From Thermoplasma acidophilum DSM 1728 (GTDB taxonomy: Archaea; Thermoplasmatota; Thermoplasmata; Thermoplasmatales; Thermoplasmataceae): DNA of 64,000 bases. The stretch covers positions 1,297,644-1,361,643 of the forward strand of contig NC_002578.1 in the NCBI RefSeq assembly GCF_000195915.1, given 5' to 3'. Made by a program: the position numbers and the translations under genes. Of this stretch, positions 1 to 64,000 are shown piece after piece (the first letter of the stretch is position 1; each line of letters starts with the position of its first letter). The notes below the pieces were generated by a model. That model saw only the letters and a program-made list of their open reading frames with translations, did not search any database and was not told where the DNA came from.

Positions 1-245
1 TCAGCCCATATGGCGTCTTTTCCGCTGAGATTTGCCTTGAGAACATAGCCAGGATATTTCTTTATCTCGTTGAAGAGTGTTCGCCTGTCCAAGGAGGGCT
101 TTATCAGATGTATCGTTGTATTTTCACCTATTCTGAGGCGCTCTATAGCTGCCTGTGGATCCCTGTCCAGAACAAGATTCGTTACCCAGCAGTCCTCTCT
201 CTCCACCTCTATTATTGCCTCAATCGACGGGTTGTTTCCTTTCAA
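1..245 (-). CDS. Possible HTH-10/bacterio-opsin-activator-like regulator, N-terminal part (partial)
   Basis: The frame is open from a TTG codon at 245 to the window edge, giving 81 codons, so only the N-terminal region is visible. The residues VEREDCWVTN near positions 14-23 resemble the conserved Cys-Trp region that opens archaeal HTH-10 (Bat-like) regulators, but the DNA-binding part is outside the window, so the family call is tentative. A TATA-like box centred near 272 lies about 27 nt before the TTG and supports a leaderless start there. An in-frame stop lies just upstream at 252-254. The gene is divergent from the crotonase-like gene and could regulate it. It could equally be an unrelated small alpha/beta protein. 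Confidence 0.45.
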   Translation of the reverse strand, partial: MKGNNPSIEAIIEVEREDCWVTNLVLDRDPQAAIERLRIGENTTIHLIKPSLDRRTLFNEIKKYPGYVLKANLSGKDAIWA

Positions 246-267
246 TCTAACATGTTAGGCATCCATG

Positions 268-277
268 AAATATAAGT
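268..277. promoter_or_regulatory. Shared TATA-like box for two divergent genes
   Basis: The AT-rich box aaatataagt is centred about 27 nt from the TTG start at 245 on the minus strand and about 28 nt from the ATG at 301 on the plus strand. Both distances fit the archaeal TATA-to-start spacing of a leaderless gene, so the same box may fire in both directions. Confidence 0.45.
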
Positions 278-300
278 ATTGCCCTTTGTGTCTCGATAAG

Positions 301-960
301 ATGACAGACATCAGAGTAAGGGGCTACAAAAGCATCTCGTTCTGGCAGGAAGAAGGCATAGGCCTGATAGTTATACGGAGCGACAGCCATGGCAGATTTG
401 ACCTGAATACGCTTGGAGAGATAACCGCAGCAATTGGCATAGCGGCAATGGATGGAAGCGTAAGGGCTGTGGCATTGACAGGTATGAACAACATTTTCGG
501 ACGGCAGCTTGTAATTGGACAATTATCAAATAATACTGTTTATAATGTAATGCAGTCCTCATCTTCGCTGATATCCATGATCTATACATTCGAAAAACCA
601 ATATTCTCAATACTTAACGGTGATGCTATCGATGAAGGTTACGAGATAGCGCTCCTAGCCGACCGGATAATAAGCGCGGACGACATAAAGGTTGGATTCA
701 GCAGGGATTACGAATTCAAGATCGGAGGTTCATTCACATCGCTGCGAATGACAAAAACAGACATATCAGGCCCGGCCGAAGGTATAAATGTAGATCGCGT
801 TGTGAAACATGAAAGCCTGCTCGAAGATGCCAAGAATATCATAAAGGAAACAGCAGACATAAACTTCCCAATGAGGAGAAGGCAAAGATATAGGTACATA
901 AGTGAACTTATAAACGCAGAAAAGATAAACTTCTACGAGCATTATCTTGCGCGCAGCTGA
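301..960 (+). CDS. Crotonase-fold (enoyl-CoA hydratase/isomerase-like) protein
   Basis: This is a 219-residue protein from the chosen ATG. The N-terminal half follows the crotonase plan: a beta strand (GIGLIVIRSD), then a GRFDLNTL segment where family members have an acyl-CoA-binding N-A-L-N region, then the FEKPIFSILNGDAIDEGYEIALLADRIIS stretch typical of the second part of the fold. The usual catalytic glutamates are not clear and the C-terminal third is divergent, so the reaction cannot be named. A longer frame begins at 265 (adding a CPLC segment), but the TATA-like box at 268-277 lies inside that extension and points to a leaderless start at 301. The gene ends just before the convergent polyferredoxin gene. 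Confidence 0.6.
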   Translation: MTDIRVRGYKSISFWQEEGIGLIVIRSDSHGRFDLNTLGEITAAIGIAAMDGSVRAVALTGMNNIFGRQLVIGQLSNNTVYNVMQSSSSLISMIYTFEKPIFSILNGDAIDEGYEIALLADRIISADDIKVGFSRDYEFKIGGSFTSLRMTKTDISGPAEGINVDRVVKHESLLEDAKNIIKETADINFPMRRRQRYRYISELINAEKINFYEHYLARS

Positions 961-1017
961 ACAAGAAGTTTGAAGCATGCCGATCGGTATCCAACGATTT
1001 CAACTGCCCAATAGCCC

Positions 1018-1848
1018 TTATTTTTTCTTCAATCTCTGCCTTAACTCGGAAAGTACATTCCTAACGTCATAGAAGTATATGTTATCATATGGACATGCCA
1101 GCACGCAAGAACCGGATCCAACGCACTTTGAACTTTTGAAGTAGCCCTGTTTTATAAATTGTCCTGCCAGATCACCAGCACCAACTTCACACGCCGTGAC
1201 GCAGGCCTTCGTTTCACATTTCACGCACTGCGATGGATCATGCACCTTCAACCTGAACAGCCCTATCCTGCTGAAGAATCCCACAAATGTACCGGTTGTG
1301 CACCAACCATACCTTCTGCAGGGGCTCATTCCTACTAGCGGAATACTCATGAAGAAGATGTACCAGATCACGTTCCACACCGTAACCGAATAGATTACGG
1401 CAGGATCTACACCATACGGATCTGCGAAACGGCCACCGGTATTAGCCAGATACGAGAAGTATGCCGCTATTAATATGAGTATCCATGCAGAACCGATGAT
1501 CGGATACAGAGACTCCTTGAATTTGCTGCCTATGTGCTTTCTGCTAGCCGGAGCAGAATAATTGTATTTTATCATGGCCTGCCCAAGCGTCCCTCCGTAC
1601 ATAACTGCAGATGGGCAAAGCGTGCTGCAGTAACTCCTTCTGCCGAACAGGAGTGCGAGGCCTGCATAAAGTGCATAGCTGCCTATGAGCGCGGCCAGTA
1701 TGCCTGGATAGACCGGGCCGAGGCTTCCGATATTGCCCCAGAATGGGAGTACTCTGTAATATTTTGGATCAACGAAATTGGGGAAATACACCGTGTAAAG
1801 GGTATATGCAACTAGGGCGAATGTGAGATTCCATTTTTTTCTTTCCAT
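1018..1848 (-). CDS. Membrane polyferredoxin (NapH/RdxA-like 4Fe-4S protein)
   Basis: The protein has 276 residues and about five hydrophobic segments (near 8-22, 50-68, 115-135, 153-175 and 185-195). A C-x3-CP pair at C74/C78 and a second pair at C177/C183 resemble the NapH/NosR/CcoG-type membrane quinol-side proteins. A soluble C-terminal region carries a full C-x2-C-x4-C-x3-C set (C208, C211, C216, C220). A second set has only three cysteines (C242, C248, C252), with serine at 245 where a fourth is usual, so that cluster may be 3Fe-4S or use another ligand. The ATG overlaps the end of the upstream membrane gene by 37 nt, and it is the last gene of the cupredoxin operon. The inferred role is electron transfer across or along the membrane; the partner is unknown. 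Confidence 0.75.
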   Translation of the reverse strand: MERKKWNLTFALVAYTLYTVYFPNFVDPKYYRVLPFWGNIGSLGPVYPGILAALIGSYALYAGLALLFGRRSYCSTLCPSAVMYGGTLGQAMIKYNYSAPASRKHIGSKFKESLYPIIGSAWILILIAAYFSYLANTGGRFADPYGVDPAVIYSVTVWNVIWYIFFMSIPLVGMSPCRRYGWCTTGTFVGFFSRIGLFRLKVHDPSQCVKCETKACVTACEVGAGDLAGQFIKQGYFKSSKCVGSGSCVLACPYDNIYFYDVRNVLSELRQRLKKK

Positions 1849-2939
1849 CTCAGCCTACCTATCCTTACTATGACAAGCGAGGCCATCTCCACGCCCATTA
1901 TAATCAGAAAGACGTATGAATTCGTGACAGAACCGAATATAAAGATCGCATTCAGAATTGCCGGCACAATCCCGCTATAAACACCAACACCGAAATTGCT
2001 CAAAAAAGGAACTACGCCGTTCACACCGTTCACCACGGATATTATGGAAGCCGAGGCCAGCCATTCTGCAGCGAAGGAGAAGAGGAGCACGTAGAACATG
2101 CTGTATCTGTTGTATGACCAGCCAGGCCTTCCCCTTATCTCTGTATTCCGAAATAGGAAGTAAAAATAGAATGCCATCTGGGCCATCATAGAGATATCGA
2201 AGAGAAGCAGTGTTATCAATGATCCGAAGACAATTGAGGCGAACAATCCAGCTGCCGAAAAGCCCATTAGGCCGAAGAACAGCGTTATCATCACAATTTT
2301 CCCAAAGTTCATCGTATCGAATTTCACTGCAATGATTTCGAAAAGGATAGCCATGAAAAAGACCATTACAGCCGTGAAGTATATCGTACCGTAAAGCGAA
2401 AAATTCGATTGAGGCATGAAGAAAGGATTGAAGAGGCCTGAAAAGACCACTCCAGAAAATACTATTTTTTTGATGCTGTCCTTTTCAAGGAACAGCAGTG
2501 AAAGGATCATCTCTATCTCCATTGAGGCGATAAACAGATAGCTGCTCACGCTGTGAACCAGCGTGTAGAATACTCCATGGCTAATGATGTTAGGATACGT
2601 AATGATCGTCAGGAAATAGGCCATGGCAACTTCATTTGATATGAGAAGCGATATGAATGCCGATTTTCTGGAGGTAGTCATTGAAGAATTCCTGGTGAAG
2701 TACGCCCAGGCGACAGCGCCGCCCATAATCGCCATTGGCATATCCACAGCCATCGAAGCTGTAGTGAACGTGATGCGAGTTTGAAAATACAATATAAGAC
2801 CAACGAACATCGAGAACATCATGGCCTCTACAAGTATCTCTATGACACCATTTGTCCCTTTTACCATGATCCTGTAGAATAGATAGAAGAAGAGGAGTGA
2901 CATCAGGATTTCTGTTGAGATATCAATCAGCATGTTCAC
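1812..2939 (-). CDS. Polytopic membrane protein of unknown function
   Basis: The protein has 375 residues and is almost entirely hydrophobic, with about ten predicted membrane segments and a short basic C-terminus. I recognise no family motif. It lacks the histidine pattern of haem-copper oxidase subunit I, and the few histidines (for example IISHGVFYTLVH) do not form a known site. The start is a GTG with a GGTGA site six bases upstream, inside the 3' end of the 437-residue gene; the two overlap by 17 nt, which suggests translational coupling. Its place between a cupredoxin-linked membrane gene and a polyferredoxin suggests a membrane subunit of a redox complex, which is inference only. Confidence 0.6.
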   Translation of the reverse strand: MNMLIDISTEILMSLLFFYLFYRIMVKGTNGVIEILVEAMMFSMFVGLILYFQTRITFTTASMAVDMPMAIMGGAVAWAYFTRNSSMTTSRKSAFISLLISNEVAMAYFLTIITYPNIISHGVFYTLVHSVSSYLFIASMEIEMILSLLFLEKDSIKKIVFSGVVFSGLFNPFFMPQSNFSLYGTIYFTAVMVFFMAILFEIIAVKFDTMNFGKIVMITLFFGLMGFSAAGLFASIVFGSLITLLLFDISMMAQMAFYFYFLFRNTEIRGRPGWSYNRYSMFYVLLFSFAAEWLASASIISVVNGVNGVVPFLSNFGVGVYSGIVPAILNAIFIFGSVTNSYVFLIIMGVEMASLVIVRIGRLRWKEKNGISHSP

Positions 2940-4236
2940 CGATGATCACCCTTTTATTGATGGAAAATGAGGTGCGTGCAAAACTGTTTAGCGAAAGATG
3001 CGTTGTGTACCACATAACTGGCAACATGGCTATCCAGAGCGAGAGGCTGAACCAGACCTGATCTATCAGAGGTATGAACATCCATATGTGCTTTTCCATA
3101 ACTGATGACAGATAGAATATCACCAGTGGAACTACATTGAAAACAACAGAAACGTATTCCAGGTAGGTGTATCTCGTGAGCGGTGGCATGATGCTGTATC
3201 CCGCACCTATCGCAATGCCAGCTGAATATCCGGTTATCATCATAACAGCATAGAATGACGGATCACTGTACGCAATGAAAGTGAGGACAGGAATGAACCA
3301 CATATATGAAAGCATGATACCCGATACAGATAGTACCGAACCAATCGCTATGGACGTAGTTTTTATCCGAATTATATTGAACAGGATCATTGCAAATATG
3401 AAGCCAGAGAGAACCATGGCCATACCGCCTACAAAGAAGAATATGAAATTCTTCTCCAGGCCTATTGAAACTAGGTACGCCAGTAGCATTGGGATGAAAA
3501 CTGTACTCATTATGATCAACAGCCGGTAGACAACTGAACTATCTTTCGGCCTGACAAAAAAACTTCTGATCGGCCTTCCGGATCTGTAGAAGTGCGATAC
3601 GAATACATATGTGAGTATGAGCAGTGTCAAGCTCAGCAGAAGCACTGGTATGAGTATCACATCTATTATGAGCGCTGCAACAGCAGGCAGGAGTGAGATA
3701 AAACTTTCGCACTGGCAGCTGAACGCGCTCGTAAGACCTGACAGGGCCGAGCCTATCGTACTACCATGCCTGGACGAATAAGATATGATCTGGTAATAAT
3801 TCTCGGAGACGAGCACAGCTACACCAAAGAATACCAGCTCTATGAACGGGCTAATTAGTACATCTATATTTTCACTGAGAACGAATACGCCATCTACGTC
3901 GAGGCCAAGAGGTATCATTCCAAGGCCCTTGAACAAACTGATGTCGGATTCTATTATGACTGGTGCCCTGGTTGGCAGTGATACGGATATCAGCCCTCCG
4001 AGATAGATCATGAATATGATGGTGCCCGCAAACGCCGGCAGCCTTATAATGGCTTCATCCATTTCATTGACAAGCTCCCAGTCTGAAATGAATGCGAGAA
4101 AAAGCGATATCAGGACAAACCAGAACATGGGATACCTGTAAAATGAAATCAGCATCACTATGAGGAAAAAGACATAAAATGTATTACCGTAAACTGGTAG
4201 TGCATTTGAAATTTTGCGCAATATGAAGCGAAACAA
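2923..4236 (-). CDS. Polytopic membrane protein with CQCES motif, unknown function
   Basis: This is a 437-residue protein with about eleven to twelve hydrophobic segments. A short conserved-looking motif, SAFSCQCESF near residues 170-179, places two cysteines at the edge of a membrane segment and could bind metal or form a disulfide. Long extracytoplasmic or cytoplasmic loops occur around 88-125 and 220-235. The longest frame begins at a TTG at 4236 that overlaps the preceding small gene by 53 nt; no strong ribosome binding site is visible there, so the start is uncertain and may lie a few codons downstream. I do not recognise the family. It is the third gene of the cupredoxin operon. Confidence 0.55.
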   Translation of the reverse strand: MFRFILRKISNALPVYGNTFYVFFLIVMLISFYRYPMFWFVLISLFLAFISDWELVNEMDEAIIRLPAFAGTIIFMIYLGGLISVSLPTRAPVIIESDISLFKGLGMIPLGLDVDGVFVLSENIDVLISPFIELVFFGVAVLVSENYYQIISYSSRHGSTIGSALSGLTSAFSCQCESFISLLPAVAALIIDVILIPVLLLSLTLLILTYVFVSHFYRSGRPIRSFFVRPKDSSVVYRLLIIMSTVFIPMLLAYLVSIGLEKNFIFFFVGGMAMVLSGFIFAMILFNIIRIKTTSIAIGSVLSVSGIMLSYMWFIPVLTFIAYSDPSFYAVMMITGYSAGIAIGAGYSIMPPLTRYTYLEYVSVVFNVVPLVIFYLSSVMEKHIWMFIPLIDQVWFSLSLWIAMLPVMWYTTHLSLNSFARTSFSINKRVIIGEHAD

Positions 4237-4387
4237 AGAGAAGCAAGATCGGCATCGATATGATAATGAGGAAAAGAAAAATTGAATCGCTTGTTATGAA
4301 TATATATCTATTATAAAATAATATGATGGAAAGAAAAAATATAAGAATTGAAATTATTTGAAAAATAAAATTAATTCTTTTATCCAT
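4184..4387 (-). CDS. Small two-segment membrane protein
   Basis: The protein has 67 residues with two hydrophobic stretches (about 7-26 and 33-55), a basic N-terminus, and a short tail with one cysteine. Its ATG comes two bases after the stop of the cupredoxin gene, and its 3' end overlaps the next gene, so it lies inside a compact operon. Nothing identifies a function. It may be a small accessory subunit of the membrane redox system encoded around it. The region is more A/T-rich than its neighbours, so conservation should be checked before treating it as certain. Confidence 0.5.
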   Translation of the reverse strand: MDKRINFIFQIISILIFFLSIILFYNRYIFITSDSIFLFLIIISMPILLLFVSLHIAQNFKCTTSLR

Positions 4388-4389
4388 GC

Positions 4390-5100
4390 TTAATCTACTA
4401 CAACGGTGCCTGTCATCCAGCCAACGGTTGTCATCGCTCCGCTCCAGCCTCCGTTAACCTCACTGAGGCCGCACGGAACATAACACTGCCAGGTATACGT
4501 GCCCGTGTTGTTCAGATACAGGTATGCCAGCGTAGTGCTGCCGCCCCAGGTTGGTATGTTGACCAGGATCTGACCGCTGTTTATTATTGTGAATGTATGT
4601 GTTATATTGTATCCCCAGCTGGAGTTACCATACCAGTTGATCTGACTTATGACTTTGGGCTTCTGGAGGGTTGTGACGTTGTTGCTGTACTTTGACAACG
4701 GGATGGTGCTGTTGTACTGGTACTCGACTCCGCCCACCGTCCCAATAACCTTGGTGAATATAGTGGTGTTTGACGTACTCGTATTTCCTATGTTGGGTGT
4801 TGGTCCGGAATCGTAGTCTATTATGGTCAGCACTATCTCCCTGTGCGCAGGCAATACTATGTTCGCTGCTGATTCAAGCGTGTTGTTGGCTGCCAGTATG
4901 AAATACGATGGCTGATTGTGCTCGTATGTGGAGTTGTATATGTACGGATTTGACGGCGTTATGACAAGGGTCAAATAGTATGGGCCTGTGGCCGGGGCAG
5001 ATACAGGATGGCTCGTTGTGTAAGAGTAGGCCACACCTATGCCTATGCCGCCTATTACAACAACCGCTGTCACCAATGCATAGAATACTTTATCATCCAT
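4390..5100 (-). CDS. Membrane-anchored cupredoxin-like copper protein
   Basis: The protein has 236 residues with one N-terminal membrane anchor (about 6-26) followed by a Thr/Asn/Ser-rich outer domain carrying about nine N-x-S/T sequons, as expected for a glycosylated surface protein of an acidophile. The C-terminal half looks like a cupredoxin: H168 in a beta strand (HTFTIINSG), then TYTWQCYVPCG with C206 and C210, then GAM at M223. The C-x3-C spacing recalls the CuA site of oxidase subunit II, but the histidine normally four residues after the second cysteine is absent. It may therefore be mononuclear (sulfocyanin- or rusticyanin-like) or an altered CuA site. It is the first gene of a five-gene operon ending in a polyferredoxin. 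Confidence 0.65.
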   Translation of the reverse strand: MDDKVFYALVTAVVVIGGIGIGVAYSYTTSHPVSAPATGPYYLTLVITPSNPYIYNSTYEHNQPSYFILAANNTLESAANIVLPAHREIVLTIIDYDSGPTPNIGNTSTSNTTIFTKVIGTVGGVEYQYNSTIPLSKYSNNVTTLQKPKVISQINWYGNSSWGYNITHTFTIINSGQILVNIPTWGGSTTLAYLYLNNTGTYTWQCYVPCGLSEVNGGWSGAMTTVGWMTGTVVVD

Positions 5101-5218
5101 CTGTTATCGCTGTTAAAATGATATTTCGCTATTTAATCGTGAAAGCTAATATTTTAGGTCATAGGATTAGTGGAAAATATTGCTGAAATAAGTACGAAAT
5201 ACGCTTATTTCAAGCCCG

Positions 5219-6133
5219 TCATCTCTTCACTTTGCTGTATCCAACGACCCTCGGGAATCCATTCTGATCTGCCATCACAAAGCTATCCTTCAGGAGTGGA
5301 AGCTTGAATCTAGTAGTGTAGGCGTCCCCCTCAGGATTGCACTTGACAAAGTTCATGAGATCTGATATGTAAGGATCGGACATAGTATCTCTCCCTTTGA
5401 GTGATTTGTGGAATACAACACTATCCTTCACCTGATTCGTATATTCGAATGGTTTTTCTGCAAGGAACATTCCCCTTGAGAGTTCCTCGACCTCCACATT
5501 CTTGAGTGCAACTCCAACTCTAGTACCCGCTTCGGCTTCATCAAAATCAACGTCGTTTACTTGTATGGATCTCACCTGCACCTCCCTGTTGATGCCAGAC
5601 AGATACAGATCCTGATGCTTCCTAATCTTTCCAGAGAGTACAAAGCCAAGGATAACCGTACCCACACTCTTCACCTTGAAATAGTGATCAATAACCACCA
5701 GTGTATCCTGTTCGTTTCTCTCGATCTTGAATGCCTTTATCCTGTCTATTATCTCCATTGGCCTTCCAGAAAAAAATTCTGGCTGTATGTTTGTATCCTT
5801 CAAGAGCTTCCTGATGGTGCTCTGCTTGTCCTCGCTCGCAACAATGATCCCCCTAGTCTTTCCGAAGAGATCCAGTGCGATAACAGTTTCGGCGAAGTAC
5901 TTGTCAAGATTTTCGCCGTTTATTATGAAGAGATCGGTTGGATAGATGGAATCCGTAAGCGACGATACCTTATCTGGATACTTTATCGGTTCTATAAACG
6001 TCATGACTCCATCCTCTTCCTTCCTGTTATAGAGCCTTATATCGCTCTCAGTACCCTTCTTTGATACTTCACGGAGTATTTCCTCCACCCCATAGGCGAA
6101 TACGTTGAAATGATACATACGACCGCATGCCAT
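5219..6133 (-). CDS. EF1A/SelB-like protein lacking GTPase motifs
   Basis: The protein has 304 residues. The N-terminal third occupies the place of a translational G domain, but the P-loop is missing (HFNVFAYGVEE stands at its position) and no N-K-x-D motif is seen. Residues about 150-230 match the beta-barrel domain II of EF-Tu/SelB (VIDHYFKVKSVGTVILGFVLSG, then a run like EAGTRVGVALKNVEVEELSRG). It resembles archaeal EF-Tu-domain-2 paralogues that cannot bind GTP. A TATA-like box near 6155-6161, about 25 nt before the ATG, supports a leaderless start. The role is unknown; it may bind tRNA or the ribosome without GTP hydrolysis. Confidence 0.65.
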   Translation of the reverse strand: MACGRMYHFNVFAYGVEEILREVSKKGTESDIRLYNRKEEDGVMTFIEPIKYPDKVSSLTDSIYPTDLFIINGENLDKYFAETVIALDLFGKTRGIIVASEDKQSTIRKLLKDTNIQPEFFSGRPMEIIDRIKAFKIERNEQDTLVVIDHYFKVKSVGTVILGFVLSGKIRKHQDLYLSGINREVQVRSIQVNDVDFDEAEAGTRVGVALKNVEVEELSRGMFLAEKPFEYTNQVKDSVVFHKSLKGRDTMSDPYISDLMNFVKCNPEGDAYTTRFKLPLLKDSFVMADQNGFPRVVGYSKVKR

Positions 6134-6201
6134 ATGTTTAGATTAAAATATCCTTTTAATAGCGACAGCTAACAAATGTTTTAATCGTTATTTGAAATTA
6201 A

Positions 6202-6672
<471 letters not shown>

Positions 6673-6696
6673 TTTTTCAATAAAAAATATTCTATA

Positions 6697-7530
6697 TCAG
6701 GTCGTGTGTGTGACCGATATGCCCCGCAGGAAATCAAGGTATGAAAGTGGATCTTTTACATACCTGTCTAGAATGTTCGTTTCCCTGTAATAGTCCTGAA
6801 ATAGCAGATGTGCTTCGTATTCCGCAAACAGACCGGTTTCAACAACAGCTGAAATGGCCTTCTCCAGCTTTGTCTCGCCTATCTCCTTTTTTCCATTCAT
6901 TTTCCTTATGTAGTTGACTATTTTTATAAGCGGCAGATTATCATTGCTGCAGATATCGTAGACACCTTCACGTTTGAGTATGGAATTTACCACCTTAACC
7001 ACATCATCCACGTAAACCGGTGCCAGATTCCCTTCAGGAGAAAGATGCCCAACTCTCTCTGAGAGTTTTCTGAACCTGTCTGTGAAATGATCGCCCTCTC
7101 CGAAAAGGAACGAAAGCCTCACGACAAGCCCGTTCTTGAGGACACGCGTGTTATCCTCAACGAGCCTCTTCGTTCTGAAGAACTCGAGCGGATATGAAGG
7201 ATGGTTTATTATTGAGAATGAAACCACCTTCTGTTCCGTGTTATTCGCCTTCACCGCATTGACCACGTTCTTTATGCCATCGAGCAGGATTTCACGATTC
7301 CTCTTCTCATCGGCGTTCCAGTCCTCCACGGCAAATATGGCAACGTCCACGTCCTTCATGGCCTCTGCAACTTTGGAATAATCAGTTACATCGCCGGATA
7401 CCCATTTTGCGTCCTTCCTTGTAACCGAATTTCCTTTTTCTAGTGAAAAGTATACCATCTCATCCGCATCCAGTCGGTTGACCAGATGGCTCCCAAGAAA
7501 CCCCGAACCACCGAAAACTATGACCTTCAC
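6697..7530 (-). CDS. NAD(P)-binding SDR (epimerase/NDUFA9-like)
   Basis: From a GTG at 7530 the protein has 277 residues and begins directly with the Rossmann motif VIVFGGSGFLGSHLV. It continues with V-S-G-D-V-T-D, the usual acidic turn after the fourth strand. The classical Y-x3-K pair is not obvious, which fits atypical SDRs of the NDUFA9/ComplexI-39 kDa type that bind NAD(P) without a clear catalytic site. The longest frame starts at 7605, but a TATA-like box (TTTTTAATA near 7550-7558) lies about 24 nt before the GTG and supports a leaderless start at 7530. It may act as a sugar or quinone-related reductase or a structural NAD(P) sensor. Confidence 0.7.
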   Translation of the reverse strand: MKVIVFGGSGFLGSHLVNRLDADEMVYFSLEKGNSVTRKDAKWVSGDVTDYSKVAEAMKDVDVAIFAVEDWNADEKRNREILLDGIKNVVNAVKANNTEQKVVSFSIINHPSYPLEFFRTKRLVEDNTRVLKNGLVVRLSFLFGEGDHFTDRFRKLSERVGHLSPEGNLAPVYVDDVVKVVNSILKREGVYDICSNDNLPLIKIVNYIRKMNGKKEIGETKLEKAISAVVETGLFAEYEAHLLFQDYYRETNILDRYVKDPLSYLDFLRGISVTHTT

Positions 7531-7741
7531 ATGCTTGTATTTTTTCAATCTATTAAAAACTGACGTAGCTGATAAGAAATATTGGTCTGGCTGGCTAAAT
7601 ACCATCGGAGTGTTTTCAAGACTCTATGATGAAGAAGGATGAAGAACCCTGCATTCCACGTTTTTAAACGTATCTACCTTTACGTTGGCGGAACCGGTTC
7701 AGGGCGAAACTATTGTTTATGCTGGCCGCAAAACGAATAAC

Positions 7742-7753
7742 GTTATATATAAA
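7742..7753 (+). promoter_or_regulatory. TATA box of the LSm-L37e-PurF unit
   Basis: The sequence gttatatataaa is centred about 30 nt before the ATG at 7778. It lies inside the longer open frame that runs into LSm, which argues against that longer start. Confidence 0.6.
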
Positions 7754-7777
7754 CTAACAATTCAATGCCGAACTGCA

Positions 7778-8029
7778 ATGCCTAAAACACCAGCTAATGT
7801 TAAGCCAATGGATGTACTGAAATCAGCGCTATCCAGAAACGTGTTGATAGATGTTAAGGGAAACAGGGAGTATTCAGGGATACTTGAAGGCTACGATGTT
7901 TACATGAACATCGTGCTGCAGAACGCCAGCGAAATCATAAATGGGGAGAACAAGGGCGTGTATGATCGTGTTCTGGTGAGGGGCGATAACGTCATATTCG
8001 TCTCTCCATCTAAGGGTGATGGTTCATGA
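7778..8029 (+). CDS. Sm-like archaeal RNA-binding protein (LSm)
   Basis: This is an 83-residue Sm-fold protein. The Sm1 motif appears as NVLIDVKGNREYSGILEGYDVYMNIVLQNA and the Sm2 motif as VLVRGDNVIFVSP. Such proteins form heptameric rings that bind U-rich RNA. The start at 7778 is chosen because the TATA box sits just upstream and an Sm protein normally begins a few residues before the first helix (here PMDVLKSALSRN). Its stop overlaps the start of the L37e gene, the LSm-L37e pairing known in many archaea, which links RNA binding with ribosome production. Confidence 0.92.
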   Translation: MPKTPANVKPMDVLKSALSRNVLIDVKGNREYSGILEGYDVYMNIVLQNASEIINGENKGVYDRVLVRGDNVIFVSPSKGDGS

Positions 8030-8190
8030 GTAATGGAACAGCCGTAATGGGTAAGATAAACAATAAGAAAACGCACATAAGATGCAGAAGGTGTGGTCAT
8101 CACACATATAATGTAAGGACGAAGAGGTGCTCTCACTGTGGATTCCCTGCCCCCAGGATCAGATCCTATAGATGGGCAAAAGCCAAGTGA
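8026..8190 (+). CDS. rpl37e: Ribosomal protein L37e
   Basis: This 54-residue zinc-ribbon protein of the large subunit has C20/C23 (C-R-R-C) and C35/C38 (C-S-H-C) as the zinc ligands and a very basic composition. The ATG overlaps the LSm stop. Its last 53 nt overlap, in another frame, the start of purF. Length and motif match the family. Confidence 0.95.
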   Translation: MSNGTAVMGKINNKKTHIRCRRCGHHTYNVRTKRCSHCGFPAPRIRSYRWAKAK

Positions 8191-9562
8191 AGACTGTGCT
8201 GTTGTGGGCTTTAAGGGTAGGATCAACGCCTATGAGCCCATAATAACCGCACTGCGTACACTGCAGCACAGAGGTCAAGAATCAGCCGGTATGGCTGTTT
8301 TTGATGGCAGAAAAACTGTCCTGAAGAAGGGTCGTGGCCTTGTAACCGACGTTTTCAATCCTGCAACGGATAGCATAAAGGGCAAGGTCGGGGTTGGCCA
8401 TACCCGTTATTCTACAGCCGGTTCCAAGGACGTTATCGATGCTGGTCCATTCGTTATAAATTCCCAGGTTGGATTCATCTCTCTTTCCCATAACGGCGAA
8501 ATCGTCAACGCGGATGAGCTGAAGGAGGAGATGAAGAAGGAAGGCGTAAATTTTCAGAGTGATTCAGACACCGAGGTACTGCTCGCAGAGCTTTCAAGAA
8601 ACATTTCAAAGTACGGCCTGAAAAAAGGTTTTGAGGTGTCTATGAACACCCTCAGGGGGGCCTATGCCTGCGCAGTGGGCATAAATGACAGGCTCTTCGC
8701 CATGAGGGACCCAAACGGAATAAGGCCCCTCATCGTAGGAAAGAATGCGGATGGATACATAATAGCCAGTGAAAGCTGTGCCATAGATGCACTTGATGGG
8801 ACGATCATAAGGAATGTTGAACCCGGCGAGGTCGTTGAACTGACAGATGACGGCCTGAAGACCATAGCACTTCACGAAGGAGAGAAGACCGCACACTGTA
8901 TGTTTGAATACGTATACTTCTCAAGGCCTGACAGCACCATAGATGGCATAAATGTGTATATGGCCAGGGTCAAAATGGGCATGATGCTTGCCAAGGAGAG
9001 CCCCGTGGAGGCCGACATGGTCATACCTGTCCCCGATTCCGGTAGATCGCAGGCCATCGGGTTCTCGATGCAGTCAGGCATACCCTACACCGAAGGCTTG
9101 ATGAAGAACAGGTATTCCGAAAGAACTTTCATAATGCCTACACAAAGCGACAGAAAGGCCGCGATCAGGCTGAAGCTGAACCCCGTCAGGGAAGTCATAT
9201 CTGGTAAGAGGATTGTGCTGGTCGATGATAGCATCGTAAGGGGAAACACCATGCGATTCATCGTGAGCATGATGAGAAAGTATGGTGCGAAGGAGGTTCA
9301 TGTTCGCATAGGTTCGCCACACATAATTGCACCTTGCTATTTCGGCGTGGATATGAAGACAAAGGATCAGTTCATAGCACGCGGAAAAACGGATGCAGAG
9401 ATAAACAGCGAGATAGGAGCTGATTCGCTGGCATTCCTCTCCATAGATGGCCTCAAGGAAGCCATTGGCCTTGATGAGAATAATCTGTGTCTTGGATGTC
9501 TGACCGGCACCTATCCCATAGACATATCGAAAAAACTTGCGGAGAAGATCACGCAGTATTGA
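8138..9562 (+). CDS. purF: Amidophosphoribosyltransferase (PurF)
   Basis: The enzyme catalyses the first committed step of purine synthesis, making 5-phosphoribosylamine from PRPP and glutamine. The protein has 474 residues. The Ntn glutaminase nucleophile is C20 (CAVVGF), preceded by a 19-residue propeptide that would be removed. The phosphoribosyltransferase motif VLVDDSIVRGNT lies near residue 360. Cysteines at the end (NNLCLGCLTG) and in HCMFEY and APCYFG fit the 4Fe-4S cluster of Bacillus-type PurF. The only start codon upstream of C20 is the GTG at 8138, which has GAGGTG eight bases before it. The first 53 nt therefore lie within the L37e gene, an unusual coupling of translation and purine genes. 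Confidence 0.93.
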   Translation: MDSLPPGSDPIDGQKPSEDCAVVGFKGRINAYEPIITALRTLQHRGQESAGMAVFDGRKTVLKKGRGLVTDVFNPATDSIKGKVGVGHTRYSTAGSKDVIDAGPFVINSQVGFISLSHNGEIVNADELKEEMKKEGVNFQSDSDTEVLLAELSRNISKYGLKKGFEVSMNTLRGAYACAVGINDRLFAMRDPNGIRPLIVGKNADGYIIASESCAIDALDGTIIRNVEPGEVVELTDDGLKTIALHEGEKTAHCMFEYVYFSRPDSTIDGINVYMARVKMGMMLAKESPVEADMVIPVPDSGRSQAIGFSMQSGIPYTEGLMKNRYSERTFIMPTQSDRKAAIRLKLNPVREVISGKRIVLVDDSIVRGNTMRFIVSMMRKYGAKEVHVRIGSPHIIAPCYFGVDMKTKDQFIARGKTDAEINSEIGADSLAFLSIDGLKEAIGLDENNLCLGCLTGTYPIDISKKLAEKITQY

Positions 9563-10345
9563 TTATTTTTTAACTTTCCTTATCTTCTCTTCTATGTCCT
9601 CACGCATGGATCTTGAATCGACATGCGTGCCGAGGAGATCCGCCCTTGCCGTTATGGCTACCTTGTTGGCTATTATCCTCGCTATCCTCCCTCTTGCCTT
9701 CGGGTTCAATGCAGAGAGACCCGGAAATTTGAATATCACTCCGTACTTTGGGTTCTTCTTCCCCTGGCCGAGTGACTGGAACAGTGCCTTTTCGGCTCCG
9801 AGCATCTGGATGGAGCTGGCAGGCATCAGCGCCAACCTTCGAAGCCCCCTTGATCTTTCCAGGAGATCCATTGCCAGTTTGGGGCCAACAAGATCCGCGG
9901 TGTTTGGCATGATCTCCTTTATTCTCGTTCGTATTGCATCATCCATCTGCGATCTGAAGTCGCACATCTCTGTGCCCTTCCTGAATATCGCAGAAATATC
10001 TGGAAAAGACAAACCGTTCCTGAAGAACTGACATGGATCGCCGGACTGGCTTATTCCATATGGTATCGAAAATGGAAGGCACTTCTCATAGTATTTATTG
10101 ATGATCTCGTCCATGGCGTTCCTTACCGCCGCCACCTTTATCAGCGCCTGATCGGGGGTAAACTCTTCCCTTATTCTTTCCTTTCCATACTCTATCAGCA
10201 GTTTTCTCAGGTCCGGTATCTCTCCCATACCATCCAGTTCTGGTATCCTTCCTTCCCTCAGATCTTTGAATATCCTTATGTAATCCTGATCCAGATTTTT
10301 GAACAGCCTCTTTCCCGATCCGTACCACATTATCCTTTCCATCAT
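9563..10345 (-). CDS. Nop5-type C/D-box RNP core protein (short form)
   Basis: Nop5 binds C/D guide RNA with L7Ae and fibrillarin for 2'-O-methylation. The conserved C-terminal domain is clear: VGPKLAMDLL, LALMPASSIQMLGAEKALF, GVIFKFPGL and ARGRIARIIANKVAI (about residues 150-235). The protein is only 260 residues, whereas archaeal Nop5 is usually about 370-420. Most of the N-terminal domain that binds fibrillarin is missing and the sequence begins close to the coiled-coil region. It is the last gene of the long ribosomal operon. Its first 251 nt overlap the Cbf5 gene in another frame. No fibrillarin gene is seen in the window. Confidence 0.85.
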   Translation of the reverse strand: MMERIMWYGSGKRLFKNLDQDYIRIFKDLREGRIPELDGMGEIPDLRKLLIEYGKERIREEFTPDQALIKVAAVRNAMDEIINKYYEKCLPFSIPYGISQSGDPCQFFRNGLSFPDISAIFRKGTEMCDFRSQMDDAIRTRIKEIMPNTADLVGPKLAMDLLERSRGLRRLALMPASSIQMLGAEKALFQSLGQGKKNPKYGVIFKFPGLSALNPKARGRIARIIANKVAITARADLLGTHVDSRSMREDIEEKIRKVKK

Positions 10346-11192
10346 CAGCCTCCAGGAATATATGATCGAAATCCACTACCTTCATAAAGATGTTATCAGA
10401 GCTGCACATGGCTATGCCAGTTCCCACCAGATCGTTGTCCTCGGAGATGACGGCTACGCGTTCACCCTTCCTGAACTTTCCGTCAATTATCTTGATTCCC
10501 CCGGCATACAGATCCGATCCATGTGCTATATTCCTCATGGCGCTCCTCTTGACCACGATCTTCGGATAGTCCTTGAAGGCGTAGGTCATATCGAGTATGT
10601 GGTCCCTGAGCAGCTTATCCTCGCCCTTCCTGGCCAGTTCTACCATAGCCGCGAAATCCTGCAGTGTTATGCACCTATCCTCGGAGAATGGACCGGTTGA
10701 AGTCCTCCTCAGATCCACCATCTGCCCACCCTTTCCGGATACGTATCCGATATCCGTGCAAAGCGTGCGTATATAAGTTCCAGATTCGCATTTGACGTGA
10801 AACAGCACTAGCCTGTCTTTCTTCTCCAGGAGATCAAGCGAATACACCGTCTTGATCCTGAGGCTTCTAGCCACTGCGCTTCTCACGGGTGGCAGCTGAT
10901 ATATCCTTCCTGTGAATTTTTTGAAATAGTACCTGACCTCTTCTTCGGTTATGTCTTCGTAAAACCGCATAACACCAACATATTCCTTTGGACTCTCGTG
11001 CACAACATCCACAAGGCGGACGGCCTTGCCTATGGCCATAGTCAGGACTCCGGTCACGTTTGGGTCAAGCGTACCGATGTGCGCCACCTTCTCTATGCCT
11101 AGGATCTCCCTAACCCAGTGATCAACCTGGTGGCTGGTTGGGCCCTGAGGCTTGTCAAGCACTACGAAACCATTGATATTGGAGAAATCCAA
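10095..11192 (-). CDS. Cbf5/TruB-family pseudouridine synthase
   Basis: This is the catalytic subunit of H/ACA RNPs, which also acts on tRNA U55. The TruB fold shows GFVVLDKPQGPTSHQV at the N-terminus, the catalytic aspartate in HIGTLDPNVTGVL (about residue 43), and GTYIRTLCTDIG. A PUA domain covers about 210-280 (IVVKRSAMRNIAHGSDLYAGGI onward). The core ends near residue 282, exactly where the Nop5 start codons begin. The last 83 codons are Gly/Lys/Arg-rich and simply read the Nop5 N-terminal region in another frame. The tail may be an acquired extension or may follow loss of the original stop. No fault is visible in the core. Confidence 0.9.
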   Translation of the reverse strand: MDFSNINGFVVLDKPQGPTSHQVDHWVREILGIEKVAHIGTLDPNVTGVLTMAIGKAVRLVDVVHESPKEYVGVMRFYEDITEEEVRYYFKKFTGRIYQLPPVRSAVARSLRIKTVYSLDLLEKKDRLVLFHVKCESGTYIRTLCTDIGYVSGKGGQMVDLRRTSTGPFSEDRCITLQDFAAMVELARKGEDKLLRDHILDMTYAFKDYPKIVVKRSAMRNIAHGSDLYAGGIKIIDGKFRKGERVAVISEDNDLVGTGIAMCSSDNIFMKVVDFDHIFLEADDGKDNVVRIGKEAVQKSGSGLHKDIQRSEGRKDTRTGWYGRDTGPEKTADRVWKGKNKGRVYPRSGADKGGGGKERHGRDHQ

Positions 11193-11239
11193 GTGTATCG
11201 CCTGCGTATTTCATATCCATATTTAAATTGAGATGGCGT

Positions 11240-11806
11240 TCACCGCAGTATTCTCGGTGTAAAAATATCCTTTCTTGACATTTCATCGATCCTGTTGGCG
11301 ATATACACCGCTATCTCCGGTGGCTTCATGAACTCTGTATTTACGACAATATCGTATATGGAAAGATCGTCTACGTCGATCCCATACAGCTTCCTGTACC
11401 TTTCCTTCTCCGATTTTTCACGCTTTTCCATGAGATCTCTTGCACTATCGATATCAATATTTTCCCTTCCAGCGAACCTTACGAGCCTGGTGTAATACGT
11501 TGCATAGAGAAAGATCCTGAATGCGTTTATTCCATTCAGGTACGATATCCAGCCGGCAAGCCGTCCCTCTACTATTATGTTGTCGTTGGCCTGCATAAAC
11601 GCCTTCTGCGTTTCATCCGTATAATAATCTGCCTCTGGATGCGATTCGGAATATACGTTGAAGTCCTCTATACTCATATTCATCTTCCTGGCGGTTTCCC
11701 TGAAAAATGTACCGGAGGAGTATACGGTATATCCTGTTATCCTTGACAGTTCTGAACTGACAGTTGACTTGCCACTGCCGATCTTTCCGGCTATCGTTAT
11801 CCTCAT
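11240..11806 (-). CDS. cmk: Cytidylate kinase (archaeal type)
   Basis: The enzyme phosphorylates CMP and dCMP using ATP. The protein has 188 residues; the P-loop is GKIGSGKST at 7-15, followed by YSSGTFFRE, the substrate-binding region of short archaeal Cmk, and a lid-like RKLYGIDVDDLSIYD segment. It lies between the DUF106 insertase and Cbf5 genes, its usual archaeal position. A gap of about 45 nt separates it from Cbf5. Confidence 0.9.
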   Translation of the reverse strand: MRITIAGKIGSGKSTVSSELSRITGYTVYSSGTFFRETARKMNMSIEDFNVYSESHPEADYYTDETQKAFMQANDNIIVEGRLAGWISYLNGINAFRIFLYATYYTRLVRFAGRENIDIDSARDLMEKREKSEKERYRKLYGIDVDDLSIYDIVVNTEFMKPPEIAVYIANRIDEMSRKDIFTPRILR

Positions 11807-11819
11807 CGCAGTTCCCTGT

Positions 11820-12515
11820 TCAGTCAGTTGCCTTTGAAACAGACATCCTGCTGAGCTTCCTCAGCTTGAAGCTGAAGTCGATGTACTTCATGACCATGGT
11901 TACAAAGTAAGAAACAACAAGTTCGGTGAGGAAGTACATGAATATCCAGTATGGCATTATCCAGAAGTGGGCTGTCGTTATATTTATGTTGTAATCCCAT
12001 GGAAATGCAACGTAGTTATATGGCAGGTTTCCTACAAACACGAAGAGCCAGGCGTAAAACAGTATTGTGACAACGCTGATAACCATGAGCGGCTTCATAG
12101 TGTTCATGGAGAGCTGATACTGATCCATCGACATCTGCATCCTCATGCTGTTGAGTTTGTTTATCTTCTTCATATCGCGTTCTCTGTAGGCTTCCCTTAT
12201 GGCATCATTGAAGGCCTTCATTGTATTCTGCATCTTGCCCATTTTGACCCAGTCGGTGAAGAAATACCTTGGAATTGACAGTATAATACCTATTATAACA
12301 CCGGTCAATATGATCGTGAGAACAGGATACCTATAACCAAATCCAATGGAAGGGATCAGCGCGAAATTGAGTAACCTTCCAACTGCATCCCTGGAAGATG
12401 GAGTTATGACAAGGAACAGCGATCCCAGCATGACCACCATATATATCATCTGGAAGGTCATCATCTTCTTCATAGCTTCCTGCTGTTCCTTGGGATACTG
12501 TTCAGTCAACTGCAA
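11820..12515 (-). CDS. DUF106 membrane protein, YidC/EMC3-like insertase
   Basis: The protein has 231 residues with membrane segments near 24-42, 62-80, 145-165 and 185-210, and a cytoplasmic basic/Met-rich coiled coil between the second and third (about 88-140, with MKKINKLNSMRMQMSMDQYQ). This plan matches archaeal DUF106 proteins, which are related to YidC, Oxa1 and EMC3 and help insert membrane proteins at the ribosome. It sits two genes from SecY, consistent with a role next to the translocon. Its start overlaps the adenylate kinase gene by 14 nt. Confidence 0.88.
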   Translation of the reverse strand: MQLTEQYPKEQQEAMKKMMTFQMIYMVVMLGSLFLVITPSSRDAVGRLLNFALIPSIGFGYRYPVLTIILTGVIIGIILSIPRYFFTDWVKMGKMQNTMKAFNDAIREAYRERDMKKINKLNSMRMQMSMDQYQLSMNTMKPLMVISVVTILFYAWLFVFVGNLPYNYVAFPWDYNINITTAHFWIMPYWIFMYFLTELVVSYFVTMVMKYIDFSFKLRKLSRMSVSKATD

Positions 12516-13053
12516 TCACCTTTATGATATCATGTGCTGCCTTATCTGGTTTTCCCTCCTCGTTGGTTATGATCTTGACCGTTGCGCCGCTGAAGATTGA
12601 ATAGGCCGCTGCAAAAGCCCTATTGATTTCCTGGTGCTCTCTTATGCTTTCGACTGAATCCTCATCCCTTGCCCTGGTCGGGTCGTTCTGCCTACGCCTC
12701 AGGATCAGCTCCGGATCTGCTTCGATTATTATGAATGCAGACGCATTTATCTCGCGCAGAACCCATTCCGGAAGGCCGGGGAGGTAACCGAACGGCGTCT
12801 TTATGGACATATGCGTGTCCACGATGACGTCTTCCATCCTACCTATCTCCGTAGCAGCGTTCTTCTGCAGATCTATCTGTATATCCCTCGAAAGCTTTCG
12901 CATCTGATCCCTGTTTTCCACAAGGCCCCGCTTTTTTGCCAGATCAAACATCAGCGTGCCATAGTTCACTATCTTTATGCCGGTCTCCTTGCTCACTATG
13001 TCCAATACAGTGGTTTTGCCCACACCTGCAACCCCGGTTATGACTGACCGCAT
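12502..13053 (-). CDS. adkA: Adenylate kinase (archaeal AdkA type)
   Basis: The enzyme interconverts ATP plus AMP and two ADP. The protein has 183 residues; the P-loop is GVAGVGKTT at 7-15, then VNYGTLMFDLA, and a VDTHMSIKTPFGYLPGLP segment characteristic of the trimeric archaeal family, which is distinct from bacterial Adk. Its start lies directly after the SecY stop, the common SecY-Adk order. Confidence 0.92.
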   Translation of the reverse strand: MRSVITGVAGVGKTTVLDIVSKETGIKIVNYGTLMFDLAKKRGLVENRDQMRKLSRDIQIDLQKNAATEIGRMEDVIVDTHMSIKTPFGYLPGLPEWVLREINASAFIIIEADPELILRRRQNDPTRARDEDSVESIREHQEINRAFAAAYSIFSGATVKIITNEEGKPDKAAHDIIKVIAVD

Positions 13054-14814
13054 TCAACCACCCACGAAGAACTGCCTTATAACAGGATGCATCTCCATTA
13101 GCTGCTCTCTTCCCATTGCCTCGTAGAACTGTATTATTATCCCGACAGCAAGAAGCAGACCTGTTCCGCTGGTGTCTCCAACTGTTCCGATGAGGTTGGC
13201 GCCCGCCGCAAGCAGGCCCACCACGGCACCGCTGAATATGGTTATGGCAGGTATGTATTTCTTGAGGACACGTTCCATGACCCTCGGATCCCTCCTGAAG
13301 CCTGGTATCTGCATACCGCTTGCCTGTATCTGCTTGGCAACAGCGGATGCCCCCATATTGGTGGTCTCAATCCAGAATATGGCGAAGAGTACGCTGAAAC
13401 CAACCATGAAGGCTGTAAACACTATTATGTGTATAGCCTCCTGCAATGGCGTGTGACCCAGCAATATATTCTGATATCCGGATGGCTGCAGTATGGGGAA
13501 GAGCCAGTCTGATAGGCCGTTTGGAGAGAATAGGTAATATGCGAGACCTCCAGTAGGTGTTGTAGCCGAAATATTGAGTGCCGTTGCCTGAGCAGTCGTT
13601 GGATACGAACCAAGGAGAGGATTGTGACCAAGTATCGGCACCTTGCTGAGCACAGGGCTGCTCCAGAAAAGCAGCGTCCACATCGAAACGTTGGCAAGGA
13701 GCGCCGTAGCAAGTATAACCGGTATGTTAGATGCGTACAGAAGCTGCAGGGGATAGCGCCCCCTTGCACCTCTGACCCTTTCGTGCGATATTGGGAGCTC
13801 TATCTTGCTGCTCTGGAAATAAGCAACAAGGAAGAATATCAATAGCGTTCCAAGAACAGCTATCATTGGATTTGGAGGTGAGAACAGTATTTGGACAACG
13901 CCGTTTGTGAGCAGGTATGATGAGGATGAGTGCATTATTATGTAAAACATCTTTGGAAACGCACCTGCTGGTGGATTAGTAAGCGAGTAGGTCAAAGCAT
14001 TATTCAGTGCCTGCCAGTTGAAAGCACCTATGAAAAGCTGTTCTGAAACATCTGCAGCTATGAAAAGAGATATTCCGGATCCGATCCCATACTTTGAAAC
14101 GACCTCATCCATTAGAAACACGAGGTAGGAACCGAAGAAGAGCTGAAGTATTATTATGGTTTGTGCTAGGAACTCCCCATATCCAGGGAAGACGGCGTTT
14201 ATCGAGTTGACTACCTTGGTATCAGGAACCAGGTAGCCAAAGGCCTGTGGTATCGCCTCCACGAATATCATTATTATTACCAGGAGCTTCTGAACTCCCT
14301 GATATATGGCCTTATCCTCGGCATTCTGAAGGTCAAGGTTGAATATCTTCGCGCCAACAAACAGCTGCATCACTATACTGGCTGTAACGATTGGGCCAAT
14401 ACCAAGATCCATGAGTGAACCGGATGCCCCTGCAAAGATCTCCCTGAATGATGCAAAGACATCTATGGTCTGTGCGGTGTTAAGGCCGTATATATATATG
14501 TTGCTCAGTGCAAAGTACAGTACCACGATGAGCGCAGTCCACATCATCTTGTACTTGAACTCTATATGACCCTTTGCCTTTTTTACAGCCGGAAGCTTCG
14601 CTGTCAGATCCTCGAGACCGTACAGCTTGCTCTTCTTTGGCCCTTTATAACTTGCAACCAAATAAATTATGTAAAATAGCGGTGCTATTATTACGCCGGC
14701 TATGGCGAGTTTAACGTATCCAAAGTGGCTGAAGTACCAGAATGCGATCATCAAGATCGCATAGACTATTATGAGGGGAAAGACAACTGAATTATTACGC
14801 TGAGCTTCCGTCAT
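13054..14814 (-). CDS. secY: Protein translocase subunit SecY
   Basis: This is the channel subunit of the Sec61/SecYEG translocon, with ten expected membrane segments. The 586-residue protein is longer than the roughly 440-490 usual in archaea. The extra length lies mainly in outer loops, including a long loop around 385-445 rich in Ser, Thr, Pro and Leu. Typical stretches include MDLGIGPIVTASIVMQL, YGIGSGISLFIAADV, and the C-terminal GTGLLLAVGIIIQFYE. The start overlaps the L15 gene by 20 nt, and AdkA follows immediately. Sec61 beta is encoded elsewhere in this window at 53169. Confidence 0.95.
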   Translation of the reverse strand: MTEAQRNNSVVFPLIIVYAILMIAFWYFSHFGYVKLAIAGVIIAPLFYIIYLVASYKGPKKSKLYGLEDLTAKLPAVKKAKGHIEFKYKMMWTALIVVLYFALSNIYIYGLNTAQTIDVFASFREIFAGASGSLMDLGIGPIVTASIVMQLFVGAKIFNLDLQNAEDKAIYQGVQKLLVIIMIFVEAIPQAFGYLVPDTKVVNSINAVFPGYGEFLAQTIIILQLFFGSYLVFLMDEVVSKYGIGSGISLFIAADVSEQLFIGAFNWQALNNALTYSLTNPPAGAFPKMFYIIMHSSSSYLLTNGVVQILFSPPNPMIAVLGTLLIFFLVAYFQSSKIELPISHERVRGARGRYPLQLLYASNIPVILATALLANVSMWTLLFWSSPVLSKVPILGHNPLLGSYPTTAQATALNISATTPTGGLAYYLFSPNGLSDWLFPILQPSGYQNILLGHTPLQEAIHIIVFTAFMVGFSVLFAIFWIETTNMGASAVAKQIQASGMQIPGFRRDPRVMERVLKKYIPAITIFSGAVVGLLAAGANLIGTVGDTSGTGLLLAVGIIIQFYEAMGREQLMEMHPVIRQFFVGG

Positions 14815-15229
14815 TTTCGATCTTCGAACCTATAGCTGAAAGCTTACTTATTGCTTTTTCGGTTGCCTTATCAATGATGATCGTTGACTTTACCGTAAAG
14901 TTTCCATTGCCGAGCAGCTTATCATAGCCTGCTGCCCTGAGATCCACTATTATCTCTCCGTTCTCCTCCCTCACGAAGCCGTCCCTCTTCAGGCTCTCGT
15001 ACATGTATTCGACGTCGCCTAGGTTGATAGGCACTTCAACCTGCGAGATGTGATGGCTGGTGAAACCCTTTCCGCCAAAGTGCAGCGGGTCATATTTCAC
15101 CATCCATATCCACTTGTGCTTTCCCATGCCGGCATTTCCGCTTCCACCTTTCTTGCCCTTGCCTCTGCCGGCCTTGAATCCGCGGCCGTAATGGCCACCG
15201 CGAAGCTTTTTAGTTCTCTCTCTTACCAT
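14795..15229 (-). CDS. rpl15: Ribosomal protein L15
   Basis: The protein has 144 residues. The N-terminus is the Gly/Lys/Arg-rich RTKKLRGGHYGRGFKAGRGK typical of uL15, which threads into 23S rRNA, followed by a globular domain. The gene overlaps L30 upstream and SecY downstream. Confidence 0.95.
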   Translation of the reverse strand: MVRERTKKLRGGHYGRGFKAGRGKGKKGGSGNAGMGKHKWIWMVKYDPLHFGGKGFTSHHISQVEVPINLGDVEYMYESLKRDGFVREENGEIIVDLRAAGYDKLLGNGNFTVKSTIIIDKATEKAISKLSAIGSKIENDGSSA

Positions 15230-15707
15230 TCAGATCCACCCCTGATATGATCATCCTTCTGATCAGCTGGTTTATGTCAGATCCCCTGTATCCAGAGGAA
15301 CCGCCACTCCTGTATGACTTTCTGATAGCTTCATATCCGCCCTTTGGAGGATTTAGCCTTATGACAGGGACAGCGTCAGCGATCTCAGATGGCTTTATCT
15401 TTCCGTCGATGAGCGCCTGTGCCAGATCCCTGTATGATGTAAAGCCCGTCTTCTCCTTCAGCTCCTCCTCTGTGAGATGCTTTCTACCCCTGAACAGAAG
15501 CCTGTTCTTCAGGAGCAGCTCCAGAGTGTCTAGATCTATCTCACCCCATGTTACGTAATCTTTGACCTTCTGGAGCATGCCCTTCACCACTTCGTTCTCG
15601 TTGAGCAGCACCAGATGGTTGATCCTGTTAAGCCTCATAAGGTGCGCAGTGTCAGCTATATCCTCCTTGATGCCAGTTCTACCCCTAATCCTTATGACCG
15701 CTAACAT
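15210..15707 (-). CDS. rpl30: Ribosomal protein L30
   Basis: The protein has 165 residues of the long archaeal/eukaryotic uL30 form. MLAVIRIRGRTGIKEDIADT begins the conserved domain, followed by the LNRINHLVLL strand and the archaeal C-terminal extension with a GGYEAIRKSYRSGG tail. Both ends overlap neighbouring genes. Confidence 0.95.
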   Translation of the reverse strand: MLAVIRIRGRTGIKEDIADTAHLMRLNRINHLVLLNENEVVKGMLQKVKDYVTWGEIDLDTLELLLKNRLLFRGRKHLTEEELKEKTGFTSYRDLAQALIDGKIKPSEIADAVPVIRLNPPKGGYEAIRKSYRSGGSSGYRGSDINQLIRRMIISGVDLNGKREN

Positions 15708-16350
15708 TTACAACACTCCCCGAATATATAGGTGTAGACAGTACTATACCCGGATTTATCCTCACTTTCGACGTCTCTTTCAATGCATTGTAGACCGCGA
15801 GCGCGTAGTTCACCGTTGTCTTCGTGTGTCCTGCTGCAAATCCCCATGCATCCTCAATACCGGCTATGCTGAGTATCGTTCTGGCAACATCTCCAACGGC
15901 AAGACCGACACCCCTCGGCGCGGGCTTCAGGGTTATCCTTACCGAACCTGACTTACCCTGTACTAGGAAAGGCAGAGTGTGTGCCCTGCCACATCCGCAT
16001 TCCCAGGAACCACAGCCCCTTCTTATCTCCATTATATTCAGCTTAGCGTTTATCAGAGCCTTTCTTATTGCCGGAGCGGCTTCCTTGGAACGTCCTATGC
16101 CGAGACCAACGTATCCGTCACCGTTTCCCACGACAACGGTTATTGAATAGGTCATCCTCCTTCCAGAGTCTGTCATCCTCTGGGCTCTCTTTATGTCGAT
16201 GACCTCGTCCTTCAGATTGGGGAGAAGGTAATCAACTATTTCGTACTCCTTGAGAGGTAACTTGCTTCTTAGGGCTTCTCCCATAGTTTTTATCTGACCT
16301 GAGGCAACAAGCTTGCCCAGCTGCGTCTTTGGAACCCATTCTTCACTCAT
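15685..16350 (-). CDS. rps5: Ribosomal protein S5
   Basis: The protein has 221 residues (uS5), with an RNA-binding N-terminal domain (SITVVVGNGDGYVGLGIGRSKE) and a C-terminal domain (KPAPRGVGLAVGDVARTIL). It takes part in decoding fidelity on the small subunit. The stop overlaps L30; the start abuts L18. Confidence 0.95.
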   Translation of the reverse strand: MSEEWVPKTQLGKLVASGQIKTMGEALRSKLPLKEYEIVDYLLPNLKDEVIDIKRAQRMTDSGRRMTYSITVVVGNGDGYVGLGIGRSKEAAPAIRKALINAKLNIMEIRRGCGSWECGCGRAHTLPFLVQGKSGSVRITLKPAPRGVGLAVGDVARTILSIAGIEDAWGFAAGHTKTTVNYALAVYNALKETSKVRINPGIVLSTPIYSGSVVNVSGHKD

Positions 16351-16829
16351 GCTTTTTCCTCCATCTTCTTAAAGTTCTTAACTATCTCCGAAATCTTAAC
16401 TGGAGATTTGAGGTGTTTTCCATCAATCCGCTTCTTATCTGGAAACACATCCTCACCGTGTGGCACCTCGATACCTGCGTCTGTGAATCCCTTTAGGCAC
16501 GCAGCGATCCTTCCACCCTTCCTGAACTTTCTTCTGCCGGTATCCAGCACCGCGCTCTCCACTCCGTTCTTTTCAGATTCAATTCCGGCTATGTAACCGA
16601 CAAGGTAACAAACCTGTATGTTGTTCCCTCTGAGATCTACGCCGTATTTGGCCAGTGTTTTGTCAGTAACTGTGAAGAGTATCCTGTCGCCGATGTCTGA
16701 ATACTCTGCCACCTGGGCTATGACGCCCTTTCCCGTTATTCTAACTATGAACCTTTTTTCTCTTGATTTCAATAGTTTGAGCCTCTTCGAGTAATCTGTA
16801 ATTCCAGCCTCCTTTCTCTTGAACACCAT
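16347..16829 (-). CDS. rpl18: Ribosomal protein L18
   Basis: This is uL18, which binds 5S rRNA. From the ATG at 16829 it has 160 residues (MVFKRKEAGITDYSKRLKLL). The frame is open back to a GTG at 16838, but the GGTGA at the end of L19e sits about nine bases before the 16829 ATG, so that start is preferred. Confidence 0.92.
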   Translation of the reverse strand: MVFKRKEAGITDYSKRLKLLKSREKRFIVRITGKGVIAQVAEYSDIGDRILFTVTDKTLAKYGVDLRGNNIQVCYLVGYIAGIESEKNGVESAVLDTGRRKFRKGGRIAACLKGFTDAGIEVPHGEDVFPDKKRIDGKHLKSPVKISEIVKNFKKMEEKA

Positions 16830-16834
16830 GGATA

Positions 16835-17284
16835 TCACTCACCCACCAAACCTGCACTCTTCAGATGAGACAGGAGCTGCGATCTTGACCTTATTGATCC
16901 GCTCTTTATGAATCTATAGTACTTCCTATATGTTTCCTTCGTTATCTTACCTTCGCTCTTAAGGGTCCTGAGCTCATCCCTGAGAGCCCTAATAGTATCT
17001 ATCCAGCGATCCTTGCGCGGATATCTTGCATACTTTGTTCCCCTTAGTGATCCTGGACCGCGCCTCCTGTCCTTGGAGAGCTGCTTTATTCTCTTCTTTA
17101 GCCTTCCATTTGATATGCCCTTCTTCTGCTTTATCTTTATAACGTCCTGTTTCATCAGGGCTATCACATCCTGCCTGGTGGCGGCCTCCATGACACGATC
17201 TACCTTGTTCGTGTCTATGTATACCCTGGATGTACCGACGCCCTTGATGTCAGCAACGATCCTTTTAACACTGTCCGAACGCAT
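16835..17284 (-). CDS. rpl19e: Ribosomal protein L19e
   Basis: The protein has 149 residues (eL19) with a very basic, helical middle (GRLKKRIKQLSKDRRRGPGSLRG) that bridges the subunits. An upstream GTG at 17293 is in frame, but GGTG lies six bases before the ATG at 17284, and the start MRSDSVKRIVADI aligns with the family start. Confidence 0.92.
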   Translation of the reverse strand: MRSDSVKRIVADIKGVGTSRVYIDTNKVDRVMEAATRQDVIALMKQDVIKIKQKKGISNGRLKKRIKQLSKDRRRGPGSLRGTKYARYPRKDRWIDTIRALRDELRTLKSEGKITKETYRKYYRFIKSGSIRSRSQLLSHLKSAGLVGE

Positions 17285-17289
17285 CGATT

Positions 17290-17682
17290 TCACCTTCCAT
17301 TGAGCACCTTGAGGTTGAGCTCTTCGGATCTCTTTATGATCTCCTGCCGCTTACGGGATCCTACGCTGGATGCTATTCTCACTGCCTGAAATCTTGGATC
17401 TACGGATTCAAGCTCATTTACATTGTGGATAAGAACCTCGTAGTATCCTGACGGATGCATGCCTCTTACCGCCGATGGGGATCTGAAACCGGCATCGACA
17501 ACTGGCGGTCTCCTGGCGAGGTGTTCCCTCAACTTGGAATGCTTCCCTCTGGGCTTTCTCCAGGCATCTCCGAGCTTCTTGTACCTGAACCATTCCTGGC
17601 GGTGGAATTCTACCCTCTTCCTAGCCATAACGTTCTTGATCTTGAGCAACCTGCGCTGGTTTTCATCAAGCAATCTGTTCAT
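17290..17682 (-). CDS. rpl32e: Ribosomal protein L32e
   Basis: The protein has 130 residues (eL32). The conserved core [20 protein letters not shown] is followed by [16 protein letters not shown]. The GTG at 17691 is in frame, but GGGTGA five bases before the ATG at 17682 favours the shorter form. Confidence 0.92.
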
Positions 17683-17683
17683 C

Positions 17684-18220
17684 TCATTCACCCTTTGAAA
17701 TCAGGTATATTCCATCCTGGAAGACCCTTGGATCGAAGCCCTTGATTATAGTCGATCGTTCTATATTCGCAGCGGTCTCCCCAACATCCTTTTTAGATAT
17801 ACCCGCAATATAAACACGGTCGCCTTTCACAGTAACCGTAGTATCACCAACGATCTCTGCAGTCCTCGGAGATCTTTCCCCGAAGAAGTTTTCGATAACC
17901 ACCGTCTTTCCTTTGACCGATACCCTCATTGGGAAATGGCTGTAATCGATCTTCATCTCATACTGGAAGCCATCCTTCAGTCCCTTGATCATGTTGTTTA
18001 TCTCAGAAGCCCATGTTCCAACTATTCCCCTTACCATGGAGTTGTTCTTGCTGGCATTGATCTTTATTGTGCTGCCATCTTCAACCAGCTTTACGTAATT
18101 GTTTGCGAAATTCTTTGATATCGTTTTGCCTCCATAGGATATCGTCACGGTGGTCCCAGATATGGATACCTTGAAACCATCCGGGATCTTTATGGATCTA
18201 GCTTCCTTCCAATTTATCAT
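17684..18220 (-). CDS. rpl6: Ribosomal protein L6
   Basis: The protein has 178 residues (uL6) with two repeated beta-rich domains, the second with [21 protein letters not shown]. It lies near the sarcin-ricin loop in the ribosome. A GAGGTG site precedes the ATG. Confidence 0.95.
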
Positions 18221-18229
18221 TTCAACACC

Positions 18230-18619
18230 TCAATACACATAGGCCAGAAGTTTACCCCCGATGCCAAGTTTCCTTGCCTCTATATTACTCATCACACCCT
18301 TTGTTGTGGTGAGTATAAGTATACCAAAGTCCTCGGCGGGTAGGTATCTGGCCTCATACTTCTCAAGATTCTCATTTTTCACTGGGAATCTGGGCTTAAT
18401 GACGCCGCAGTTATTTATGGTTGTGTTCAGGACTATCTTGAACTTTCCACCCCTGCTCTCGTCTATCACCTCAAAGCTCTTTATGTAATTGTAGTCCTGC
18501 ATAACTTTGAGAACCTTACCTATGAGCTTTGCTGCTGGCTCAGCGATTATCTCTCTCTTTCCGAGCCTCGAAGCGTTCTTTATCGAGTTTATGACATCAT
18601 TTAGCGTATCATTCTTCAT
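18230..18619 (-). CDS. rps8: Ribosomal protein S8
   Basis: The protein has 129 residues (uS8). It binds the central domain of 16S rRNA, with the C-terminal motif ILTTTKGVMSNIEARKLGIG close to the family signature. A GAGGGG site precedes the ATG at 18619. Confidence 0.95.
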   Translation of the reverse strand: MKNDTLNDVINSIKNASRLGKREIIAEPAAKLIGKVLKVMQDYNYIKSFEVIDESRGGKFKIVLNTTINNCGVIKPRFPVKNENLEKYEARYLPAEDFGILILTTTKGVMSNIEARKLGIGGKLLAYVY

Positions 18620-18628
18620 GAGGACCCC

Positions 18629-18790
18629 TCAGCTGTATTTCTCAAATCCTAACTGCCTGGCAGTTTCTCTGAAGCACTGTCTGCACAGGTGCAGACCATA
18701 CCTTCTCACAATACCTCTTTTCCTTCCGCATCTAACGCAACCATCAATGTGCCCGTATTTCTTCTTCGGTTTGAGTTTCACCTGCGACAA
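18629..18790 (-). CDS. rps14: Ribosomal protein S14 (zinc form)
   Basis: The protein has 53 residues (uS14, zinc type). The ligands are C18, C21, C36 and C39 (GCVRCG and LCRQCF), followed by the usual [14 protein letters not shown] end. The start appears to be a TTG at 18790 with GGTGA four bases upstream. Without it the next start would be the GTG three codons later. Confidence 0.93.
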
Positions 18791-18794
18791 TATA

Positions 18795-19307
18795 TCACCT
18801 CACAACTGTAACTTTAAAATTCTTCTGCAGGAAATCCTGCGCCTCTTCCTTTCTTACCCTTATACTGTTCGGTATGGTCTTTGATCCTATCCTTCTCCTC
18901 TCTATTCTGTATCCGCCTCGCCTCCTGAAAACGATAGCAACATCCATTCCGAATATCCCTATGTCAGGATCATACTTCATACCCTTGAAATCCGTGTAGT
19001 CGGATATACCAAAGTACGCGTTTCCGTGCTTGTCGAATGAATAGTCTGTTATCTTGTAGTCCTTTACGTAGAAAGCCTTCTGCAGAAATTCCATAGCATC
19101 TTTCTTCCTGAGAGTGACCTTCACTCCTATGGGCAGACGCTTCCTTATGTTGAAGTCGCGGATGCTCTTCTTGGCGAGCGTGTTAGTTGCCTTATGGCCT
19201 GTGAGCATCTCGAGAACCTTTGCAGCCTTTGTTAATCTGTCTCCAGCCTGTCCCACTCCTATGTTCACGACAACCTTGTCTATAATGACCTCTTCCATTG
19301 GATTCAT
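18795..19307 (-). CDS. rpl5: Ribosomal protein L5
   Basis: The protein has 170 residues (uL5), which binds 5S rRNA and contacts the P-site tRNA. It begins [20 protein letters not shown] and shows [18 protein letters not shown] perfect GGAGGTGATC site, fully complementary to the end of 16S rRNA, lies three to four bases before the ATG, among the strongest sites in the window. Confidence 0.95.
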
Positions 19308-20011
19308 GGGATCACCTCCTCAGGACTAAGTACAAAGGAGAACTTCGAGCTTCCAATCATGAACACGTGATCCTTTATGGTGGAGAAACCCTCCTGGAAA
19401 TGAACCAGGTTAGCCGATGAACCTTCCTTGGCCTCTATTTTGCTTATCGTCCCTGTCTGGTTAACGTGGGAACCTGCAGTGATGTACGCCTTGTTGCCGG
19501 GCTGCATCTTTATTATCTCGCTTATCTTCATATCCGGTACGGAAACGGCCCAGACGTCTCCGACCTTTTTGCTCTTGTCATCCGTTATGAAGGTTCTGCC
19601 GTCGTGGGTTCCAAGCTGAATTCTGTTTCCAGGGGCTATTACTTTTGATCTTACCTTGAGCAGTTTCATCGAGGCCCTTTCCTTGGTCTCCTTCATCAGC
19701 ACCAGCGCACCCTGGTCATTGTATACTACTCTATAGGATTCACCATTTATCTCTATAACATCCATGAATCCTACTGCGAACTTCTTCTCTCTCACAGTCT
19801 TGCCGTCCACCTTGACCAATCCGTTTGCCAATATCCTGGCCGCCTCCCGCTCCTTGTCGGAAAGTTTAAGGTAGTCCCTTATGATCGAAAGCAGCGTGAC
19901 TGATTGATCTTTTGGATGCATGCCTGGATTTGGTGTTGGACCCCAGAAGTAGGTTTTTCTCGGGATCTTGACCTGTCTTGATACCATCAGTCTCTTAGTT
20001 TTGTTTATCAT
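19304..20011 (-). CDS. rps4e: Ribosomal protein S4e
   Basis: The protein has 235 residues (eS4): an S4-like RNA-binding start (LMVSRQVKIPRKTYFWGPTP), a central domain, and a KOW-like C-terminal part (GSHVNQTGTISKIE). Two ATGs lie close together (20017 and 20011). The GGTGG site is well placed only for 20011. It overlaps the end of L24. Confidence 0.92.
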   Translation of the reverse strand: MINKTKRLMVSRQVKIPRKTYFWGPTPNPGMHPKDQSVTLLSIIRDYLKLSDKEREAARILANGLVKVDGKTVREKKFAVGFMDVIEINGESYRVVYNDQGALVLMKETKERASMKLLKVRSKVIAPGNRIQLGTHDGRTFITDDKSKKVGDVWAVSVPDMKISEIIKMQPGNKAYITAGSHVNQTGTISKIEAKEGSSANLVHFQEGFSTIKDHVFMIGSSKFSFVLSPEEVIP

Positions 20012-20429
20012 TATCATCCACCTCTGTTTTCTCCTCCGCTACGGCTTCTTCCTTGGCTTCCTGGGCCTCCGCCGTCTCCTCTTTCCTAGGTTCTGGCTCT
20101 GGTTCTGGCTTCTCGACCACTATGTTCTTCCTTGCAGCAAGGGACTTTATCTTATCGAACCTGTCACCGCGAGACAGATCGAGATGAGTTATCTGGAGCT
20201 TCTCCGGCTGGATGCCAAATCCCTTTTGCTTTCCATCTGCCCTTGCTATTGTTATCCCCTCAACGACGACGAGCCCGGAGGCATGATCAACCTCTGCTAC
20301 CTTGCCCCCTTCTCCCTTCCTGGATCCGCTTATGACCTTGACCACGTCTCCCATTATAACTGGGAAAGACCTTATTCCGTATTTTTTCCTCAGATCCTTG
20401 CTGAGAGACACTTCCATCTTTCTGTACAT
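19995..20429 (-). CDS. rpl24: Ribosomal protein L24 with acidic tail
   Basis: The protein has 144 residues (uL24). The N-terminal KOW domain is clear (SFPVIMGDVVKVISGSRKGEGG). The last 40 or so residues are highly acidic and Glu/Pro/Ala-rich (beginning EKPEPEPEPRKEE). That tail is not part of the usual fold, is likely disordered, and may be lineage-specific. The tail region overlaps the S4e start. Confidence 0.93.
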   Translation of the reverse strand: MYRKMEVSLSKDLRKKYGIRSFPVIMGDVVKVISGSRKGEGGKVAEVDHASGLVVVEGITIARADGKQKGFGIQPEKLQITHLDLSRGDRFDKIKSLAARKNIVVEKPEPEPEPRKEETAEAQEAKEEAVAEEKTEVDDNDKQN

Positions 20430-20438
20430 ATGATCACC

Positions 20439-20837
20439 TTAAACTATAATTGAAGCTATAGCGGCTATTCTGGGCCATCTTTCAGCGGCCTCTCTTGCCA
20501 CCGGGCCCTTGATCTCAGATCCACGGACCTCGCCATCCGGCGTGACCAGAACTGCAGCATTATCTTCGAATTGCACCATTGTGCCGTCCGGCCTGCGGTA
20601 CGGGCGCTTCTGCCTTATGACAACAGCGTAAACTACCTTCGATCTCATCTCCGGTGTACCCTTCTTGACGCTGGCCATGAACATGTCGCCAACTCCTGCG
20701 GCGGGTATTCTTCTGGCCTTTCCATGCCATGCCTTCACGTCTATAAGGCTTATTGATCTTGCTCCTGTGTTGTCGGCACAGGTTATGTTAGCTCCAAGTG
20801 GCAATCCTCTAGTCTGCCTACCGGCTATTCCCTTCAT
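20439..20837 (-). CDS. rpl14: Ribosomal protein L14
   Basis: The protein has 132 residues (uL14). It contains CADNTGARSISLIDVKAW near the N-terminus and RRPDGTMVQFEDNAAVLVTP, the classical L14 signatures. It lies at the subunit interface. It overlaps S17 by four bases. Confidence 0.95.
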   Translation of the reverse strand: MKGIAGRQTRGLPLGANITCADNTGARSISLIDVKAWHGKARRIPAAGVGDMFMASVKKGTPEMRSKVVYAVVIRQKRPYRRPDGTMVQFEDNAAVLVTPDGEVRGSEIKGPVAREAAERWPRIAAIASIIV

Positions 20838-21163
20838 TGATTCACCTTTTCAACAATGACAAAAGAAATCGTCTTGGCTAACTTCCTGCATTCGGCAAAC
20901 CTGACTGTATCGCCAGGCTTGATCTTTATGCAGTCAGGAACATGAACGTGATACTTCTTTATCTTGGTAGCCTTTCTTTCATACTTAGGTATGTACTGCT
21001 GGTACTCCCTTGCAACAACAGCACTTTTCGTCATATTTGCAGACACAACCTTGCCCGTAAGAACCTGCCCTCTGACAGACAGCTTCCCGTGGTACGGGCA
21101 GTGCGGGTCGTTGCATTCACTCTCTGGCAATTTGACATCAAGTCCAATATTACGCGTATACAT
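20834..21163 (-). CDS. rps17: Ribosomal protein S17
   Basis: The protein has 109 residues (uS17). The OB fold is clear (GQVLTGKVVSANMTKSAVV, then KIKPGDTVRFAECRKLAKTISFVI). The N-terminal extension includes CNDPHCPYHG, as in archaeal and eukaryotic S11-type members. Confidence 0.95.
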   Translation of the reverse strand: MYTRNIGLDVKLPESECNDPHCPYHGKLSVRGQVLTGKVVSANMTKSAVVAREYQQYIPKYERKATKIKKYHVHVPDCIKIKPGDTVRFAECRKLAKTISFVIVEKVNQ

Positions 21164-21167
21164 TTTC

Positions 21168-21431
21168 TTACCTCCTCAGATCTCGCAAAATTCTGCGGTA
21201 TTCTCTCAGCCTGTCCTCAGGCCGCATGTTTATAAGATCACCATCAACAAACTGACCGTTAATCCTGAATTTCCTGAGATGTTTCGGTATCATTATCCTC
21301 TTTCTACCGGTATCTATTTCGAGCGTATTCTTTGTCTCGAAGGAAACCAGGCCAGTCCTTCCTATTTCGGACCTGTTCGGGCTGTCCACGATCGATACTT
21401 CCATGCCTGTGAACTCATCAAGGTATATCAT
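21168..21431 (-). CDS. rnp1: RNase P protein component 1 (Rpp29/Pop4)
   Basis: This is the Sm-like protein subunit of archaeal RNase P, which matures tRNA 5' ends. The core is MIYLDEFTGMEVSIVDSPN, GRTGLVSFETKNTLEI and KRIMIPKHLRKFRI. From the ATG at 21431 it has 87 residues and begins at the domain boundary, one base after the SUI1 stop. The frame is open to 21509, adding 26 basic residues inside SUI1, and that longer form cannot be excluded because many archaeal Rpp29 proteins have basic N-terminal tails. Its place within the ribosomal operon between SUI1 and S17 is conserved in archaea. Confidence 0.88.
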   Translation of the reverse strand: MIYLDEFTGMEVSIVDSPNRSEIGRTGLVSFETKNTLEIDTGRKRIMIPKHLRKFRINGQFVDGDLINMRPEDRLREYRRILRDLRR

Positions 21432-21432
21432 T

Positions 21433-21732
21433 TCATTCAACGCTCGCTTTGAATCCCATATCCTCGAGGTATTTCTTGACCTCTTGGCGATGGTCTCCCT
21501 GGAGTTCAATTATCCTCCCCTCCTTCACTGTACCGCCAGAGGCAACCTTCTTCTTCAGTTCTTTAGCGATCTTCTCTATGTCCTCTGTCTTGGGATCGAT
21601 GCCCTCGATGATCGTTACGAACTTACCGTATCTCCTCTTGTCGACCATTATCTTTACAGCCTGTGTTTCCCTTCCGAATCCCTCCCAAGGCTGTAGTTCC
21701 TTGGGCATGCCGGTGAAATTTTTATCCTTCAT
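21433..21732 (-). CDS. Translation initiation factor aIF1 (SUI1)
   Basis: The 99-residue SUI1/eIF1 protein monitors start codon choice on the small subunit. Signature parts are KRRYGKFVTIIEGID, KELKKKVASGGTVKEGRIIELQGDH and VKKYLEDMGF. It lies directly after L29, the usual archaeal order. Confidence 0.93.
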   Translation of the reverse strand: MKDKNFTGMPKELQPWEGFGRETQAVKIMVDKRRYGKFVTIIEGIDPKTEDIEKIAKELKKKVASGGTVKEGRIIELQGDHRQEVKKYLEDMGFKASVE

Positions 21733-21939
21733 TTACCTTTTTTCCTCCCTCTCAACTGTAAGCAACCTGGCTATCTGGCGCCTTATGCCGCGTACCTTGC
21801 CAGGACTGGGAGAAGAACCTCCCATTGATATAAGGGCCCTCTCATGCAGAAGGCTTTCCTTAAGATTCTTCAGCGTTTCCTGTCTCTCTTCCTTCGACAT
21901 CTGTCTGATCTGCTTTGCTCTCAGTTCCAACCTCTTCAC
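21733..21939 (-). CDS. rpl29: Ribosomal protein L29
   Basis: The protein has 68 residues (uL29), two long helices, with [22 protein letters not shown] at the start. The family normally begins a few residues before the RAKEIR-like motif, which supports the ATG at 21939 even though it makes an 80-nt overlap with the S3 gene. The C-terminus is [18 protein letters not shown], another family signature. Confidence 0.93.
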
Positions 21940-22537
21940 CTCCGGTTATGTTCTCTATGCTGAATACATCTGGCAGCTTGTACTCTGGATTGAGGATTTT
22001 AACCGTCACTCCAAGTATACCCACCTTCAGCTTCGCGGTGGAGAACCCAGTTATCATTCCCTTGCTGCCCGGCTCTCCTGAATATTTAACATTCCCGTAT
22101 ATGAATTTCTGATACCTTGCACGCTCTCCTGATATCTTTCCCGATATCTTTATGAGCACACCCTTTGCTCCGGCCTGTATGGTTCTGTTAAGCGATGTAT
22201 TTCCAGCTTTCCTGTAAGACCAGCCTTTCTCGAGCGATAGTGCGATCTTCTTTGCTATCACGGATGGGTTAAGATCCGGATCTTTGACGTCCTTGACCTC
22301 TATCTGTGGCGTCTCTATTCCATATTTTTTCTCTAGCGTGTCTGTCATCTGCTGTACCTTGCTCCCACGCCTTCCTATGACCAGCCCTGGCCTGTTCACG
22401 TAAAGGGTTATATTGGTGCCGAACGGCGTTCTCTTCATTACCATGTTTCCAAAGCCAGCGTTCTCCGTCTCCTTGACGACGTATTCGCAAACAAGCAACC
22501 TCTTGACTGCTTCGTTAATGAACTTTCTCTCCTTCAT
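21860..22537 (-). CDS. rps3: Ribosomal protein S3
   Basis: The protein has 225 residues (uS3). The KH domain contains [17 protein letters not shown], and the C-terminal domain includes [23 protein letters not shown]. The last 27 residues are acidic and look disordered, and they are encoded in the stretch that also codes for the L29 N-terminus. The core is complete. Confidence 0.94.
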
Positions 22538-22980
22538 TCTGATCCCTCCGTTACTATGATCTCAAGGTTGATCAGATCTTTGAAGTTCGCACCCGCCCTT
22601 CCATAGGCCTTCGGCGTATACTTCTTTATCATCCTTCCCTTATTTGCAGCTATGTGCTTTATGACCAGATTATCGGTGTTGAGTCCCTTGAACTCAGCGT
22701 TGTTCTCCACGTTCTCCAGTAGCTGCTTGAATGCCTTAGCTGCTTTAACGGGATATCTTCCGGGGCCAACGCCCGGTCTGTGTGAGACGGAATCAAGATA
22801 CCTGAAATACGGTATAGCGTAGGTCTTGTTGATCACAGCATCTATTATCTCCTTGGCCCTTGAGAGTGGCATTCCTCTTAGATGGTGCGCTATGTTGACG
22901 GAGTCTTTCAGCGATATGTCAGCCTCTCTTATTCTGGCCTTTGCGTGATTTCCTTCAATCTCCATTGAATATCCTTTCAT
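22534..22980 (-). CDS. rpl22: Ribosomal protein L22
   Basis: The protein has 148 residues (uL22) and lines the exit tunnel. It has the archaeal pattern [20 protein letters not shown] and [19 protein letters not shown]. An in-frame GTG at 22989 overlaps the S19 stop; ATG at 22980 is preferred but not proven. The core is unaffected. Confidence 0.92.
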
Positions 22981-22985
22981 GATGA

Positions 22986-23441
22986 TCACTTCAGCGGCAT
23001 GAACTTAGATGAACGGGTTGCGCCTACGCCCGGGCCTGAGTGCTTTACTTCCTTTCTCGTCATGACAAATTCACCAAGATAATGCCCTATCATCTCAGGT
23101 TTTATTTCAAACTTGAAGTAACTGTTTCCATTGTACACTTCGACTATCTTTCCAACGTAATTTGGCAGTATAATGACGTCCCTGACGTGTGTCTTCACGT
23201 CTTCCTCATCGCTCTCAAGCTTCTCCATGAGCTTCTTTTGTTCGTAGTTAGGTTCCCTTAACAGAGTCCTTCTTGCCCTTGCCGGTAGGATCTTTATGAG
23301 TTCTTCCATGCTCATCTTCTGAAGATCCTCAAGTGAGTATCCCTTGTATGTGAACTCCTTCGCTCTGCCACTAACAACTTTCTTTGATTTCCTGGCCTTT
23401 CTCTTTATTGATTTTACAGAACCCTGCTTATTAACGACCAT
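22986..23441 (-). CDS. rps19: Ribosomal protein S19
   Basis: The protein has 151 residues (uS19), with a basic N-terminal extension before the conserved domain. The signature is [24 protein letters not shown], then [25 protein letters not shown]. It lies in the head of the small subunit. Confidence 0.94.
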
Positions 23442-24132
23442 TTACTCTCCTCCTCTTTGGTGAAAGCCTTCCAACCTTCCTTCCTGGTGGAGCATTTCTA
23501 CCGACCGTACTTGGCCTACCAACATGCTGGTGGTTACCTCCTCCATGCGGATGATTCACAGCATTCATGGCCACGCCTCTAACAGTGTATGGACGCTTTG
23601 CTTTGCTCCTCAGATAGTGAACATGCGTACCTGCCTTCAATATTGGCGGATCTTTAATACCGGATGCCGCAACAACTCCCAGTGTCGCTCTGCACCTGGG
23701 ATCAAAATCCCTCATCCTTCCAGAGGGAAGCTTGAGAGTTACGTGCTGCCCATGGGAAACGACCAATGCAAAGGTACCAGCACTTCTGCAGAACTCGCCC
23801 CCGTCACCTGGACTGCTCTCTATGTTGTAGACATAGCTCCCATCCGGAATGTTTGCAAGGACAGTCGTTGTACCTGGAGAAACGCTGTCAACGTTACCTG
23901 CCACAATGTTCTGCCCGACAAATGCCCCTGTGAAGGCTATCTGATAGGCCTTCTTCCCATCACTGCCCATAAGCTCTAGAAGTGGAGCGTTTCTGCCTGG
24001 TGCGTGTATTATATCCTTTATGACGTATGTACCCTGATCTACGTGCTTCACTTCAGTGATGTGACGATGGCTCGGGCTCCTGTACACAAGGCTCCCATGA
24101 CCTCTCCTCTGCGGAATTATATGCTTACCCAT
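23431..24132 (-). CDS. rpl2: Ribosomal protein L2
   Basis: The protein has 233 residues (uL2), needed for subunit joining and the peptidyl transferase centre. The key region [21 protein letters not shown] includes the conserved histidine, and the N-terminus ([20 protein letters not shown]) matches archaeal members. Confidence 0.96.
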
Positions 24133-24140
24133 AATTCACC

Positions 24141-24395
24141 TCAGAATACACCTATACGCTCAGCTATCTCTTCAGCCGAGTACTCCTTGGCAAGCTTCAC
24201 TATGGCCTTCTTACCCTTCTTGGTTATCATGACGTTGATACCCTCTACCTTAACTCCGAACCGCTCCTCTACCTCTTTCTTGATCATCTCTCTGTTCGCA
24301 TCTCTCCTCACCATGAGGGTGAGCTTGTTCTCCTTCTCAGCCATGAGAGCGGTTTTTTCAGTTGAGAGTGGAGATATTATTATATCACCCTTCAT
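24141..24395 (-). CDS. rpl23: Ribosomal protein L23
   Basis: The protein has 84 residues (uL23), located at the tunnel exit where SRP and the Sec translocon dock. It has IISPLSTEKTALMAEKENKL and RFGVKVEGINVMITKKGKK. Confidence 0.95.
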   Translation of the reverse strand: MKGDIIISPLSTEKTALMAEKENKLTLMVRRDANREMIKKEVEERFGVKVEGINVMITKKGKKAIVKLAKEYSAEEIAERIGVF

Positions 24396-25159
24396 TGATC
24401 CACCTCTTTCAGTGATTCTATCGCACCTTCCGTAAATATTGTGAGCCTTCCGCCTACTCCTCCAGGGGCAAGCTTTCTTATGCTGAGTGAGTTGGGTGAG
24501 GCAATATCTACCCCTGGCAATGATCTGAACGCCTTCATGGCTGATGAATTCCTGGCCACTATGAGTACGCTCTTCGGCTGCTTGTACCTTCTTCCCCTCA
24601 TCTTTCCGCGACCTGCCCTTATATGCTTGCCCTCTCTGGATCTCTCTATATCCTCGTATACACCCAGATTCTTAAGAAGCGCGATGGCATCCTTAGTCTT
24701 GTTTATGCCTTCAACGCCATCCTCAACAACTATAGGAAGCTTGAGACCTTCTTTGAATCTGTGCCCTCTCTTCTTAACGGCTTCAACGGACGCGGTAAGC
24801 GCAATTGCCGAATATTTAGCCATTTTTCTCTCTCTGTCGTTGATCTTGACATAGAGATTCTTTGTTGTCCTTGGAGAATGTGCGCTCTTTCCTCCCACTG
24901 CACTCGCTATGCCAACAACCCTTGATCCACCCGCAATTCTTGGCATTCTCGAGATGCCGAGACCTGGCCTGGTAGTGTGCCCGACCCGCCTCATACCGGC
25001 AAGCGGGGAAGATCCATAGGGCTGCCTCATGGAAAGGGAGATGGCCCTAAAGGCCCGTCTGATGATATCCTCCCTCACCTCTGTATCAAATACCTCCGGA
25101 AGGTCTATTTCTCCCTTCATCTCACCGGAAACTGAATAAATAGGTACTTTCGTATTCAA
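24392..25159 (-). CDS. rpl4: Ribosomal protein L4
   Basis: The protein has 255 residues (uL4, archaeal L4e type). It has the long loop AGMRRVGHTTRPGLGISRMPR that reaches the exit tunnel. In bacteria L4 regulates its operon, and the structured leader upstream of L3 makes that worth considering here too, though this is inference. Confidence 0.95.
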   Translation of the reverse strand: MNTKVPIYSVSGEMKGEIDLPEVFDTEVREDIIRRAFRAISLSMRQPYGSSPLAGMRRVGHTTRPGLGISRMPRIAGGSRVVGIASAVGGKSAHSPRTTKNLYVKINDRERKMAKYSAIALTASVEAVKKRGHRFKEGLKLPIVVEDGVEGINKTKDAIALLKNLGVYEDIERSREGKHIRAGRGKMRGRRYKQPKSVLIVARNSSAMKAFRSLPGVDIASPNSLSIRKLAPGGVGGRLTIFTEGAIESLKEVDQ

Positions 25160-26151
25160 TCACCCTGCTTTGATTCCAATGATATGTACTCTAGCTTTAC
25201 CTCTTCTATGTCCGGCACCTTCTGCCTTGCCGGATCTCTCATCTTGATAAGCCTCTTCGAAGCCCCAGGTATTGAGCCAAACAGCAGCACATAATCATTC
25301 TTCACAAATCCATAATGGAGGAAACCGCCACGAACGTTTATGGAATCCACCTCTTCCTTGTTCCCATATTTTATGACTCTGACGTTGCTGATCGTTCTCT
25401 GCTGGAATCCCATCTGACCGGCCTGCGGAACAGTGTTCCTGACCCAGTCAGGATGCCATGGCCCCAGAGTACCGATCATCCTCCTGTGCTTTCTGTTCTT
25501 CCTAGGTAGCAATTTCACGCCAAATCTCTTCACGTGTCCTGTGAAACCCTTGCCCTTTGTTATAGAGACAACATCCACGAACTTTCCAGGCTTGGAGAAA
25601 TCGGTGAACGTTATCTGCTTTCCCAGATGATTCTTCGCATATTCCAGCCTCTCCTTAACAGAGTTGCCACCGCCGATCCTGAGCTCGAATATCTCCGGTT
25701 TCTTTGAAGGTATCCCAGGTACATCCTTGTTTCTAGTTGCCACTATTATTCTCACGTCTTCATAGGATTCCGGCGGATCTCTCTCAGCGACCTTCTTGAT
25801 CTCCGGGATCTTCCTGAATATTTCCTTATCAAGATCCTTCGCCCAGGCCTCGAAGACAACGACGAGATTGCCCTCAGCATCCTCATCGTAGAGGCGGTAC
25901 CCAACCACATCTAGGGGTGGGACCTCCACAACGGTCACCGGTACAAGTATTGGTTGGCCCGCCGTGACGCTCTTCTTCCTGTAATCTATCATTTCCACAT
26001 GCGTCATGCCCACTTTGAAACCAGCGAACCCCTGTACCTTGACCTCGCCCTTTATCTCAGGCCAGCTTCTGATCTTCGGATCTACACTTTTTGCTCTTAC
26101 TCTGGGGTAATATGCCATTGACCCCCTTCTCGAATGATGAGGCGTCGCCAT
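25156..26151 (-). CDS. rpl3: Ribosomal protein L3
   Basis: The protein has 331 residues (uL3). It begins with the archaeal MATPHHSRRGSMAYYPRVRA, then GFKVGMTHVEMIDY and KGKGFTGHVKRFG. It is the first gene of the 30-gene minus-strand operon. AAGGTGGTGA, about six bases before the ATG, shows that it is translated from a leadered transcript, unlike most first genes here. Confidence 0.95.
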   Translation of the reverse strand: MATPHHSRRGSMAYYPRVRAKSVDPKIRSWPEIKGEVKVQGFAGFKVGMTHVEMIDYRKKSVTAGQPILVPVTVVEVPPLDVVGYRLYDEDAEGNLVVVFEAWAKDLDKEIFRKIPEIKKVAERDPPESYEDVRIIVATRNKDVPGIPSKKPEIFELRIGGGNSVKERLEYAKNHLGKQITFTDFSKPGKFVDVVSITKGKGFTGHVKRFGVKLLPRKNRKHRRMIGTLGPWHPDWVRNTVPQAGQMGFQQRTISNVRVIKYGNKEEVDSINVRGGFLHYGFVKNDYVLLFGSIPGASKRLIKMRDPARQKVPDIEEVKLEYISLESKQGD

Positions 26152-26300
26152 CTAATTCACCACCTTACACCGTTACACGTCGTATGTCGATCTAAAACCA
26201 TAGACCGACCACTCTGGGACTCACACGGGAGTTGCCCAAACGTGTATGGCTTTATGGCGCTTTTTTCAGCACCGTAAAGACAGCTCTATCGAGCACTTAC
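26152..26300 (-). promoter_or_regulatory. Hairpin-rich 5' leader of the ribosomal operon
   Basis: About 150 nt between the likely transcription start near 26299 and the L3 ATG hold four hairpins in a row. GTAA/TTAC plus GCTC-GATA-GAGC spans 26274-26300. GGTGC/GCGCC with a loop rich in A spans 26256-26273. ACACG/CGTGT spans 26223-26245. A nine-pair stem GTCGGTCTA/TAGATCGAC spans 26186-26209. I see no long reading frame. It could be a regulatory mRNA leader or a small RNA cotranscribed with the operon. Confidence 0.5.
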
Positions 26301-26320
26301 AGCCCTAATGCAAACATGGT

Positions 26321-26330
26321 TATTAATATT
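26321..26330 (-). promoter_or_regulatory. Likely TATA box of the ribosomal operon
   Basis: AATATTAATA on the minus strand, centred near 26325, would place the start of transcription near 26299, at the base of the first leader hairpin. Confidence 0.4.
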
Positions 26331-26436
26331 TCTTGAAACTAACACGGGCATAAACCAGTAAATGGAGAATGTTCCTAGGTTGTTCCATATTTTAAGCAAT
26401 GAAAAGCGATCGATAATATAATAATTGGATACATAT

Positions 26437-27297
26437 TCATAGGTTTTTAATGGCAGACTCCAGATCCGGATACTGGAAGCTGAATCCAGAACCCGTTAAT
26501 TTCTTTGGGGCTACTCTCTGGCCACTCATCAGTTCCCTGTACATTTCTGATCCGAGAATCAGTTTGCCGATGAATTCAGGTATTTTCATTTCTTTATAGC
26601 CCTTCTCTCTTGCTATTGCATGTGCTAGATCTGCGAAAGATACCGGAGATGGCGCCGCCATATTTACCGGCCCAGATATATCCTTATTTTCCATGAGGAA
26701 CTTGACAGCGTTTACATAGTCCTTGATATGAATCCACGATACGGGCTGATCTCCATCACCAAAATAGTATACCCTCCTGGATCTGGAATTCATGATGCGT
26801 GCCAGAAAGCCCCCACTGCTGCTCAGTACGTTGGAAGTTCTCAAAATGACCGTTCTCGTATATCTCGAAGCTTTTAGGGCCTCGTCCTCCCATGCATTAG
26901 CTAGCTCCGCAAGAAAACCCGTTCCAGGGGGCGAGTTTTCATCGAATACAGTATTTTCACCATATCCATAGTATCCTATTGCAGAACCGGAAAGGAATGC
27001 CTCAGGCTTGCTGTCAAGCGATGAGATGAATTCGACCATTCTCCTCGTGCTCTCAATTCGGCTTCTTATTATCTCTTCCTTTATCTTCGGGTTCCAGCGT
27101 TTTGATCCTATATTGTATCCGGCCAGATTTATGACAACATCACAGTGCCGTATCTTTCTGAGATCGTTCCAGTTCACAAGATTTATATTTCCATCAGTCC
27201 TGGAAGGACCACGCGTTATGACGTTATACGTATTTCCCTGAATCTCAGTTATTGCTCTACCTATGAGGCCGGTACCGCCGGATATCACAATGTCCAT
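26437..27297 (-). CDS. TIGR01777-type SDR (YfcH-like NAD(P)-binding protein)
   Basis: The protein has 286 residues. The Rossmann start is MDIVISGGTGLIGRAI. Family marks are INLAGYNIGSKRWNPKIKEEI, SGSAIGYYGYGE, FLAELANAWEDEA and RTSNVLSSSGGFLARI, then PVSWIHIKDYVNAVKFLME. These match the TIGR01777/SDR39U1 group, whose substrate is unknown. A TATA-like TATTTAATATGG lies 26 nt before the ATG, so it is probably leaderless. Downstream, 285 nt separate it from the L3 start. Confidence 0.88.
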   Translation of the reverse strand: MDIVISGGTGLIGRAITEIQGNTYNVITRGPSRTDGNINLVNWNDLRKIRHCDVVINLAGYNIGSKRWNPKIKEEIIRSRIESTRRMVEFISSLDSKPEAFLSGSAIGYYGYGENTVFDENSPPGTGFLAELANAWEDEALKASRYTRTVILRTSNVLSSSGGFLARIMNSRSRRVYYFGDGDQPVSWIHIKDYVNAVKFLMENKDISGPVNMAAPSPVSFADLAHAIAREKGYKEMKIPEFIGKLILGSEMYRELMSGQRVAPKKLTGSGFSFQYPDLESAIKNL

Positions 27298-27498
27298 TGT
27301 GCAATCAGAGTATACCCATATTAAATACTTTCTTAGCTTTCAGTGTTCGAGTATCTTTTTCAGTACATGCAAACTCCCATGCACGGCGCAGTAAGTGCGT
27401 ATTTTGTTATGAAGAAGAAGCTAGTGCCATGCGGTTGAACGCTTCAGGCAAAGAATTAATAAGCCACAAGCTTTTGATCGCCGTATAGAGAGACGACG

Positions 27499-28323
27499 AT
27501 GAGGCCAGCTGAGAAGACAAGAAAGAACCTGATAAAAGAGAGGATCACGGTCAGTGCTAGAACTCTTCTGCTAAGAGTTAATCCAACTGGAGACCAGAAC
27601 CTTGGAAAATATGCTTATTATGCCTTCATATTTTCAATTCTAATCCTCTTTGCCGCAGTAATAGCGCTTACAAATGCATATCTGCATTATGTAAACGTAT
27701 CATCATATTATTCATATGAAAGGAAGATACTGGCACCCTTTTCGCTTACCGGATATGAGGGTATGTTCTTCGTTGTGGCATTTGCACCGCTCCCAGATTA
27801 TCTTATAATTCCCTTCTATGGTTATCTGTCCTCCATAGGCGAGTTCAATGTATTCGCCGCATTTTTTGTTTCTCTCATGGCAATGCTGTTCGAGATGGGC
27901 ATAGAATATGCTGGAGGTCGATTGGCAGGGAGGGCCATACTTCTTAAAGCCTTATCGTACTTCAAGATAACAGAAAATGATCTTGAGGTCGCGGATAAAT
28001 GGATAAGAGATCACGGCCCATTTTCAATATTCGTTGCCACTTTTATTCCATACTTCAAGAATGTCACATCGATCGCAGCCGGTACTCTGAAGATGAATGC
28101 ACCATGGTTCTTCCTGTCTAATTTTGCTGGTTTTGCCATAAGGTTTGGGCTTCTTATATATATCGGATACTCCGGCGTATTTGTGCTGACACCATCATTC
28201 GATTACCGTCACCGATTAGGGATAGCAATCCTGGGCGTGATCGCGCTGCTCTATCTTACAGGCTACCTTATAAACAAGGCGAACACGATCATATCGCACA
28301 GGGCAGGGAATAGCAGATCGTAA
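27499..28323 (+). CDS. DedA-family membrane protein
   Basis: The protein has 274 residues with membrane segments near 38-58, 85-105, 115-135, 185-215 and 235-255. The middle has the DedA/VTT pattern: a re-entrant FAPLPDYLIIPFYGYLSS, an acidic FEMGIEYAGGRLAGR, then GPFSIFVATFIPYFKNVTSIAAGTLKMNAPWF, the conserved G-x-F-x3-F-x-P segment. DedA proteins act as lipid scramblases or proton-linked transporters of lipid carriers. The exact substrate here is unknown. The basic N-terminal 30 residues are unusual and the start may lie further downstream. Confidence 0.8.
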   Translation: MRPAEKTRKNLIKERITVSARTLLLRVNPTGDQNLGKYAYYAFIFSILILFAAVIALTNAYLHYVNVSSYYSYERKILAPFSLTGYEGMFFVVAFAPLPDYLIIPFYGYLSSIGEFNVFAAFFVSLMAMLFEMGIEYAGGRLAGRAILLKALSYFKITENDLEVADKWIRDHGPFSIFVATFIPYFKNVTSIAAGTLKMNAPWFFLSNFAGFAIRFGLLIYIGYSGVFVLTPSFDYRHRLGIAILGVIALLYLTGYLINKANTIISHRAGNSRS

Positions 28324-28394
28324 ACAAATATGTATACTTCAGCGTCCATAGCATTTAGAGAAATGTTATAACGCTTGATTTAATATGGATAAGA

Positions 28395-29930
28395 ATGAAT
28401 GGTATTTATCTATTCGTTGTCCTCCTCATTTCATGGATAGCAATCGTTTATCTGCTCTCACCTTACATAAAGCGTTCAAAGCATTTCTCACTTTTTGGCC
28501 CTGCGATAATGCTAAAATTCGTAAAGAACAGAGGAGTTATTGAAGGCATATCCAAAAAATTCCCTGCAAAAGCTTTCTCTAAGGTCTCTGTCATAGTGGT
28601 CATAATTGCAGGAATAGTTGCGCTGGTTAGTCTGATCTACAGCGCTTATCTGGCTTCATTTATAAGACCCAGCCAGGCACCTCCAGTCACTGAATTCCTG
28701 GGTCTTCCTGGTATTAATCCCGTCATCCCAATAGGGTATGGCATAGTGGCCCTTGTGGTCTCCGTGGTTGTGCATGAGATGATGCACGGCGTAACCGCAA
28801 AAAGGCATGGCCTTAAGGTCGATTCAGTCGGTGTGTTGTTTTTCATAGTTCCCGTCGGTGCATTTGTGGAACCCAACGAAACCGAGATGATGAGTGCAGA
28901 TCCAGTCATCAGGAGGAGGATATTTGCTGCAGGTCCTGGTGTAAATATAATTATAGGCATTATACTGGCCATACTGATCTCAACTGTTATGTTCTCAAGT
29001 GCAGCCCCGGTTCATAACGGAGTCTACGTGCAGAGCTCGGATCCGCAGGTGAATCCGTCCATCCCAGCTGGAAACGAGATAATAGCCATCGGCAATTATA
29101 CCGGCAACAACGTAACCACGGCCTTGATAAATTCCAATCTAGCACCTGGTTCAAATGTTAATGTCAGCCTGTTCAACGGAAAGAACGTAAAGCAGGTCGA
29201 GGCGGTTGCAGGCATTGTAATAGTATCTACATTGCCTGGTTATCCGGCTGCAAATGTGAGTGTTCCCTCCAATTCCGTGCTTCTATCCATAAACCATACC
29301 GAGATAAGGAATGAGACCGTGCTGACCGATGTTCTGGATGCGATACCGCCTGGGACAACGATATCCATGACCGTGCTGGTTATGCCATCCCACACCGTCA
29401 GGACATTTAACATGACCACAACTTCCGCTTACAGGTACTATGCACAATATGACCCCAGCGCAAATAATCCCGCCTACAGGGATTACAGCTTCGTTGGAAT
29501 ATCGATATCCTATATGGGCATAACAGGGTACCAGATGAACGAACTCAGGAACCTCATATTCCTCAGGGAGTTCTATTCTAATCCCGTGGAGGGTTTCATA
29601 GAGGCTATAGGCCTTCCCTTCTACGGCCTCAACCCCGTTCCGGTATCGATGGCCAGCATGTTCTCCGTTCCGTTCAGTCCGCTGATATTCTGGGGCATGC
29701 TGAACACGTTTTACTGGTTCTTCTGGATAAACATACTGCTTGGCATAACAAACGCACTGCCCTTCGCCTTCTTTGATGGCGGGCAATTCTTCAGGGACAC
29801 GCTGACGATAGCTGGAAGAAAATTCAGATCGCTGTCCAACGAGAAGGTCGTTAACCAGATCATGTATTTCATGAGCTTCCTGGTCTTCTTCCTCATCCTG
29901 TGGGAACTGATAGTACCAAGAATAATTTAA
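28395..29930 (+). CDS. Site-2-protease-family membrane metalloprotease
   Basis: The protein has 511 residues. The zinc motif HEMMH (H127-E128-x2-H131) lies in the second or third membrane segment, and the matching aspartate motif ALPFAFFDGGQFF is in the C-terminal membrane part. Between them, about 205-355, is a long outer insertion that looks like one or two PDZ-like domains (VYVQSSDPQVNPSIPAGNEI, then VIVSTLPGYPAANV). Such proteases cut membrane proteins inside the bilayer in signalling or quality control. A TATA-like box centred near 28369, about 26 nt upstream, supports a leaderless start. DedA precedes it but with its own stop and a 70-nt gap. Confidence 0.88.
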   Translation: MNGIYLFVVLLISWIAIVYLLSPYIKRSKHFSLFGPAIMLKFVKNRGVIEGISKKFPAKAFSKVSVIVVIIAGIVALVSLIYSAYLASFIRPSQAPPVTEFLGLPGINPVIPIGYGIVALVVSVVVHEMMHGVTAKRHGLKVDSVGVLFFIVPVGAFVEPNETEMMSADPVIRRRIFAAGPGVNIIIGIILAILISTVMFSSAAPVHNGVYVQSSDPQVNPSIPAGNEIIAIGNYTGNNVTTALINSNLAPGSNVNVSLFNGKNVKQVEAVAGIVIVSTLPGYPAANVSVPSNSVLLSINHTEIRNETVLTDVLDAIPPGTTISMTVLVMPSHTVRTFNMTTTSAYRYYAQYDPSANNPAYRDYSFVGISISYMGITGYQMNELRNLIFLREFYSNPVEGFIEAIGLPFYGLNPVPVSMASMFSVPFSPLIFWGMLNTFYWFFWINILLGITNALPFAFFDGGQFFRDTLTIAGRKFRSLSNEKVVNQIMYFMSFLVFFLILWELIVPRII

Positions 29931-29935
29931 TCAAA

Positions 29936-30008
29936 TAGCCCTGGGCAGATTCGAACTGCCGTCGATGGGTCCAGAGCCCATAATGCTTGGCCACTACACC
30001 ACAGGGCT
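29936..30008 (-). tRNA. tRNA-Gln(CTG)
   Basis: The cloverleaf folds with acceptor AGCCCTG/CAGGGCT, a D arm, anticodon stem ATGGG/CCCAT with loop CTCTGGA giving anticodon CTG, and a T arm with GTTCGAATC. No intron is seen and CCA is not encoded. It starts six bases after the protease stop, on the opposite strand. Confidence 0.93.
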
Positions 30009-30073
30009 GCGGGTGGTGAATTTCAATTTTCTTTAATAATCTTTTCATTCGGACTGCGAATTCAGATTCTGAA

Positions 30074-31012
30074 TCAGATATTGTTGAAATCTATCTTTGC
30101 CTTGGACGGATCCTTGGCTATCATGGCTACCCTGCTTTCGACCCTGTCAGCAACGAATGTGTAACCTAGGCGGTTGGCCAGATCATTGGAGAACTCCAGT
30201 ATCTCAGCGTGTGATGGCATGTGCGATGCCTGTAGCTTTGTCATCGATGAACCCACGTGTACATAGCCCTTCGATTCTATAAAGTCTGGATCAGCCTTTC
30301 TATCAAGAGCTGCGTATTCGTCAAGGTATGGCATATTGACACCATGGACGAGCGTGTGCCTTATCACTATCCTGGTGTCAAGGCTTGGCAACAGTTCAAG
30401 CGTTCTCATGAGGTTCTCCCAGCCATTTCCTATTGATGGATTTAGTAAATCGTTGAATATCTTCTTATTTGGGGCTGCAACTGTAACGTATAACTGTGTT
30501 GGAAGGGGATCCAGCCTCTCAAGAACTGAAGGCAGCGTACCATTTGTTACAAGGAACGTGCTTATGCCACGCTTCTTTGCAGCTGCTATGAGTTCACCGA
30601 GCCTCGTGTAAAGTGTCGGTTCGCCTGTGAGCGATATGGCCATATGCTTGGGATGCGTTGCCTCTTCCCATATTTCCTTGGAAACTTTCGGGTTTCCCTT
30701 GAATCCAGATATGAGTTTCAGATGCTGCTTTATGCTTTCTTCAAGTATGAATTCAGGATCGTCCTCGTCTGATATATGCATAGAGTCGAAACCCTGAAAC
30801 CTCCAGCAGAATGCACAATTCTCGGTGCATGCATTAAGCGCTGGGGTCATCTGTATGCACTGGTGCGATTTTATGCCATAGAAAGTGTTCTTGTAGCAAC
30901 CTGGCCCACCAAGGAGCTCATCCTTCGTCCAATGGCAGACCTTAACTGCCGAATGCCTCCCGACAAGACCGTAATGTTCCTTGCGATAGATATCAGCGTA
31001 TATATTCTGCAC
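30074..31012 (-). CDS. taw1: 4-demethylwyosine synthase Taw1 (TYW1-like radical SAM)
   Basis: The enzyme makes the tricyclic base imG-14 from m1G37 of tRNA-Phe with pyruvate. The protein has 312 residues; the radical SAM cluster is C62-x3-C66-x2-C69 (CTENCAFCW), and a second cluster is likely made by C26, C39 and C52, as in archaeal TYW1. ISLTGEPTLYTRLGELI is the family motif after the SAM site. The start is a GTG at 31012. A box GTTAAATACC about 24 nt upstream supports a leaderless transcript. Confidence 0.93.
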   Translation of the reverse strand: MQNIYADIYRKEHYGLVGRHSAVKVCHWTKDELLGGPGCYKNTFYGIKSHQCIQMTPALNACTENCAFCWRFQGFDSMHISDEDDPEFILEESIKQHLKLISGFKGNPKVSKEIWEEATHPKHMAISLTGEPTLYTRLGELIAAAKKRGISTFLVTNGTLPSVLERLDPLPTQLYVTVAAPNKKIFNDLLNPSIGNGWENLMRTLELLPSLDTRIVIRHTLVHGVNMPYLDEYAALDRKADPDFIESKGYVHVGSSMTKLQASHMPSHAEILEFSNDLANRLGYTFVADRVESRVAMIAKDPSKAKIDFNNI

Positions 31013-31049
31013 GAGAAAAGGATAAGAAACTGGTATTTAACCAGTTCGT

Positions 31050-31079
31050 AAAAATTGTTTTTAAAAATTATTCAAATTT
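31050..31079 (-). terminator. T-rich terminator after the thermosome gene
   Basis: Directly after the stop of thsB the minus strand runs AATTTGAATAATTTTTAAAAA then CAATTTTT. T runs of this kind end archaeal transcripts. The same stretch is upstream of taw1, which has its own promoter. Confidence 0.4.
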
Positions 31080-32711
31080 TCAGTCCTCAGAGGACTCGCT
31101 GCTGCTTCCGCTCTTTGGTGGGTTGCTAGAGGAACTGCTTGACTTCGTTGCTATGACATCATCAATGCGCAGTATCATTATGGCAGCCTCAGTTGCAGAC
31201 TCTATGGCCTGCTTGCCCACCCTTATGGGCTCTATCACGCCGTTCTTCACCATGTCCTCGATTTCGCCGGTGAAGACATTTATACCATATGTCTTGTTGC
31301 CCTTGGCGTGCTCTGCCCTGAGCTTTAGCAGTATGTCGATCGGATCTAGACCTGCGTTCTCCGCGAGTGCCCTGGGTATTTCCTCGATCGCATCCGCAAA
31401 CTTCTCGATGGCCAGCTGCTGCCTGCCACCGATCTTCTGGGCATATGACCTGAGCCTGAACGCTATCTCGGCTGCTGTAGCACCGCCGCCAGCAGCGTAT
31501 GCACCATCTTCAAGGGCACTGGCCACGACGTGCAGCGAATCGGTTATTGATCTCTCCATTTCATCTACCACGTGCTCAGTCTCTCCCCTGACAAGTATGC
31601 TGACCGCCTTTGGATTCTTGCAGCCCGTCACGAACGTCATGTAGTCCTCTCCGACCTTCACCTGCTCGACTCTCTCTGCGGTTCCCAGATCGGATGATGA
31701 TATCTCATCTATGGTCGATACAATGGAAGCCCCTGTTGCCTTTGCGAGCTTGTCCATATCGCTCTTTTTGACCCTGCGTACTGCGTATATTCCAGCCCTG
31801 GAGAGATAGTGCTGTGCCATGTCATCTATGCCCTTCTGCGTTATGACCACGTTCGCACCCACGGATTTTATCTTGTCCACCATCTCCCTGAGCATGTTCT
31901 CTTCCTGGGCCAGGAACTTCTGTATCATTGATGGATCCTCTATCCTGAGGTTTGTATCGAACTCAGGTTTCTTTATCTCAAGTGGAGCATCAAGCAATGC
32001 TATCTTTGCATCCTTGACCACATCTGGCATGCCCGGATGCACCTTTTCCTTGTCAACGATTATACCATTTATGAGCTGCGTGTCATCAATGGCACCGCCC
32101 TGTTTCTTCACGACCTGTATGTTGTCAAAATCGACGTAATACTTGCCGTCTCTCAGCTCAGCAACCGATTTCACTGCCTCATATGAGATCTCGGCCAGCT
32201 TGTCCTTAGCAACAGAGGCGCTCTTGCTGTTGAGAGAGGTCTGAGCCATCTTAAGGAGTAGTGCCTTCTCATCAGCACCTATCTTGGTCGATATTTCATC
32301 AATGACTCTCTTTGCCTCCTCTGAAGCCATCCTGTATCCTTCAGATATCACTGTCGGATGTACATTCTGGTTTATCAGGCCCTGTGCCTGCTGGAGCAGA
32401 CCGCCAGCTATTATCACTGCCGTAGTTGTACCGTCTCCCACGAATGAGTCTTGTGTCTTGGAGACCTCAACCATCATCTTTGCAGCAGGATGCTCAACGT
32501 CCATCTCCTTCAGGATGGTCACACCATCATTAGTTATGACTATGTCGCCGAGCGAGTCCACGAGCATCTTGTCCATGCCCCTTGGGCCAAGGCTCGACCT
32601 CACGGAATTTGAAATTGCAATGGCAGCCTCAATGTTCTCCTTCATTGCGTCTTTTCCGCTCTCTCTCTTTGTTCCTTCTTTAAGAATGAATATAGGTTGT
32701 CCAGCTATCAT
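31080..32711 (-). CDS. thsB: Thermosome subunit (group II chaperonin, beta type)
   Basis: The protein has 543 residues and forms the ATP-driven folding ring with the alpha subunit. Signatures are LGPRGMDKM (41-49), NDGVTIL (61-67) and GDGTTTA (92-98), the nucleotide site, plus a Ser/Glu-rich tail ([20 protein letters not shown]) instead of the GGM-rich tail of GroEL. I assign it as the beta subunit from memory of the genome; the alpha subunit is not in the window. A good TATA box lies upstream, and heat regulation is likely from the known behaviour of thermosomes. Confidence 0.95.
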
Positions 32712-32739
32712 GGCTATCCAATGGAGTAAAAATAAACTT

Positions 32740-32748
32740 CTATATAAG
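32740..32748 (-). promoter_or_regulatory. TATA box of the thermosome gene
   Basis: ACTTATATAG on the minus strand, about 33 nt before the ATG, is a near-consensus TATA box. It predicts a short 5' leader of under ten bases. Confidence 0.55.
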
Positions 32749-32774
32749 TGTTTCTGAAGGGATATGCGAACCAG

Positions 32775-33416
32775 CTAAGCAGAAGAAAGAACATAGTTGT
32801 ACAGCGCTGCCTTAAGTTCTCTAGCGGCACGTTCCGGATCAGGATCTGAAAATATGGCGGATACAACGGCTACCCCATCTATGCCATATCCGGAGAACGT
32901 CCTGATGTTGGATATGTTTATTCCCCCTATCACGAACACAGGTATTCTGATGTATTTGTGAATGCCCTCAAGTACATGGATATCATAGACATCGGCATCC
33001 TTTTTTGTGTCCGTGTGAAAGAACGGACCGAAAGCGACGTAATCTGCTCCATTCTTTTCTGCAAAAATTGCCATTTCTCTGTCCCCATAGGTTGAGTAGC
33101 CGATTAATCCATCAAAGATCCTCCTTGCGTCTGGCAGAGGCATATCGTCTTTCCCTATATGCACACCATCAGCCTGTACCTCAATTGCAAGCTGCACATC
33201 ATCGTCTATGAAGAACAGAATATCGTACCTGTTGCAGATCTGCTTTACCTTTCTTGCGACATCAAGCCTCACAGATCTTGGATTAGATTTGTCTCTGTAC
33301 TGCACAATATCGACGCCACCAATTATAGCTTCCTCTATTATATTGAAGAAATTTTTACGGCTGTAATCCTCCGTCACAAGGTAGAGGCCCTTGATCCTTC
33401 TGCCCTCGAGCTTCAT
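32775..33416 (-). CDS. thiE: Thiamine-phosphate synthase (ThiE)
   Basis: The enzyme joins hydroxymethylpyrimidine diphosphate with thiazole phosphate. The protein has 213 residues in a TIM barrel: LYLVTEDYSRKNF, VDIVQYRDKS (39-44 binds pyrophosphate), FFIDDDVQLAIEVQADGVHIGKDD, GYSTYGDREM and VAFGPFFHTDTKKD, then PVFVIGGINISN and GIDGVAVVSAIF. The GYS element is G-Y-S-T, as in the family. Its ATG overlaps the stop of the AIRS-like gene, so the two are coupled. Confidence 0.9.
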   Translation of the reverse strand: MKLEGRRIKGLYLVTEDYSRKNFFNIIEEAIIGGVDIVQYRDKSNPRSVRLDVARKVKQICNRYDILFFIDDDVQLAIEVQADGVHIGKDDMPLPDARRIFDGLIGYSTYGDREMAIFAEKNGADYVAFGPFFHTDTKKDADVYDIHVLEGIHKYIRIPVFVIGGINISNIRTFSGYGIDGVAVVSAIFSDPDPERAARELKAALYNYVLSSA

Positions 33417-34459
33417 TTCCAGTCCTCGCTTATCCCGAATTCCACGGCTGTCCAGAATGGATCCTTCTGAGGCGGCCCGATCGTTCTTTTCTCCCTGCCA
33501 ACGATTATCCTTTCACTAGGATCGGCAGTCATCTCTCCGATCACGTTTGCATCTATTCCATTGGCCTTTAGTGAGGATACAAGATCCTCTGCATGGTCCG
33601 GTTTTACTGTTATAAGAAGTGCACCCTCGCTTATAGCCATAAGTGGGTCTATGGAGAAAATTGAACAGACTCTCTTCACGTAGTCGTCTACTTTTATGCT
33701 GTCTTCATGAATCCTTATGCCGTTTCCGGAGGAGTCAGCAATTTCGAAGAGCGCCCCGAGAAGACCTCCTTCTGTTACGTCGTGCATTGCCGTTACCCTT
33801 GTCCTGAGCCCGAATCTCTTACACACGAGGCTTTCATGCACGGTAGTAAGCTTTCTGAACAGATCCACTCCGTAGGAGAATAATTCATCACCCAGCTTCG
33901 CCTTTATGGTGCCTGGAAAGAGCCTTGTAAGAAGGGCAGCAGCCTCTATTGCGGGAGTCTTGGTAAGTACAACCTTGTCTCCCGGACGTGCCATAGCGCT
34001 TGTGACGTATTCATCCTCGCCGATGAAGCCCATTGCGGTGATCCCGCCTATCATTGGAAATGATGTGCCGGCATACCTTGCCGTGTGCCCTGTTATTATG
34101 GATGTGCCGAATCTGGCTGCTTCCTCCGTAAAGGCGTTCCACATCCTTGATATCTCCTCATCGGTCATTGAGAGTGGCAGATTCAGATCGACGGTCATAT
34201 AATCAGGATTTGCCCCTGACGTGAGCAAATCCGAAGCAAGTATGTGATAGGCAAACCAGGCTGAATCTTCGTAACCAAATACAGGATCGAAATAGAATGG
34301 ATCCGTTGTTACGGACATAACACGCCCGTCACCTATTTTTATGATGCCAACATCAACTCCATTTGCTGGCGGGACGAGATCTTCCTTATGCCGGATGCCG
34401 GTCTTAGAAAGTATCATAGATGTGAAGAAATTCCGATCGAGCTTTCCTGGTTGTTGCAT
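33413..34459 (-). CDS. PurM/HypE/ThiL-superfamily (AIRS-like) protein
   Basis: The protein has 348 residues of the AIR-synthase-related ATP-binding fold: DVGIIKIGDGRVMSVTTDPF near 31-50, an APHILASDLLTSGANP-like dimer segment (YHILASDLLTSGANPDYM), a GHTARYAG and GGITAMGF nucleotide region, and ALHDVTEGGLLGAL-like AMHDVTEGGLLGALFEIAD in the C-terminal half. It is most like HypE-related orphans. Being coupled to ThiE, it may act as the thiamine-phosphate kinase of the pathway, but the ThiL G-D-D-A-A signature is not seen, so I do not name it so. A TATA-like ATTTTATC about 27 nt upstream supports a leaderless start. Confidence 0.72.
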   Translation of the reverse strand: MQQPGKLDRNFFTSMILSKTGIRHKEDLVPPANGVDVGIIKIGDGRVMSVTTDPFYFDPVFGYEDSAWFAYHILASDLLTSGANPDYMTVDLNLPLSMTDEEISRMWNAFTEEAARFGTSIITGHTARYAGTSFPMIGGITAMGFIGEDEYVTSAMARPGDKVVLTKTPAIEAAALLTRLFPGTIKAKLGDELFSYGVDLFRKLTTVHESLVCKRFGLRTRVTAMHDVTEGGLLGALFEIADSSGNGIRIHEDSIKVDDYVKRVCSIFSIDPLMAISEGALLITVKPDHAEDLVSSLKANGIDANVIGEMTADPSERIIVGREKRTIGPPQKDPFWTAVEFGISEDWK

Positions 34460-34501
34460 GCTTGTGTATGCCAGAATATGATAAAATCATTGTCGGTCTA
34501 A

Positions 34502-34518
34502 ATTAGCTATATGCTAAT
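34502..34518. promoter_or_regulatory. Inverted repeat between divergent thi-region promoters
   Basis: ATTAGC-TATAT-GCTAAT forms a perfect six-base inverted repeat. A second one, TATTTA-G-TAAATA, lies at 34527-34539 beside the TATA box of the permease gene. Both lie between the AIRS/ThiE and permease/ABC transcripts, where an operator would be expected. Confidence 0.4.
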
Positions 34519-34539
34519 ATTTTTAGTATTTAGTAAATA

Positions 34540-34547
34540 TTAAATAA
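34540..34547 (+). promoter_or_regulatory. TATA box of the permease-ABC unit
   Basis: TTAAATAA, centred about 26 nt before the permease ATG, supports a leaderless start at 34569. Confidence 0.5.
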
Positions 34548-34568
34548 TATGCATGCATAACTTGGCAA

Positions 34569-36131
34569 ATGAATGATACGGAGAATCTGAAGGTGGATTC
34601 GGCTCTAAGGCTTCATGGAGATGTCGGCACCTGGGGTGCAATAGCAGAGGAGATCTCGGCTATGGCGCCGGCGTGCGATACGGTAGCGTTCATGACCTCG
34701 GCGGCCATGTTCGCCTTCGTGTTAACACCGCTTGCTTTTCTAATAGCCACGCTGACCATGTACCTTGAGGTCAATACGCTGTACCACCTGTCAAAGCACC
34801 ATGCCAGTGCTGGTGGTTACTATGGATATATTTCAACGGCGCTTGGTTCGAAGAGCGCCATATTGTCCGGTTTTCTTTATGTGCTTTACCAAGGAGTCAG
34901 CACGGCGGCAATACCGGTATACGTTGCAGGAATACTTCTTCCGGGCGTAGTGCAGTACTTCTTCCACTTCACCCTTCCTGTGTGGATATGGCTGCCCTTT
35001 GTCTCCGTATTCATCATTGCCCCAATAGTTCTTGCTATTGCGGGCATAAGACCGCAGATGAAGTATGTCAGGTATGCCGCAGCTTATGAAGTGGCCTTCC
35101 TAGCCATACTGGGAATCATAATAATAATCCATGCGCCGGATAACACGCTGAAGGTCTTTGATCCGTTCGCATGGCCCTCATATGATGCTCAATTTAGACC
35201 CTACGGTGGTCCGTTCGCAGGGCTTGGGCTTGGAATGATCTTTGGCCTCACGAGTTTCATTGGATATGGCGGATCTGCACCGCTTGGAGAAGAGGTCAGG
35301 GTTAAGAGTTCAATAACAAGATCGCTTGTTCTCGGCCTCCTGATTGTTGGCGCAGTGCTGACGGAGGTGGCATACGCACTTACCGTAGGGTGGGGCATAA
35401 ACGATATGTCTTCGTTCGCTACCGCGGAAATTCCAGGAGTTATAGTGGCAACCCTATATGCAGGCATAATTGGTGGCTTGCTCCTATCTCTGACAGCCTT
35501 TAACTCGGCATTCTCTGATGCTGTTGCAATGCAGGCAAATGCCGGAAGGGTATACTTTTCAATGGCCAGAGATCGCGTTATACCTTCAGTTTTTGCAAAG
35601 ATCAGTAAGAGATTCGGAACTCCTTACATCTCGCTCATTTTCATAGCCGGCATTTCGGTACTGATGAGCCTTCTTGTTCCCTTCCTAGTGGAAGTTGCCA
35701 TGGGCTATGGCCCTCTGTTTCTTATAACAGGGCATAGCATACAGAACATAGATGGCGTGCTTGAGAACTCATTCGATCTGCTCTCCACCATGGCCCTTGT
35801 CGGCCTCATATCTGTGCACCTGATGCTGAACACCAGTGTCATGACACTCTTCAAAAGACTCAAGGAAAAGCATTATGGGCTTCATAAATTAACCCATCCG
35901 TTTGAACATTACGTTTTGCCAGCAATAGCAACTGCCGTGTTCATCTTCGTCCTCTATGAATCGATAGTCCCACCTGTATTTCCCATAACGCAGGCCGTGG
36001 TTGCTGTGGCAGTTTACATAGTGTTCATGGCTATATACATCATATGGCTCTCCGGAAGGCATCCGGACATAATGAAGGCTGCTGGAAGACGGGTGAATCT
36101 AATAACCGAAGAGGAAATAAATGGAAAATAG
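34569..36131 (+). CDS. APC-superfamily permease
   Basis: The protein has 520 residues with about 12-14 membrane segments. The first membrane segment carries EEISAMAPACDTVAFMTSAAMFAFVLTPLAFLIA, and GLTSFIGYGGSAPLGEEVR is the APC segment corresponding to the sixth-seventh helices and the conserved E-E-x-K/R loop. TAFNSAFSDAVAMQANAGRVYFSMARDRVIP matches the family region after the eighth helix. The substrate is not visible. The setting between ThiE and ThiD suggests a thiamine precursor or a related compound, but amino acid uptake is equally possible. The next gene begins before its stop. Confidence 0.8.
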   Translation: MNDTENLKVDSALRLHGDVGTWGAIAEEISAMAPACDTVAFMTSAAMFAFVLTPLAFLIATLTMYLEVNTLYHLSKHHASAGGYYGYISTALGSKSAILSGFLYVLYQGVSTAAIPVYVAGILLPGVVQYFFHFTLPVWIWLPFVSVFIIAPIVLAIAGIRPQMKYVRYAAAYEVAFLAILGIIIIIHAPDNTLKVFDPFAWPSYDAQFRPYGGPFAGLGLGMIFGLTSFIGYGGSAPLGEEVRVKSSITRSLVLGLLIVGAVLTEVAYALTVGWGINDMSSFATAEIPGVIVATLYAGIIGGLLLSLTAFNSAFSDAVAMQANAGRVYFSMARDRVIPSVFAKISKRFGTPYISLIFIAGISVLMSLLVPFLVEVAMGYGPLFLITGHSIQNIDGVLENSFDLLSTMALVGLISVHLMLNTSVMTLFKRLKEKHYGLHKLTHPFEHYVLPAIATAVFIFVLYESIVPPVFPITQAVVAVAVYIVFMAIYIIWLSGRHPDIMKAAGRRVNLITEEEINGK

Positions 36132-37767
36132 AGAGATCCTGCTAGAAGTCAAGGATCTGAATTTTTCATACGAAAATTTTTCATTGAAAGACATCAATAT
36201 GACCGTAGAGAAGGGCCAGGTGGCTGGCATACTCGGGATAACGGGGTGTGGTAAAACTACTCTGCTAAAGCTGCTTTACAATGGCCTGAAAAATGGCGAT
36301 AGGAGACTGATCTGGAAAGGCGGCAATTATGTTGATGCGATCGGCAGGGCCAGGCCGAATGCTGTCTACGTTCCTCAATCCGCTCCAGACTCGCTTGATC
36401 CTGTATATAGCGTTATCGACCAGATAAGAAAGGTGATGCAGGCAAGAAGCGTCGATTTTGATCAGGATCTTCTCGAAAAAATAATGAGCGAAATAGGCAG
36501 AAGCCCAGACATGCTGAAGAAAAAACCGCAGGCACTAAGCCAGGGAGAACGGCACATAGCCGTCGTTATAATGGCATTGATGATCCGCCCAAGCCTGATA
36601 ATGATGGATGAGCCCACAACATCGTTGGACGCCATAGAAACGCTTGACCTTCTTGGTATTATAAGGAGATTTTCCGTGCAATATGGTATATCCTTTATCA
36701 TATCAGGAACTTCGCCCGAGGTCATAACATACGCTTCTGATTTCGTACATGTGATGTATTGCGGCACGTTTGTTGAGAGTTCACAAACAGAAGATTTGAT
36801 TAGCAATCCTCTGCATCCATATACAAGAATGATAATGAAAATGCGGCCATCCATCAGAACAAAAGATCTGGTATTGGATCGCTTCATATACGATTGCAAC
36901 GATTATGGATGCCCTTTCTTAAATTATTGTGAGTATGCACGTGACGAATGCAGATCGCAGGTATCTATCCGAAGGTATAATGACAGGGCAGGTCAGGTGC
37001 GTTCTTTGGCAGAAATAATGCTTTCGGCAAAACATGTGTACAAGACCTATTTGGAAAAAGTGTCGATATTCAAATGGCACGAGAATAAGGTAATAGAGGA
37101 CTTTTCCTATGACTTCCTCTCTGGAACAAGGTACGGTATAATCGGAGTCTCAGGATCTGGTAAGACCACCCTTGCCAGCATACTGGCAGGTTATGACAGA
37201 CCGGATTCTGGAAGCATAATCTACTCTAAGCATCCATCCGATGGATCCAGCATTCGCGTTAGAAACGTTTTCCAGGACACGTATAGATTCCTGAATCCCG
37301 TAAACACGCTGGAGTGGTACGAGAAAAACATTTCGGCCATTTCGCCAGATCCTAAACTCATTGACAAGATTCTTGATGCTGTCGGATTGCCGCTGGAAAG
37401 GTTCGGATCCCTGTATATCGATCAACTCTCCGGCGGCCAGCGCCAGAGATTAGCCTTCGCAATGGTTTTATCCCAGCTTCCGGACGTTCTCATACTGGAT
37501 GAACCATTTTCTATGATAGATCCTCCTAATGCAATGGTCCTGTTTTCCCTGATCAGAAAGTATCTAGATAAAAGCACCGTGATATACATCGATCACAATA
37601 TTGACCGGGTCGCATACCTGTGCGATCACATCATTGCATTTGATAAAGGCCGGATAGTTGAGGAAGATGATGTAAAGAAAATCTTTGAAACCCAGAAAAC
37701 AGAATACGTGGAAAAATTAATATGGGCATCGGAAAAAATATCATCACGCATGAAACGGCAACCCTAA
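36121..37767 (+). CDS. Fused double ABC ATPase (oligopeptide-type, DppD-DppF-like)
   Basis: The protein has 548 residues with two nucleotide-binding domains. Domain 1 (about 1-290): Walker A GITGCGKTT at 39-47, a degenerate signature LSQGERH near 139, and Walker B LIMMDEP. After it comes HPYTRMIMKMRPSI and a cysteine cluster CNDYGCPFLNYCEYARDEC, as in oligopeptide/dipeptide ATPases. Domain 2 (about 300-545): Walker A GVSGSGKTT at 342-350, a full signature LSGGQRQR near 436, and Walker B VLILDEP. No ABC membrane or binding protein gene is adjacent. The gene is coupled to an APC permease, which should not need ATPases. The last four bases overlap the convergent thiD stop. Confidence 0.85.
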   Translation: MENREILLEVKDLNFSYENFSLKDINMTVEKGQVAGILGITGCGKTTLLKLLYNGLKNGDRRLIWKGGNYVDAIGRARPNAVYVPQSAPDSLDPVYSVIDQIRKVMQARSVDFDQDLLEKIMSEIGRSPDMLKKKPQALSQGERHIAVVIMALMIRPSLIMMDEPTTSLDAIETLDLLGIIRRFSVQYGISFIISGTSPEVITYASDFVHVMYCGTFVESSQTEDLISNPLHPYTRMIMKMRPSIRTKDLVLDRFIYDCNDYGCPFLNYCEYARDECRSQVSIRRYNDRAGQVRSLAEIMLSAKHVYKTYLEKVSIFKWHENKVIEDFSYDFLSGTRYGIIGVSGSGKTTLASILAGYDRPDSGSIIYSKHPSDGSSIRVRNVFQDTYRFLNPVNTLEWYEKNISAISPDPKLIDKILDAVGLPLERFGSLYIDQLSGGQRQRLAFAMVLSQLPDVLILDEPFSMIDPPNAMVLFSLIRKYLDKSTVIYIDHNIDRVAYLCDHIIAFDKGRIVEEDDVKKIFETQKTEYVEKLIWASEKISSRMKRQP

Positions 37768-38555
37768 ATCTGCCCGTACTGCCACCAGTGACATAGCGAT
37801 CCGTATCCCTTCCCGGTTGTAAATGAATTTTTTATAGCTCCCTCCACATATTCCTTGGCAAGCCTCACTGACTCTGATTCGCTGTGGCCTCTTATCATGT
37901 ATGAAACTATAGCGGAAGACAAGGTATCTCCCGTTCCATGGGTATTCTTAGTATTTATCCTGGAACCGGGAAACTCATGGAACGAACTGCCATCATAGAG
38001 GACGTCTATGGGTGAGGATTCGAGATGCCCACCCTTTATCAGGATATGCGAACCTGTTTCATCATAGAGCTTTTCTGCAGCAGAATGCATATCTTCAATG
38101 TTTCTTATCTTTATACCCGATAGTATCTCGGCCTCCGGCACGTTTGGCGTAACCATGGTTGAGATGGGAAGAAGCTTTTCCTTAAGCGTCTCTATGGCGT
38201 CCTCCTTCAGTAGCCTTGCGTTGCTCTTGGACACCATGACTGGATCAACAACTATCACCGGAACGCCGAATTCGGTAAACTCTCTTGCAACAACGCTGAT
38301 GATATCCGATGAGAAGAGCATACCAGTTTTGGAGCCATCCACCTTGATGTCTTTCGCAACGGTCTCAAACTGAAGCTTCACGAAATCAGGCGGTACAGGA
38401 AGTATGCCGGATACTTCATAGGAATTCTGCGCAGTGAGCGCAACTATAACGGACATCCCGAAAACGGATAAAGCATTGAACGTCTTCAGATCCGCCTGTA
38501 TGCCTGCACCGCCACCACTGTCCGATCCAGCCACCGTAAGCGCATGGGGTACCAT
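37764..38555 (-). CDS. thiD: Hydroxymethylpyrimidine (phosphate) kinase (ThiD)
   Basis: The enzyme phosphorylates HMP and HMP-P for thiamine synthesis. The protein has 263 residues of the ribokinase-like fold: GSDSGGGAGIQADLKTF (10-26), VVDPVMVSKSNA, MVTPNVPEAEIL, and the catalytic region NTKNTHGTGDTLSSAI (about 220-235; the aspartate is in GTGD). The length fits a single kinase domain; the ThiN extension found in some archaea is absent. It faces the ABC gene and forms the right end of the thi block. Confidence 0.93.
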   Translation of the reverse strand: MVPHALTVAGSDSGGGAGIQADLKTFNALSVFGMSVIVALTAQNSYEVSGILPVPPDFVKLQFETVAKDIKVDGSKTGMLFSSDIISVVAREFTEFGVPVIVVDPVMVSKSNARLLKEDAIETLKEKLLPISTMVTPNVPEAEILSGIKIRNIEDMHSAAEKLYDETGSHILIKGGHLESSPIDVLYDGSSFHEFPGSRINTKNTHGTGDTLSSAIVSYMIRGHSESESVRLAKEYVEGAIKNSFTTGKGYGSLCHWWQYGQI

Positions 38556-38669
38556 AAATCGATCAGTACAGCATCGCGTAAAAAGTTTCAGCTAAGGTGT
38601 TCCCTGTTTCGAAAAAACGAAGATATATAAATTGTATATAATGAAGATTCCTTCCAGGAAATGCCAATA

Positions 38670-39350
38670 TCACCTTAGCTGGCCCATAACATGAGCTACA
38701 GTTTCCGGGCTCATGTCTGTGACGAGAAGCGGTATGTTTTCTATATCCGCAAGTTTTATTGCCAGCTCATCCACGTTATCAGGCTGTATGTAAACTACCG
38801 CCGCTGGCTTCAGAGGGTGCACACGTATAGCTATCATTGGGCTTCTTCCAAATTTGACATCCGTGAAAAATATTGCCCTCTCTGACGACCACCCATAGAG
38901 CCTGCTGTATTCATAATAAGAAAATGCAAGTATTGCCTTTACTCCATCCACTATAGTGTATCCTCTTATGTCCCTGTCTATGGAAACGTGAGATACATTG
39001 GTTCCGTTTATGGCTTTTATGGCCCTTTCCAATGGAACATCCCTGTCATAATCCTTTATATCTATCAGTGCCTCAGAAGGAACACCGCTCTTGTACTTCT
39101 TTATTATATAGCCCCCTCTCCTCTCATCTATCGTGATCAACGCATCCACGATCTTTCTCACCGAGGCTATGCTTGGAAATTTTCTCCTGCCTGTCTCGTA
39201 GTCGCTTATAACTGACGGAGACTGATGCAAAAAGTTGGATAATTCATGCTGGGATATTTTGAACTCTTCACGCCATTTTCTTATGGTCTCTGCTGGAGAA
39301 TCTGAAAGGGTTATTTCACCGGCTATCTTCTCCCTCAATTCTATATCCAT
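38670..39350 (-). CDS. HTH transcription regulator (XRE-type HTH plus sensor-like domain)
   Basis: From the ATG at 39350 the protein has 226 residues. The HTH is at about 18-75: ETIRKWREEFKISQHELSNFLHQSPSVISDYETGRRKFPS is a classic XRE helix-turn-helix. The rest (about 90-226) is an alpha/beta domain with IRGYTIVDGVKAILAF and AVVYIQPDNVDELAIKLADIENIPLLV. This matches the archaeal regulators of the COG1709 type. It is not clearly ThiR (HTH-ThiN). A TATA-like box (TCTATATAC) centred at 39375 is 25 nt before 39350 and argues against the longer start at 39428. It lies next to thiD and could regulate the thi block. Confidence 0.75.
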   Translation of the reverse strand: MDIELREKIAGEITLSDSPAETIRKWREEFKISQHELSNFLHQSPSVISDYETGRRKFPSIASVRKIVDALITIDERRGGYIIKKYKSGVPSEALIDIKDYDRDVPLERAIKAINGTNVSHVSIDRDIRGYTIVDGVKAILAFSYYEYSRLYGWSSERAIFFTDVKFGRSPMIAIRVHPLKPAAVVYIQPDNVDELAIKLADIENIPLLVTDMSPETVAHVMGQLR

Positions 39351-40200
39351 GATCATGAAAATGCCAGGTTGTATATAGAATTGCCGAATTACCATTCGAC
39401 AATCAGTGAATATACCATGCTCAATCAATAGTATTCTTGGTTTTTAGTGTATTTCTCATATTTTATATTTTTATTCTCATTGCTGATATTATAGGGCAGT
39501 TGGGCGCTTGTAGGAAGAAGTAAACTCCTCTAATTCAAGTGTGAAATACGCTGGTTTCCCCGATAAAGAAGTCTATAGCTATGGTTATTAGCTATGGGAA
39601 CTGATCACAGCTACTAGGGTGAAATTGAATCTAGATAAAGGATAAAAGGAACTTCCCGGAAATATTTTTTGCAGCTGCAGATCCGTCTGCAGTTACCTCC
39701 AATCCCAAGGGAAGGTACTATATCACACAAAAAAATCCAGAGAAATCTTCCCTGAATCATCTTGATACCGCAAACACGCTTATGGAACTGAAGAAAGAAC
39801 GCATGGATGCAAGAGATAGATCCATAGCTTGTGTGGATGCCTTTACGCTCTTTAGGTAAAGCGTTCAGGAAGTTATTCGGAAAAGTACGGATAAGGCAAG
39901 ACAGCTTGCACGGTATACATACAGAGACTGTCCTATGAATCAGCAAGAAGCCCCAGATGCTTCGGCTGAGGGATGGCTCACAAAAATTCGAGGCATTGCA
40001 AATGTGGAGAGTATCCTTACCAGCAAAGCTTAGAAGAAGAATCAATGATATTCTATCCGACGTCATGATTTGCACAAAGCGATTAAAATGGAAATTCAGT
40101 AGCCATCAATTTAATAAATTCAGATGAGTTCTTGATGATGGTCCATTGCCCCAAATGATCAAGTAATAATGGCTTTAAAGATGCTTCAAGGCCAATGACA
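39351..40200. other. Gene-poor region of about 850 bp
   Basis: No intact gene is convincing here. It contains the promoter of the regulator (39351-39380), a short direct repeat TAGCTATGG near 39573 and 39587, a possible decayed reading frame (39635-40033), and the promoter of the tRNA-binding protein near 40172-40183. A minus-strand frame at 39614-40075 looks like a shadow. Confidence 0.5.
39635..40033 (+). pseudogene. Possible decayed gene with one in-frame stop
   Basis: On the plus strand the frame from 39635 is open for 74 codons, meets TAA at 39857-39859, then continues open for 57 more codons to TAG at 40031. The first part reads like a real protein (KGRYYITQKNPEKSSLNHL, then NTLMELKKERMDARDRS). 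No start or ribosome site is evident and I recognise no family. A transposase or other mobile-gene remnant is possible, given its place in a gene-poor stretch, but nothing proves it. Confidence 0.3.
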
Positions 40201-40234
40201 AAAGATTAAAATGAACAATAAATTAAGGAGCGCA

Positions 40235-40558
40235 ATGGAGATAGATATCAATTATTTCAGACAGCTTGATATAAGGGCGGTTAAGGTCGTTTCTGCTGAA
40301 AAGGTGGAAAAATCCAGGAGTCTGCTCAGGTTGATTGTGGATCTGGGAGGCGAGCAGAAGCAGATAATATCCAGCATAGCTGATTACTATAATCCATCCG
40401 ATCTTGTTGGAAAAACCATAATAATACTCAACAACCTGAAACCTGCAAAGTTCATGGGCCTTGAAAGCCAGGGCATGCTCCTCGCCGTTGACAACGAAGA
40501 TGGCGTTAAATTACTGACGGTTGACGGCGAAGTTAAGCCAGGATCGAGGGTATCTTGA
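40235..40558 (+). CDS. tRNA-binding OB-fold protein (MetRS beta/Trbp111-like)
   Basis: From the ATG at 40235 the protein has 107 residues with an EMAPII/Trbp111-type OB fold: DIRAVKVVSAEKVEKSRSLLRLIVDLG, then GKTIIILNNLKPAKFMGLESQGMLLA, the conserved signature. It probably binds tRNA structure, as a stand-alone subunit of methionyl-tRNA synthetase. GGAG lies four bases before this ATG; an earlier ATG at 40211 is in frame and close to the TATA-like box, so an eight-residue extension is possible. The stop overlaps the RfcL start. Confidence 0.85.
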   Translation: MEIDINYFRQLDIRAVKVVSAEKVEKSRSLLRLIVDLGGEQKQIISSIADYYNPSDLVGKTIIILNNLKPAKFMGLESQGMLLAVDNEDGVKLLTVDGEVKPGSRVS

Positions 40559-41811
40559 TGTCCTGGGCCGACAAATACAGACCGAAGAACATTGACGATG
40601 TAATTTTAAATTCTGAAATAAGAAAGCAGATAACGGAATGGATAGAGTCCTGGAAGGAAGGTATACCAAAGAAGAGATCACTCATACTTTACGGATCGCA
40701 GGGCACAGGCAAAACCACAACGGCGTATGCTATCGCCGGAACATTCGGCGTTCCAGTAGTTGAAATGAACGCCTCTGACCAGAGAAATAGGGACAGCATG
40801 AGAGGTACCGCGCTTATGGCCTCTCTCTACGGTGATCTTTTCGTCGAATCTGCGAAAAGACCATCAAAAGTGATACTCATAGATGAAGCTGACAATATGT
40901 TTGAGAGAGGCGGAGATACCGGAGGAATATACGAGCTTTCTAAGATAATAAAGAACTCGGCTAACCCCATAGTCATAACCATGAACGATATCTTCGAATT
41001 CAGAAAGAAAAACTATGCCTCTGACGTCATATCGGCTTCACTGACCATAGAGATGAAGCAATATGGACGGAAGCTGGATAAGAATTACAATGAGTTTCGC
41101 AGAAATATAAAGGCAAGGTTGATCTTCATACTCAAGAACGAGGGTTACACGCTTCCAGATCAGGTTGTGGATCGGATAATAGATAGAAATATGCCCGATA
41201 TACGCAGCATGATAAATGATCTGGAAGCCTCCGCCGTGTCTGGCACCAACATAAGCGATCAGAGCTCCAGAGATGTACCTGAGATCGTATACTACATGGT
41301 CGATAAGGCCTTCAAGAGGAATTACGATGATACCTTAAGATCAATTTACGGATCAGACATAGATGATTCTTACTACGTAAGCTGGATAGATGAGAATCTG
41401 CCATTGAAGACCGTTGATCTTCAGGATCTGGTATCAGCCTATGAGGTTATATCATATGCAGATCATATACTGTGGGCAATGGAGCGCAGAAGGCATTACG
41501 AGCTTATGGCTTTCCCCATGGAGATCGCCGGAGGCGTAGCGTATTACATTGAGAACATGAAGCACGAATATGTAAAGTATCAGAGCCCATCCTACATAAG
41601 CCAGATGTCAAAAACGAAGGAAAAGAGGCATGCGATGATGTCTCTCGCTCTGAAAATCGGCCTTCTGATTCACATGGGTGCGCAGCGGACCTCGGAAGAT
41701 CTGTGGTTTTACAGCCTACTGTACCAGCATAACGAGAAATTGAGAACTTTCTTTGAAGAAAAGCTCAATCTAACTCAGGGCGAGGAGAACGTCCTTACCA
41801 GGAGCGAATGA
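40558..41811 (+). CDS. rfcL: Replication factor C large subunit
   Basis: The clamp loader large subunit places PCNA on primed DNA. The protein has 417 residues from ATG: WADKYRPKNIDDVI box, Walker A YGSQGTGKTTT (45-55), Walker B LIDEAD (107-112), and a long C-terminal collar domain. Relative to many RfcL it lacks a long charged C-terminal PIP-like tail. The TTG just before the ATG is less likely. The small subunit gene is not in the window. Confidence 0.92.
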   Translation: MSWADKYRPKNIDDVILNSEIRKQITEWIESWKEGIPKKRSLILYGSQGTGKTTTAYAIAGTFGVPVVEMNASDQRNRDSMRGTALMASLYGDLFVESAKRPSKVILIDEADNMFERGGDTGGIYELSKIIKNSANPIVITMNDIFEFRKKNYASDVISASLTIEMKQYGRKLDKNYNEFRRNIKARLIFILKNEGYTLPDQVVDRIIDRNMPDIRSMINDLEASAVSGTNISDQSSRDVPEIVYYMVDKAFKRNYDDTLRSIYGSDIDDSYYVSWIDENLPLKTVDLQDLVSAYEVISYADHILWAMERRRHYELMAFPMEIAGGVAYYIENMKHEYVKYQSPSYISQMSKTKEKRHAMMSLALKIGLLIHMGAQRTSEDLWFYSLLYQHNEKLRTFFEEKLNLTQGEENVLTRSE

Positions 41812-41893
41812 CCCTGAACAATCGATGAAAGGTAGATCATGAGCAAACTTATATAACGCTGGATTGATTAGGGGTAAAGTCAAGGGGAATTCA

Positions 41894-42487
41894 ATGTCAT
41901 CCAGTGGCTTATATCAGGCAGTTCGTGAAGAGTGGAAAAGCTTAAAGAAAAGCGAGATCTATGATCTAGTTAAGAAAAGGATGATAGAATGGAGGCATGG
42001 CCCTTCCATAGTTAGGCTTGAACATCCTACCCGCATAGACAGGGCAAGAGCTCTCGGTTTTAAGAGCAAGGACGGTTTCATAGTGGTGAGATCCCGCGTC
42101 AGGCGTGGAGGAAGCAACAGAGAGAAGATAATGGGCGGGAGGAGGCCAAGGAGAATGGCCTACAACAAGCTCACAAGGAAGAAGAGCCTAAAGTTAATAG
42201 CCGAGGAGAGAGCAGCGGATAAATATCCAAATATGGAGGTTCTAAATTCGTATTATGTTGGCGAAGACGGCCTCTACAAATACTTTGAAGTCATACTCGT
42301 AGACAGATCCCACCCGAATATATTCAACGATCCGCACATCTCATGGATATCTGAACCTCAGAATACCGGCAGAGTCTATAGAGGTCTAACATCTGCTGGT
42401 TATAAGGTCAGAGGCCTGAGAACCGGCAGGAAGGGTTCCAGCAAGAGCAGGCCATCAATAAGGTCAAACGGCAGGCTTAGAAGATAA
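41894..42487 (+). CDS. rpl15e: Ribosomal protein L15e
   Basis: The protein has 197 residues (eL15). It begins [19 protein letters not shown], and the core is [24 protein letters not shown], the usual eL15 signature. A TATA-like CTTATATAA centred near 41851 gives a transcript start near 41877, so the upstream TTG at 41864 would not be transcribed. AAGGGGAATTCA precedes the ATG at 41894. Confidence 0.93.
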
Positions 42488-42498
42488 GCACCAATTTT

Positions 42499-42580
42499 TG
42501 CCGCGGTGGCCCAGCGGTACGGCGCCAGCCTTGAGAGCTGGTTCCCTTGTGGATCGGGAGTTCGAATCTCCCCCGCGGCG
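42499..42580 (+). tRNA. tRNA-Ser(TGA)
   Basis: The acceptor GCCGCGG/CCGCGGC, anticodon stem CCAGC/GCTGG with loop CTTGAGA giving anticodon TGA, a long variable arm (TTCCCTTGTGGATC) typical of class II serine tRNA, and T arm GTTCGAATC are all clear. The discriminator is G and CCA is not encoded. It starts 11 bases after the L15e stop. Confidence 0.94.
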
Positions 42581-42692
42581 CCTTTCGAATCATCTTATTT
42601 TTTGAACTTATTCTCTAAAATAGGATTATCCTGTAATCTCTGATCCGCTTCAGATTTAAAGTTAACAGTTCGGCTTTACTTGAAAATTATAA

Positions 42693-44072
42693 TTATATTT
42701 GTGTTGTCGTATCGTAATCCTTTGACACCTCTTCGAGGCTCTTGCCTGCAGCTTCAGGTATCATGAAGATCATTATTATGGAAAGAACCGCTATCATGGC
42801 GTAGGCCAGTACCATGGCAGATAAGCCAAATTTTGAAAGCAATATCGGAAAAGCTGTGAGGCCTACAGCATCGGCTGTTCGATCAATACCAACAGTTATT
42901 CCCTGTGAGGTGCCCCTGACTTTTGTTGGCGTTATCTCCGGCGTAACCATCGCCCCGCCTATTATCGATGCCGGCCCTGTGGCTGAAAACAGGTAGTTCA
43001 TTATGTAGAAGAAGAATCCCAGTATCGCAGCCTTTCCTATGAGGCCTGCCGGTGTGATATCGGAAGCAAGGCCTGCAAATATGGATGCCTTTGCAAGGAG
43101 AAGCGAATACATTAAGAGCCAGACGAAAACTCCAGCATATCCAACCACTATGAGCTTACGCCTTCCAACCCGGTCTATGAGAAGTGCAGATATTATCGCG
43201 CCGGGTATGCCAGCAAATAATTCCGCATAATATGTGAAGGTTATCGGGGTTAGGCCAAGGTTGTATGCTATCGTTATCGGTCCGTAGATGGCGAATGTAG
43301 TGGAGTACATGTCATAGAGTATCCACAGAACGGCGGATACGGTTATCATGAGAATCGAGGCACGCAGCCTAGATATGAACGGTTTTCGATCTATGTCCAC
43401 GTTAACGGCTGATCCGATCTCGGTTTCTATCTTGGATAGTTCCGTAGAATTGCCCCTAACCCTGGCTTCGAACCTCGGCGTTTCAGGTATTTTTCTCCTC
43501 AGATATATAACAAGCAGAGCTGGCACGCCTCCAAAAGCGAGGACAACATGCCAAACTGCACTAGACGGCAAATATAGGAGAGATATCTGATCCACGAATG
43601 CTACGAGCATGGCTCCAAAGGCAGCCATTATTGGGAATGTCATTATCATCAGTTTACCCCTGTCCCTGGTGTCTGCATTCTCTGCCATTATAACCGGCGA
43701 AAGAACGTAGTCCCCACCTATTCCGAATCCCAGAATCGACCTGAATATAACAAGCTCATAGAAGTTTACAGTGAATAATTGAAGGAACGAACCGAGGGCT
43801 ATGAATGCAAGGTCTATCCCATACATTGGCTTTCGCCCTATTCTGTCCGCGATGAAGCCAAAGAGGAAGGCTCCGGCCGCCGCGCCCATAAAGGATGCTG
43901 AAGTCATCAAAGAATCCTGAAGTGGAGAAAGATCCAGTGAAGCAGATACGAGATAGTATACAAGCGATATAGCGTAAAGATTGTAAGAATCTGAGAATAT
44001 ACCTATGCCGCTGACTATGACGCTCTTTATCTGAAAGAACGTTATTCTGCGTGAATCTAAGCCCTCAAACAT
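42693..44072 (-). CDS. MFS transporter (sugar/metabolite porter type)
   Basis: The protein has 459 residues with 12 expected membrane segments. FLFGFIADRIGRKPMYGIDL is the first-half MFS motif A (loop 2-3), RSILGFGIGGDYVLSPVIMAE is the fourth-fifth helix motif, and LIDRVGRRKLIVVGY is the second-half motif A, of the sugar/metabolite porter kind. The substrate is not visible. A TATA-like box lies about 25 nt before the ATG at 44072 and a perfect palindrome lies just upstream of it (44107-44118). A TTG one codon earlier is possible. Confidence 0.82.
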   Translation of the reverse strand: MFEGLDSRRITFFQIKSVIVSGIGIFSDSYNLYAISLVYYLVSASLDLSPLQDSLMTSASFMGAAAGAFLFGFIADRIGRKPMYGIDLAFIALGSFLQLFTVNFYELVIFRSILGFGIGGDYVLSPVIMAENADTRDRGKLMIMTFPIMAAFGAMLVAFVDQISLLYLPSSAVWHVVLAFGGVPALLVIYLRRKIPETPRFEARVRGNSTELSKIETEIGSAVNVDIDRKPFISRLRASILMITVSAVLWILYDMYSTTFAIYGPITIAYNLGLTPITFTYYAELFAGIPGAIISALLIDRVGRRKLIVVGYAGVFVWLLMYSLLLAKASIFAGLASDITPAGLIGKAAILGFFFYIMNYLFSATGPASIIGGAMVTPEITPTKVRGTSQGITVGIDRTADAVGLTAFPILLSKFGLSAMVLAYAMIAVLSIIMIFMIPEAAGKSLEEVSKDYDTTTQI

Positions 44073-44106
44073 CAAAATATGATGTCTAAGCCATATAAAA
44101 ATATTT

Positions 44107-44909
<803 letters not shown>

Positions 44910-44946
44910 TGTGATATATTTTTATTTTTAAAGGAATTCACCAAGT

Positions 44947-45510
44947 ATGGTAAAGGTTGAGGACGCCATCGTTGCCCGCCTTGAATCGCATGGATATCAT
45001 TTTGAAATTCTGGTAGATCCAGACGCGATAGAACGCATCAGAAAGGGAAACATAGATATAGAGAACGATCTGGCATTTCCTGAGGTATACAAGGATGTCA
45101 GGAAGGGCGAAAAGGCAAGCGATGACTCTCTTAAAGAAGCCTTCAAGACCACGGTTATAGCACAGGTCGCAATAGAGATTGTCAAGAAAGGACAGATACA
45201 GTTGACTACGGAGCAGAGAAGAGAGATGTACGATGAGCGTCGCAAGCAGATAGTGAATCTTATCGCACGTGAGGGTATAAATCCACAGACGAACACTCCG
45301 CACACACCTTACAGGATATCACAGGCCATGGATGAGGCAAAAGTCAAGATAGATCCGCTCAAGCCAGCAGAGGATCAGGTGCAGAACGTTCTAAAGGCCA
45401 TCATGCCCATAATACCCATAAGGCTAGAGAAGGCAAAGATAGCCGTCAAGCTGATAGGCGACGCCTATGGAAAGCTCTACGGGGAACTTGCCAAATCCGG
45501 ATACATGTGA
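44947..45510 (+). CDS. SBDS/SDO1 ribosome maturation protein, first part (frameshifted)
   Basis: SBDS removes aIF6/eIF6 from new large subunits. This frame holds domain I (MVKVEDAIVARLESHGYHFEILVDP), domain II and the first third of domain III (PIRLEKAKIAVKLIGDAYGKLYGEL), then stops at 45508-45510 after 187 residues. The family is usually about 230-250. The missing part is present just downstream in the -1 frame (45507-45641). The stop codon sits in ATGTGAAGGAGG, so either a frameshift mutation, a sequencing error, programmed -1 slippage, or GTG reinitiation is involved. It lies between psmA and rrp4, its usual archaeal place. Confidence 0.85.
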   Translation: MVKVEDAIVARLESHGYHFEILVDPDAIERIRKGNIDIENDLAFPEVYKDVRKGEKASDDSLKEAFKTTVIAQVAIEIVKKGQIQLTTEQRREMYDERRKQIVNLIAREGINPQTNTPHTPYRISQAMDEAKVKIDPLKPAEDQVQNVLKAIMPIIPIRLEKAKIAVKLIGDAYGKLYGELAKSGYM

Positions 45511-45641
45511 AGGAGGAGTGGGGCAAGGATGGCTCTTGGATGGGAATCCTCGAGGTGCCCGCCGGCATACAGGGGGATATCATTGAGAATCTGTCTAGAA
45601 GAGGCGGGGACAAGGTCCAGATAAAGATCCTCAAACAGTAA
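45507..45641 (+). CDS. SBDS domain III C-terminal part (separate -1 frame)
   Basis: Read from a GTG that overlaps the upstream stop, this gives 44 residues: VKEEWGKDGSWMGILEVPAG, then a GDIIENLSRRGGDKVQIKILK-like end. It is exactly the C-terminal half of SBDS domain III. Joining it to the first frame by one -1 step gives a normal protein of about 230 residues. Alone it would be too short to fold well. It is either the product of slippage or reinitiation, or a relic. Confidence 0.75.
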   Translation: MKEEWGKDGSWMGILEVPAGIQGDIIENLSRRGGDKVQIKILKQ

Positions 45642-45691
45642 ACGAAAGTATATTATGAAAATTACAATAGAGTTTCAAAGTTAAGGAGAAG

Positions 45692-46402
45692 GTGTATCAA
45701 TTGGGAGACGTCAAAAAAATAGTGCTGCCCGGAGATCCCATAGAGGTACAGGGAAAGATGAGGAATGGGGTTTACAGAGGGCAGGACAACAGATATTATT
45801 CGGAGTACTTCGGAACTCTTCAGGTGAACGATCAGTTCGTGGATGTTGTTCCTTTTTCAGGGCAGTATATACCAAGAAAGGGGGACAAGGTAATAGGCAA
45901 GGTCATCGAGGTGGGCCCATCAACGTGGACAGTTGACATCAATTCACCTTACTTTGCAATGCTCCACATGAACGATACCCCATGGAGGATGTCCTCTGGC
46001 GACCTGAAGAGGTATCTGAACGCTGGAGACTACATCTATGCAAAGATAATGAGCGTCAACGAGATCAAGGAGAGCTGGTTGACCCTCAAGGAACCGGGCC
46101 TGAAAAAGCTTGAGGGTGGGCATATGGTTCTCATACACGCCTCCCGTGTGCCGAGAGTCATAGGAAAGGGCGGCGGTATGGTCAACATGGTGAAGGAGCT
46201 GACTGCCACACGCATAATAATAGGGCAGAATGGCCTCATATGGATAGATGGCCCGATTGAGGGAGTGACCATGGCTATAGCCGCCATCGAGATGATAGAG
46301 AGAGAGGCTCACACGGAAGGCCTCACAGCACGCGTTGAGAGTTTTCTGAAAGAGTTGAAAGGTGAAAAGGATGGAAGCCAACAAAATAAAGCTGATCAAT
46401 GA
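45692..46402 (+). CDS. rrp4: Exosome subunit Rrp4
   Basis: The protein has 236 residues of the RNA-binding cap of the archaeal exosome: an N-terminal domain ([22 protein letters not shown]), an S1 domain ([26 protein letters not shown]) and a KH domain ([14 protein letters not shown]). The start is GTG at 45692 with AGGAG close by, or a TTG at 45701 with GGTG six bases upstream. It overlaps the Rrp41 gene, and the three exosome genes form one unit. Confidence 0.93.
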
Positions 46403-47108
46403 AGATAATCTTAGGCTGGATGGTAGATCTTTCAATGAACTGCGCCCGATAAAGATACAGGCAGGAGTGCTCAACAGGGCGGATGGATCTGCATACATAG
46501 AATGGGGAGGAAACAAGATAATGGTCGGTGTTTATGGGCCGAAGGAGGCTTATCCCAAGCACTCCCAAGACATAGACCATGCCATAGTTAAAGCCAGATA
46601 CAACATGGCAGCATTCTCGGTCGATGAGCGAAAGAGGCCGGGGCCGGACAGGAGGACAATGGAGATATCAAAGGTAATATCGGAAGCCCTGAGCTCATCG
46701 ATAATGATAGAGCAGTTCCCAAGGGCCGAGATTGACGTTTACATAGAGGTTCTCCAGGCCGATGCCGGTACGAGGATAGCTGGCCTTACGGCCGCAACCG
46801 TTGCACTTGCTGACGCAGGTGTCCCGATGCGGGATATGGTCGTCGGCTGCACGGCGGGAAAGGTAGACGGCCACATGGTGCTTGATCTGTCCAAAGAGGA
46901 GGACAACTACGGTGAGGCAGATATACCGATAGCCATAATGCCAAAGACCGGTGATATCGTTCTTATGCAGATGGATGGGGACGTCACCGAGGATGAGCTT
47001 TACCAGGCCATGGATATGATATTCGAAGCCACCAAGAGAATATCACAGATCCAGAGGGAGGCCCTCCTGAACAAGTACAAGATACAGGATATCGGAGAGG
47101 GTGAGTGA
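46371..47108 (+). CDS. rrp41: Exosome catalytic subunit Rrp41
   Basis: The RNase PH-fold catalytic subunit cuts RNA 3'-5' with phosphate. The protein has 245 residues from the ATG at 46371 (GGTGA five bases before it): [42 protein letters not shown] with the arginine pair, and [20 protein letters not shown], with [19 protein letters not shown] containing the catalytic acidic residues. The in-frame GTG at 46362 is a less likely start. Confidence 0.94.
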
Positions 47109-47110
47109 CA

Positions 47111-47893
47111 ATGGTTAAGGAATCAGCAGAAATTCTTTCTGAGATAAGGAAAAATTACATACTGAGCACGATGAAGGGCGGGAAGAGGATCGATGGAAGG
47201 CTGCCCGACGAATTCAGAGAATTAACGATCATAGAGAATTACATTCCCAGGGCAAATGGATCCGCTTATGTCGCCCTTGGAAATACAAGAGTTGTTGCTG
47301 GTGTGAAGATCGAGGCTGGGGAGCCATTCCCGGACACACCGGATCAGGGAGTCCTCACGACAAATGTGGAGCTCCTTCCCATAGCTTTCCCCAGCTTTGA
47401 AGCGGGGCCACCGAACGATCTGGCGATAGAGGTATCGCGCGTTGTGGACAGGGGCATAAGGGAAAGCAAGATGATAAGCCCTGAAAAGCTCGTGATCGAG
47501 CAGGGAAAGAAGGTCTGGATAGTATTTCTGGACATAAACGTTCTTGATTATGATGGAAACCTCATAGATGCAAGTACAATCGCTGCTGTGGCTGCTCTGC
47601 GCAATGCGGTTGTCCCTGCATCTAAGGAGGGCGGAGAGGATTTCAAACTACCCGTATCCAGCACCCCAATCTCCGTGACCATGGTCAAGATAGGGGATAC
47701 GCTTGTCTGCGATCCCAGCCTAGAGGAGGATCAGATATGCGGCGGCAGGATAACGGTCACGACAACCGAGGATGGCCACATCAGAGCAATGCAAAAAGGT
47801 GAAATAGGAGCTTTCACTGTCGAAGATGTTAAAAAGGCTGTCAAGATGTCCCTTGAGGTTGGTAAGAAGCTAAGGGAAAAATACTTCAGGTGA
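47111..47893 (+). CDS. rrp42: Exosome subunit Rrp42
   Basis: The RNase PH-like partner of Rrp41 lacks the catalytic acidic set but completes the ring. The protein has 260 residues from the ATG at 47111: [40 protein letters not shown], and [15 protein letters not shown]. Its GGTGAGTGACA leader is the last part of Rrp41. Confidence 0.94.
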
Positions 47894-47898
47894 TGTTC

Positions 47899-48141
47899 AT
47901 GTCAAAGAGAACGGTTAAGGTTGGCGTTGCGGGCAGATTTGGACCAAGATACGGAGTGACAATAAGGAAGGAATGGAGTGAGATCTACAAGCAGAAGATA
48001 GCCCTTTATACATGCCCTTCCTGCAAGAAGAAGAGAGTAAAGCGCGTGGCCAACGGCATATGGCAGTGCAGGCACTGTGGTTATAAATTCGCTGGTGGAT
48101 CTTATACGCCAGCCTATGAGATAAAAGTGGTTGAAGGATGA
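47899..48141 (+). CDS. rpl37ae: Ribosomal protein L37Ae
   Basis: The protein has 80 residues (eL43) with zinc ligands C39, C42, C57 and C60 (TCPSC and QCRHC) and the start [26 protein letters not shown] lies five bases before the ATG at 47899; an upstream in-frame ATG at 47893 is less likely. Confidence 0.94.
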
Positions 48142-48275
48142 CCGAATATAAATGTGTAAGGTGCGGAAGGCCTCTGGAGAAGACCATGGGATCTGCTGAG
48201 ATAGAGTGCGAGTGCGGTTCCAGGGTCTTCGTCAAGGAAAGGCCAAGCATCGAAAAAACCATCAAAGCAAGATAG
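48138..48275 (+). CDS. rpoP: RNA polymerase subunit P (Rpb12/RpoP)
   Basis: This 45-residue zinc-binding subunit of archaeal RNA polymerase has C6/C9 and C24/C26 as likely zinc ligands (CVRCG and CECG). It overlaps L37Ae by four bases. Its position between L37Ae and a downstream RNA-modifying gene is typical. Confidence 0.93.
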
Positions 48276-48278
48276 ACC

Positions 48279-49448
48279 ATGTTCCAGATCTCGGAACTGG
48301 CCAACTATCGCCTGTGCAAGAGGTGCTCGGGCAGGATTTTTGCTTACCATTATCACGGCATATCCAACCTTGAAAGGGGCGAATATCTTCAGTTTGCGAT
48401 AGGCTGTGAGACCGGGAATCCAGATTTTTCCTTCGTGGATTCTAAGAACTGCGACATCTGCCACGGAATCTTTGATAGGTTTGACGATATCTACGATCTC
48501 GTTGCAAAGAAGGTCGGCGATGCCCAGTACAGCACATTTCTAGTCGGATCAGTATTTCCCCAGGATACCATCAGAATGGAAGAGGATATCCAGAAAAAGT
48601 TCGGATCCTCTGGTGAGAGTATCAAGAAGGAATTCAACAGGGAATTCGGAAAATACTTTTCAGCGAGAACTGGCAAGGAGTATTCGCAGGATAACCCCGA
48701 TCTCACCATACTGGTCAATGCAGAATACCTTTTTGTTGACGTCAAGATAAGAAGCATATACATATATGGGAAGTACAGGAAGTTCAGGCGCGACATGCCG
48801 CAGACTAGATGGATACACAGGCCGAACGGTGATACCGTTGAAAGCGTCATAGGATCCGTATTTACGAGATATGCCGGTGGCACAAACTACTACCTTCACG
48901 GATCTGGAAGGGAGGACGTGGATGTCAGGATGCTCGGAAACGGAAGAGAATTTGTTTTGGAGGTTGAGAATCCCAGATACAGAGAATTTGAACTGGATCC
49001 GGTTGTCAAAGAAATAAATACCTCCGGCAAGGGTGTGGAGATTTTCGATGTTAAATTCTCGAGCCATGATGCAGTATCGGAAGTAAAGCTTGAGAAACAC
49101 AGGAAGGTCTATGATGCTCTGGTCGTATCTGACAGGCCCATAGATGAAAGCCGGTTGTTGGAGGCATGCATAAATCTCACCGGAAAAAATATTTATCAGA
49201 GAACACCATTAAGAGTTGCCCAGCGCAGATCCGATCTGGTAAGGACAAGGCGCATAGATCAGGTGGATCTGGTTGGTGTATCCGCAAACGAAGCAGAGAT
49301 ATTGATTTCGGCAGAAGCCGGAACATATATAAAGGAACTGGTCAATGGTGATGGCGGTAGAACCAGGCCTTCCCTGAGCGAAATGTACGGATCACCACTA
49401 AACGTGAAAGAGCTGGATGTGATAAAGATCTGCAGAGGTGAAGATTAA
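48279..49448 (+). CDS. pus10: tRNA pseudouridine synthase Pus10
   Basis: The enzyme makes pseudouridine at positions 54/55 of tRNA in archaea. The protein has 389 residues. The N-terminal zinc module has C13/C16 and C58/C61 and a THUMP-like middle; the catalytic aspartate is in [13 protein letters not shown] (about residue 212). [17 protein letters not shown]-like ([21 protein letters not shown]) and [11 protein letters not shown] end the domain. Note that Cbf5 in this genome could also act at U55, so the two may overlap in function. Confidence 0.93.
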
Positions 49449-49744
49449 TGGTTAAGATGTCGCATGGTCCGAGATCCGGATCACGAAGAAAATTGACAAA
49501 ATCAGCTGAGGAGAGGAAAAGATCTGTAATAGGTAGATTCATGCAGGAGTTCGAACCTGGGGATCGTGTGGCCATAGACATAGAGCCATCGGTGCACGCC
49601 GGTATGCCCTATCACAGATTTCAGGGATACACGGGTGTGGTAGAGGGCCCCCAGGGCGACTGCTATAAGGTCGCGGTAAAGATCGACAGCCTCACAAAAT
49701 ATGTGATTGCTTCACCGGTTCACCTTAAGAAGATCAAAGGATGA
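49448..49744 (+). CDS. rpl21e: Ribosomal protein L21e
   Basis: The protein has 98 residues (eL21) with the basic start [20 protein letters not shown] and the KOW-like core [29 protein letters not shown]. It abuts Pus10 and RpoF. Confidence 0.94.
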
Positions 49745-50058
49745 CCATGGAGAAGAAATACATAAGCATACCAGAGGTTATCGATCTTCTTTCCAATCGA
49801 GAAAATCTTACCGATCTTGAAAAGGAAAATCTCGCATATGCTGAGAAATTTGCAAGGATAGATCCAAAAGCGATAAAGAAGGTGAGGGAGGACATTCTAT
49901 CCATAGTGGATATGCCTGAAAAGGCGCTTGTTAAAATACTGGATCTTAAGCCAGAAACTCCCGGGGAACTCACAGCAATTCTATCAACGTACGGAGTCAT
50001 GATATCCGACGAAAATTTAAATGCACTTACCGACTACCTTAAGAAGCTAAGGTTCTGA
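49741..50058 (+). CDS. rpoF: RNA polymerase subunit F (Rpb4/RpoF)
   Basis: The protein has 105 residues with an HRDC-like helical fold; it forms the stalk of RNA polymerase with subunit E. The ending [25 protein letters not shown] is the family signature. The order L21e-RpoF-DUF655-KsgA is conserved in archaea. Confidence 0.9.
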
Positions 50059-50071
50059 AGGGAGTGATCTT

Positions 50072-50620
50072 TTGGAAGAGTATGCATATGTTCTGGATTA
50101 TTTACCGCAGGGTAGACCTGACGACAGGTCCTACAGATCCAGCCCGGTGGTGCTGGCCATAGGTGAAACAGAGTTCAAGCTGCTTGAGCTCATACCCAAA
50201 CCAAACGAGATCATAACAGTTGGAGAGAAGGTTTACATCGGCAAGAATCCCGAAATGAGAAAAAAGATCCTCTCGGTCAGAAGACGCATAATGTACAAGG
50301 ATCTCACAAGCGCTGCACAGAGTGAGCTGCCCTATGTACTTGAGGATATAGTTTCAAAGCAGGAGGGGCGATTCATAGAATTCTTCAACAAGGCTGAACC
50401 AATAAACGCCAGGCTGCACAGCCTTGAACTTCTCCCTGGCCTGGGCAATAAGACCATGTGGGCCATACTCGAAGAGAGAAAGAAGAAGCCGTTCAGCTCC
50501 TTTGCGGATCTGCAGGAAAGGGTTAAGAGCATTCATAATCCGCAGAAGATGATCGTAAACAGGATCATCGATGAGCTTAAGGACAGATTTGAAAAATACA
50601 AGCTTTTCGTAGCAAAATGA
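50072..50620 (+). CDS. DUF655 protein (nucleic-acid-binding HhH)
   Basis: The protein has 182 residues: YAYVLDYLPQGRPDD start, an OB-like middle (AIGETEFKLLELIPKPNEI), and a helix-hairpin-helix (HSLELLPGLGNKTMWAILEERKKKPF). The family is found in almost all archaea beside RpoF and KsgA; its role is unknown but it may bind RNA in ribosome assembly. The start is a TTG with GGGAGTGATC upstream. Confidence 0.88.
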   Translation: MEEYAYVLDYLPQGRPDDRSYRSSPVVLAIGETEFKLLELIPKPNEIITVGEKVYIGKNPEMRKKILSVRRRIMYKDLTSAAQSELPYVLEDIVSKQEGRFIEFFNKAEPINARLHSLELLPGLGNKTMWAILEERKKKPFSSFADLQERVKSIHNPQKMIVNRIIDELKDRFEKYKLFVAK

Positions 50621-51336
50621 AGTACAGCAAGAGGATGGGCCAGGTCTTCCTGCAGAGCAGGAGGATCGCCGAATATGAGGTTGACCTTCTCGGTGAACCA
50701 GGTACCGTGCTGGAGATAGGCCCTGGCCATGGCGTACTGACAAAGATACTGGTTGAACGCGGATTCAAAATAACCGCTGTGGAAAAAGACCGTTACATAT
50801 TCGGAGAGCTCCAATCTTTACGTGCAGCGAATCTTAACCTCATAAACATGGATTTTCTGGACATGGCACCTGGATCCTATGATTATATCATAGGCAACAT
50901 TCCCTACAGCATATCGTCGCCCATAGTATTCAAGCTGTATGAGTTTGAATTCCGTAGATCCGTAATAATGGTGCAGAAGGAATTTGCTGAAAAGATAGCT
51001 TTTCCAGATGACATGTCACGGCTGTACGTCAATGCGCATGTCAGGTATAACGTTGAACTCAAGAGGTACGTGAGCAGAAAGAACTTCAACCCACAACCAG
51101 AGGTTGATTCTGCCATACTGGTGCTGGAGAAGAAGAAGTATGAGGAGCCATATCCTCTGGAGTTCCTGGACGGAGTGCTTGTACAGATGTTCTCAAAGAA
51201 AAGAAAAAAATTGTCGAATATATTCGATATATGCCCTGAAGATCTGGCAGATAAGAGGCCGTCAAACCTCACTGTTTCTGAGATTCTTGGCCTTGCCCGC
51301 CTATTGTTTGATTCCGGCTCTTCAGCACATCGTTGA
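50617..51336 (+). CDS. ksgA: 16S rRNA dimethyladenosine transferase (KsgA/Dim1)
   Basis: The enzyme dimethylates two adenosines at the 3' end of 16S rRNA. The protein has 239 residues: SKRMGQVFLQSRRIAEYEVD, the SAM motif VLEIGPGHGVLTKIL, EKDRYIFGEL, IIGNIPYSISSPIVFKL with the NIPY motif, and a C-terminal helical domain. Its stop lies 68 nt inside the convergent stomatin-like gene. Confidence 0.93.
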   Translation: MKYSKRMGQVFLQSRRIAEYEVDLLGEPGTVLEIGPGHGVLTKILVERGFKITAVEKDRYIFGELQSLRAANLNLINMDFLDMAPGSYDYIIGNIPYSISSPIVFKLYEFEFRRSVIMVQKEFAEKIAFPDDMSRLYVNAHVRYNVELKRYVSRKNFNPQPEVDSAILVLEKKKYEEPYPLEFLDGVLVQMFSKKRKKLSNIFDICPEDLADKRPSNLTVSEILGLARLLFDSGSSAHR

Positions 51337-52093
51337 TGCCGAACATCGAGAAGGTTGATCCCGCAACAGGCACCTCCGATGGTATCATTATCATGCTTGA
51401 CTTGCCTTCAAGGCCAACCTCGTATATGATCTGCATCCACCTTAGCTGAAGGCCAATTGGGTTCTCAACATACTGGCGCGATGCCTCCACCATCTTCTGG
51501 GCTGCCTCAACCTCGGCCTGTGCCAGCGTTACCCTGGACCTGCGCTCTCTCTCGGCTGAGGCCTGCCTCGACATGGCTTCCTGCAGCTGTGAAGGAACGA
51601 GTACGTCCCTTATCTCAACGGACGCTACCTTTACGCCCCATGCCTCCGTCTTCTGATCTATTATCTCCCTTGCTGTTTCACCTATCTTCTCCCTCTCTGA
51701 CAGGAGCTCATCGAACATTGATTTACCGATCACTTCCCTGAGGGTAGTCTGCGCAGCATAATTTGTTCCAACTGAGTAGTTTTCTATGTTGAGGACGGCC
51801 TTCTGTGGGTCGATGACCTGGTAATACATTATGGCATCGACGTTTACCGGTACGTTATCCTTGGTGAACGTGGCTTCTGTCTTGAACTGTACGGGCTGTA
51901 TACGTGTAGACACGTATATACCTCTGCTGACTATCGGCGTTATGAAAATTATACCCGGGCCGCGAATACCGCCATACCTTCCAAGCGTTAACACTATCGC
52001 CCTTTCCCATTCCTTCAGGACATGAATTCCTGAAAGCAGTATTATTAAGGCTATTATGATTATTATGATCAACAGTATATCTAATCCTGTCAT
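51269..52093 (-). CDS. SPFH/stomatin-like membrane protein (slipin)
   Basis: The protein has 274 residues with one N-terminal membrane segment (about 3-22), then the band-7/SPFH domain: VLKEWERAIVLTLGRYGGIRGPG, NVPVNVDAIMYYQVIDPQKAVLNIENY, ALTTLREVIG-like AAQTTLREVIGKSMFDELLSERE, and a C-terminal coiled coil (LQEAMSRQASAERERRSRVTLAQAEVEAA). It probably scaffolds the membrane. A NfeD partner gene, often adjacent in archaea, is not present. A TATA-like box 27 nt before the ATG indicates a leaderless start. The last 68 nt overlap the convergent ksgA end. Confidence 0.9.
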   Translation of the reverse strand: MTGLDILLIIIIIIALIILLSGIHVLKEWERAIVLTLGRYGGIRGPGIIFITPIVSRGIYVSTRIQPVQFKTEATFTKDNVPVNVDAIMYYQVIDPQKAVLNIENYSVGTNYAAQTTLREVIGKSMFDELLSEREKIGETAREIIDQKTEAWGVKVASVEIRDVLVPSQLQEAMSRQASAERERRSRVTLAQAEVEAAQKMVEASRQYVENPIGLQLRWMQIIYEVGLEGKSSMIMIPSEVPVAGSTFSMFGINDVLKSRNQTIGGQGQESQKQ

Positions 52094-52170
52094 GTCTTAG
52101 TATATTAAACGTAATATATAGACTTTCGTAATTTTTGTTACTTAAAGATACGAGGCATTTCAATTGCCAG

Positions 52171-52183
52171 GCTCAAATTTATA
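52171..52183 (+). promoter_or_regulatory. Promoter of tRNA-Pro
   Basis: AAATTTATAAACG is a near-consensus box; with about 26 nt to the start it places transcription about five bases before the tRNA. Confidence 0.5.
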
Positions 52184-52207
52184 AACGAATTTTCCATTCA
52201 GGCGTTA

Positions 52208-52281
52208 TGGGGCCGTGGGGTAGCTTGGTATCCTACGGGCTTTGGGAGCCTGAGACTCCGGTCCAAATCCGGACGGCCCCA
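52208..52281 (+). tRNA. tRNA-Pro(TGG)
   Basis: The acceptor GGGGCCG/CGGCCCC, anticodon stem CGGGC/GCCTG with loop TTTGGGA giving anticodon TGG, and T arm GGTCCAAATCC are clear. The discriminator is A, no intron is seen and CCA is not encoded. Confidence 0.94.
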
Positions 52282-52338
52282 TACTGCGATCACAATATTT
52301 TTGCGCTAACCTTAAATGCCAGGTATTATTGATTTAAA

Positions 52339-52584
52339 ATGCGGCACGCCACAATTGAAGATCTTAAGGATCATATGTTGCTAATGGAGAGCCTCAGAAT
52401 GATTGGAGGAATTAGGGAAAAGACTCCAGGTCATTTTTATTATAAGAGAAAGAACATCATCCATTTTCACGTGGATGGGAGCTCCGTATTTGCCGATGTT
52501 GGAAATGATAGAATCCTAGTAAATAAAGAGAATTACGCAGACATAATTCAGGTCGTGCTTTCCTATATGAAAACGCTTGAATGA
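52339..52584 (+). CDS. Small unknown protein with HFHVDG motif
   Basis: The protein has 81 residues. HFYYKRKNIIHFHVDGSSVFADV is the most distinctive part; the paired histidines and the aspartate may be structural or catalytic. It begins with a helical ATIEDLKDHMLLMESLRMIGG. I do not recognise the family for certain. It lies alone between tRNA-Pro and another small unknown gene. Confidence 0.65.
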   Translation: MRHATIEDLKDHMLLMESLRMIGGIREKTPGHFYYKRKNIIHFHVDGSSVFADVGNDRILVNKENYADIIQVVLSYMKTLE

Positions 52585-52728
52585 TGGCGTACGAATTGCT
52601 GACTTCTCACGTACAGGTGTATCAATCCCGATTGACTCTCTCATTTATGGCATGCTCCTGATTGTTGGCATCCGATCATTTCATCAAAAAATGAAAATAC
52701 TTGTATAACGTTTGCATACGTTTACAGT

Positions 52729-53112
52729 ATGAAGACCTGGAGTGGCCACATATATTTTGACGATAAATTCGAATGGAGCAGGCTTGAAAAAGCCTTTCCG
52801 GATATATATTCATTGATAGTCGAAAATAAGAAAAATCCTGAAGATCAGCAGTTTGATCAGGTCCTGCTTCAACTGAACCTGGAGGAGATGCACAAAAACA
52901 AGAAACCAATTGGATACATAAAGGATGACGCCAAGTACAAGCTGGTATTTCCGCTTGACCGCAAAGAAATGATAGTTTACCGCGGAGTAGTGAGCGACGA
53001 GGTCCGAGAAAAAACTGAGGAGATAGAAAAAGTGCTCAAATCAAAAAAGATAAGGTACACCGTCGACTATGATAAGATGATATTGTACCAGATAAGGAAG
53101 GCTAAGAAATGA
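52729..53112 (+). CDS. Unknown small basic/acidic protein
   Basis: The protein has 127 residues, rich in Lys and Glu, with no membrane segment: WSGHIYFDDKFEWSRLEKAF, then LVFPLDRKEMIVYRGVVSDEVREKTEEIEKVLK, a beta-strand and helix pattern that could be a small alpha/beta domain. I recognise no family. A TATA-like TTGTATAACG lies about 26 nt before the ATG. It is followed by the Sec61 beta gene 56 nt downstream. Confidence 0.65.
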   Translation: MKTWSGHIYFDDKFEWSRLEKAFPDIYSLIVENKKNPEDQQFDQVLLQLNLEEMHKNKKPIGYIKDDAKYKLVFPLDRKEMIVYRGVVSDEVREKTEEIEKVLKSKKIRYTVDYDKMILYQIRKAKK

Positions 53113-53168
53113 TCATGGATGCCCCGATAGTGTTATATATTCTCTTCTCATTTTAAGGTGGATCGCAG

Positions 53169-53336
53169 ATGGCGTCCGATAGGAAATCCGAAGGTTTTCA
53201 GTCCGGTGCGGGACTAATAAGATATTTCGAGGAGGAGGAGATTAAGGGCCCTGCGCTCGACCCAAAGCTCGTGGTTTACATGGGCATAGCCGTTGCGATC
53301 ATCGTTGAGATAGCCAAGATATTCTGGCCTCCATGA
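53169..53336 (+). CDS. Protein translocase subunit Sec61 beta/SecG
   Basis: The protein has 55 residues with a charged N-terminal part (GAGLIRYFEEEE), then GPALDPKLVVYMGIAVAIIVEIAKIF, one membrane segment, matching archaeal Sec61 beta. GGTGG lies seven to eight bases before the ATG. SecY of the same translocon is at 13054-14814. Confidence 0.93.
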   Translation: MASDRKSEGFQSGAGLIRYFEEEEIKGPALDPKLVVYMGIAVAIIVEIAKIFWPP

Positions 53337-53355
53337 AATTATAAGTTCAGTGTGT

Positions 53356-54342
53356 CTAATGGCCGATCATCCTAGTGCCTTTCATATCGAATGACGTTCT
53401 AACGACGAAGTTAGATATGCTCATCATCCTTCTCTGGATGTAGTTGAGATTCTCCGGCTTGCACATCACAAGAACGAAGCCCTGAGAACCTCCGCCCATC
53501 AACCTTGCAGCCTGTGCACCGTTAGACAACGCAAGAGCTATTATCCTATCAATATGATCGTTTGTTATCCTCGAACTGAGGGATTTCTTTATCTCCCATC
53601 CGCGATTTATCTGATGTGCGAATTCATCCATATCGTTTTTTACCACTGCATCCCTGAGTCGTCTCGCAACATCCTTCATCTGCAGCAGATTTCGATCGGT
53701 CTTTTCATCGCCCATCTCTGAGGCCTTCACCTGTTCCATCAGCACCTCAGAGCTCTGCCTTGTCTTTCCAGTGTAGACCAGAAGTATCCTTCTCTGCAGT
53801 TCTGTCGTGAATTCGCTGTATTGGCCAAGATCCTCACGCTTTACTCCGTCCGCGCCGAACTCCATGTACTTGAAGCCACCGTATGCTATCGCGTATGGAT
53901 CCTGCTTTCCCAGTACCACGTGAAAATGATTCCTTTCTAGGTTATAGGATTCTTCAGCGAGCGTGGCTGGATCGACCGTCCTTCCTCTTATTGAATTCAC
54001 AAGATTCATGAGCGCTGATACAGCAGAACTGGATGATCCAAGGCCGGAACCAGGTGGGGCATCTCCAGACATTATGACCCTTCCATTGGTTATGCCGGCC
54101 TCGCTCAAAAAATCCGCCATCATCTTCGTCACGCTTGCAGCCCTGTGCATATTCACGATGTAACTCCGGACAAAGTCTCTCGAGGAGAGCTCCAGCTGAA
54201 ATTCATCTTCTATGTAGCGAACGGAGACGCCCCTGTCGATCGTTGCATTAACAACGGCACCGCCGTGCTTGGAAAGGAATGGTTCCACGTCAGTGCCACC
54301 ACCACCGAATGTTATGCGTAGAGGGCTGTATGATATGTACAC
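53356..54342 (-). CDS. GHMP kinase (heptose-7-phosphate-kinase-like)
   Basis: The protein has 328 residues. The N-terminal ISYSPLRITFGGGGTDVEPFLSKHGG and the ATP motif PPGSGLGSSSS (96-106), then GGGSQGFVLVMC near the C-terminus, identify a GHMP kinase of the D-glycero-D-manno-heptose 7-phosphate kinase type. It would phosphorylate a sugar at C1, but the substrate is uncertain. The start is a GTG at 54342 with TATA-like ATTTAATAAGG about 27 nt upstream. It is divergent from mevalonate 3-kinase, with under 100 bp between the starts, although both are GHMP-fold proteins. Confidence 0.85.
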   Translation of the reverse strand: MYISYSPLRITFGGGGTDVEPFLSKHGGAVVNATIDRGVSVRYIEDEFQLELSSRDFVRSYIVNMHRAASVTKMMADFLSEAGITNGRVIMSGDAPPGSGLGSSSSAVSALMNLVNSIRGRTVDPATLAEESYNLERNHFHVVLGKQDPYAIAYGGFKYMEFGADGVKREDLGQYSEFTTELQRRILLVYTGKTRQSSEVLMEQVKASEMGDEKTDRNLLQMKDVARRLRDAVVKNDMDEFAHQINRGWEIKKSLSSRITNDHIDRIIALALSNGAQAARLMGGGSQGFVLVMCKPENLNYIQRRMMSISNFVVRTSFDMKGTRMIGH

Positions 54343-54410
54343 TATAGATGATTTGAATCTACCTTATTAAATTCTTTCAGATCCGCATTATCATGCGCAA
54401 AAAACAATAA

Positions 54411-54427
54411 CAGGAAACAGTTGCCTG
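54411..54427. promoter_or_regulatory. Near-perfect 17-bp palindrome before mevalonate 3-kinase
   Basis: CAGGAAAC-A-GTTGCCTG matches its reverse complement at seven of eight arm positions. It lies 11-27 nt before the mevalonate 3-kinase ATG, over the place where a leaderless promoter would be, so a repressor site is possible. Confidence 0.4.
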
Positions 54428-54437
54428 TATGATTGGC

Positions 54438-55394
54438 ATGACCTACAGATCAATAGGATCAACTGCTTATCCAACGATCGGCGTTGTTCTCCTGGGCGGG
54501 ATAGCAAATCCCGTCACGAGGACGCCGCTGCATACCTCGGCAGGGATAGCATACAGTGATTCCTGCGGATCGATAAGATCCGAGACCAGGATATACGCCG
54601 ATGAGGCTACGCACATATATTTCAATGGTACGGAATCGACAGATGACAATAGATCCGTGAGGCGTGTGCTTGATCGTTATTCAAGCGTCTTCGAGGAGGC
54701 GTTCGGTACGAAGACTGTTTCATATTCTTCACAGAACTTCGGCATACTGAGCGGCAGTTCCGATGCTGGAGCGGCATCGATAGGCGCAGCTATATTGGGC
54801 CTCAAACCCGATCTGGATCCGCACGATGTTGAAAATGACCTCAGGGCGGTCTCCGAAAGCGCAGGCAGGAGCCTCTTCGGCGGCTTAACAATAACTTGGA
54901 GCGATGGTTTCCATGCATATACGGAAAAGATTCTTGATCCTGAGGCATTCTCCGGGTATTCGATCGTTGCCTTCGCGTTTGACTATCAGAGAAATCCGTC
55001 CGATGTCATACACCAGAATATAGTGAGAAGCGATCTCTATCCGGCCAGGAAGAAGCATGCCGATGAACATGCGCACATGATCAAGGAGTACGCAAAGACA
55101 AACGACATAAAGGGCATATTTGATCTGGCCCAGGAAGATACAGAGGAATACCATTCCATACTTCGTGGCGTGGGCGTGAACGTGATAAGGGAGAACATGC
55201 AGAAGCTCATCAGTTACCTGAAGCTGATCAGGAAGGATTACTGGAATGCCTACATCGTGACCGGCGGAAGCAACGTCTACGTGGCTGTAGAAAGCGAGAA
55301 TGCAGATAGGCTGTTTTCGATCGAAAATACCTTCGGTTCAAAAAAGAAGATGCTCAGGATAGTTGGCGGTGCCTGGCATAGAAGACCAGAGTGA
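54438..55394 (+). CDS. Mevalonate 3-kinase
   Basis: The enzyme phosphorylates mevalonate at the 3-hydroxyl in the Thermoplasma version of the mevalonate pathway. The 318-residue protein from the ATG at 54438 (MTYRSIGSTAYPTIGVVLLG) matches, from memory, the crystallised T. acidophilum enzyme Ta1305. It is related to mevalonate diphosphate decarboxylase but lacks that activity: SGSSDAGAASIGAAILG is the GHMP phosphate loop, and EYHSILRGVGVNVI and YIVTGGSNVYVAVE are the C-terminal strands. Mevalonate 3-phosphate is then phosphorylated at position 5 and decarboxylated by other enzymes not in this window. The GGPP-synthase-like gene at 63621 uses the pathway's products. Confidence 0.93.
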   Translation: MTYRSIGSTAYPTIGVVLLGGIANPVTRTPLHTSAGIAYSDSCGSIRSETRIYADEATHIYFNGTESTDDNRSVRRVLDRYSSVFEEAFGTKTVSYSSQNFGILSGSSDAGAASIGAAILGLKPDLDPHDVENDLRAVSESAGRSLFGGLTITWSDGFHAYTEKILDPEAFSGYSIVAFAFDYQRNPSDVIHQNIVRSDLYPARKKHADEHAHMIKEYAKTNDIKGIFDLAQEDTEEYHSILRGVGVNVIRENMQKLISYLKLIRKDYWNAYIVTGGSNVYVAVESENADRLFSIENTFGSKKKMLRIVGGAWHRRPE

Positions 55395-55880
55395 TCATGC
55401 CCGTTCGAAGATCATATCGGAGATATCCTGAGGGAAATCAAGTACCCTTATGTATCTGTCCCCGGAGATATCCGTCGTGCTGTAAGCCAATTTGAACGGA
55501 TATCCTATCTCCCTGTCCGTGACAAAATACTGCCCTCCAAGCTGTGAGAATGCTTCGGAATGGCCGTCGCCCCTGTAGGGCATGGCTATGTTTTCCGTGA
55601 TATCAAAGAATTCCCGCAACCTCTTCTCCTGTACGGAGGGATCTATGACCACCATCGCTGCCCCAGCCATTATGGTATCTATGATGTCGTTCAACTTGCC
55701 AGAAAGATTTAGCACGATTATATCGAACATGTGGGAAAGATAGGTGTACTCAGCAGTGTTTATCACATGATGGTGAATCGCATCGTAGTCCACTACGAGT
55801 ACCTGATCCTGACCGAGAAGGCTCCTTACGGTCTCCGGATCGGATCGCCCATGCCTTATAGTGAGTGTATGTATCTGCAA
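55395..55880 (-). CDS. Unknown 161-residue protein
   Basis: The protein has 161 residues of mixed alpha/beta character: VLVVDYDAIHHHVINTAEY, then FDIIVLNLSGKLNDIIDTIMAGAAMVVID, which might be a piece of a barrel-like fold, and VTDREIGYPFKLAYSTTD. I do not recognise it. The start is TTG at 55880 with a TTTATA box about 28 nt upstream, so it looks leaderless. It is convergent with mevalonate 3-kinase. Confidence 0.6.
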   Translation of the reverse strand: MQIHTLTIRHGRSDPETVRSLLGQDQVLVVDYDAIHHHVINTAEYTYLSHMFDIIVLNLSGKLNDIIDTIMAGAAMVVIDPSVQEKRLREFFDITENIAMPYRGDGHSEAFSQLGGQYFVTDREIGYPFKLAYSTTDISGDRYIRVLDFPQDISDMIFERA

Positions 55881-55922
55881 CTATCCATCATATGTAACGA
55901 TTGATTTATACTTTTACATGAG

Positions 55923-55938
55923 AATACTTCACAGTATT
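55923..55938. promoter_or_regulatory. Inverted repeat between the unknown gene and UspA
   Basis: AATACT-TCAC-AGTATT is a perfect six-base inverted repeat just upstream of the TATA box of the 55395-55880 gene. It lies in the 200-bp AT-rich gap between divergent genes. Confidence 0.35.
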
Positions 55939-56078
55939 ATTTTTATTTTTTAATGATAATTCATTATTCTAGATCCAATGTTTAACGGATATTTTAAATA
56001 TACGCAGTATAATTATTAAAACAGCTGTATTTCCATAATTCCAAAAAGATTAAATATCATGCGTTCGTACTAGTATTG

Positions 56079-56897
56079 ATGTTTGAGATTCCTAGACCGT
56101 ATCTGATCAAATTCGATAGGATTGCAGTGCCGATGGCAGAGGGCAGAAGCTCCAGAAGAGTACTGCATATAGCCTTTGCCTTTGCATCCGCTATGGGATC
56201 AGAGATAACCGCGATCACGGTCAGGGATCAGGCAAAGGACATAACGTGGACGAACAAGATCACCGTTGTCACCAACGCATATAAGGAGGGTTTGAGCCAG
56301 AACATAAAGGTTGTGCCGAAGATTCTGACGAGCTCAGACGTAAAATCCGCATTGGTGGAGGAGCTGAATAGGCACTCGTATGACATAGTGATAATAGCAT
56401 CGGAGAAGAGATCCATAATAACGAGGATAACCTCAGGCCCTGTGTCCAACTACGTGATAAAGAAGTCGAATATACCAACCGCTCTGGTTTCGGTCAAGAC
56501 GCAGACCTTCCCGTACAAGACCATATACATACCGCTGAGTGAATCTGTAAACACAAGAGGTTCAGTGGCATTCGGCCTCTTCCTGAAGAAGGTGACCGGA
56601 GCAAAGGTCATATTCTCGGATCTCAGGGCCTTTGATCAGAACCCGACGCACAAGTTCAGCTACGTATTCGATTACATGAACGAGATAATAGAGAACTTCG
56701 GTGGGGACATAACGGTCAGGAAGGGAGGCACCAGCAGCGACCTTAAGGAGTCCATACTCTCAGAGGCTTCAAATGCAGATGCAGATGCACTCGTACTCGG
56801 CGTCAGATCCGGCCCTAATGGAAAGATAAGGGTTAGCAGCGAGATCAAGGATCTCATGAAAACTGGCGAATTTGACAGCATACTCTTCAAGAAGTGA
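56079..56897 (+). CDS. Tandem universal stress protein (UspA-like)
   Basis: The protein has 272 residues with two UspA-type domains (about 8-145 and 146-272). The first has FDRIAVPMAEGRSSRRVLHIA, DIVIIASEKRSIITRI and NYVIKKSNIPTALV; the second has KTIYIPLSESVNTRGSVAFGLFL and DALVLGVRSGPNGKI. The ATP-binding G-x2-G-x9-G-S/T pattern is only partly kept. A TTAAATA box centred near 56053 is 26 nt before the ATG, so the start is leaderless; a TTG one codon earlier is possible. Its stop lies one base from the kdpC stop on the other strand. Bacterial KdpD carries a Usp-like domain, so a link with potassium control is tempting but unproven. Confidence 0.85.
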   Translation: MFEIPRPYLIKFDRIAVPMAEGRSSRRVLHIAFAFASAMGSEITAITVRDQAKDITWTNKITVVTNAYKEGLSQNIKVVPKILTSSDVKSALVEELNRHSYDIVIIASEKRSIITRITSGPVSNYVIKKSNIPTALVSVKTQTFPYKTIYIPLSESVNTRGSVAFGLFLKKVTGAKVIFSDLRAFDQNPTHKFSYVFDYMNEIIENFGGDITVRKGGTSSDLKESILSEASNADADALVLGVRSGPNGKIRVSSEIKDLMKTGEFDSILFKK

Positions 56898-56898
56898 T

Positions 56899-57519
56899 TC
56901 AGATCTGAGACTGGCTTATGTATCCGCCTTTGAGCAGAAATTCCACGATGTCCACGTTGAGGCGCACAACGTTAACGTAATAGGAACCGAAGAATGGAAA
57001 GTTTTGGGTTTTCGTTGAGTTCACAAGGTTATACAGATACGAATAAAGATCGCTCACCGATAGATTTGTTATATTGTGGATCGCTATGCTTATCCTCGGA
57101 ATCTGTATGATCGCGCCCTGCAGCGGAATGCCGGGATCCAGCCCTGATCCGGAATAGGATATCATGGCGTATGGTATCTCGCTTATGTTTACACCTGGAT
57201 TCTCGCTGAGGAAACGGTGAAGGTACTTTTCAGTCAGGTTTAGCATTGCAGGATTTCCCAGCGAATAATCATAGGATCCGGATTCACTGAGGTTGTAATC
57301 TATTGCTGATGGCCTTGGATGGAAGAAGAATGATGAGTTGAATGCCTCGGCCAGGAGGTAGCTTCCATATATGTGACCATCGATCTCCACGGGTTGGCCC
57401 TCAGACTGGAATGGCAACGCATGTTCCGTTATCAGCGATGTTACGGTTGGATACACGAAACCCAGTATGAACAGAAACAGCACGGCGAATACCAATGCCT
57501 TAAGATATGATTTCACCAA
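56899..57519 (-). CDS. kdpC: Potassium-transporting ATPase subunit KdpC
   Basis: The protein has 206 residues with one N-terminal membrane helix (about 5-27). VEIDGHIYGSYLLAEAF, FHPRPSAIDY, then YSGSGLDPGIP are the KdpC marks. The domain stabilises the complex. It starts at a GTG that overlaps the kdpB stop. Confidence 0.9.
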   Translation of the reverse strand: MVKSYLKALVFAVLFLFILGFVYPTVTSLITEHALPFQSEGQPVEIDGHIYGSYLLAEAFNSSFFFHPRPSAIDYNLSESGSYDYSLGNPAMLNLTEKYLHRFLSENPGVNISEIPYAMISYSGSGLDPGIPLQGAIIQIPRISIAIHNITNLSVSDLYSYLYNLVNSTKTQNFPFFGSYYVNVVRLNVDIVEFLLKGGYISQSQI

Positions 57520-59510
57520 ACCACCCCCAGGGCAACAAGGAGCATATAGATCAGCTTGATGGCTATGAACGGTACAACGACACCACCGAGGCCGTATATC
57601 ATTATATTTCTCTTCAGCAGATCGGATATGGACGTTGGCTTGTATTTAACACCGCCAAGCGCCAGCGGTATGAGGAACACTATGATTATTGTGTTGAAAA
57701 TCAGCGCAGATGTTACCGCAACTATCGGATCGGTCAGATCCAGCACATTGACCATGGAAAGGCTTGGAAACATGTAGAAGATGGCAGGTATGATGACGAA
57801 GTACTTTGATATGTCGTTTGCTATGCTGAATGTTGTGAGAGCTCCTCTGGTTATTAGTATCTGCTTGCCCAGGAATATGACATCCATCAATTTTGTCGGG
57901 TTGCTGTCTAAATCGATCATATTGGCTGCTTCCTTTGCAGCCTGGGTTCCGTTGTTCATTGCAAGGCCAACGTCTGCCTTGGCAAGTGCGGGTGCATCGT
58001 TGGTGCCGTCCCCGACCATGGCAACCATCCTCTGCCTCTCCTTCTCCCTTATCACGACATTGTACTTGTCTATGGGTTTCGAATTGGCTATGTATTCATC
58101 AAGTCCGACCTGAGCAGATATGTACTGTGCCGTTACCTCATCATCTCCGGTGCACATGACCGTCTTTATATCCATGTTCTTTATTTCCGCTATCCTCTCC
58201 TTTATACCGGGCTTTATGAGATCCTGTAGCTCTATGACTCCTGCAAATTTGCCATTGTGTACCACAGGTATCGCAGTTCCACCCCTCATGGATATTTCCT
58301 TGCACAGTGCCTCTATGAACTCATCCGCAACGTGGAACTTCTCCTTGAGGGCGTGCAGCGATCCCTTTATTATGTAATCGCTATCAGATTCAAGCCCGCT
58401 GTACTTGGTTTCGGATGAGAACGGTATGAAACTGTAGCCTCTCAGATCCTCTTCCGACACGGTTATACCGTTGCTCCTAGCCAGATTCAGTATGGATATG
58501 CCCTCCTTCGTCTGGTCATAGAATGAGGCCAGTGCACACATCCTGTAGAACTCCTTATCGTCTACGCCTTTGTTCGGGTACATGCGAACTGCCTGGCGCT
58601 CCCCTATAGTTATCGTGCCCGTCTTGTCGAGTATTATAGTGTCTATGTCTCCGGCATTTTCTATGGCTCTTCCGCTCTTGGCTATTATGTTGTATTCTGA
58701 AACCTTGTTTATAGCGGCTATTCCAATCGCAGGAAGGAGCGCCCCTATGGTTGTGGGTATGAGCGCTATGAGCAGGACTATCAGCATCATCACATTGGCT
58801 GTTCTGCCGTAGTAATGGGATATGGAGAATATTGAAGCAGTTATGATCAGGAATATGAGGGTCAGGCCCGACAGAAAGACGGTTAGCGCTATCTCATTGG
58901 GAGTCTTCTCCCTCGTTGCCCTGTTAACCAGATCGATCATCTTGTCTATGAAGGTGCTCCCAGGATCGGCGGTTGCCCTTATCTTTATCTTATCGGTGAC
59001 GAGCCTGGTGGAACCTGTTACGGTGTCGCCGATGACCTTCATCACGGCCCTTGATTCACCAGTTACATTTGATTCGTCGACGTATCCCGAACCTTCGATA
59101 ACCTCGCCGTCTATGGGTATGATCTCGTCACGGTAGACCACTATGATGTCACCCTTGCGCAGATCCGTTGACTTCACATCAACAGGATTGCCGTCCCTGA
59201 TCACATGTGCAGTCACTTCAGTCTTGAATTTCTTAAGCGAATCCGTTATGGCCTTGCTCTTGCCCTCTGACATGGCCGTGCTCATGCTGGAGAAGAACAC
59301 CGTAAGAAAGAGAAGAATTACAACTGCAAGGTAGAACTGAAGGTATGTGGTGGACGATGGCACACCGAAGAAGCCTGGGAATGCGTATATGAAGACGGAG
59401 AGAAAGAGGGACATCTCCGTAAGGAACATGACAGGGTTATGGATTATGACGTCCGGCCTCATGTTCTTAAGCGTAAGCAGAAATTCCTCATACACCTTCA
59501 TGAAGTTCAA
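57513..59510 (-). CDS. kdpB: Potassium-transporting P-type ATPase KdpB
   Basis: This is the catalytic subunit, 665 residues. P-type marks: phosphatase loop TGES, phosphorylation site DKTGTITIG with the aspartate near residue 295, and VGDGTNDAPALAKADVG in the hinge. It drives high-affinity K+ uptake with KdpA. The start is a TTG at 59510 with GGAGG seven bases upstream, or an ATG three codons later at 59501. Confidence 0.94.
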   Translation of the reverse strand: MNFMKVYEEFLLTLKNMRPDVIIHNPVMFLTEMSLFLSVFIYAFPGFFGVPSSTTYLQFYLAVVILLFLTVFFSSMSTAMSEGKSKAITDSLKKFKTEVTAHVIRDGNPVDVKSTDLRKGDIIVVYRDEIIPIDGEVIEGSGYVDESNVTGESRAVMKVIGDTVTGSTRLVTDKIKIRATADPGSTFIDKMIDLVNRATREKTPNEIALTVFLSGLTLIFLIITASIFSISHYYGRTANVMMLIVLLIALIPTTIGALLPAIGIAAINKVSEYNIIAKSGRAIENAGDIDTIILDKTGTITIGERQAVRMYPNKGVDDKEFYRMCALASFYDQTKEGISILNLARSNGITVSEEDLRGYSFIPFSSETKYSGLESDSDYIIKGSLHALKEKFHVADEFIEALCKEISMRGGTAIPVVHNGKFAGVIELQDLIKPGIKERIAEIKNMDIKTVMCTGDDEVTAQYISAQVGLDEYIANSKPIDKYNVVIREKERQRMVAMVGDGTNDAPALAKADVGLAMNNGTQAAKEAANMIDLDSNPTKLMDVIFLGKQILITRGALTTFSIANDISKYFVIIPAIFYMFPSLSMVNVLDLTDPIVAVTSALIFNTIIIVFLIPLALGGVKYKPTSISDLLKRNIMIYGLGGVVVPFIAIKLIYMLLVALGVVW

Positions 59511-61264
59511 ACCATCGCCTCCAGTATGAGGTTGAAATCATGGGCCCATGATAGGAGCGGGCCAAGAACTATTATGGGGAAGTATGAAAGAAGCCCGATC
59601 AGGATCATGGCCGCTATGAGCAGCACGCCGAATATCCAGTTGCTCGTATCTATCGATCTGTAGTACTGTGCCTTGGCTTTCTTTACAGAGAAGGACTGCG
59701 CTATGATCAGCTGGAATGCCATCAGCAGGTACCTGCCCAGCAGCATGAGAACGCCATCAAGATAGTTGAAGAACGGCTGATTCGTAATGAAGCCGCCCAT
59801 CTCCGATCCATTGTTTGATGCCGCTGAGGCAAATTCGTAAAGAAGTTCCGTTATCCTCGATGATTCGGGATTTACGAATGATGACATGAGATGTGGTATC
59901 ATCAGAGTTATGCCCAGCGGTATGACCACAAGCAGGGGATGCGTTATGAGGGAAAGCGTTGAATACTTTATCTCCTTTGAACTTATTCTCAGGCTCATTA
60001 TCTCTGGCAGCTTTCCAACCATGAGCGATGCTATGAACACTGTGAATATTATGTACATGAAGATATTCAGTACGCCAGTTCCAACACCGCCAAGCGGATC
60101 GTTAAGCAGCAGGCCTATCAATACGCCGATTATCCCTGCTGGCGTGTATGAAACGAGGGCAGCATTGGATGCACCGGTCGATGTGATTGTCGCACCAACT
60201 GCGAATATCGTGCTCTGCGATATTCCTATGGCTGTTTCCTTTCCAACCATGTTGCCTGTGTAATATCCAAGGTGCAGGAATGGAACACCAGCAAATTCTC
60301 CAAAGAAGGCAAACAGGGCATCGAAAATGAAGAAGAACATGACGACCCAGTAGAGCATGCGGCCAAATTTTCTGTCTCCGAATACAATGCCAAGCGAGAT
60401 CAGCGATGCCAGTGGAATTATAACGAAGGATACGAATTCCACGAGGTTCGTGAACCAGTCCGGATTTTCAAATGGGTATGCGGCATTTGCTCCATAGAAT
60501 CCACCACCGTTGGTCCCTATGTTCTTAATGGCTTCCAGCGTTGCAACAGGGCCCAGTGGGATATTGTATACCTTATTTGTCAGAAATGCGTTGACCGTGA
60601 TGTACCTCTGCATGGTTTCAGGTATCCCTGCAAGGATCAGGATAACGGTCAAGATGACGGTCAGCGGAAGTATGAGATCAAATATCGAAACGAGGAAGTC
60701 ATGGTAGAAATTGCCTATATTTCCAGTATCCGTTCTTATACCTCTCACGAATGCCATGGAAGCTGCAAATCCAGTGCCGGCAGACAGGAACATCAGGCCG
60801 GTGATCACAAAGGTCTGGCTGAAGTATGAAAGCCTCATGGGATTTGAATAATGCTGCAGATTCGTGTTTGTCAGGAAGCTGACCACGGTGTTGAAATCAA
60901 GCGAGGGAGACATGCCCACCGTGTCATATGAAAAGGGAAGGTACTTCTGAAACATTATCACAAGAAATGATATTAGACCTGCAAAAAAATTAAAGAGGAG
61001 AAGATTTATGAAATATTCTTTGAAGGTCATGCCATGATCCGGCGATTCCCCGATCATTCTCTCGAAGAATGATATGATGCGGCCTGTTATCTTTGAGAAA
61101 ACGGTTTTCTCATCTAAGTATATCTTTGCAATGTGGAATGAGAGTATGTAAGCTAAGACAGATGCTATTATCAGATATATCAGTATTATGATAACTCCTG
61201 AAACGGCTCTTTCGGCAACAAAGAACTTGGCCCAGAAATAAGCTTCATACTCAATCAAATTCAT
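59507..61264 (-). CDS. kdpA: Potassium channel-like subunit KdpA
   Basis: The protein has 585 residues with about ten membrane segments. It has four pore-loop-like repeats with selectivity regions such as NGGGFYGANAAYPF, TGASNAALVSYTP and NNGSEMGGF. It carries potassium across the membrane. Its ATG overlaps the kdpF stop (ATGA). Confidence 0.94.
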   Translation of the reverse strand: MNLIEYEAYFWAKFFVAERAVSGVIIILIYLIIASVLAYILSFHIAKIYLDEKTVFSKITGRIISFFERMIGESPDHGMTFKEYFINLLLFNFFAGLISFLVIMFQKYLPFSYDTVGMSPSLDFNTVVSFLTNTNLQHYSNPMRLSYFSQTFVITGLMFLSAGTGFAASMAFVRGIRTDTGNIGNFYHDFLVSIFDLILPLTVILTVILILAGIPETMQRYITVNAFLTNKVYNIPLGPVATLEAIKNIGTNGGGFYGANAAYPFENPDWFTNLVEFVSFVIIPLASLISLGIVFGDRKFGRMLYWVVMFFFIFDALFAFFGEFAGVPFLHLGYYTGNMVGKETAIGISQSTIFAVGATITSTGASNAALVSYTPAGIIGVLIGLLLNDPLGGVGTGVLNIFMYIIFTVFIASLMVGKLPEIMSLRISSKEIKYSTLSLITHPLLVVIPLGITLMIPHLMSSFVNPESSRITELLYEFASAASNNGSEMGGFITNQPFFNYLDGVLMLLGRYLLMAFQLIIAQSFSVKKAKAQYYRSIDTSNWIFGVLLIAAMILIGLLSYFPIIVLGPLLSWAHDFNLILEAMV

Positions 61265-61350
61265 ATCTTTTCTGCCTCTAATATCGTGTAAAGCAGGTAT
61301 ATTGCCATGATTAGAACCAGAACTGAAAGCAATATGATCGAGGCTTCCAT
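61261..61350 (-). CDS. kdpF: Small Kdp subunit KdpF
   Basis: This is a 29-residue single membrane helix (MEASIILLSVLVLIMAIYLL and onward) ending in ATGA, which overlaps the kdpA start. Its size, hydrophobic nature and position are those of KdpF. A TATA-like box lies about 26 nt upstream. Confidence 0.8.
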   Translation of the reverse strand: MEASIILLSVLVLIMAIYLLYTILEAEKI

Positions 61351-61370
61351 TTTTCAGTTTAATTCTATAA

Positions 61371-61381
61371 CAATATTAATA
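61371..61381 (-). promoter_or_regulatory. Likely TATA box of the kdp operon
   Basis: TATTAATATTG on the minus strand, centred about 26 nt before the kdpF ATG, fits a leaderless kdpFABC transcript. No KdpD/KdpE-like sensor pair is seen in the window. Confidence 0.45.
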
Positions 61382-61499
61382 ATTTACTCTCTTTCTTTGA
61401 TTTACTAAAAATTTGACGCGCTCAACTGATGGCCATTTTCGTCATGGAACATTGCATTCTGATGCCAGCATAGATAGATCCAGGAATCTTTTCATTCCA

Positions 61500-63047
61500 T
61501 TACGATGATAGCCTCTTCGCGACGTATGGCCCTAAATCTTCATAGCCCCTCTTTCTGAAATACTCCCTGACGCCTATGCCAGATATGACCAGTATCCTGT
61601 GGAGACCCTCTTCAAGCGTGATGCGCTCAGCCTCCTGCACAAGCCTATTGCCGAAGCCACGATGCTGCCATTCATCCTCTTCATGCCTCCCCACAGGAAC
61701 TTCCTGGCCGAATACCTTCAGCTCCCGTATTATAGCAGTATTCATGACCTCCTGCCTGTGTGCCCTGTCCGAAGGTATTCTCAACCTCACGAATCCGATT
61801 ATTCTGTTGCTTTCTGTGACGTATGATATGAAGTATTCCTTGCCTCCTCCGGCATTATAGCCTTCAACTTTGAGGATCACATTTTCTTCCTTCACTGTGC
61901 CGTGGCCTATTTCCCTATACCTTATCTCGCCGGTCTTTATGCCCTCCTCTCTCATCCTTCGTTCCACTAGATTTCTTATGTCGGATCTCTTCACACCGGC
62001 AACTATGAACTGCACCGGAATATCCCTCTGTATCCTCTGGATCCTTATCCAGTCAGGCATTCTACGCATGAATTCCACGATGAGATCGACCGTTTCTGCG
62101 GTCGTGTATGGCCTGTACTTTCCGTTCTTCCACAGATTGTAAAGGCCGGTACCCTGCGTTACGAGCGTTGGGTATATCTTGAGCATGTCCGGCTTGAATC
62201 TCTCATCGTTTATCATGAGATCGAAGGATTTCAGGTCTTTTTCAAAGCTTGAACCATACATCCCTGGCATGATGTGGTAGACGATCTTCAGGCCTGCATC
62301 CCTTGCAAGCTGCGTGGATCTTGCTATGTCCGCCACGGTATGCCCACGGTTGTTTATGGCCAGAATCCTGTCATCAATGTTCTGTACACCAAGCTCTACC
62401 TTGGTTGTCCCATAGGCCAGAGCTTCATCTATCTCGCGCTCGAAGAACCAATCCGGCTTGGTCTCTACGGTCAGGCCTATGCACCTGTGCCTGCTGGTTT
62501 CATTGATCCTTATCGATTCCTCTAGGCTGTTTCCAATCGAACCGTTCATGGCGTCTAGGCATCCCTTGACAAAATTCCTCTGGTATGCCGGGTCCCTGGC
62601 TGTGAACGTCCCACCCATTATGATGAGATCGATCTTTGAGGTGTCGTGCCCTATTGTTTCCAGCTGCTTTATTCTGTTAAATGTCTCCATGTATGGATCG
62701 TAGGCATTGTTCCTACCCCTGAGTGCTGCCGGCTCATAGCCTGTATACGACTGGGGAGAATTGTTGTCAACGCCTCCCGGACAGAATATGCATTTACCAT
62801 GGGGGCACCTCTCCGGGGAGGTCATGGCCGCAACGACAGCCACACCCGATATGGTTCTGGTCGGCTTTCTTCGTAATATCTTCTTTACGTCCTCGCTGAA
62901 ATTGAATGAGTTCAGGATTTCCACATCGCTCGGGACGTAGTCAAGGCCATACTTCTTCGATAGCTCGAGCTTAACGTCTTCCAGATCCTCCTTATCCTTT
63001 ATCTGGCCTGAAAGTAGAACGTCCCGCATCTCTTCGAAGAAATCCAT
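61500..63047 (-). CDS. elp3: Elp3-like tRNA uridine modification enzyme (radical SAM plus GNAT)
   Basis: The protein has 515 residues and makes cm5U-type groups at U34. The radical SAM site is C81-x4-C86-x2-C89 (CPHGKCIFCPGG), with LDAMNGS and GVQNIDDRILAINNRGHTVADI, then a C-terminal GNAT acetyl-CoA domain (about 375-515) with HRGFGNRLVQEAERI. A stand-alone Elp3 is usual in archaea. It is transcribed toward the kdp genes with about 150 nt of spacer. Confidence 0.93.
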   Translation of the reverse strand: MDFFEEMRDVLLSGQIKDKEDLEDVKLELSKKYGLDYVPSDVEILNSFNFSEDVKKILRRKPTRTISGVAVVAAMTSPERCPHGKCIFCPGGVDNNSPQSYTGYEPAALRGRNNAYDPYMETFNRIKQLETIGHDTSKIDLIIMGGTFTARDPAYQRNFVKGCLDAMNGSIGNSLEESIRINETSRHRCIGLTVETKPDWFFEREIDEALAYGTTKVELGVQNIDDRILAINNRGHTVADIARSTQLARDAGLKIVYHIMPGMYGSSFEKDLKSFDLMINDERFKPDMLKIYPTLVTQGTGLYNLWKNGKYRPYTTAETVDLIVEFMRRMPDWIRIQRIQRDIPVQFIVAGVKRSDIRNLVERRMREEGIKTGEIRYREIGHGTVKEENVILKVEGYNAGGGKEYFISYVTESNRIIGFVRLRIPSDRAHRQEVMNTAIIRELKVFGQEVPVGRHEEDEWQHRGFGNRLVQEAERITLEEGLHRILVISGIGVREYFRKRGYEDLGPYVAKRLSS

Positions 63048-63176
63048 ATTGGGTTTATTTAAGATCGATAATTATGATTTTCCATTGGAATAGAATTTAG
63101 TTCGATGCTTGCGGAAGACCCAATGCAGCCGTATTCATAATGCGGCAAACGCATCATAGTGTTCACAATGGAATCA

Positions 63177-63200
63177 TGCCCAATGATAGCGAAATGGGCA
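63177..63200. repeat. Inverted repeat in the intergenic gap
   Basis: TGCCCA and TGGGCA are six-base arms around a 12-nt spacer. The gap at 63048-63263 also has TGCG/CGCA around a five-nt loop at 63141-63153. No gene is seen here; it may hold promoters of the divergent genes. Confidence 0.35.
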
Positions 63201-63263
63201 TATTTTAAAGACATAATATAGAAAAATTAATTAATATCCTATGTCATACATTCTGACGATGAT

Positions 63264-63482
63264 ATGTCGGACGATGGGGTGAAATTCCCTGCATTGCTCA
63301 TCTCCACGGCGCTTGTGTTGTGGATACTAAACGCTCTTGGATACCTCACCGTTTCCATTGGTGGTAGCAACAAGCTTAACATCGGATTCACCTCCGGCCT
63401 GATCCTTCTACTGATTGCAACTTGGTTACTATTAGCCTCAAGAAAGAATTTCAGCATGCATGATCCCAAGGATGGTATTTGA
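63264..63482 (+). CDS. Small two-helix membrane protein
   Basis: The protein has 72 residues with two hydrophobic segments (about 9-29 and 39-59) linked by a short loop and a polar tail (MHDPKDGI). A TATA-like TTAATTAATA lies about 33 nt before the ATG. I do not recognise it. It is separated by 138 nt from the isoprenoid gene. Confidence 0.55.
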   Translation: MSDDGVKFPALLISTALVLWILNALGYLTVSIGGSNKLNIGFTSGLILLLIATWLLLASRKNFSMHDPKDGI

Positions 63483-63620
63483 TTTTTTGAATATCAGATA
63501 GCTTCTAATTTGGATTCATAAACAGATCCACAGAAAGTACAATCGATGAATTCTCAAGATAAAAGCCAATTTCTGAATGCTGGAAAAACATTTTTAACAT
63601 GACGCGCTATACTCACGAAA

Positions 63621-64000
63621 ATGCAGATAGAAACCGAAGACCCGCATGAAACAATAAACAATTACAAATTGCGAATAGACGAGAGGATATCAAGGTTTTT
63701 CGACAGGAAAGAAGCCGAAACCAAAGATGATCTCTCTAGAAGGGTCATAAGGATGATAAGGGAGTACACCGAGGGAGGGGGCAAAAGGCTTAGGCCCATA
63801 TTCCTTGTCCTTGGCTACAGGCTCTTTGCCGATGAAAATAATGCAATATTCGATGCTTCGATATCCATAGAGCTTGCGCAGTCATATCTTCTCATACATG
63901 ATGACGTCATAGATGACAGCGATCTGAGGCGCGGGAAACCCAGCATGCATATAAGGCTGTGGAGATCGTTCTTCCCGGAATCAGAGAAGGGGAAGAAGAT
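63621..64000 (+). CDS. Polyprenyl (probably geranylgeranyl) diphosphate synthase, N-terminal part
   Basis: This is the first 126 codons of an isoprenyl diphosphate synthase. GGKRLRPIFLVL is the family start, and the first aspartate-rich motif is HDDVIDDSDLRRG (D-D-x2-D). Archaea need it to make C20 chains for ether lipids. It is cut by the window edge; the residues that set chain length are just before the first motif (SYLLIHDD), where no bulky aromatic is apparent at the fifth position upstream other than tyrosine. Confidence 0.9.
   Translation, partial: MQIETEDPHETINNYKLRIDERISRFFDRKEAETKDDLSRRVIRMIREYTEGGGKRLRPIFLVLGYRLFADENNAIFDASISIELAQSYLLIHDDVIDDSDLRRGKPSMHIRLWRSFFPESEKGKK

Follow-up and report, generated by a model that had tools for sequence, protein, structure and literature searches.

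Results

The cbf5-nop5 locus of Thermoplasma acidophilum

The window analysed here is a stretch of 64,000 nucleotides of T. acidophilum DSM 1728, corresponding to positions 1,297,644-1,361,643 of a genome that forms one contig of 1,564,906 bases, and coordinates below are counted from its first letter. Within it, cbf5 and nop5 lie on the same strand and share part of their DNA, with the following features:

10095-11192, minus strand: cbf5 coding sequence, TTG start, 365 amino acids, H/ACA pseudouridine synthase (open reading frame, Pfam and fold match to archaeal Cbf5)
10338-11192, minus strand: folded core of Cbf5, residues 1-285, catalytic and PUA domains (AlphaFold2 confident to about residue 286)
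10095-10337, minus strand: Cbf5 tail, residues 286-365 and stop, predicted to be disordered, basic, lying wholly inside nop5 (pLDDT, charge and comparison of 42 genomes)
9563-10345, minus strand: nop5 coding sequence, 260 amino acids from the first ATG, box C/D core protein (open reading frame, Pfam Nop and fold match to Nop5/Nop58)
10095-10345, minus strand: putative two-frame coding region, 251 nt (open reading frames; open-frame, silent-site and charge tests)
10340-10342, minus strand: likely nop5 start ATG, conserved in the genus (common to L005-L009)
10349-10353, minus strand: GGAGG, likely Shine-Dalgarno sequence for nop5, within cbf5 and 6 nt 5' of the conserved ATG (sequence and predicted 16S pairing)

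The shared stretch (251 nt, with the Cbf5 stop included) is read for nop5 in the cbf5 frame +1. A sequence-only reading of this DNA had described a 251-nt overlap of Cbf5 and Nop5 in different frames, and the ORF calls bear out both its coordinates and its description; the ORFs also agree that Cbf5 codon 283 falls at the first Nop5 ATG and that 83 codons follow. The same reading held that the overlap joins the H/ACA and C/D cores. This is true of the gene order, but nothing that we saw indicates that the two RNPs are physically connected.

The upstream nop5 ATG (10343-10345) is absent from congeners, and the ATG at 10340-10342 is present in them. As only the latter is genus-wide, the overlap at the level of the genus is 248 nt. 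The predicted pairing of GGAGG with the 3' end of 16S rRNA (-9.3) is among the best 6% for start-like codons in cbf5. Since this motif stands 6 nt before the ATG, within cbf5 codons, nop5 would be initiated internally. The Shine-Dalgarno sequence is strong in Thermoplasma and weak in some of the overlap genera.

Two features flank the pair. A TATA-like sequence, AATTTAAATA, is found at 11220-11229 on the minus strand, about 30 nt 5' of the cbf5 TTG start, and from this spacing cbf5-nop5 may have its own promoter and a very short leader. At the other end, the nop5 stop abuts the end of a convergent plus-strand ORF (8138-9562; junction 9562/9563), which is PurF-like (amidophosphoribosyltransferase) by sequence.

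Cbf5 and Nop5 match known core proteins, and the Cbf5 frame encodes a basic tail

The protein identities proposed in the sequence-only reading were confirmed by Pfam, with TruB_N, TruB_C_2 and PUA (residues 210-268) above cut-off in Cbf5, and Nop, the C-terminal RNA- and L7Ae-binding domain (E = 3.5e-34), in Nop5. The catalytic motif GTLDP of Cbf5 (G40-T41-L42-D43-P44) is invariant among 14 and among 30 sequences, and a fold search matches the protein to archaeal H/ACA Cbf5. For Nop5, phmmer matches to archaeal Nop5 chains begin at residue 115-134, and a Foldseek fold search returns archaeal Nop5/Nop58, with 3pla first. Nop5 is compact (260 amino acids), and its N-terminal region, where a fibrillarin-binding domain would lie, is short although folded in the model, as in other families of the order. 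The genome has a fibrillarin gene, located away from nop5.

AlphaFold2 models residues 1-286 of Cbf5 with high confidence and gives residues 287-365 a pLDDT below 50, that is, predicted disorder; Nop5 is modelled confidently throughout, including the overlapped N-terminal region. As had been noticed from the letters, the tail is rich in Gly, Lys and Arg: residues 286-365 are 26% K+R and 19% G, with a net charge of +10. Cbf5 tail composition is R 16%, K 15%, G 11% and E+D 11%, and the tails inspected in the family contain no KKE/D repeats. No Pfam domain matches the tail above cut-off. RsbRD_N was considered as a tail domain and rejected, because its match (E = 0.002) is below its own cut-off and came from the Nop5-frame reading of the overlap. 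We therefore describe the shared DNA, on sequence and model evidence, as encoding a predicted folded N-terminal region in the Nop5 frame and a predicted disordered, Lys/Arg/Gly-rich C-terminal tail, kept open and basic, in the Cbf5 frame.

We also considered whether Nop5 might really start downstream of the overlap. This was rejected: in most groups, conservation of the overlapped region roughly equals that of the remaining protein, and the region is common to non-overlap relatives and is confidently folded.

The overlap recurs across the family

We searched 77 genomes of the family, found Cbf5 in 72 of them, and found cbf5 and nop5 together at the junction in 69 loci. An overlap of about 185-250 nt (counted across the family from the onset of Nop5 homology) is present in 42 of the 69 junction genomes, including Ferroplasma acidarmanus Fer1 (L155) and Acidiplasma aeolicum (L115), and its relative frame never differs. 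The remaining 27 include Cuniculiplasma sp. (L148) and E-plasma (L131); in these 27, Cbf5 stops at, or close to, the conserved point where homology to Nop5 sets in, which limits any overlap to a few tens of nucleotides. These 27 genomes have a similarly basic Cbf5 tail, encoded in the DNA before nop5. The median tail charge is +14.5 in the 42 overlap genomes versus +15 where the tail is encoded before nop5, and K+R content is 31% versus 33%. As the tail is present in relatives without the nop5 overlap, it is the tail itself that is the conserved trait. The sequence comparison thus presents the tail as family-wide and the overlap as the way in which many genera encode it.

The first Cbf5-frame stop within nop5 lies at codon 61-83 in all 42 overlap genomes, and the homologous frame of the 27 non-overlap genomes reaches a stop by nop5 codon 28. 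In the non-overlap relatives cbf5 and nop5 encode separate proteins, and in some of these genomes they stand in another relative frame. Three non-overlap loci of the E-plasma group (L043, L051 and L053) have a basic Cbf5 tail of 276-278 residues before nop5, far beyond that of the rest of the family. At one further locus (G057:C1:42967-43809), in a genome that is 50% complete, Cbf5 matches in three overlapping pieces, perhaps owing to an assembly error.

The Cbf5 frame is kept open and basic inside nop5

In the overlapped part of nop5 we observed no Cbf5-frame stops in the 42 genomes, against about 198 expected from synonymous codon shuffling. Nop5 downstream of the overlap (213 stops observed, 246 expected) and the non-overlap relatives (128 observed, 149 expected) served as controls. 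The third frame over nop5 codons 1-60 of the overlap genomes showed no avoidance of stops (242 observed, 160 expected); its excess appears to be a side effect of the two-frame constraint. Given its Nop5 protein, the probability that the frame would be open is about 0.01 for T. acidophilum alone, and the median per overlap genome is 0.0015.

Silent sites give a second line of evidence. Silent changes in nop5 codons 4-64 occur at 0.48 of expectation in nine overlap groups (0.35-0.84 each) versus 1.06 in nine non-overlap groups, and the drop in the overlap groups ends near nop5 codon 66-78, the position of the Cbf5 stop. Among 250 silent differences in the overlap none creates a Cbf5 stop, compared with 12.5% downstream. 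Stop avoidance alone is too small to halve the silent rate, which suggests that the tail residues are constrained too. However, read in the Cbf5 frame, the silent changes of the overlap do not tend to preserve residue class, so it is openness and composition that appear to be kept, rather than an exact sequence; the idea that the tail is kept residue by residue is unsupported. Composition was assessed by exact sampling of open frames, in which tail charge averages +13.8 versus +7.6 expected and lies above expectation in 42 of 42 overlap genomes, versus just 4 of 27 non-overlap relatives in the same frame. Shared ancestry means that the genomes cannot be counted as independent, but a set of 18 lineage representatives leads to the same result.

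Both frames are thus open across divergent genomes (42 of 42), with frame-specific purifying selection inside the overlap, and by these sequence tests the 5' end of nop5 is under constraint in two frames at once. The long two-frame coding region, one of two options in the sequence-only reading, is supported by this constraint and by the same open overlap in 41 further genomes.

Origin of the tail and of the overlap

In a sister family (L077, L083, L093 and L094), nop5 directly follows cbf5, Cbf5 terminates with a YPxxWK-type segment, and neither a tail nor a long overlap is present. This adjacency indicates that the cbf5-nop5 neighbourhood is older than the overlap. Elsewhere in the phylum, the basic tail is absent from the 17 Cbf5 loci with long open frames. 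A phylum-wide tail was rejected for this reason: those 17 frames are long only upstream, and have short ends after a YPxxW-type motif. As this sister family and these 17 loci of other families lack the basic tail, it most likely arose on the stem of the present family. On the rooted trees the overlap state has to change twice, and one clade for all overlap genomes is not rejected (AU p = 0.36); a single gain is therefore as compatible with the trees as is one gain plus one loss.

The sequence-only reading had proposed that Cbf5 lost its stop. The loss itself is supported, although as an old, family-level trait and not as a recent event in a single genome. A stop near codon 283, which that reading had proposed to look for in relatives, occurs in none of the 41 further overlap genomes.

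Discussion

In our judgement, the overlap is very probably a selected, same-strand overprint, in which Cbf5 reads into nop5 for a basic, disordered and presumably RNA-binding tail, and nop5 starts internally. In an ancestor of the family, Cbf5, encoded next to nop5, would have shed its former C-terminus together with the stop and acquired a basic tail; in many genera this tail now runs on into nop5. One message would carry both genes. Ribosomes translating cbf5 would pass the PUA domain and continue in the Cbf5 frame to the stop within nop5, adding the tail, and other ribosomes would initiate nop5 at the internal ATG, with its Shine-Dalgarno sequence inside cbf5. Translation of both products, with internal initiation, is what the sequence suggests. 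The tail may then serve as an electrostatic, polycationic arm with which the H/ACA enzyme holds guide or ribosomal RNA, perhaps substituting for contacts lost with the usual Cbf5 C-terminus. We regard this role as somewhat better than an even prospect, from the charge and predicted disorder of the tail, and a tail that is basic, selected for charge and predicted to be disordered is compatible with it and with the RNA binding that the sequence-only reading had suggested.

Several other explanations were weighed. That the overlap stems from a faulty read or assembly, or from a stop lost recently in this genome alone, has nothing in its favour beyond the oddity itself, and with the overlap shared by 41 further genomes we consider error ruled out and this explanation as a whole practically negligible; the sequencing change suggested in the sequence-only reading falls with it. 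The Cbf5 frame might instead be open by composition only, and the tail a neutral by-product of the lost stop. The purine-rich first positions of Nop5 codons do make peptides in the Cbf5 frame somewhat basic (hence the expected +7.6), but the shuffles found no stops for 198 expected while the downstream, third-frame and non-overlap controls behaved normally, relatives without the overlap run into a stop in that frame by codon 28, and the silent-site constraint stops where Cbf5 does. Openness by chance composition is thereby ruled out, and a neutral tail is very improbable. Constraint near start codons is generally common, so an RNA element or codon choice near the nop5 start, and not a second protein, could in principle restrain silent sites; yet the constraint extends for about 65 codons and is not seen in relatives without the overlap, only one frame avoids stops, and charge is selected too, all of which leaves this explanation with little credence. 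We think it equally doubtful that programmed frameshifting in the overlap yields a Cbf5-Nop5 fusion. A one-base shift would indeed join the frames, but nop5 comes with a separate start, which in Thermoplasma is preceded by a strong Shine-Dalgarno sequence, and non-overlap relatives make separate proteins, some from another relative frame.

A more serious alternative accepts dual coding and differs over its purpose. The tail might not bind RNA directly but act in protein contact, condensation, stability or solubility, or the overlap might be kept mainly to couple Cbf5 and Nop5 output. The same facts on stops, silent sites and charge apply here, and eukaryotic lysine-rich tails have been linked to rRNA-proximal targeting and condensation (PMC11528048). 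However, 27 genomes keep the tail without a long overlap, so coupling alone cannot explain the tail. We give this alternative a real but clearly minor share of our confidence, and continue to favour overprinting of a presumably RNA-binding tail.

Eukaryotic Cbf5/dyskerin, Nop56 and Nop58 carry lysine-rich, disordered KKE/D tails (PMC11528048). The archaeal tail resembles these in its predicted disorder and positive charge, and in its place behind the PUA domain of the H/ACA enzyme. However, it has Arg as commonly as Lys, is Gly-rich, lacks KKE/D repeats and is partly encoded inside another gene. As it is confined to one archaeal family and missing in sister families, its origin would be independent of that of the eukaryotic tail, and by analogy it may work in a similar way. 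More speculatively, and in our view with odds clearly below even, the family may have arrived on its own at an equivalent of the polycationic tail of eukaryotic snoRNPs, overprinted in the gene of the partner machine, with H/ACA and C/D cores produced from one message, their output coupled, and lineages switching between overprinted and dedicated coding.

Compared with the archaeal Cbf5 proteins of Pyrococcus and Methanocaldococcus (3hax, 2apo), Thermoplasma Cbf5 has the same catalytic and PUA domains (40-41% identity in structural alignment) but lacks the usual YPxxWK-type end and has a tail of about 80 residues. Terminal extensions of Cbf5 have been treated as a eukaryotic feature (PMC7991803), and such extensions have been stated to be absent from archaeal snoRNP proteins (PMC11528048); a conserved Cbf5 tail in this family contradicts both. 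It also makes the family an independent archaeal setting for studying the role of polycationic tails on H/ACA enzymes.

Among unidirectional prokaryotic overlaps, 3' extension of the upstream gene was the commoner route in simulation, and overlaps of >60 bp are treated as selected against (PMC3887535). The present case shares with these its same-strand neighbours and extended upstream gene. Typical overlaps are mostly of 1 or 4 nt, however, whereas the cbf5-nop5 overlap measures 185-250 nt, is conserved in many genera and shows selection specific to the frame. When a cellular genome contains a long same-strand overlap, annotation error is often blamed. Here, sister clades that have the tail without the long overlap provide a natural control, which makes dual coding demonstrable from sequence alone, and the locus is a clear case of folded and disordered protein segments on shared DNA. 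That two core RNP genes should share so long an overlap, conserved and under selection, is surprising, and the case lends itself to direct tests. A literature search, with most subscription papers outside its reach, found no published report of a cbf5-nop5 overlap.

Finally, the H/ACA partner Gar1 is short here (a 68-codon open frame, G000:C1:1009522-1009710) and below the Pfam cut-off, as in most of the family, which suggests that the H/ACA particle may be pared down.
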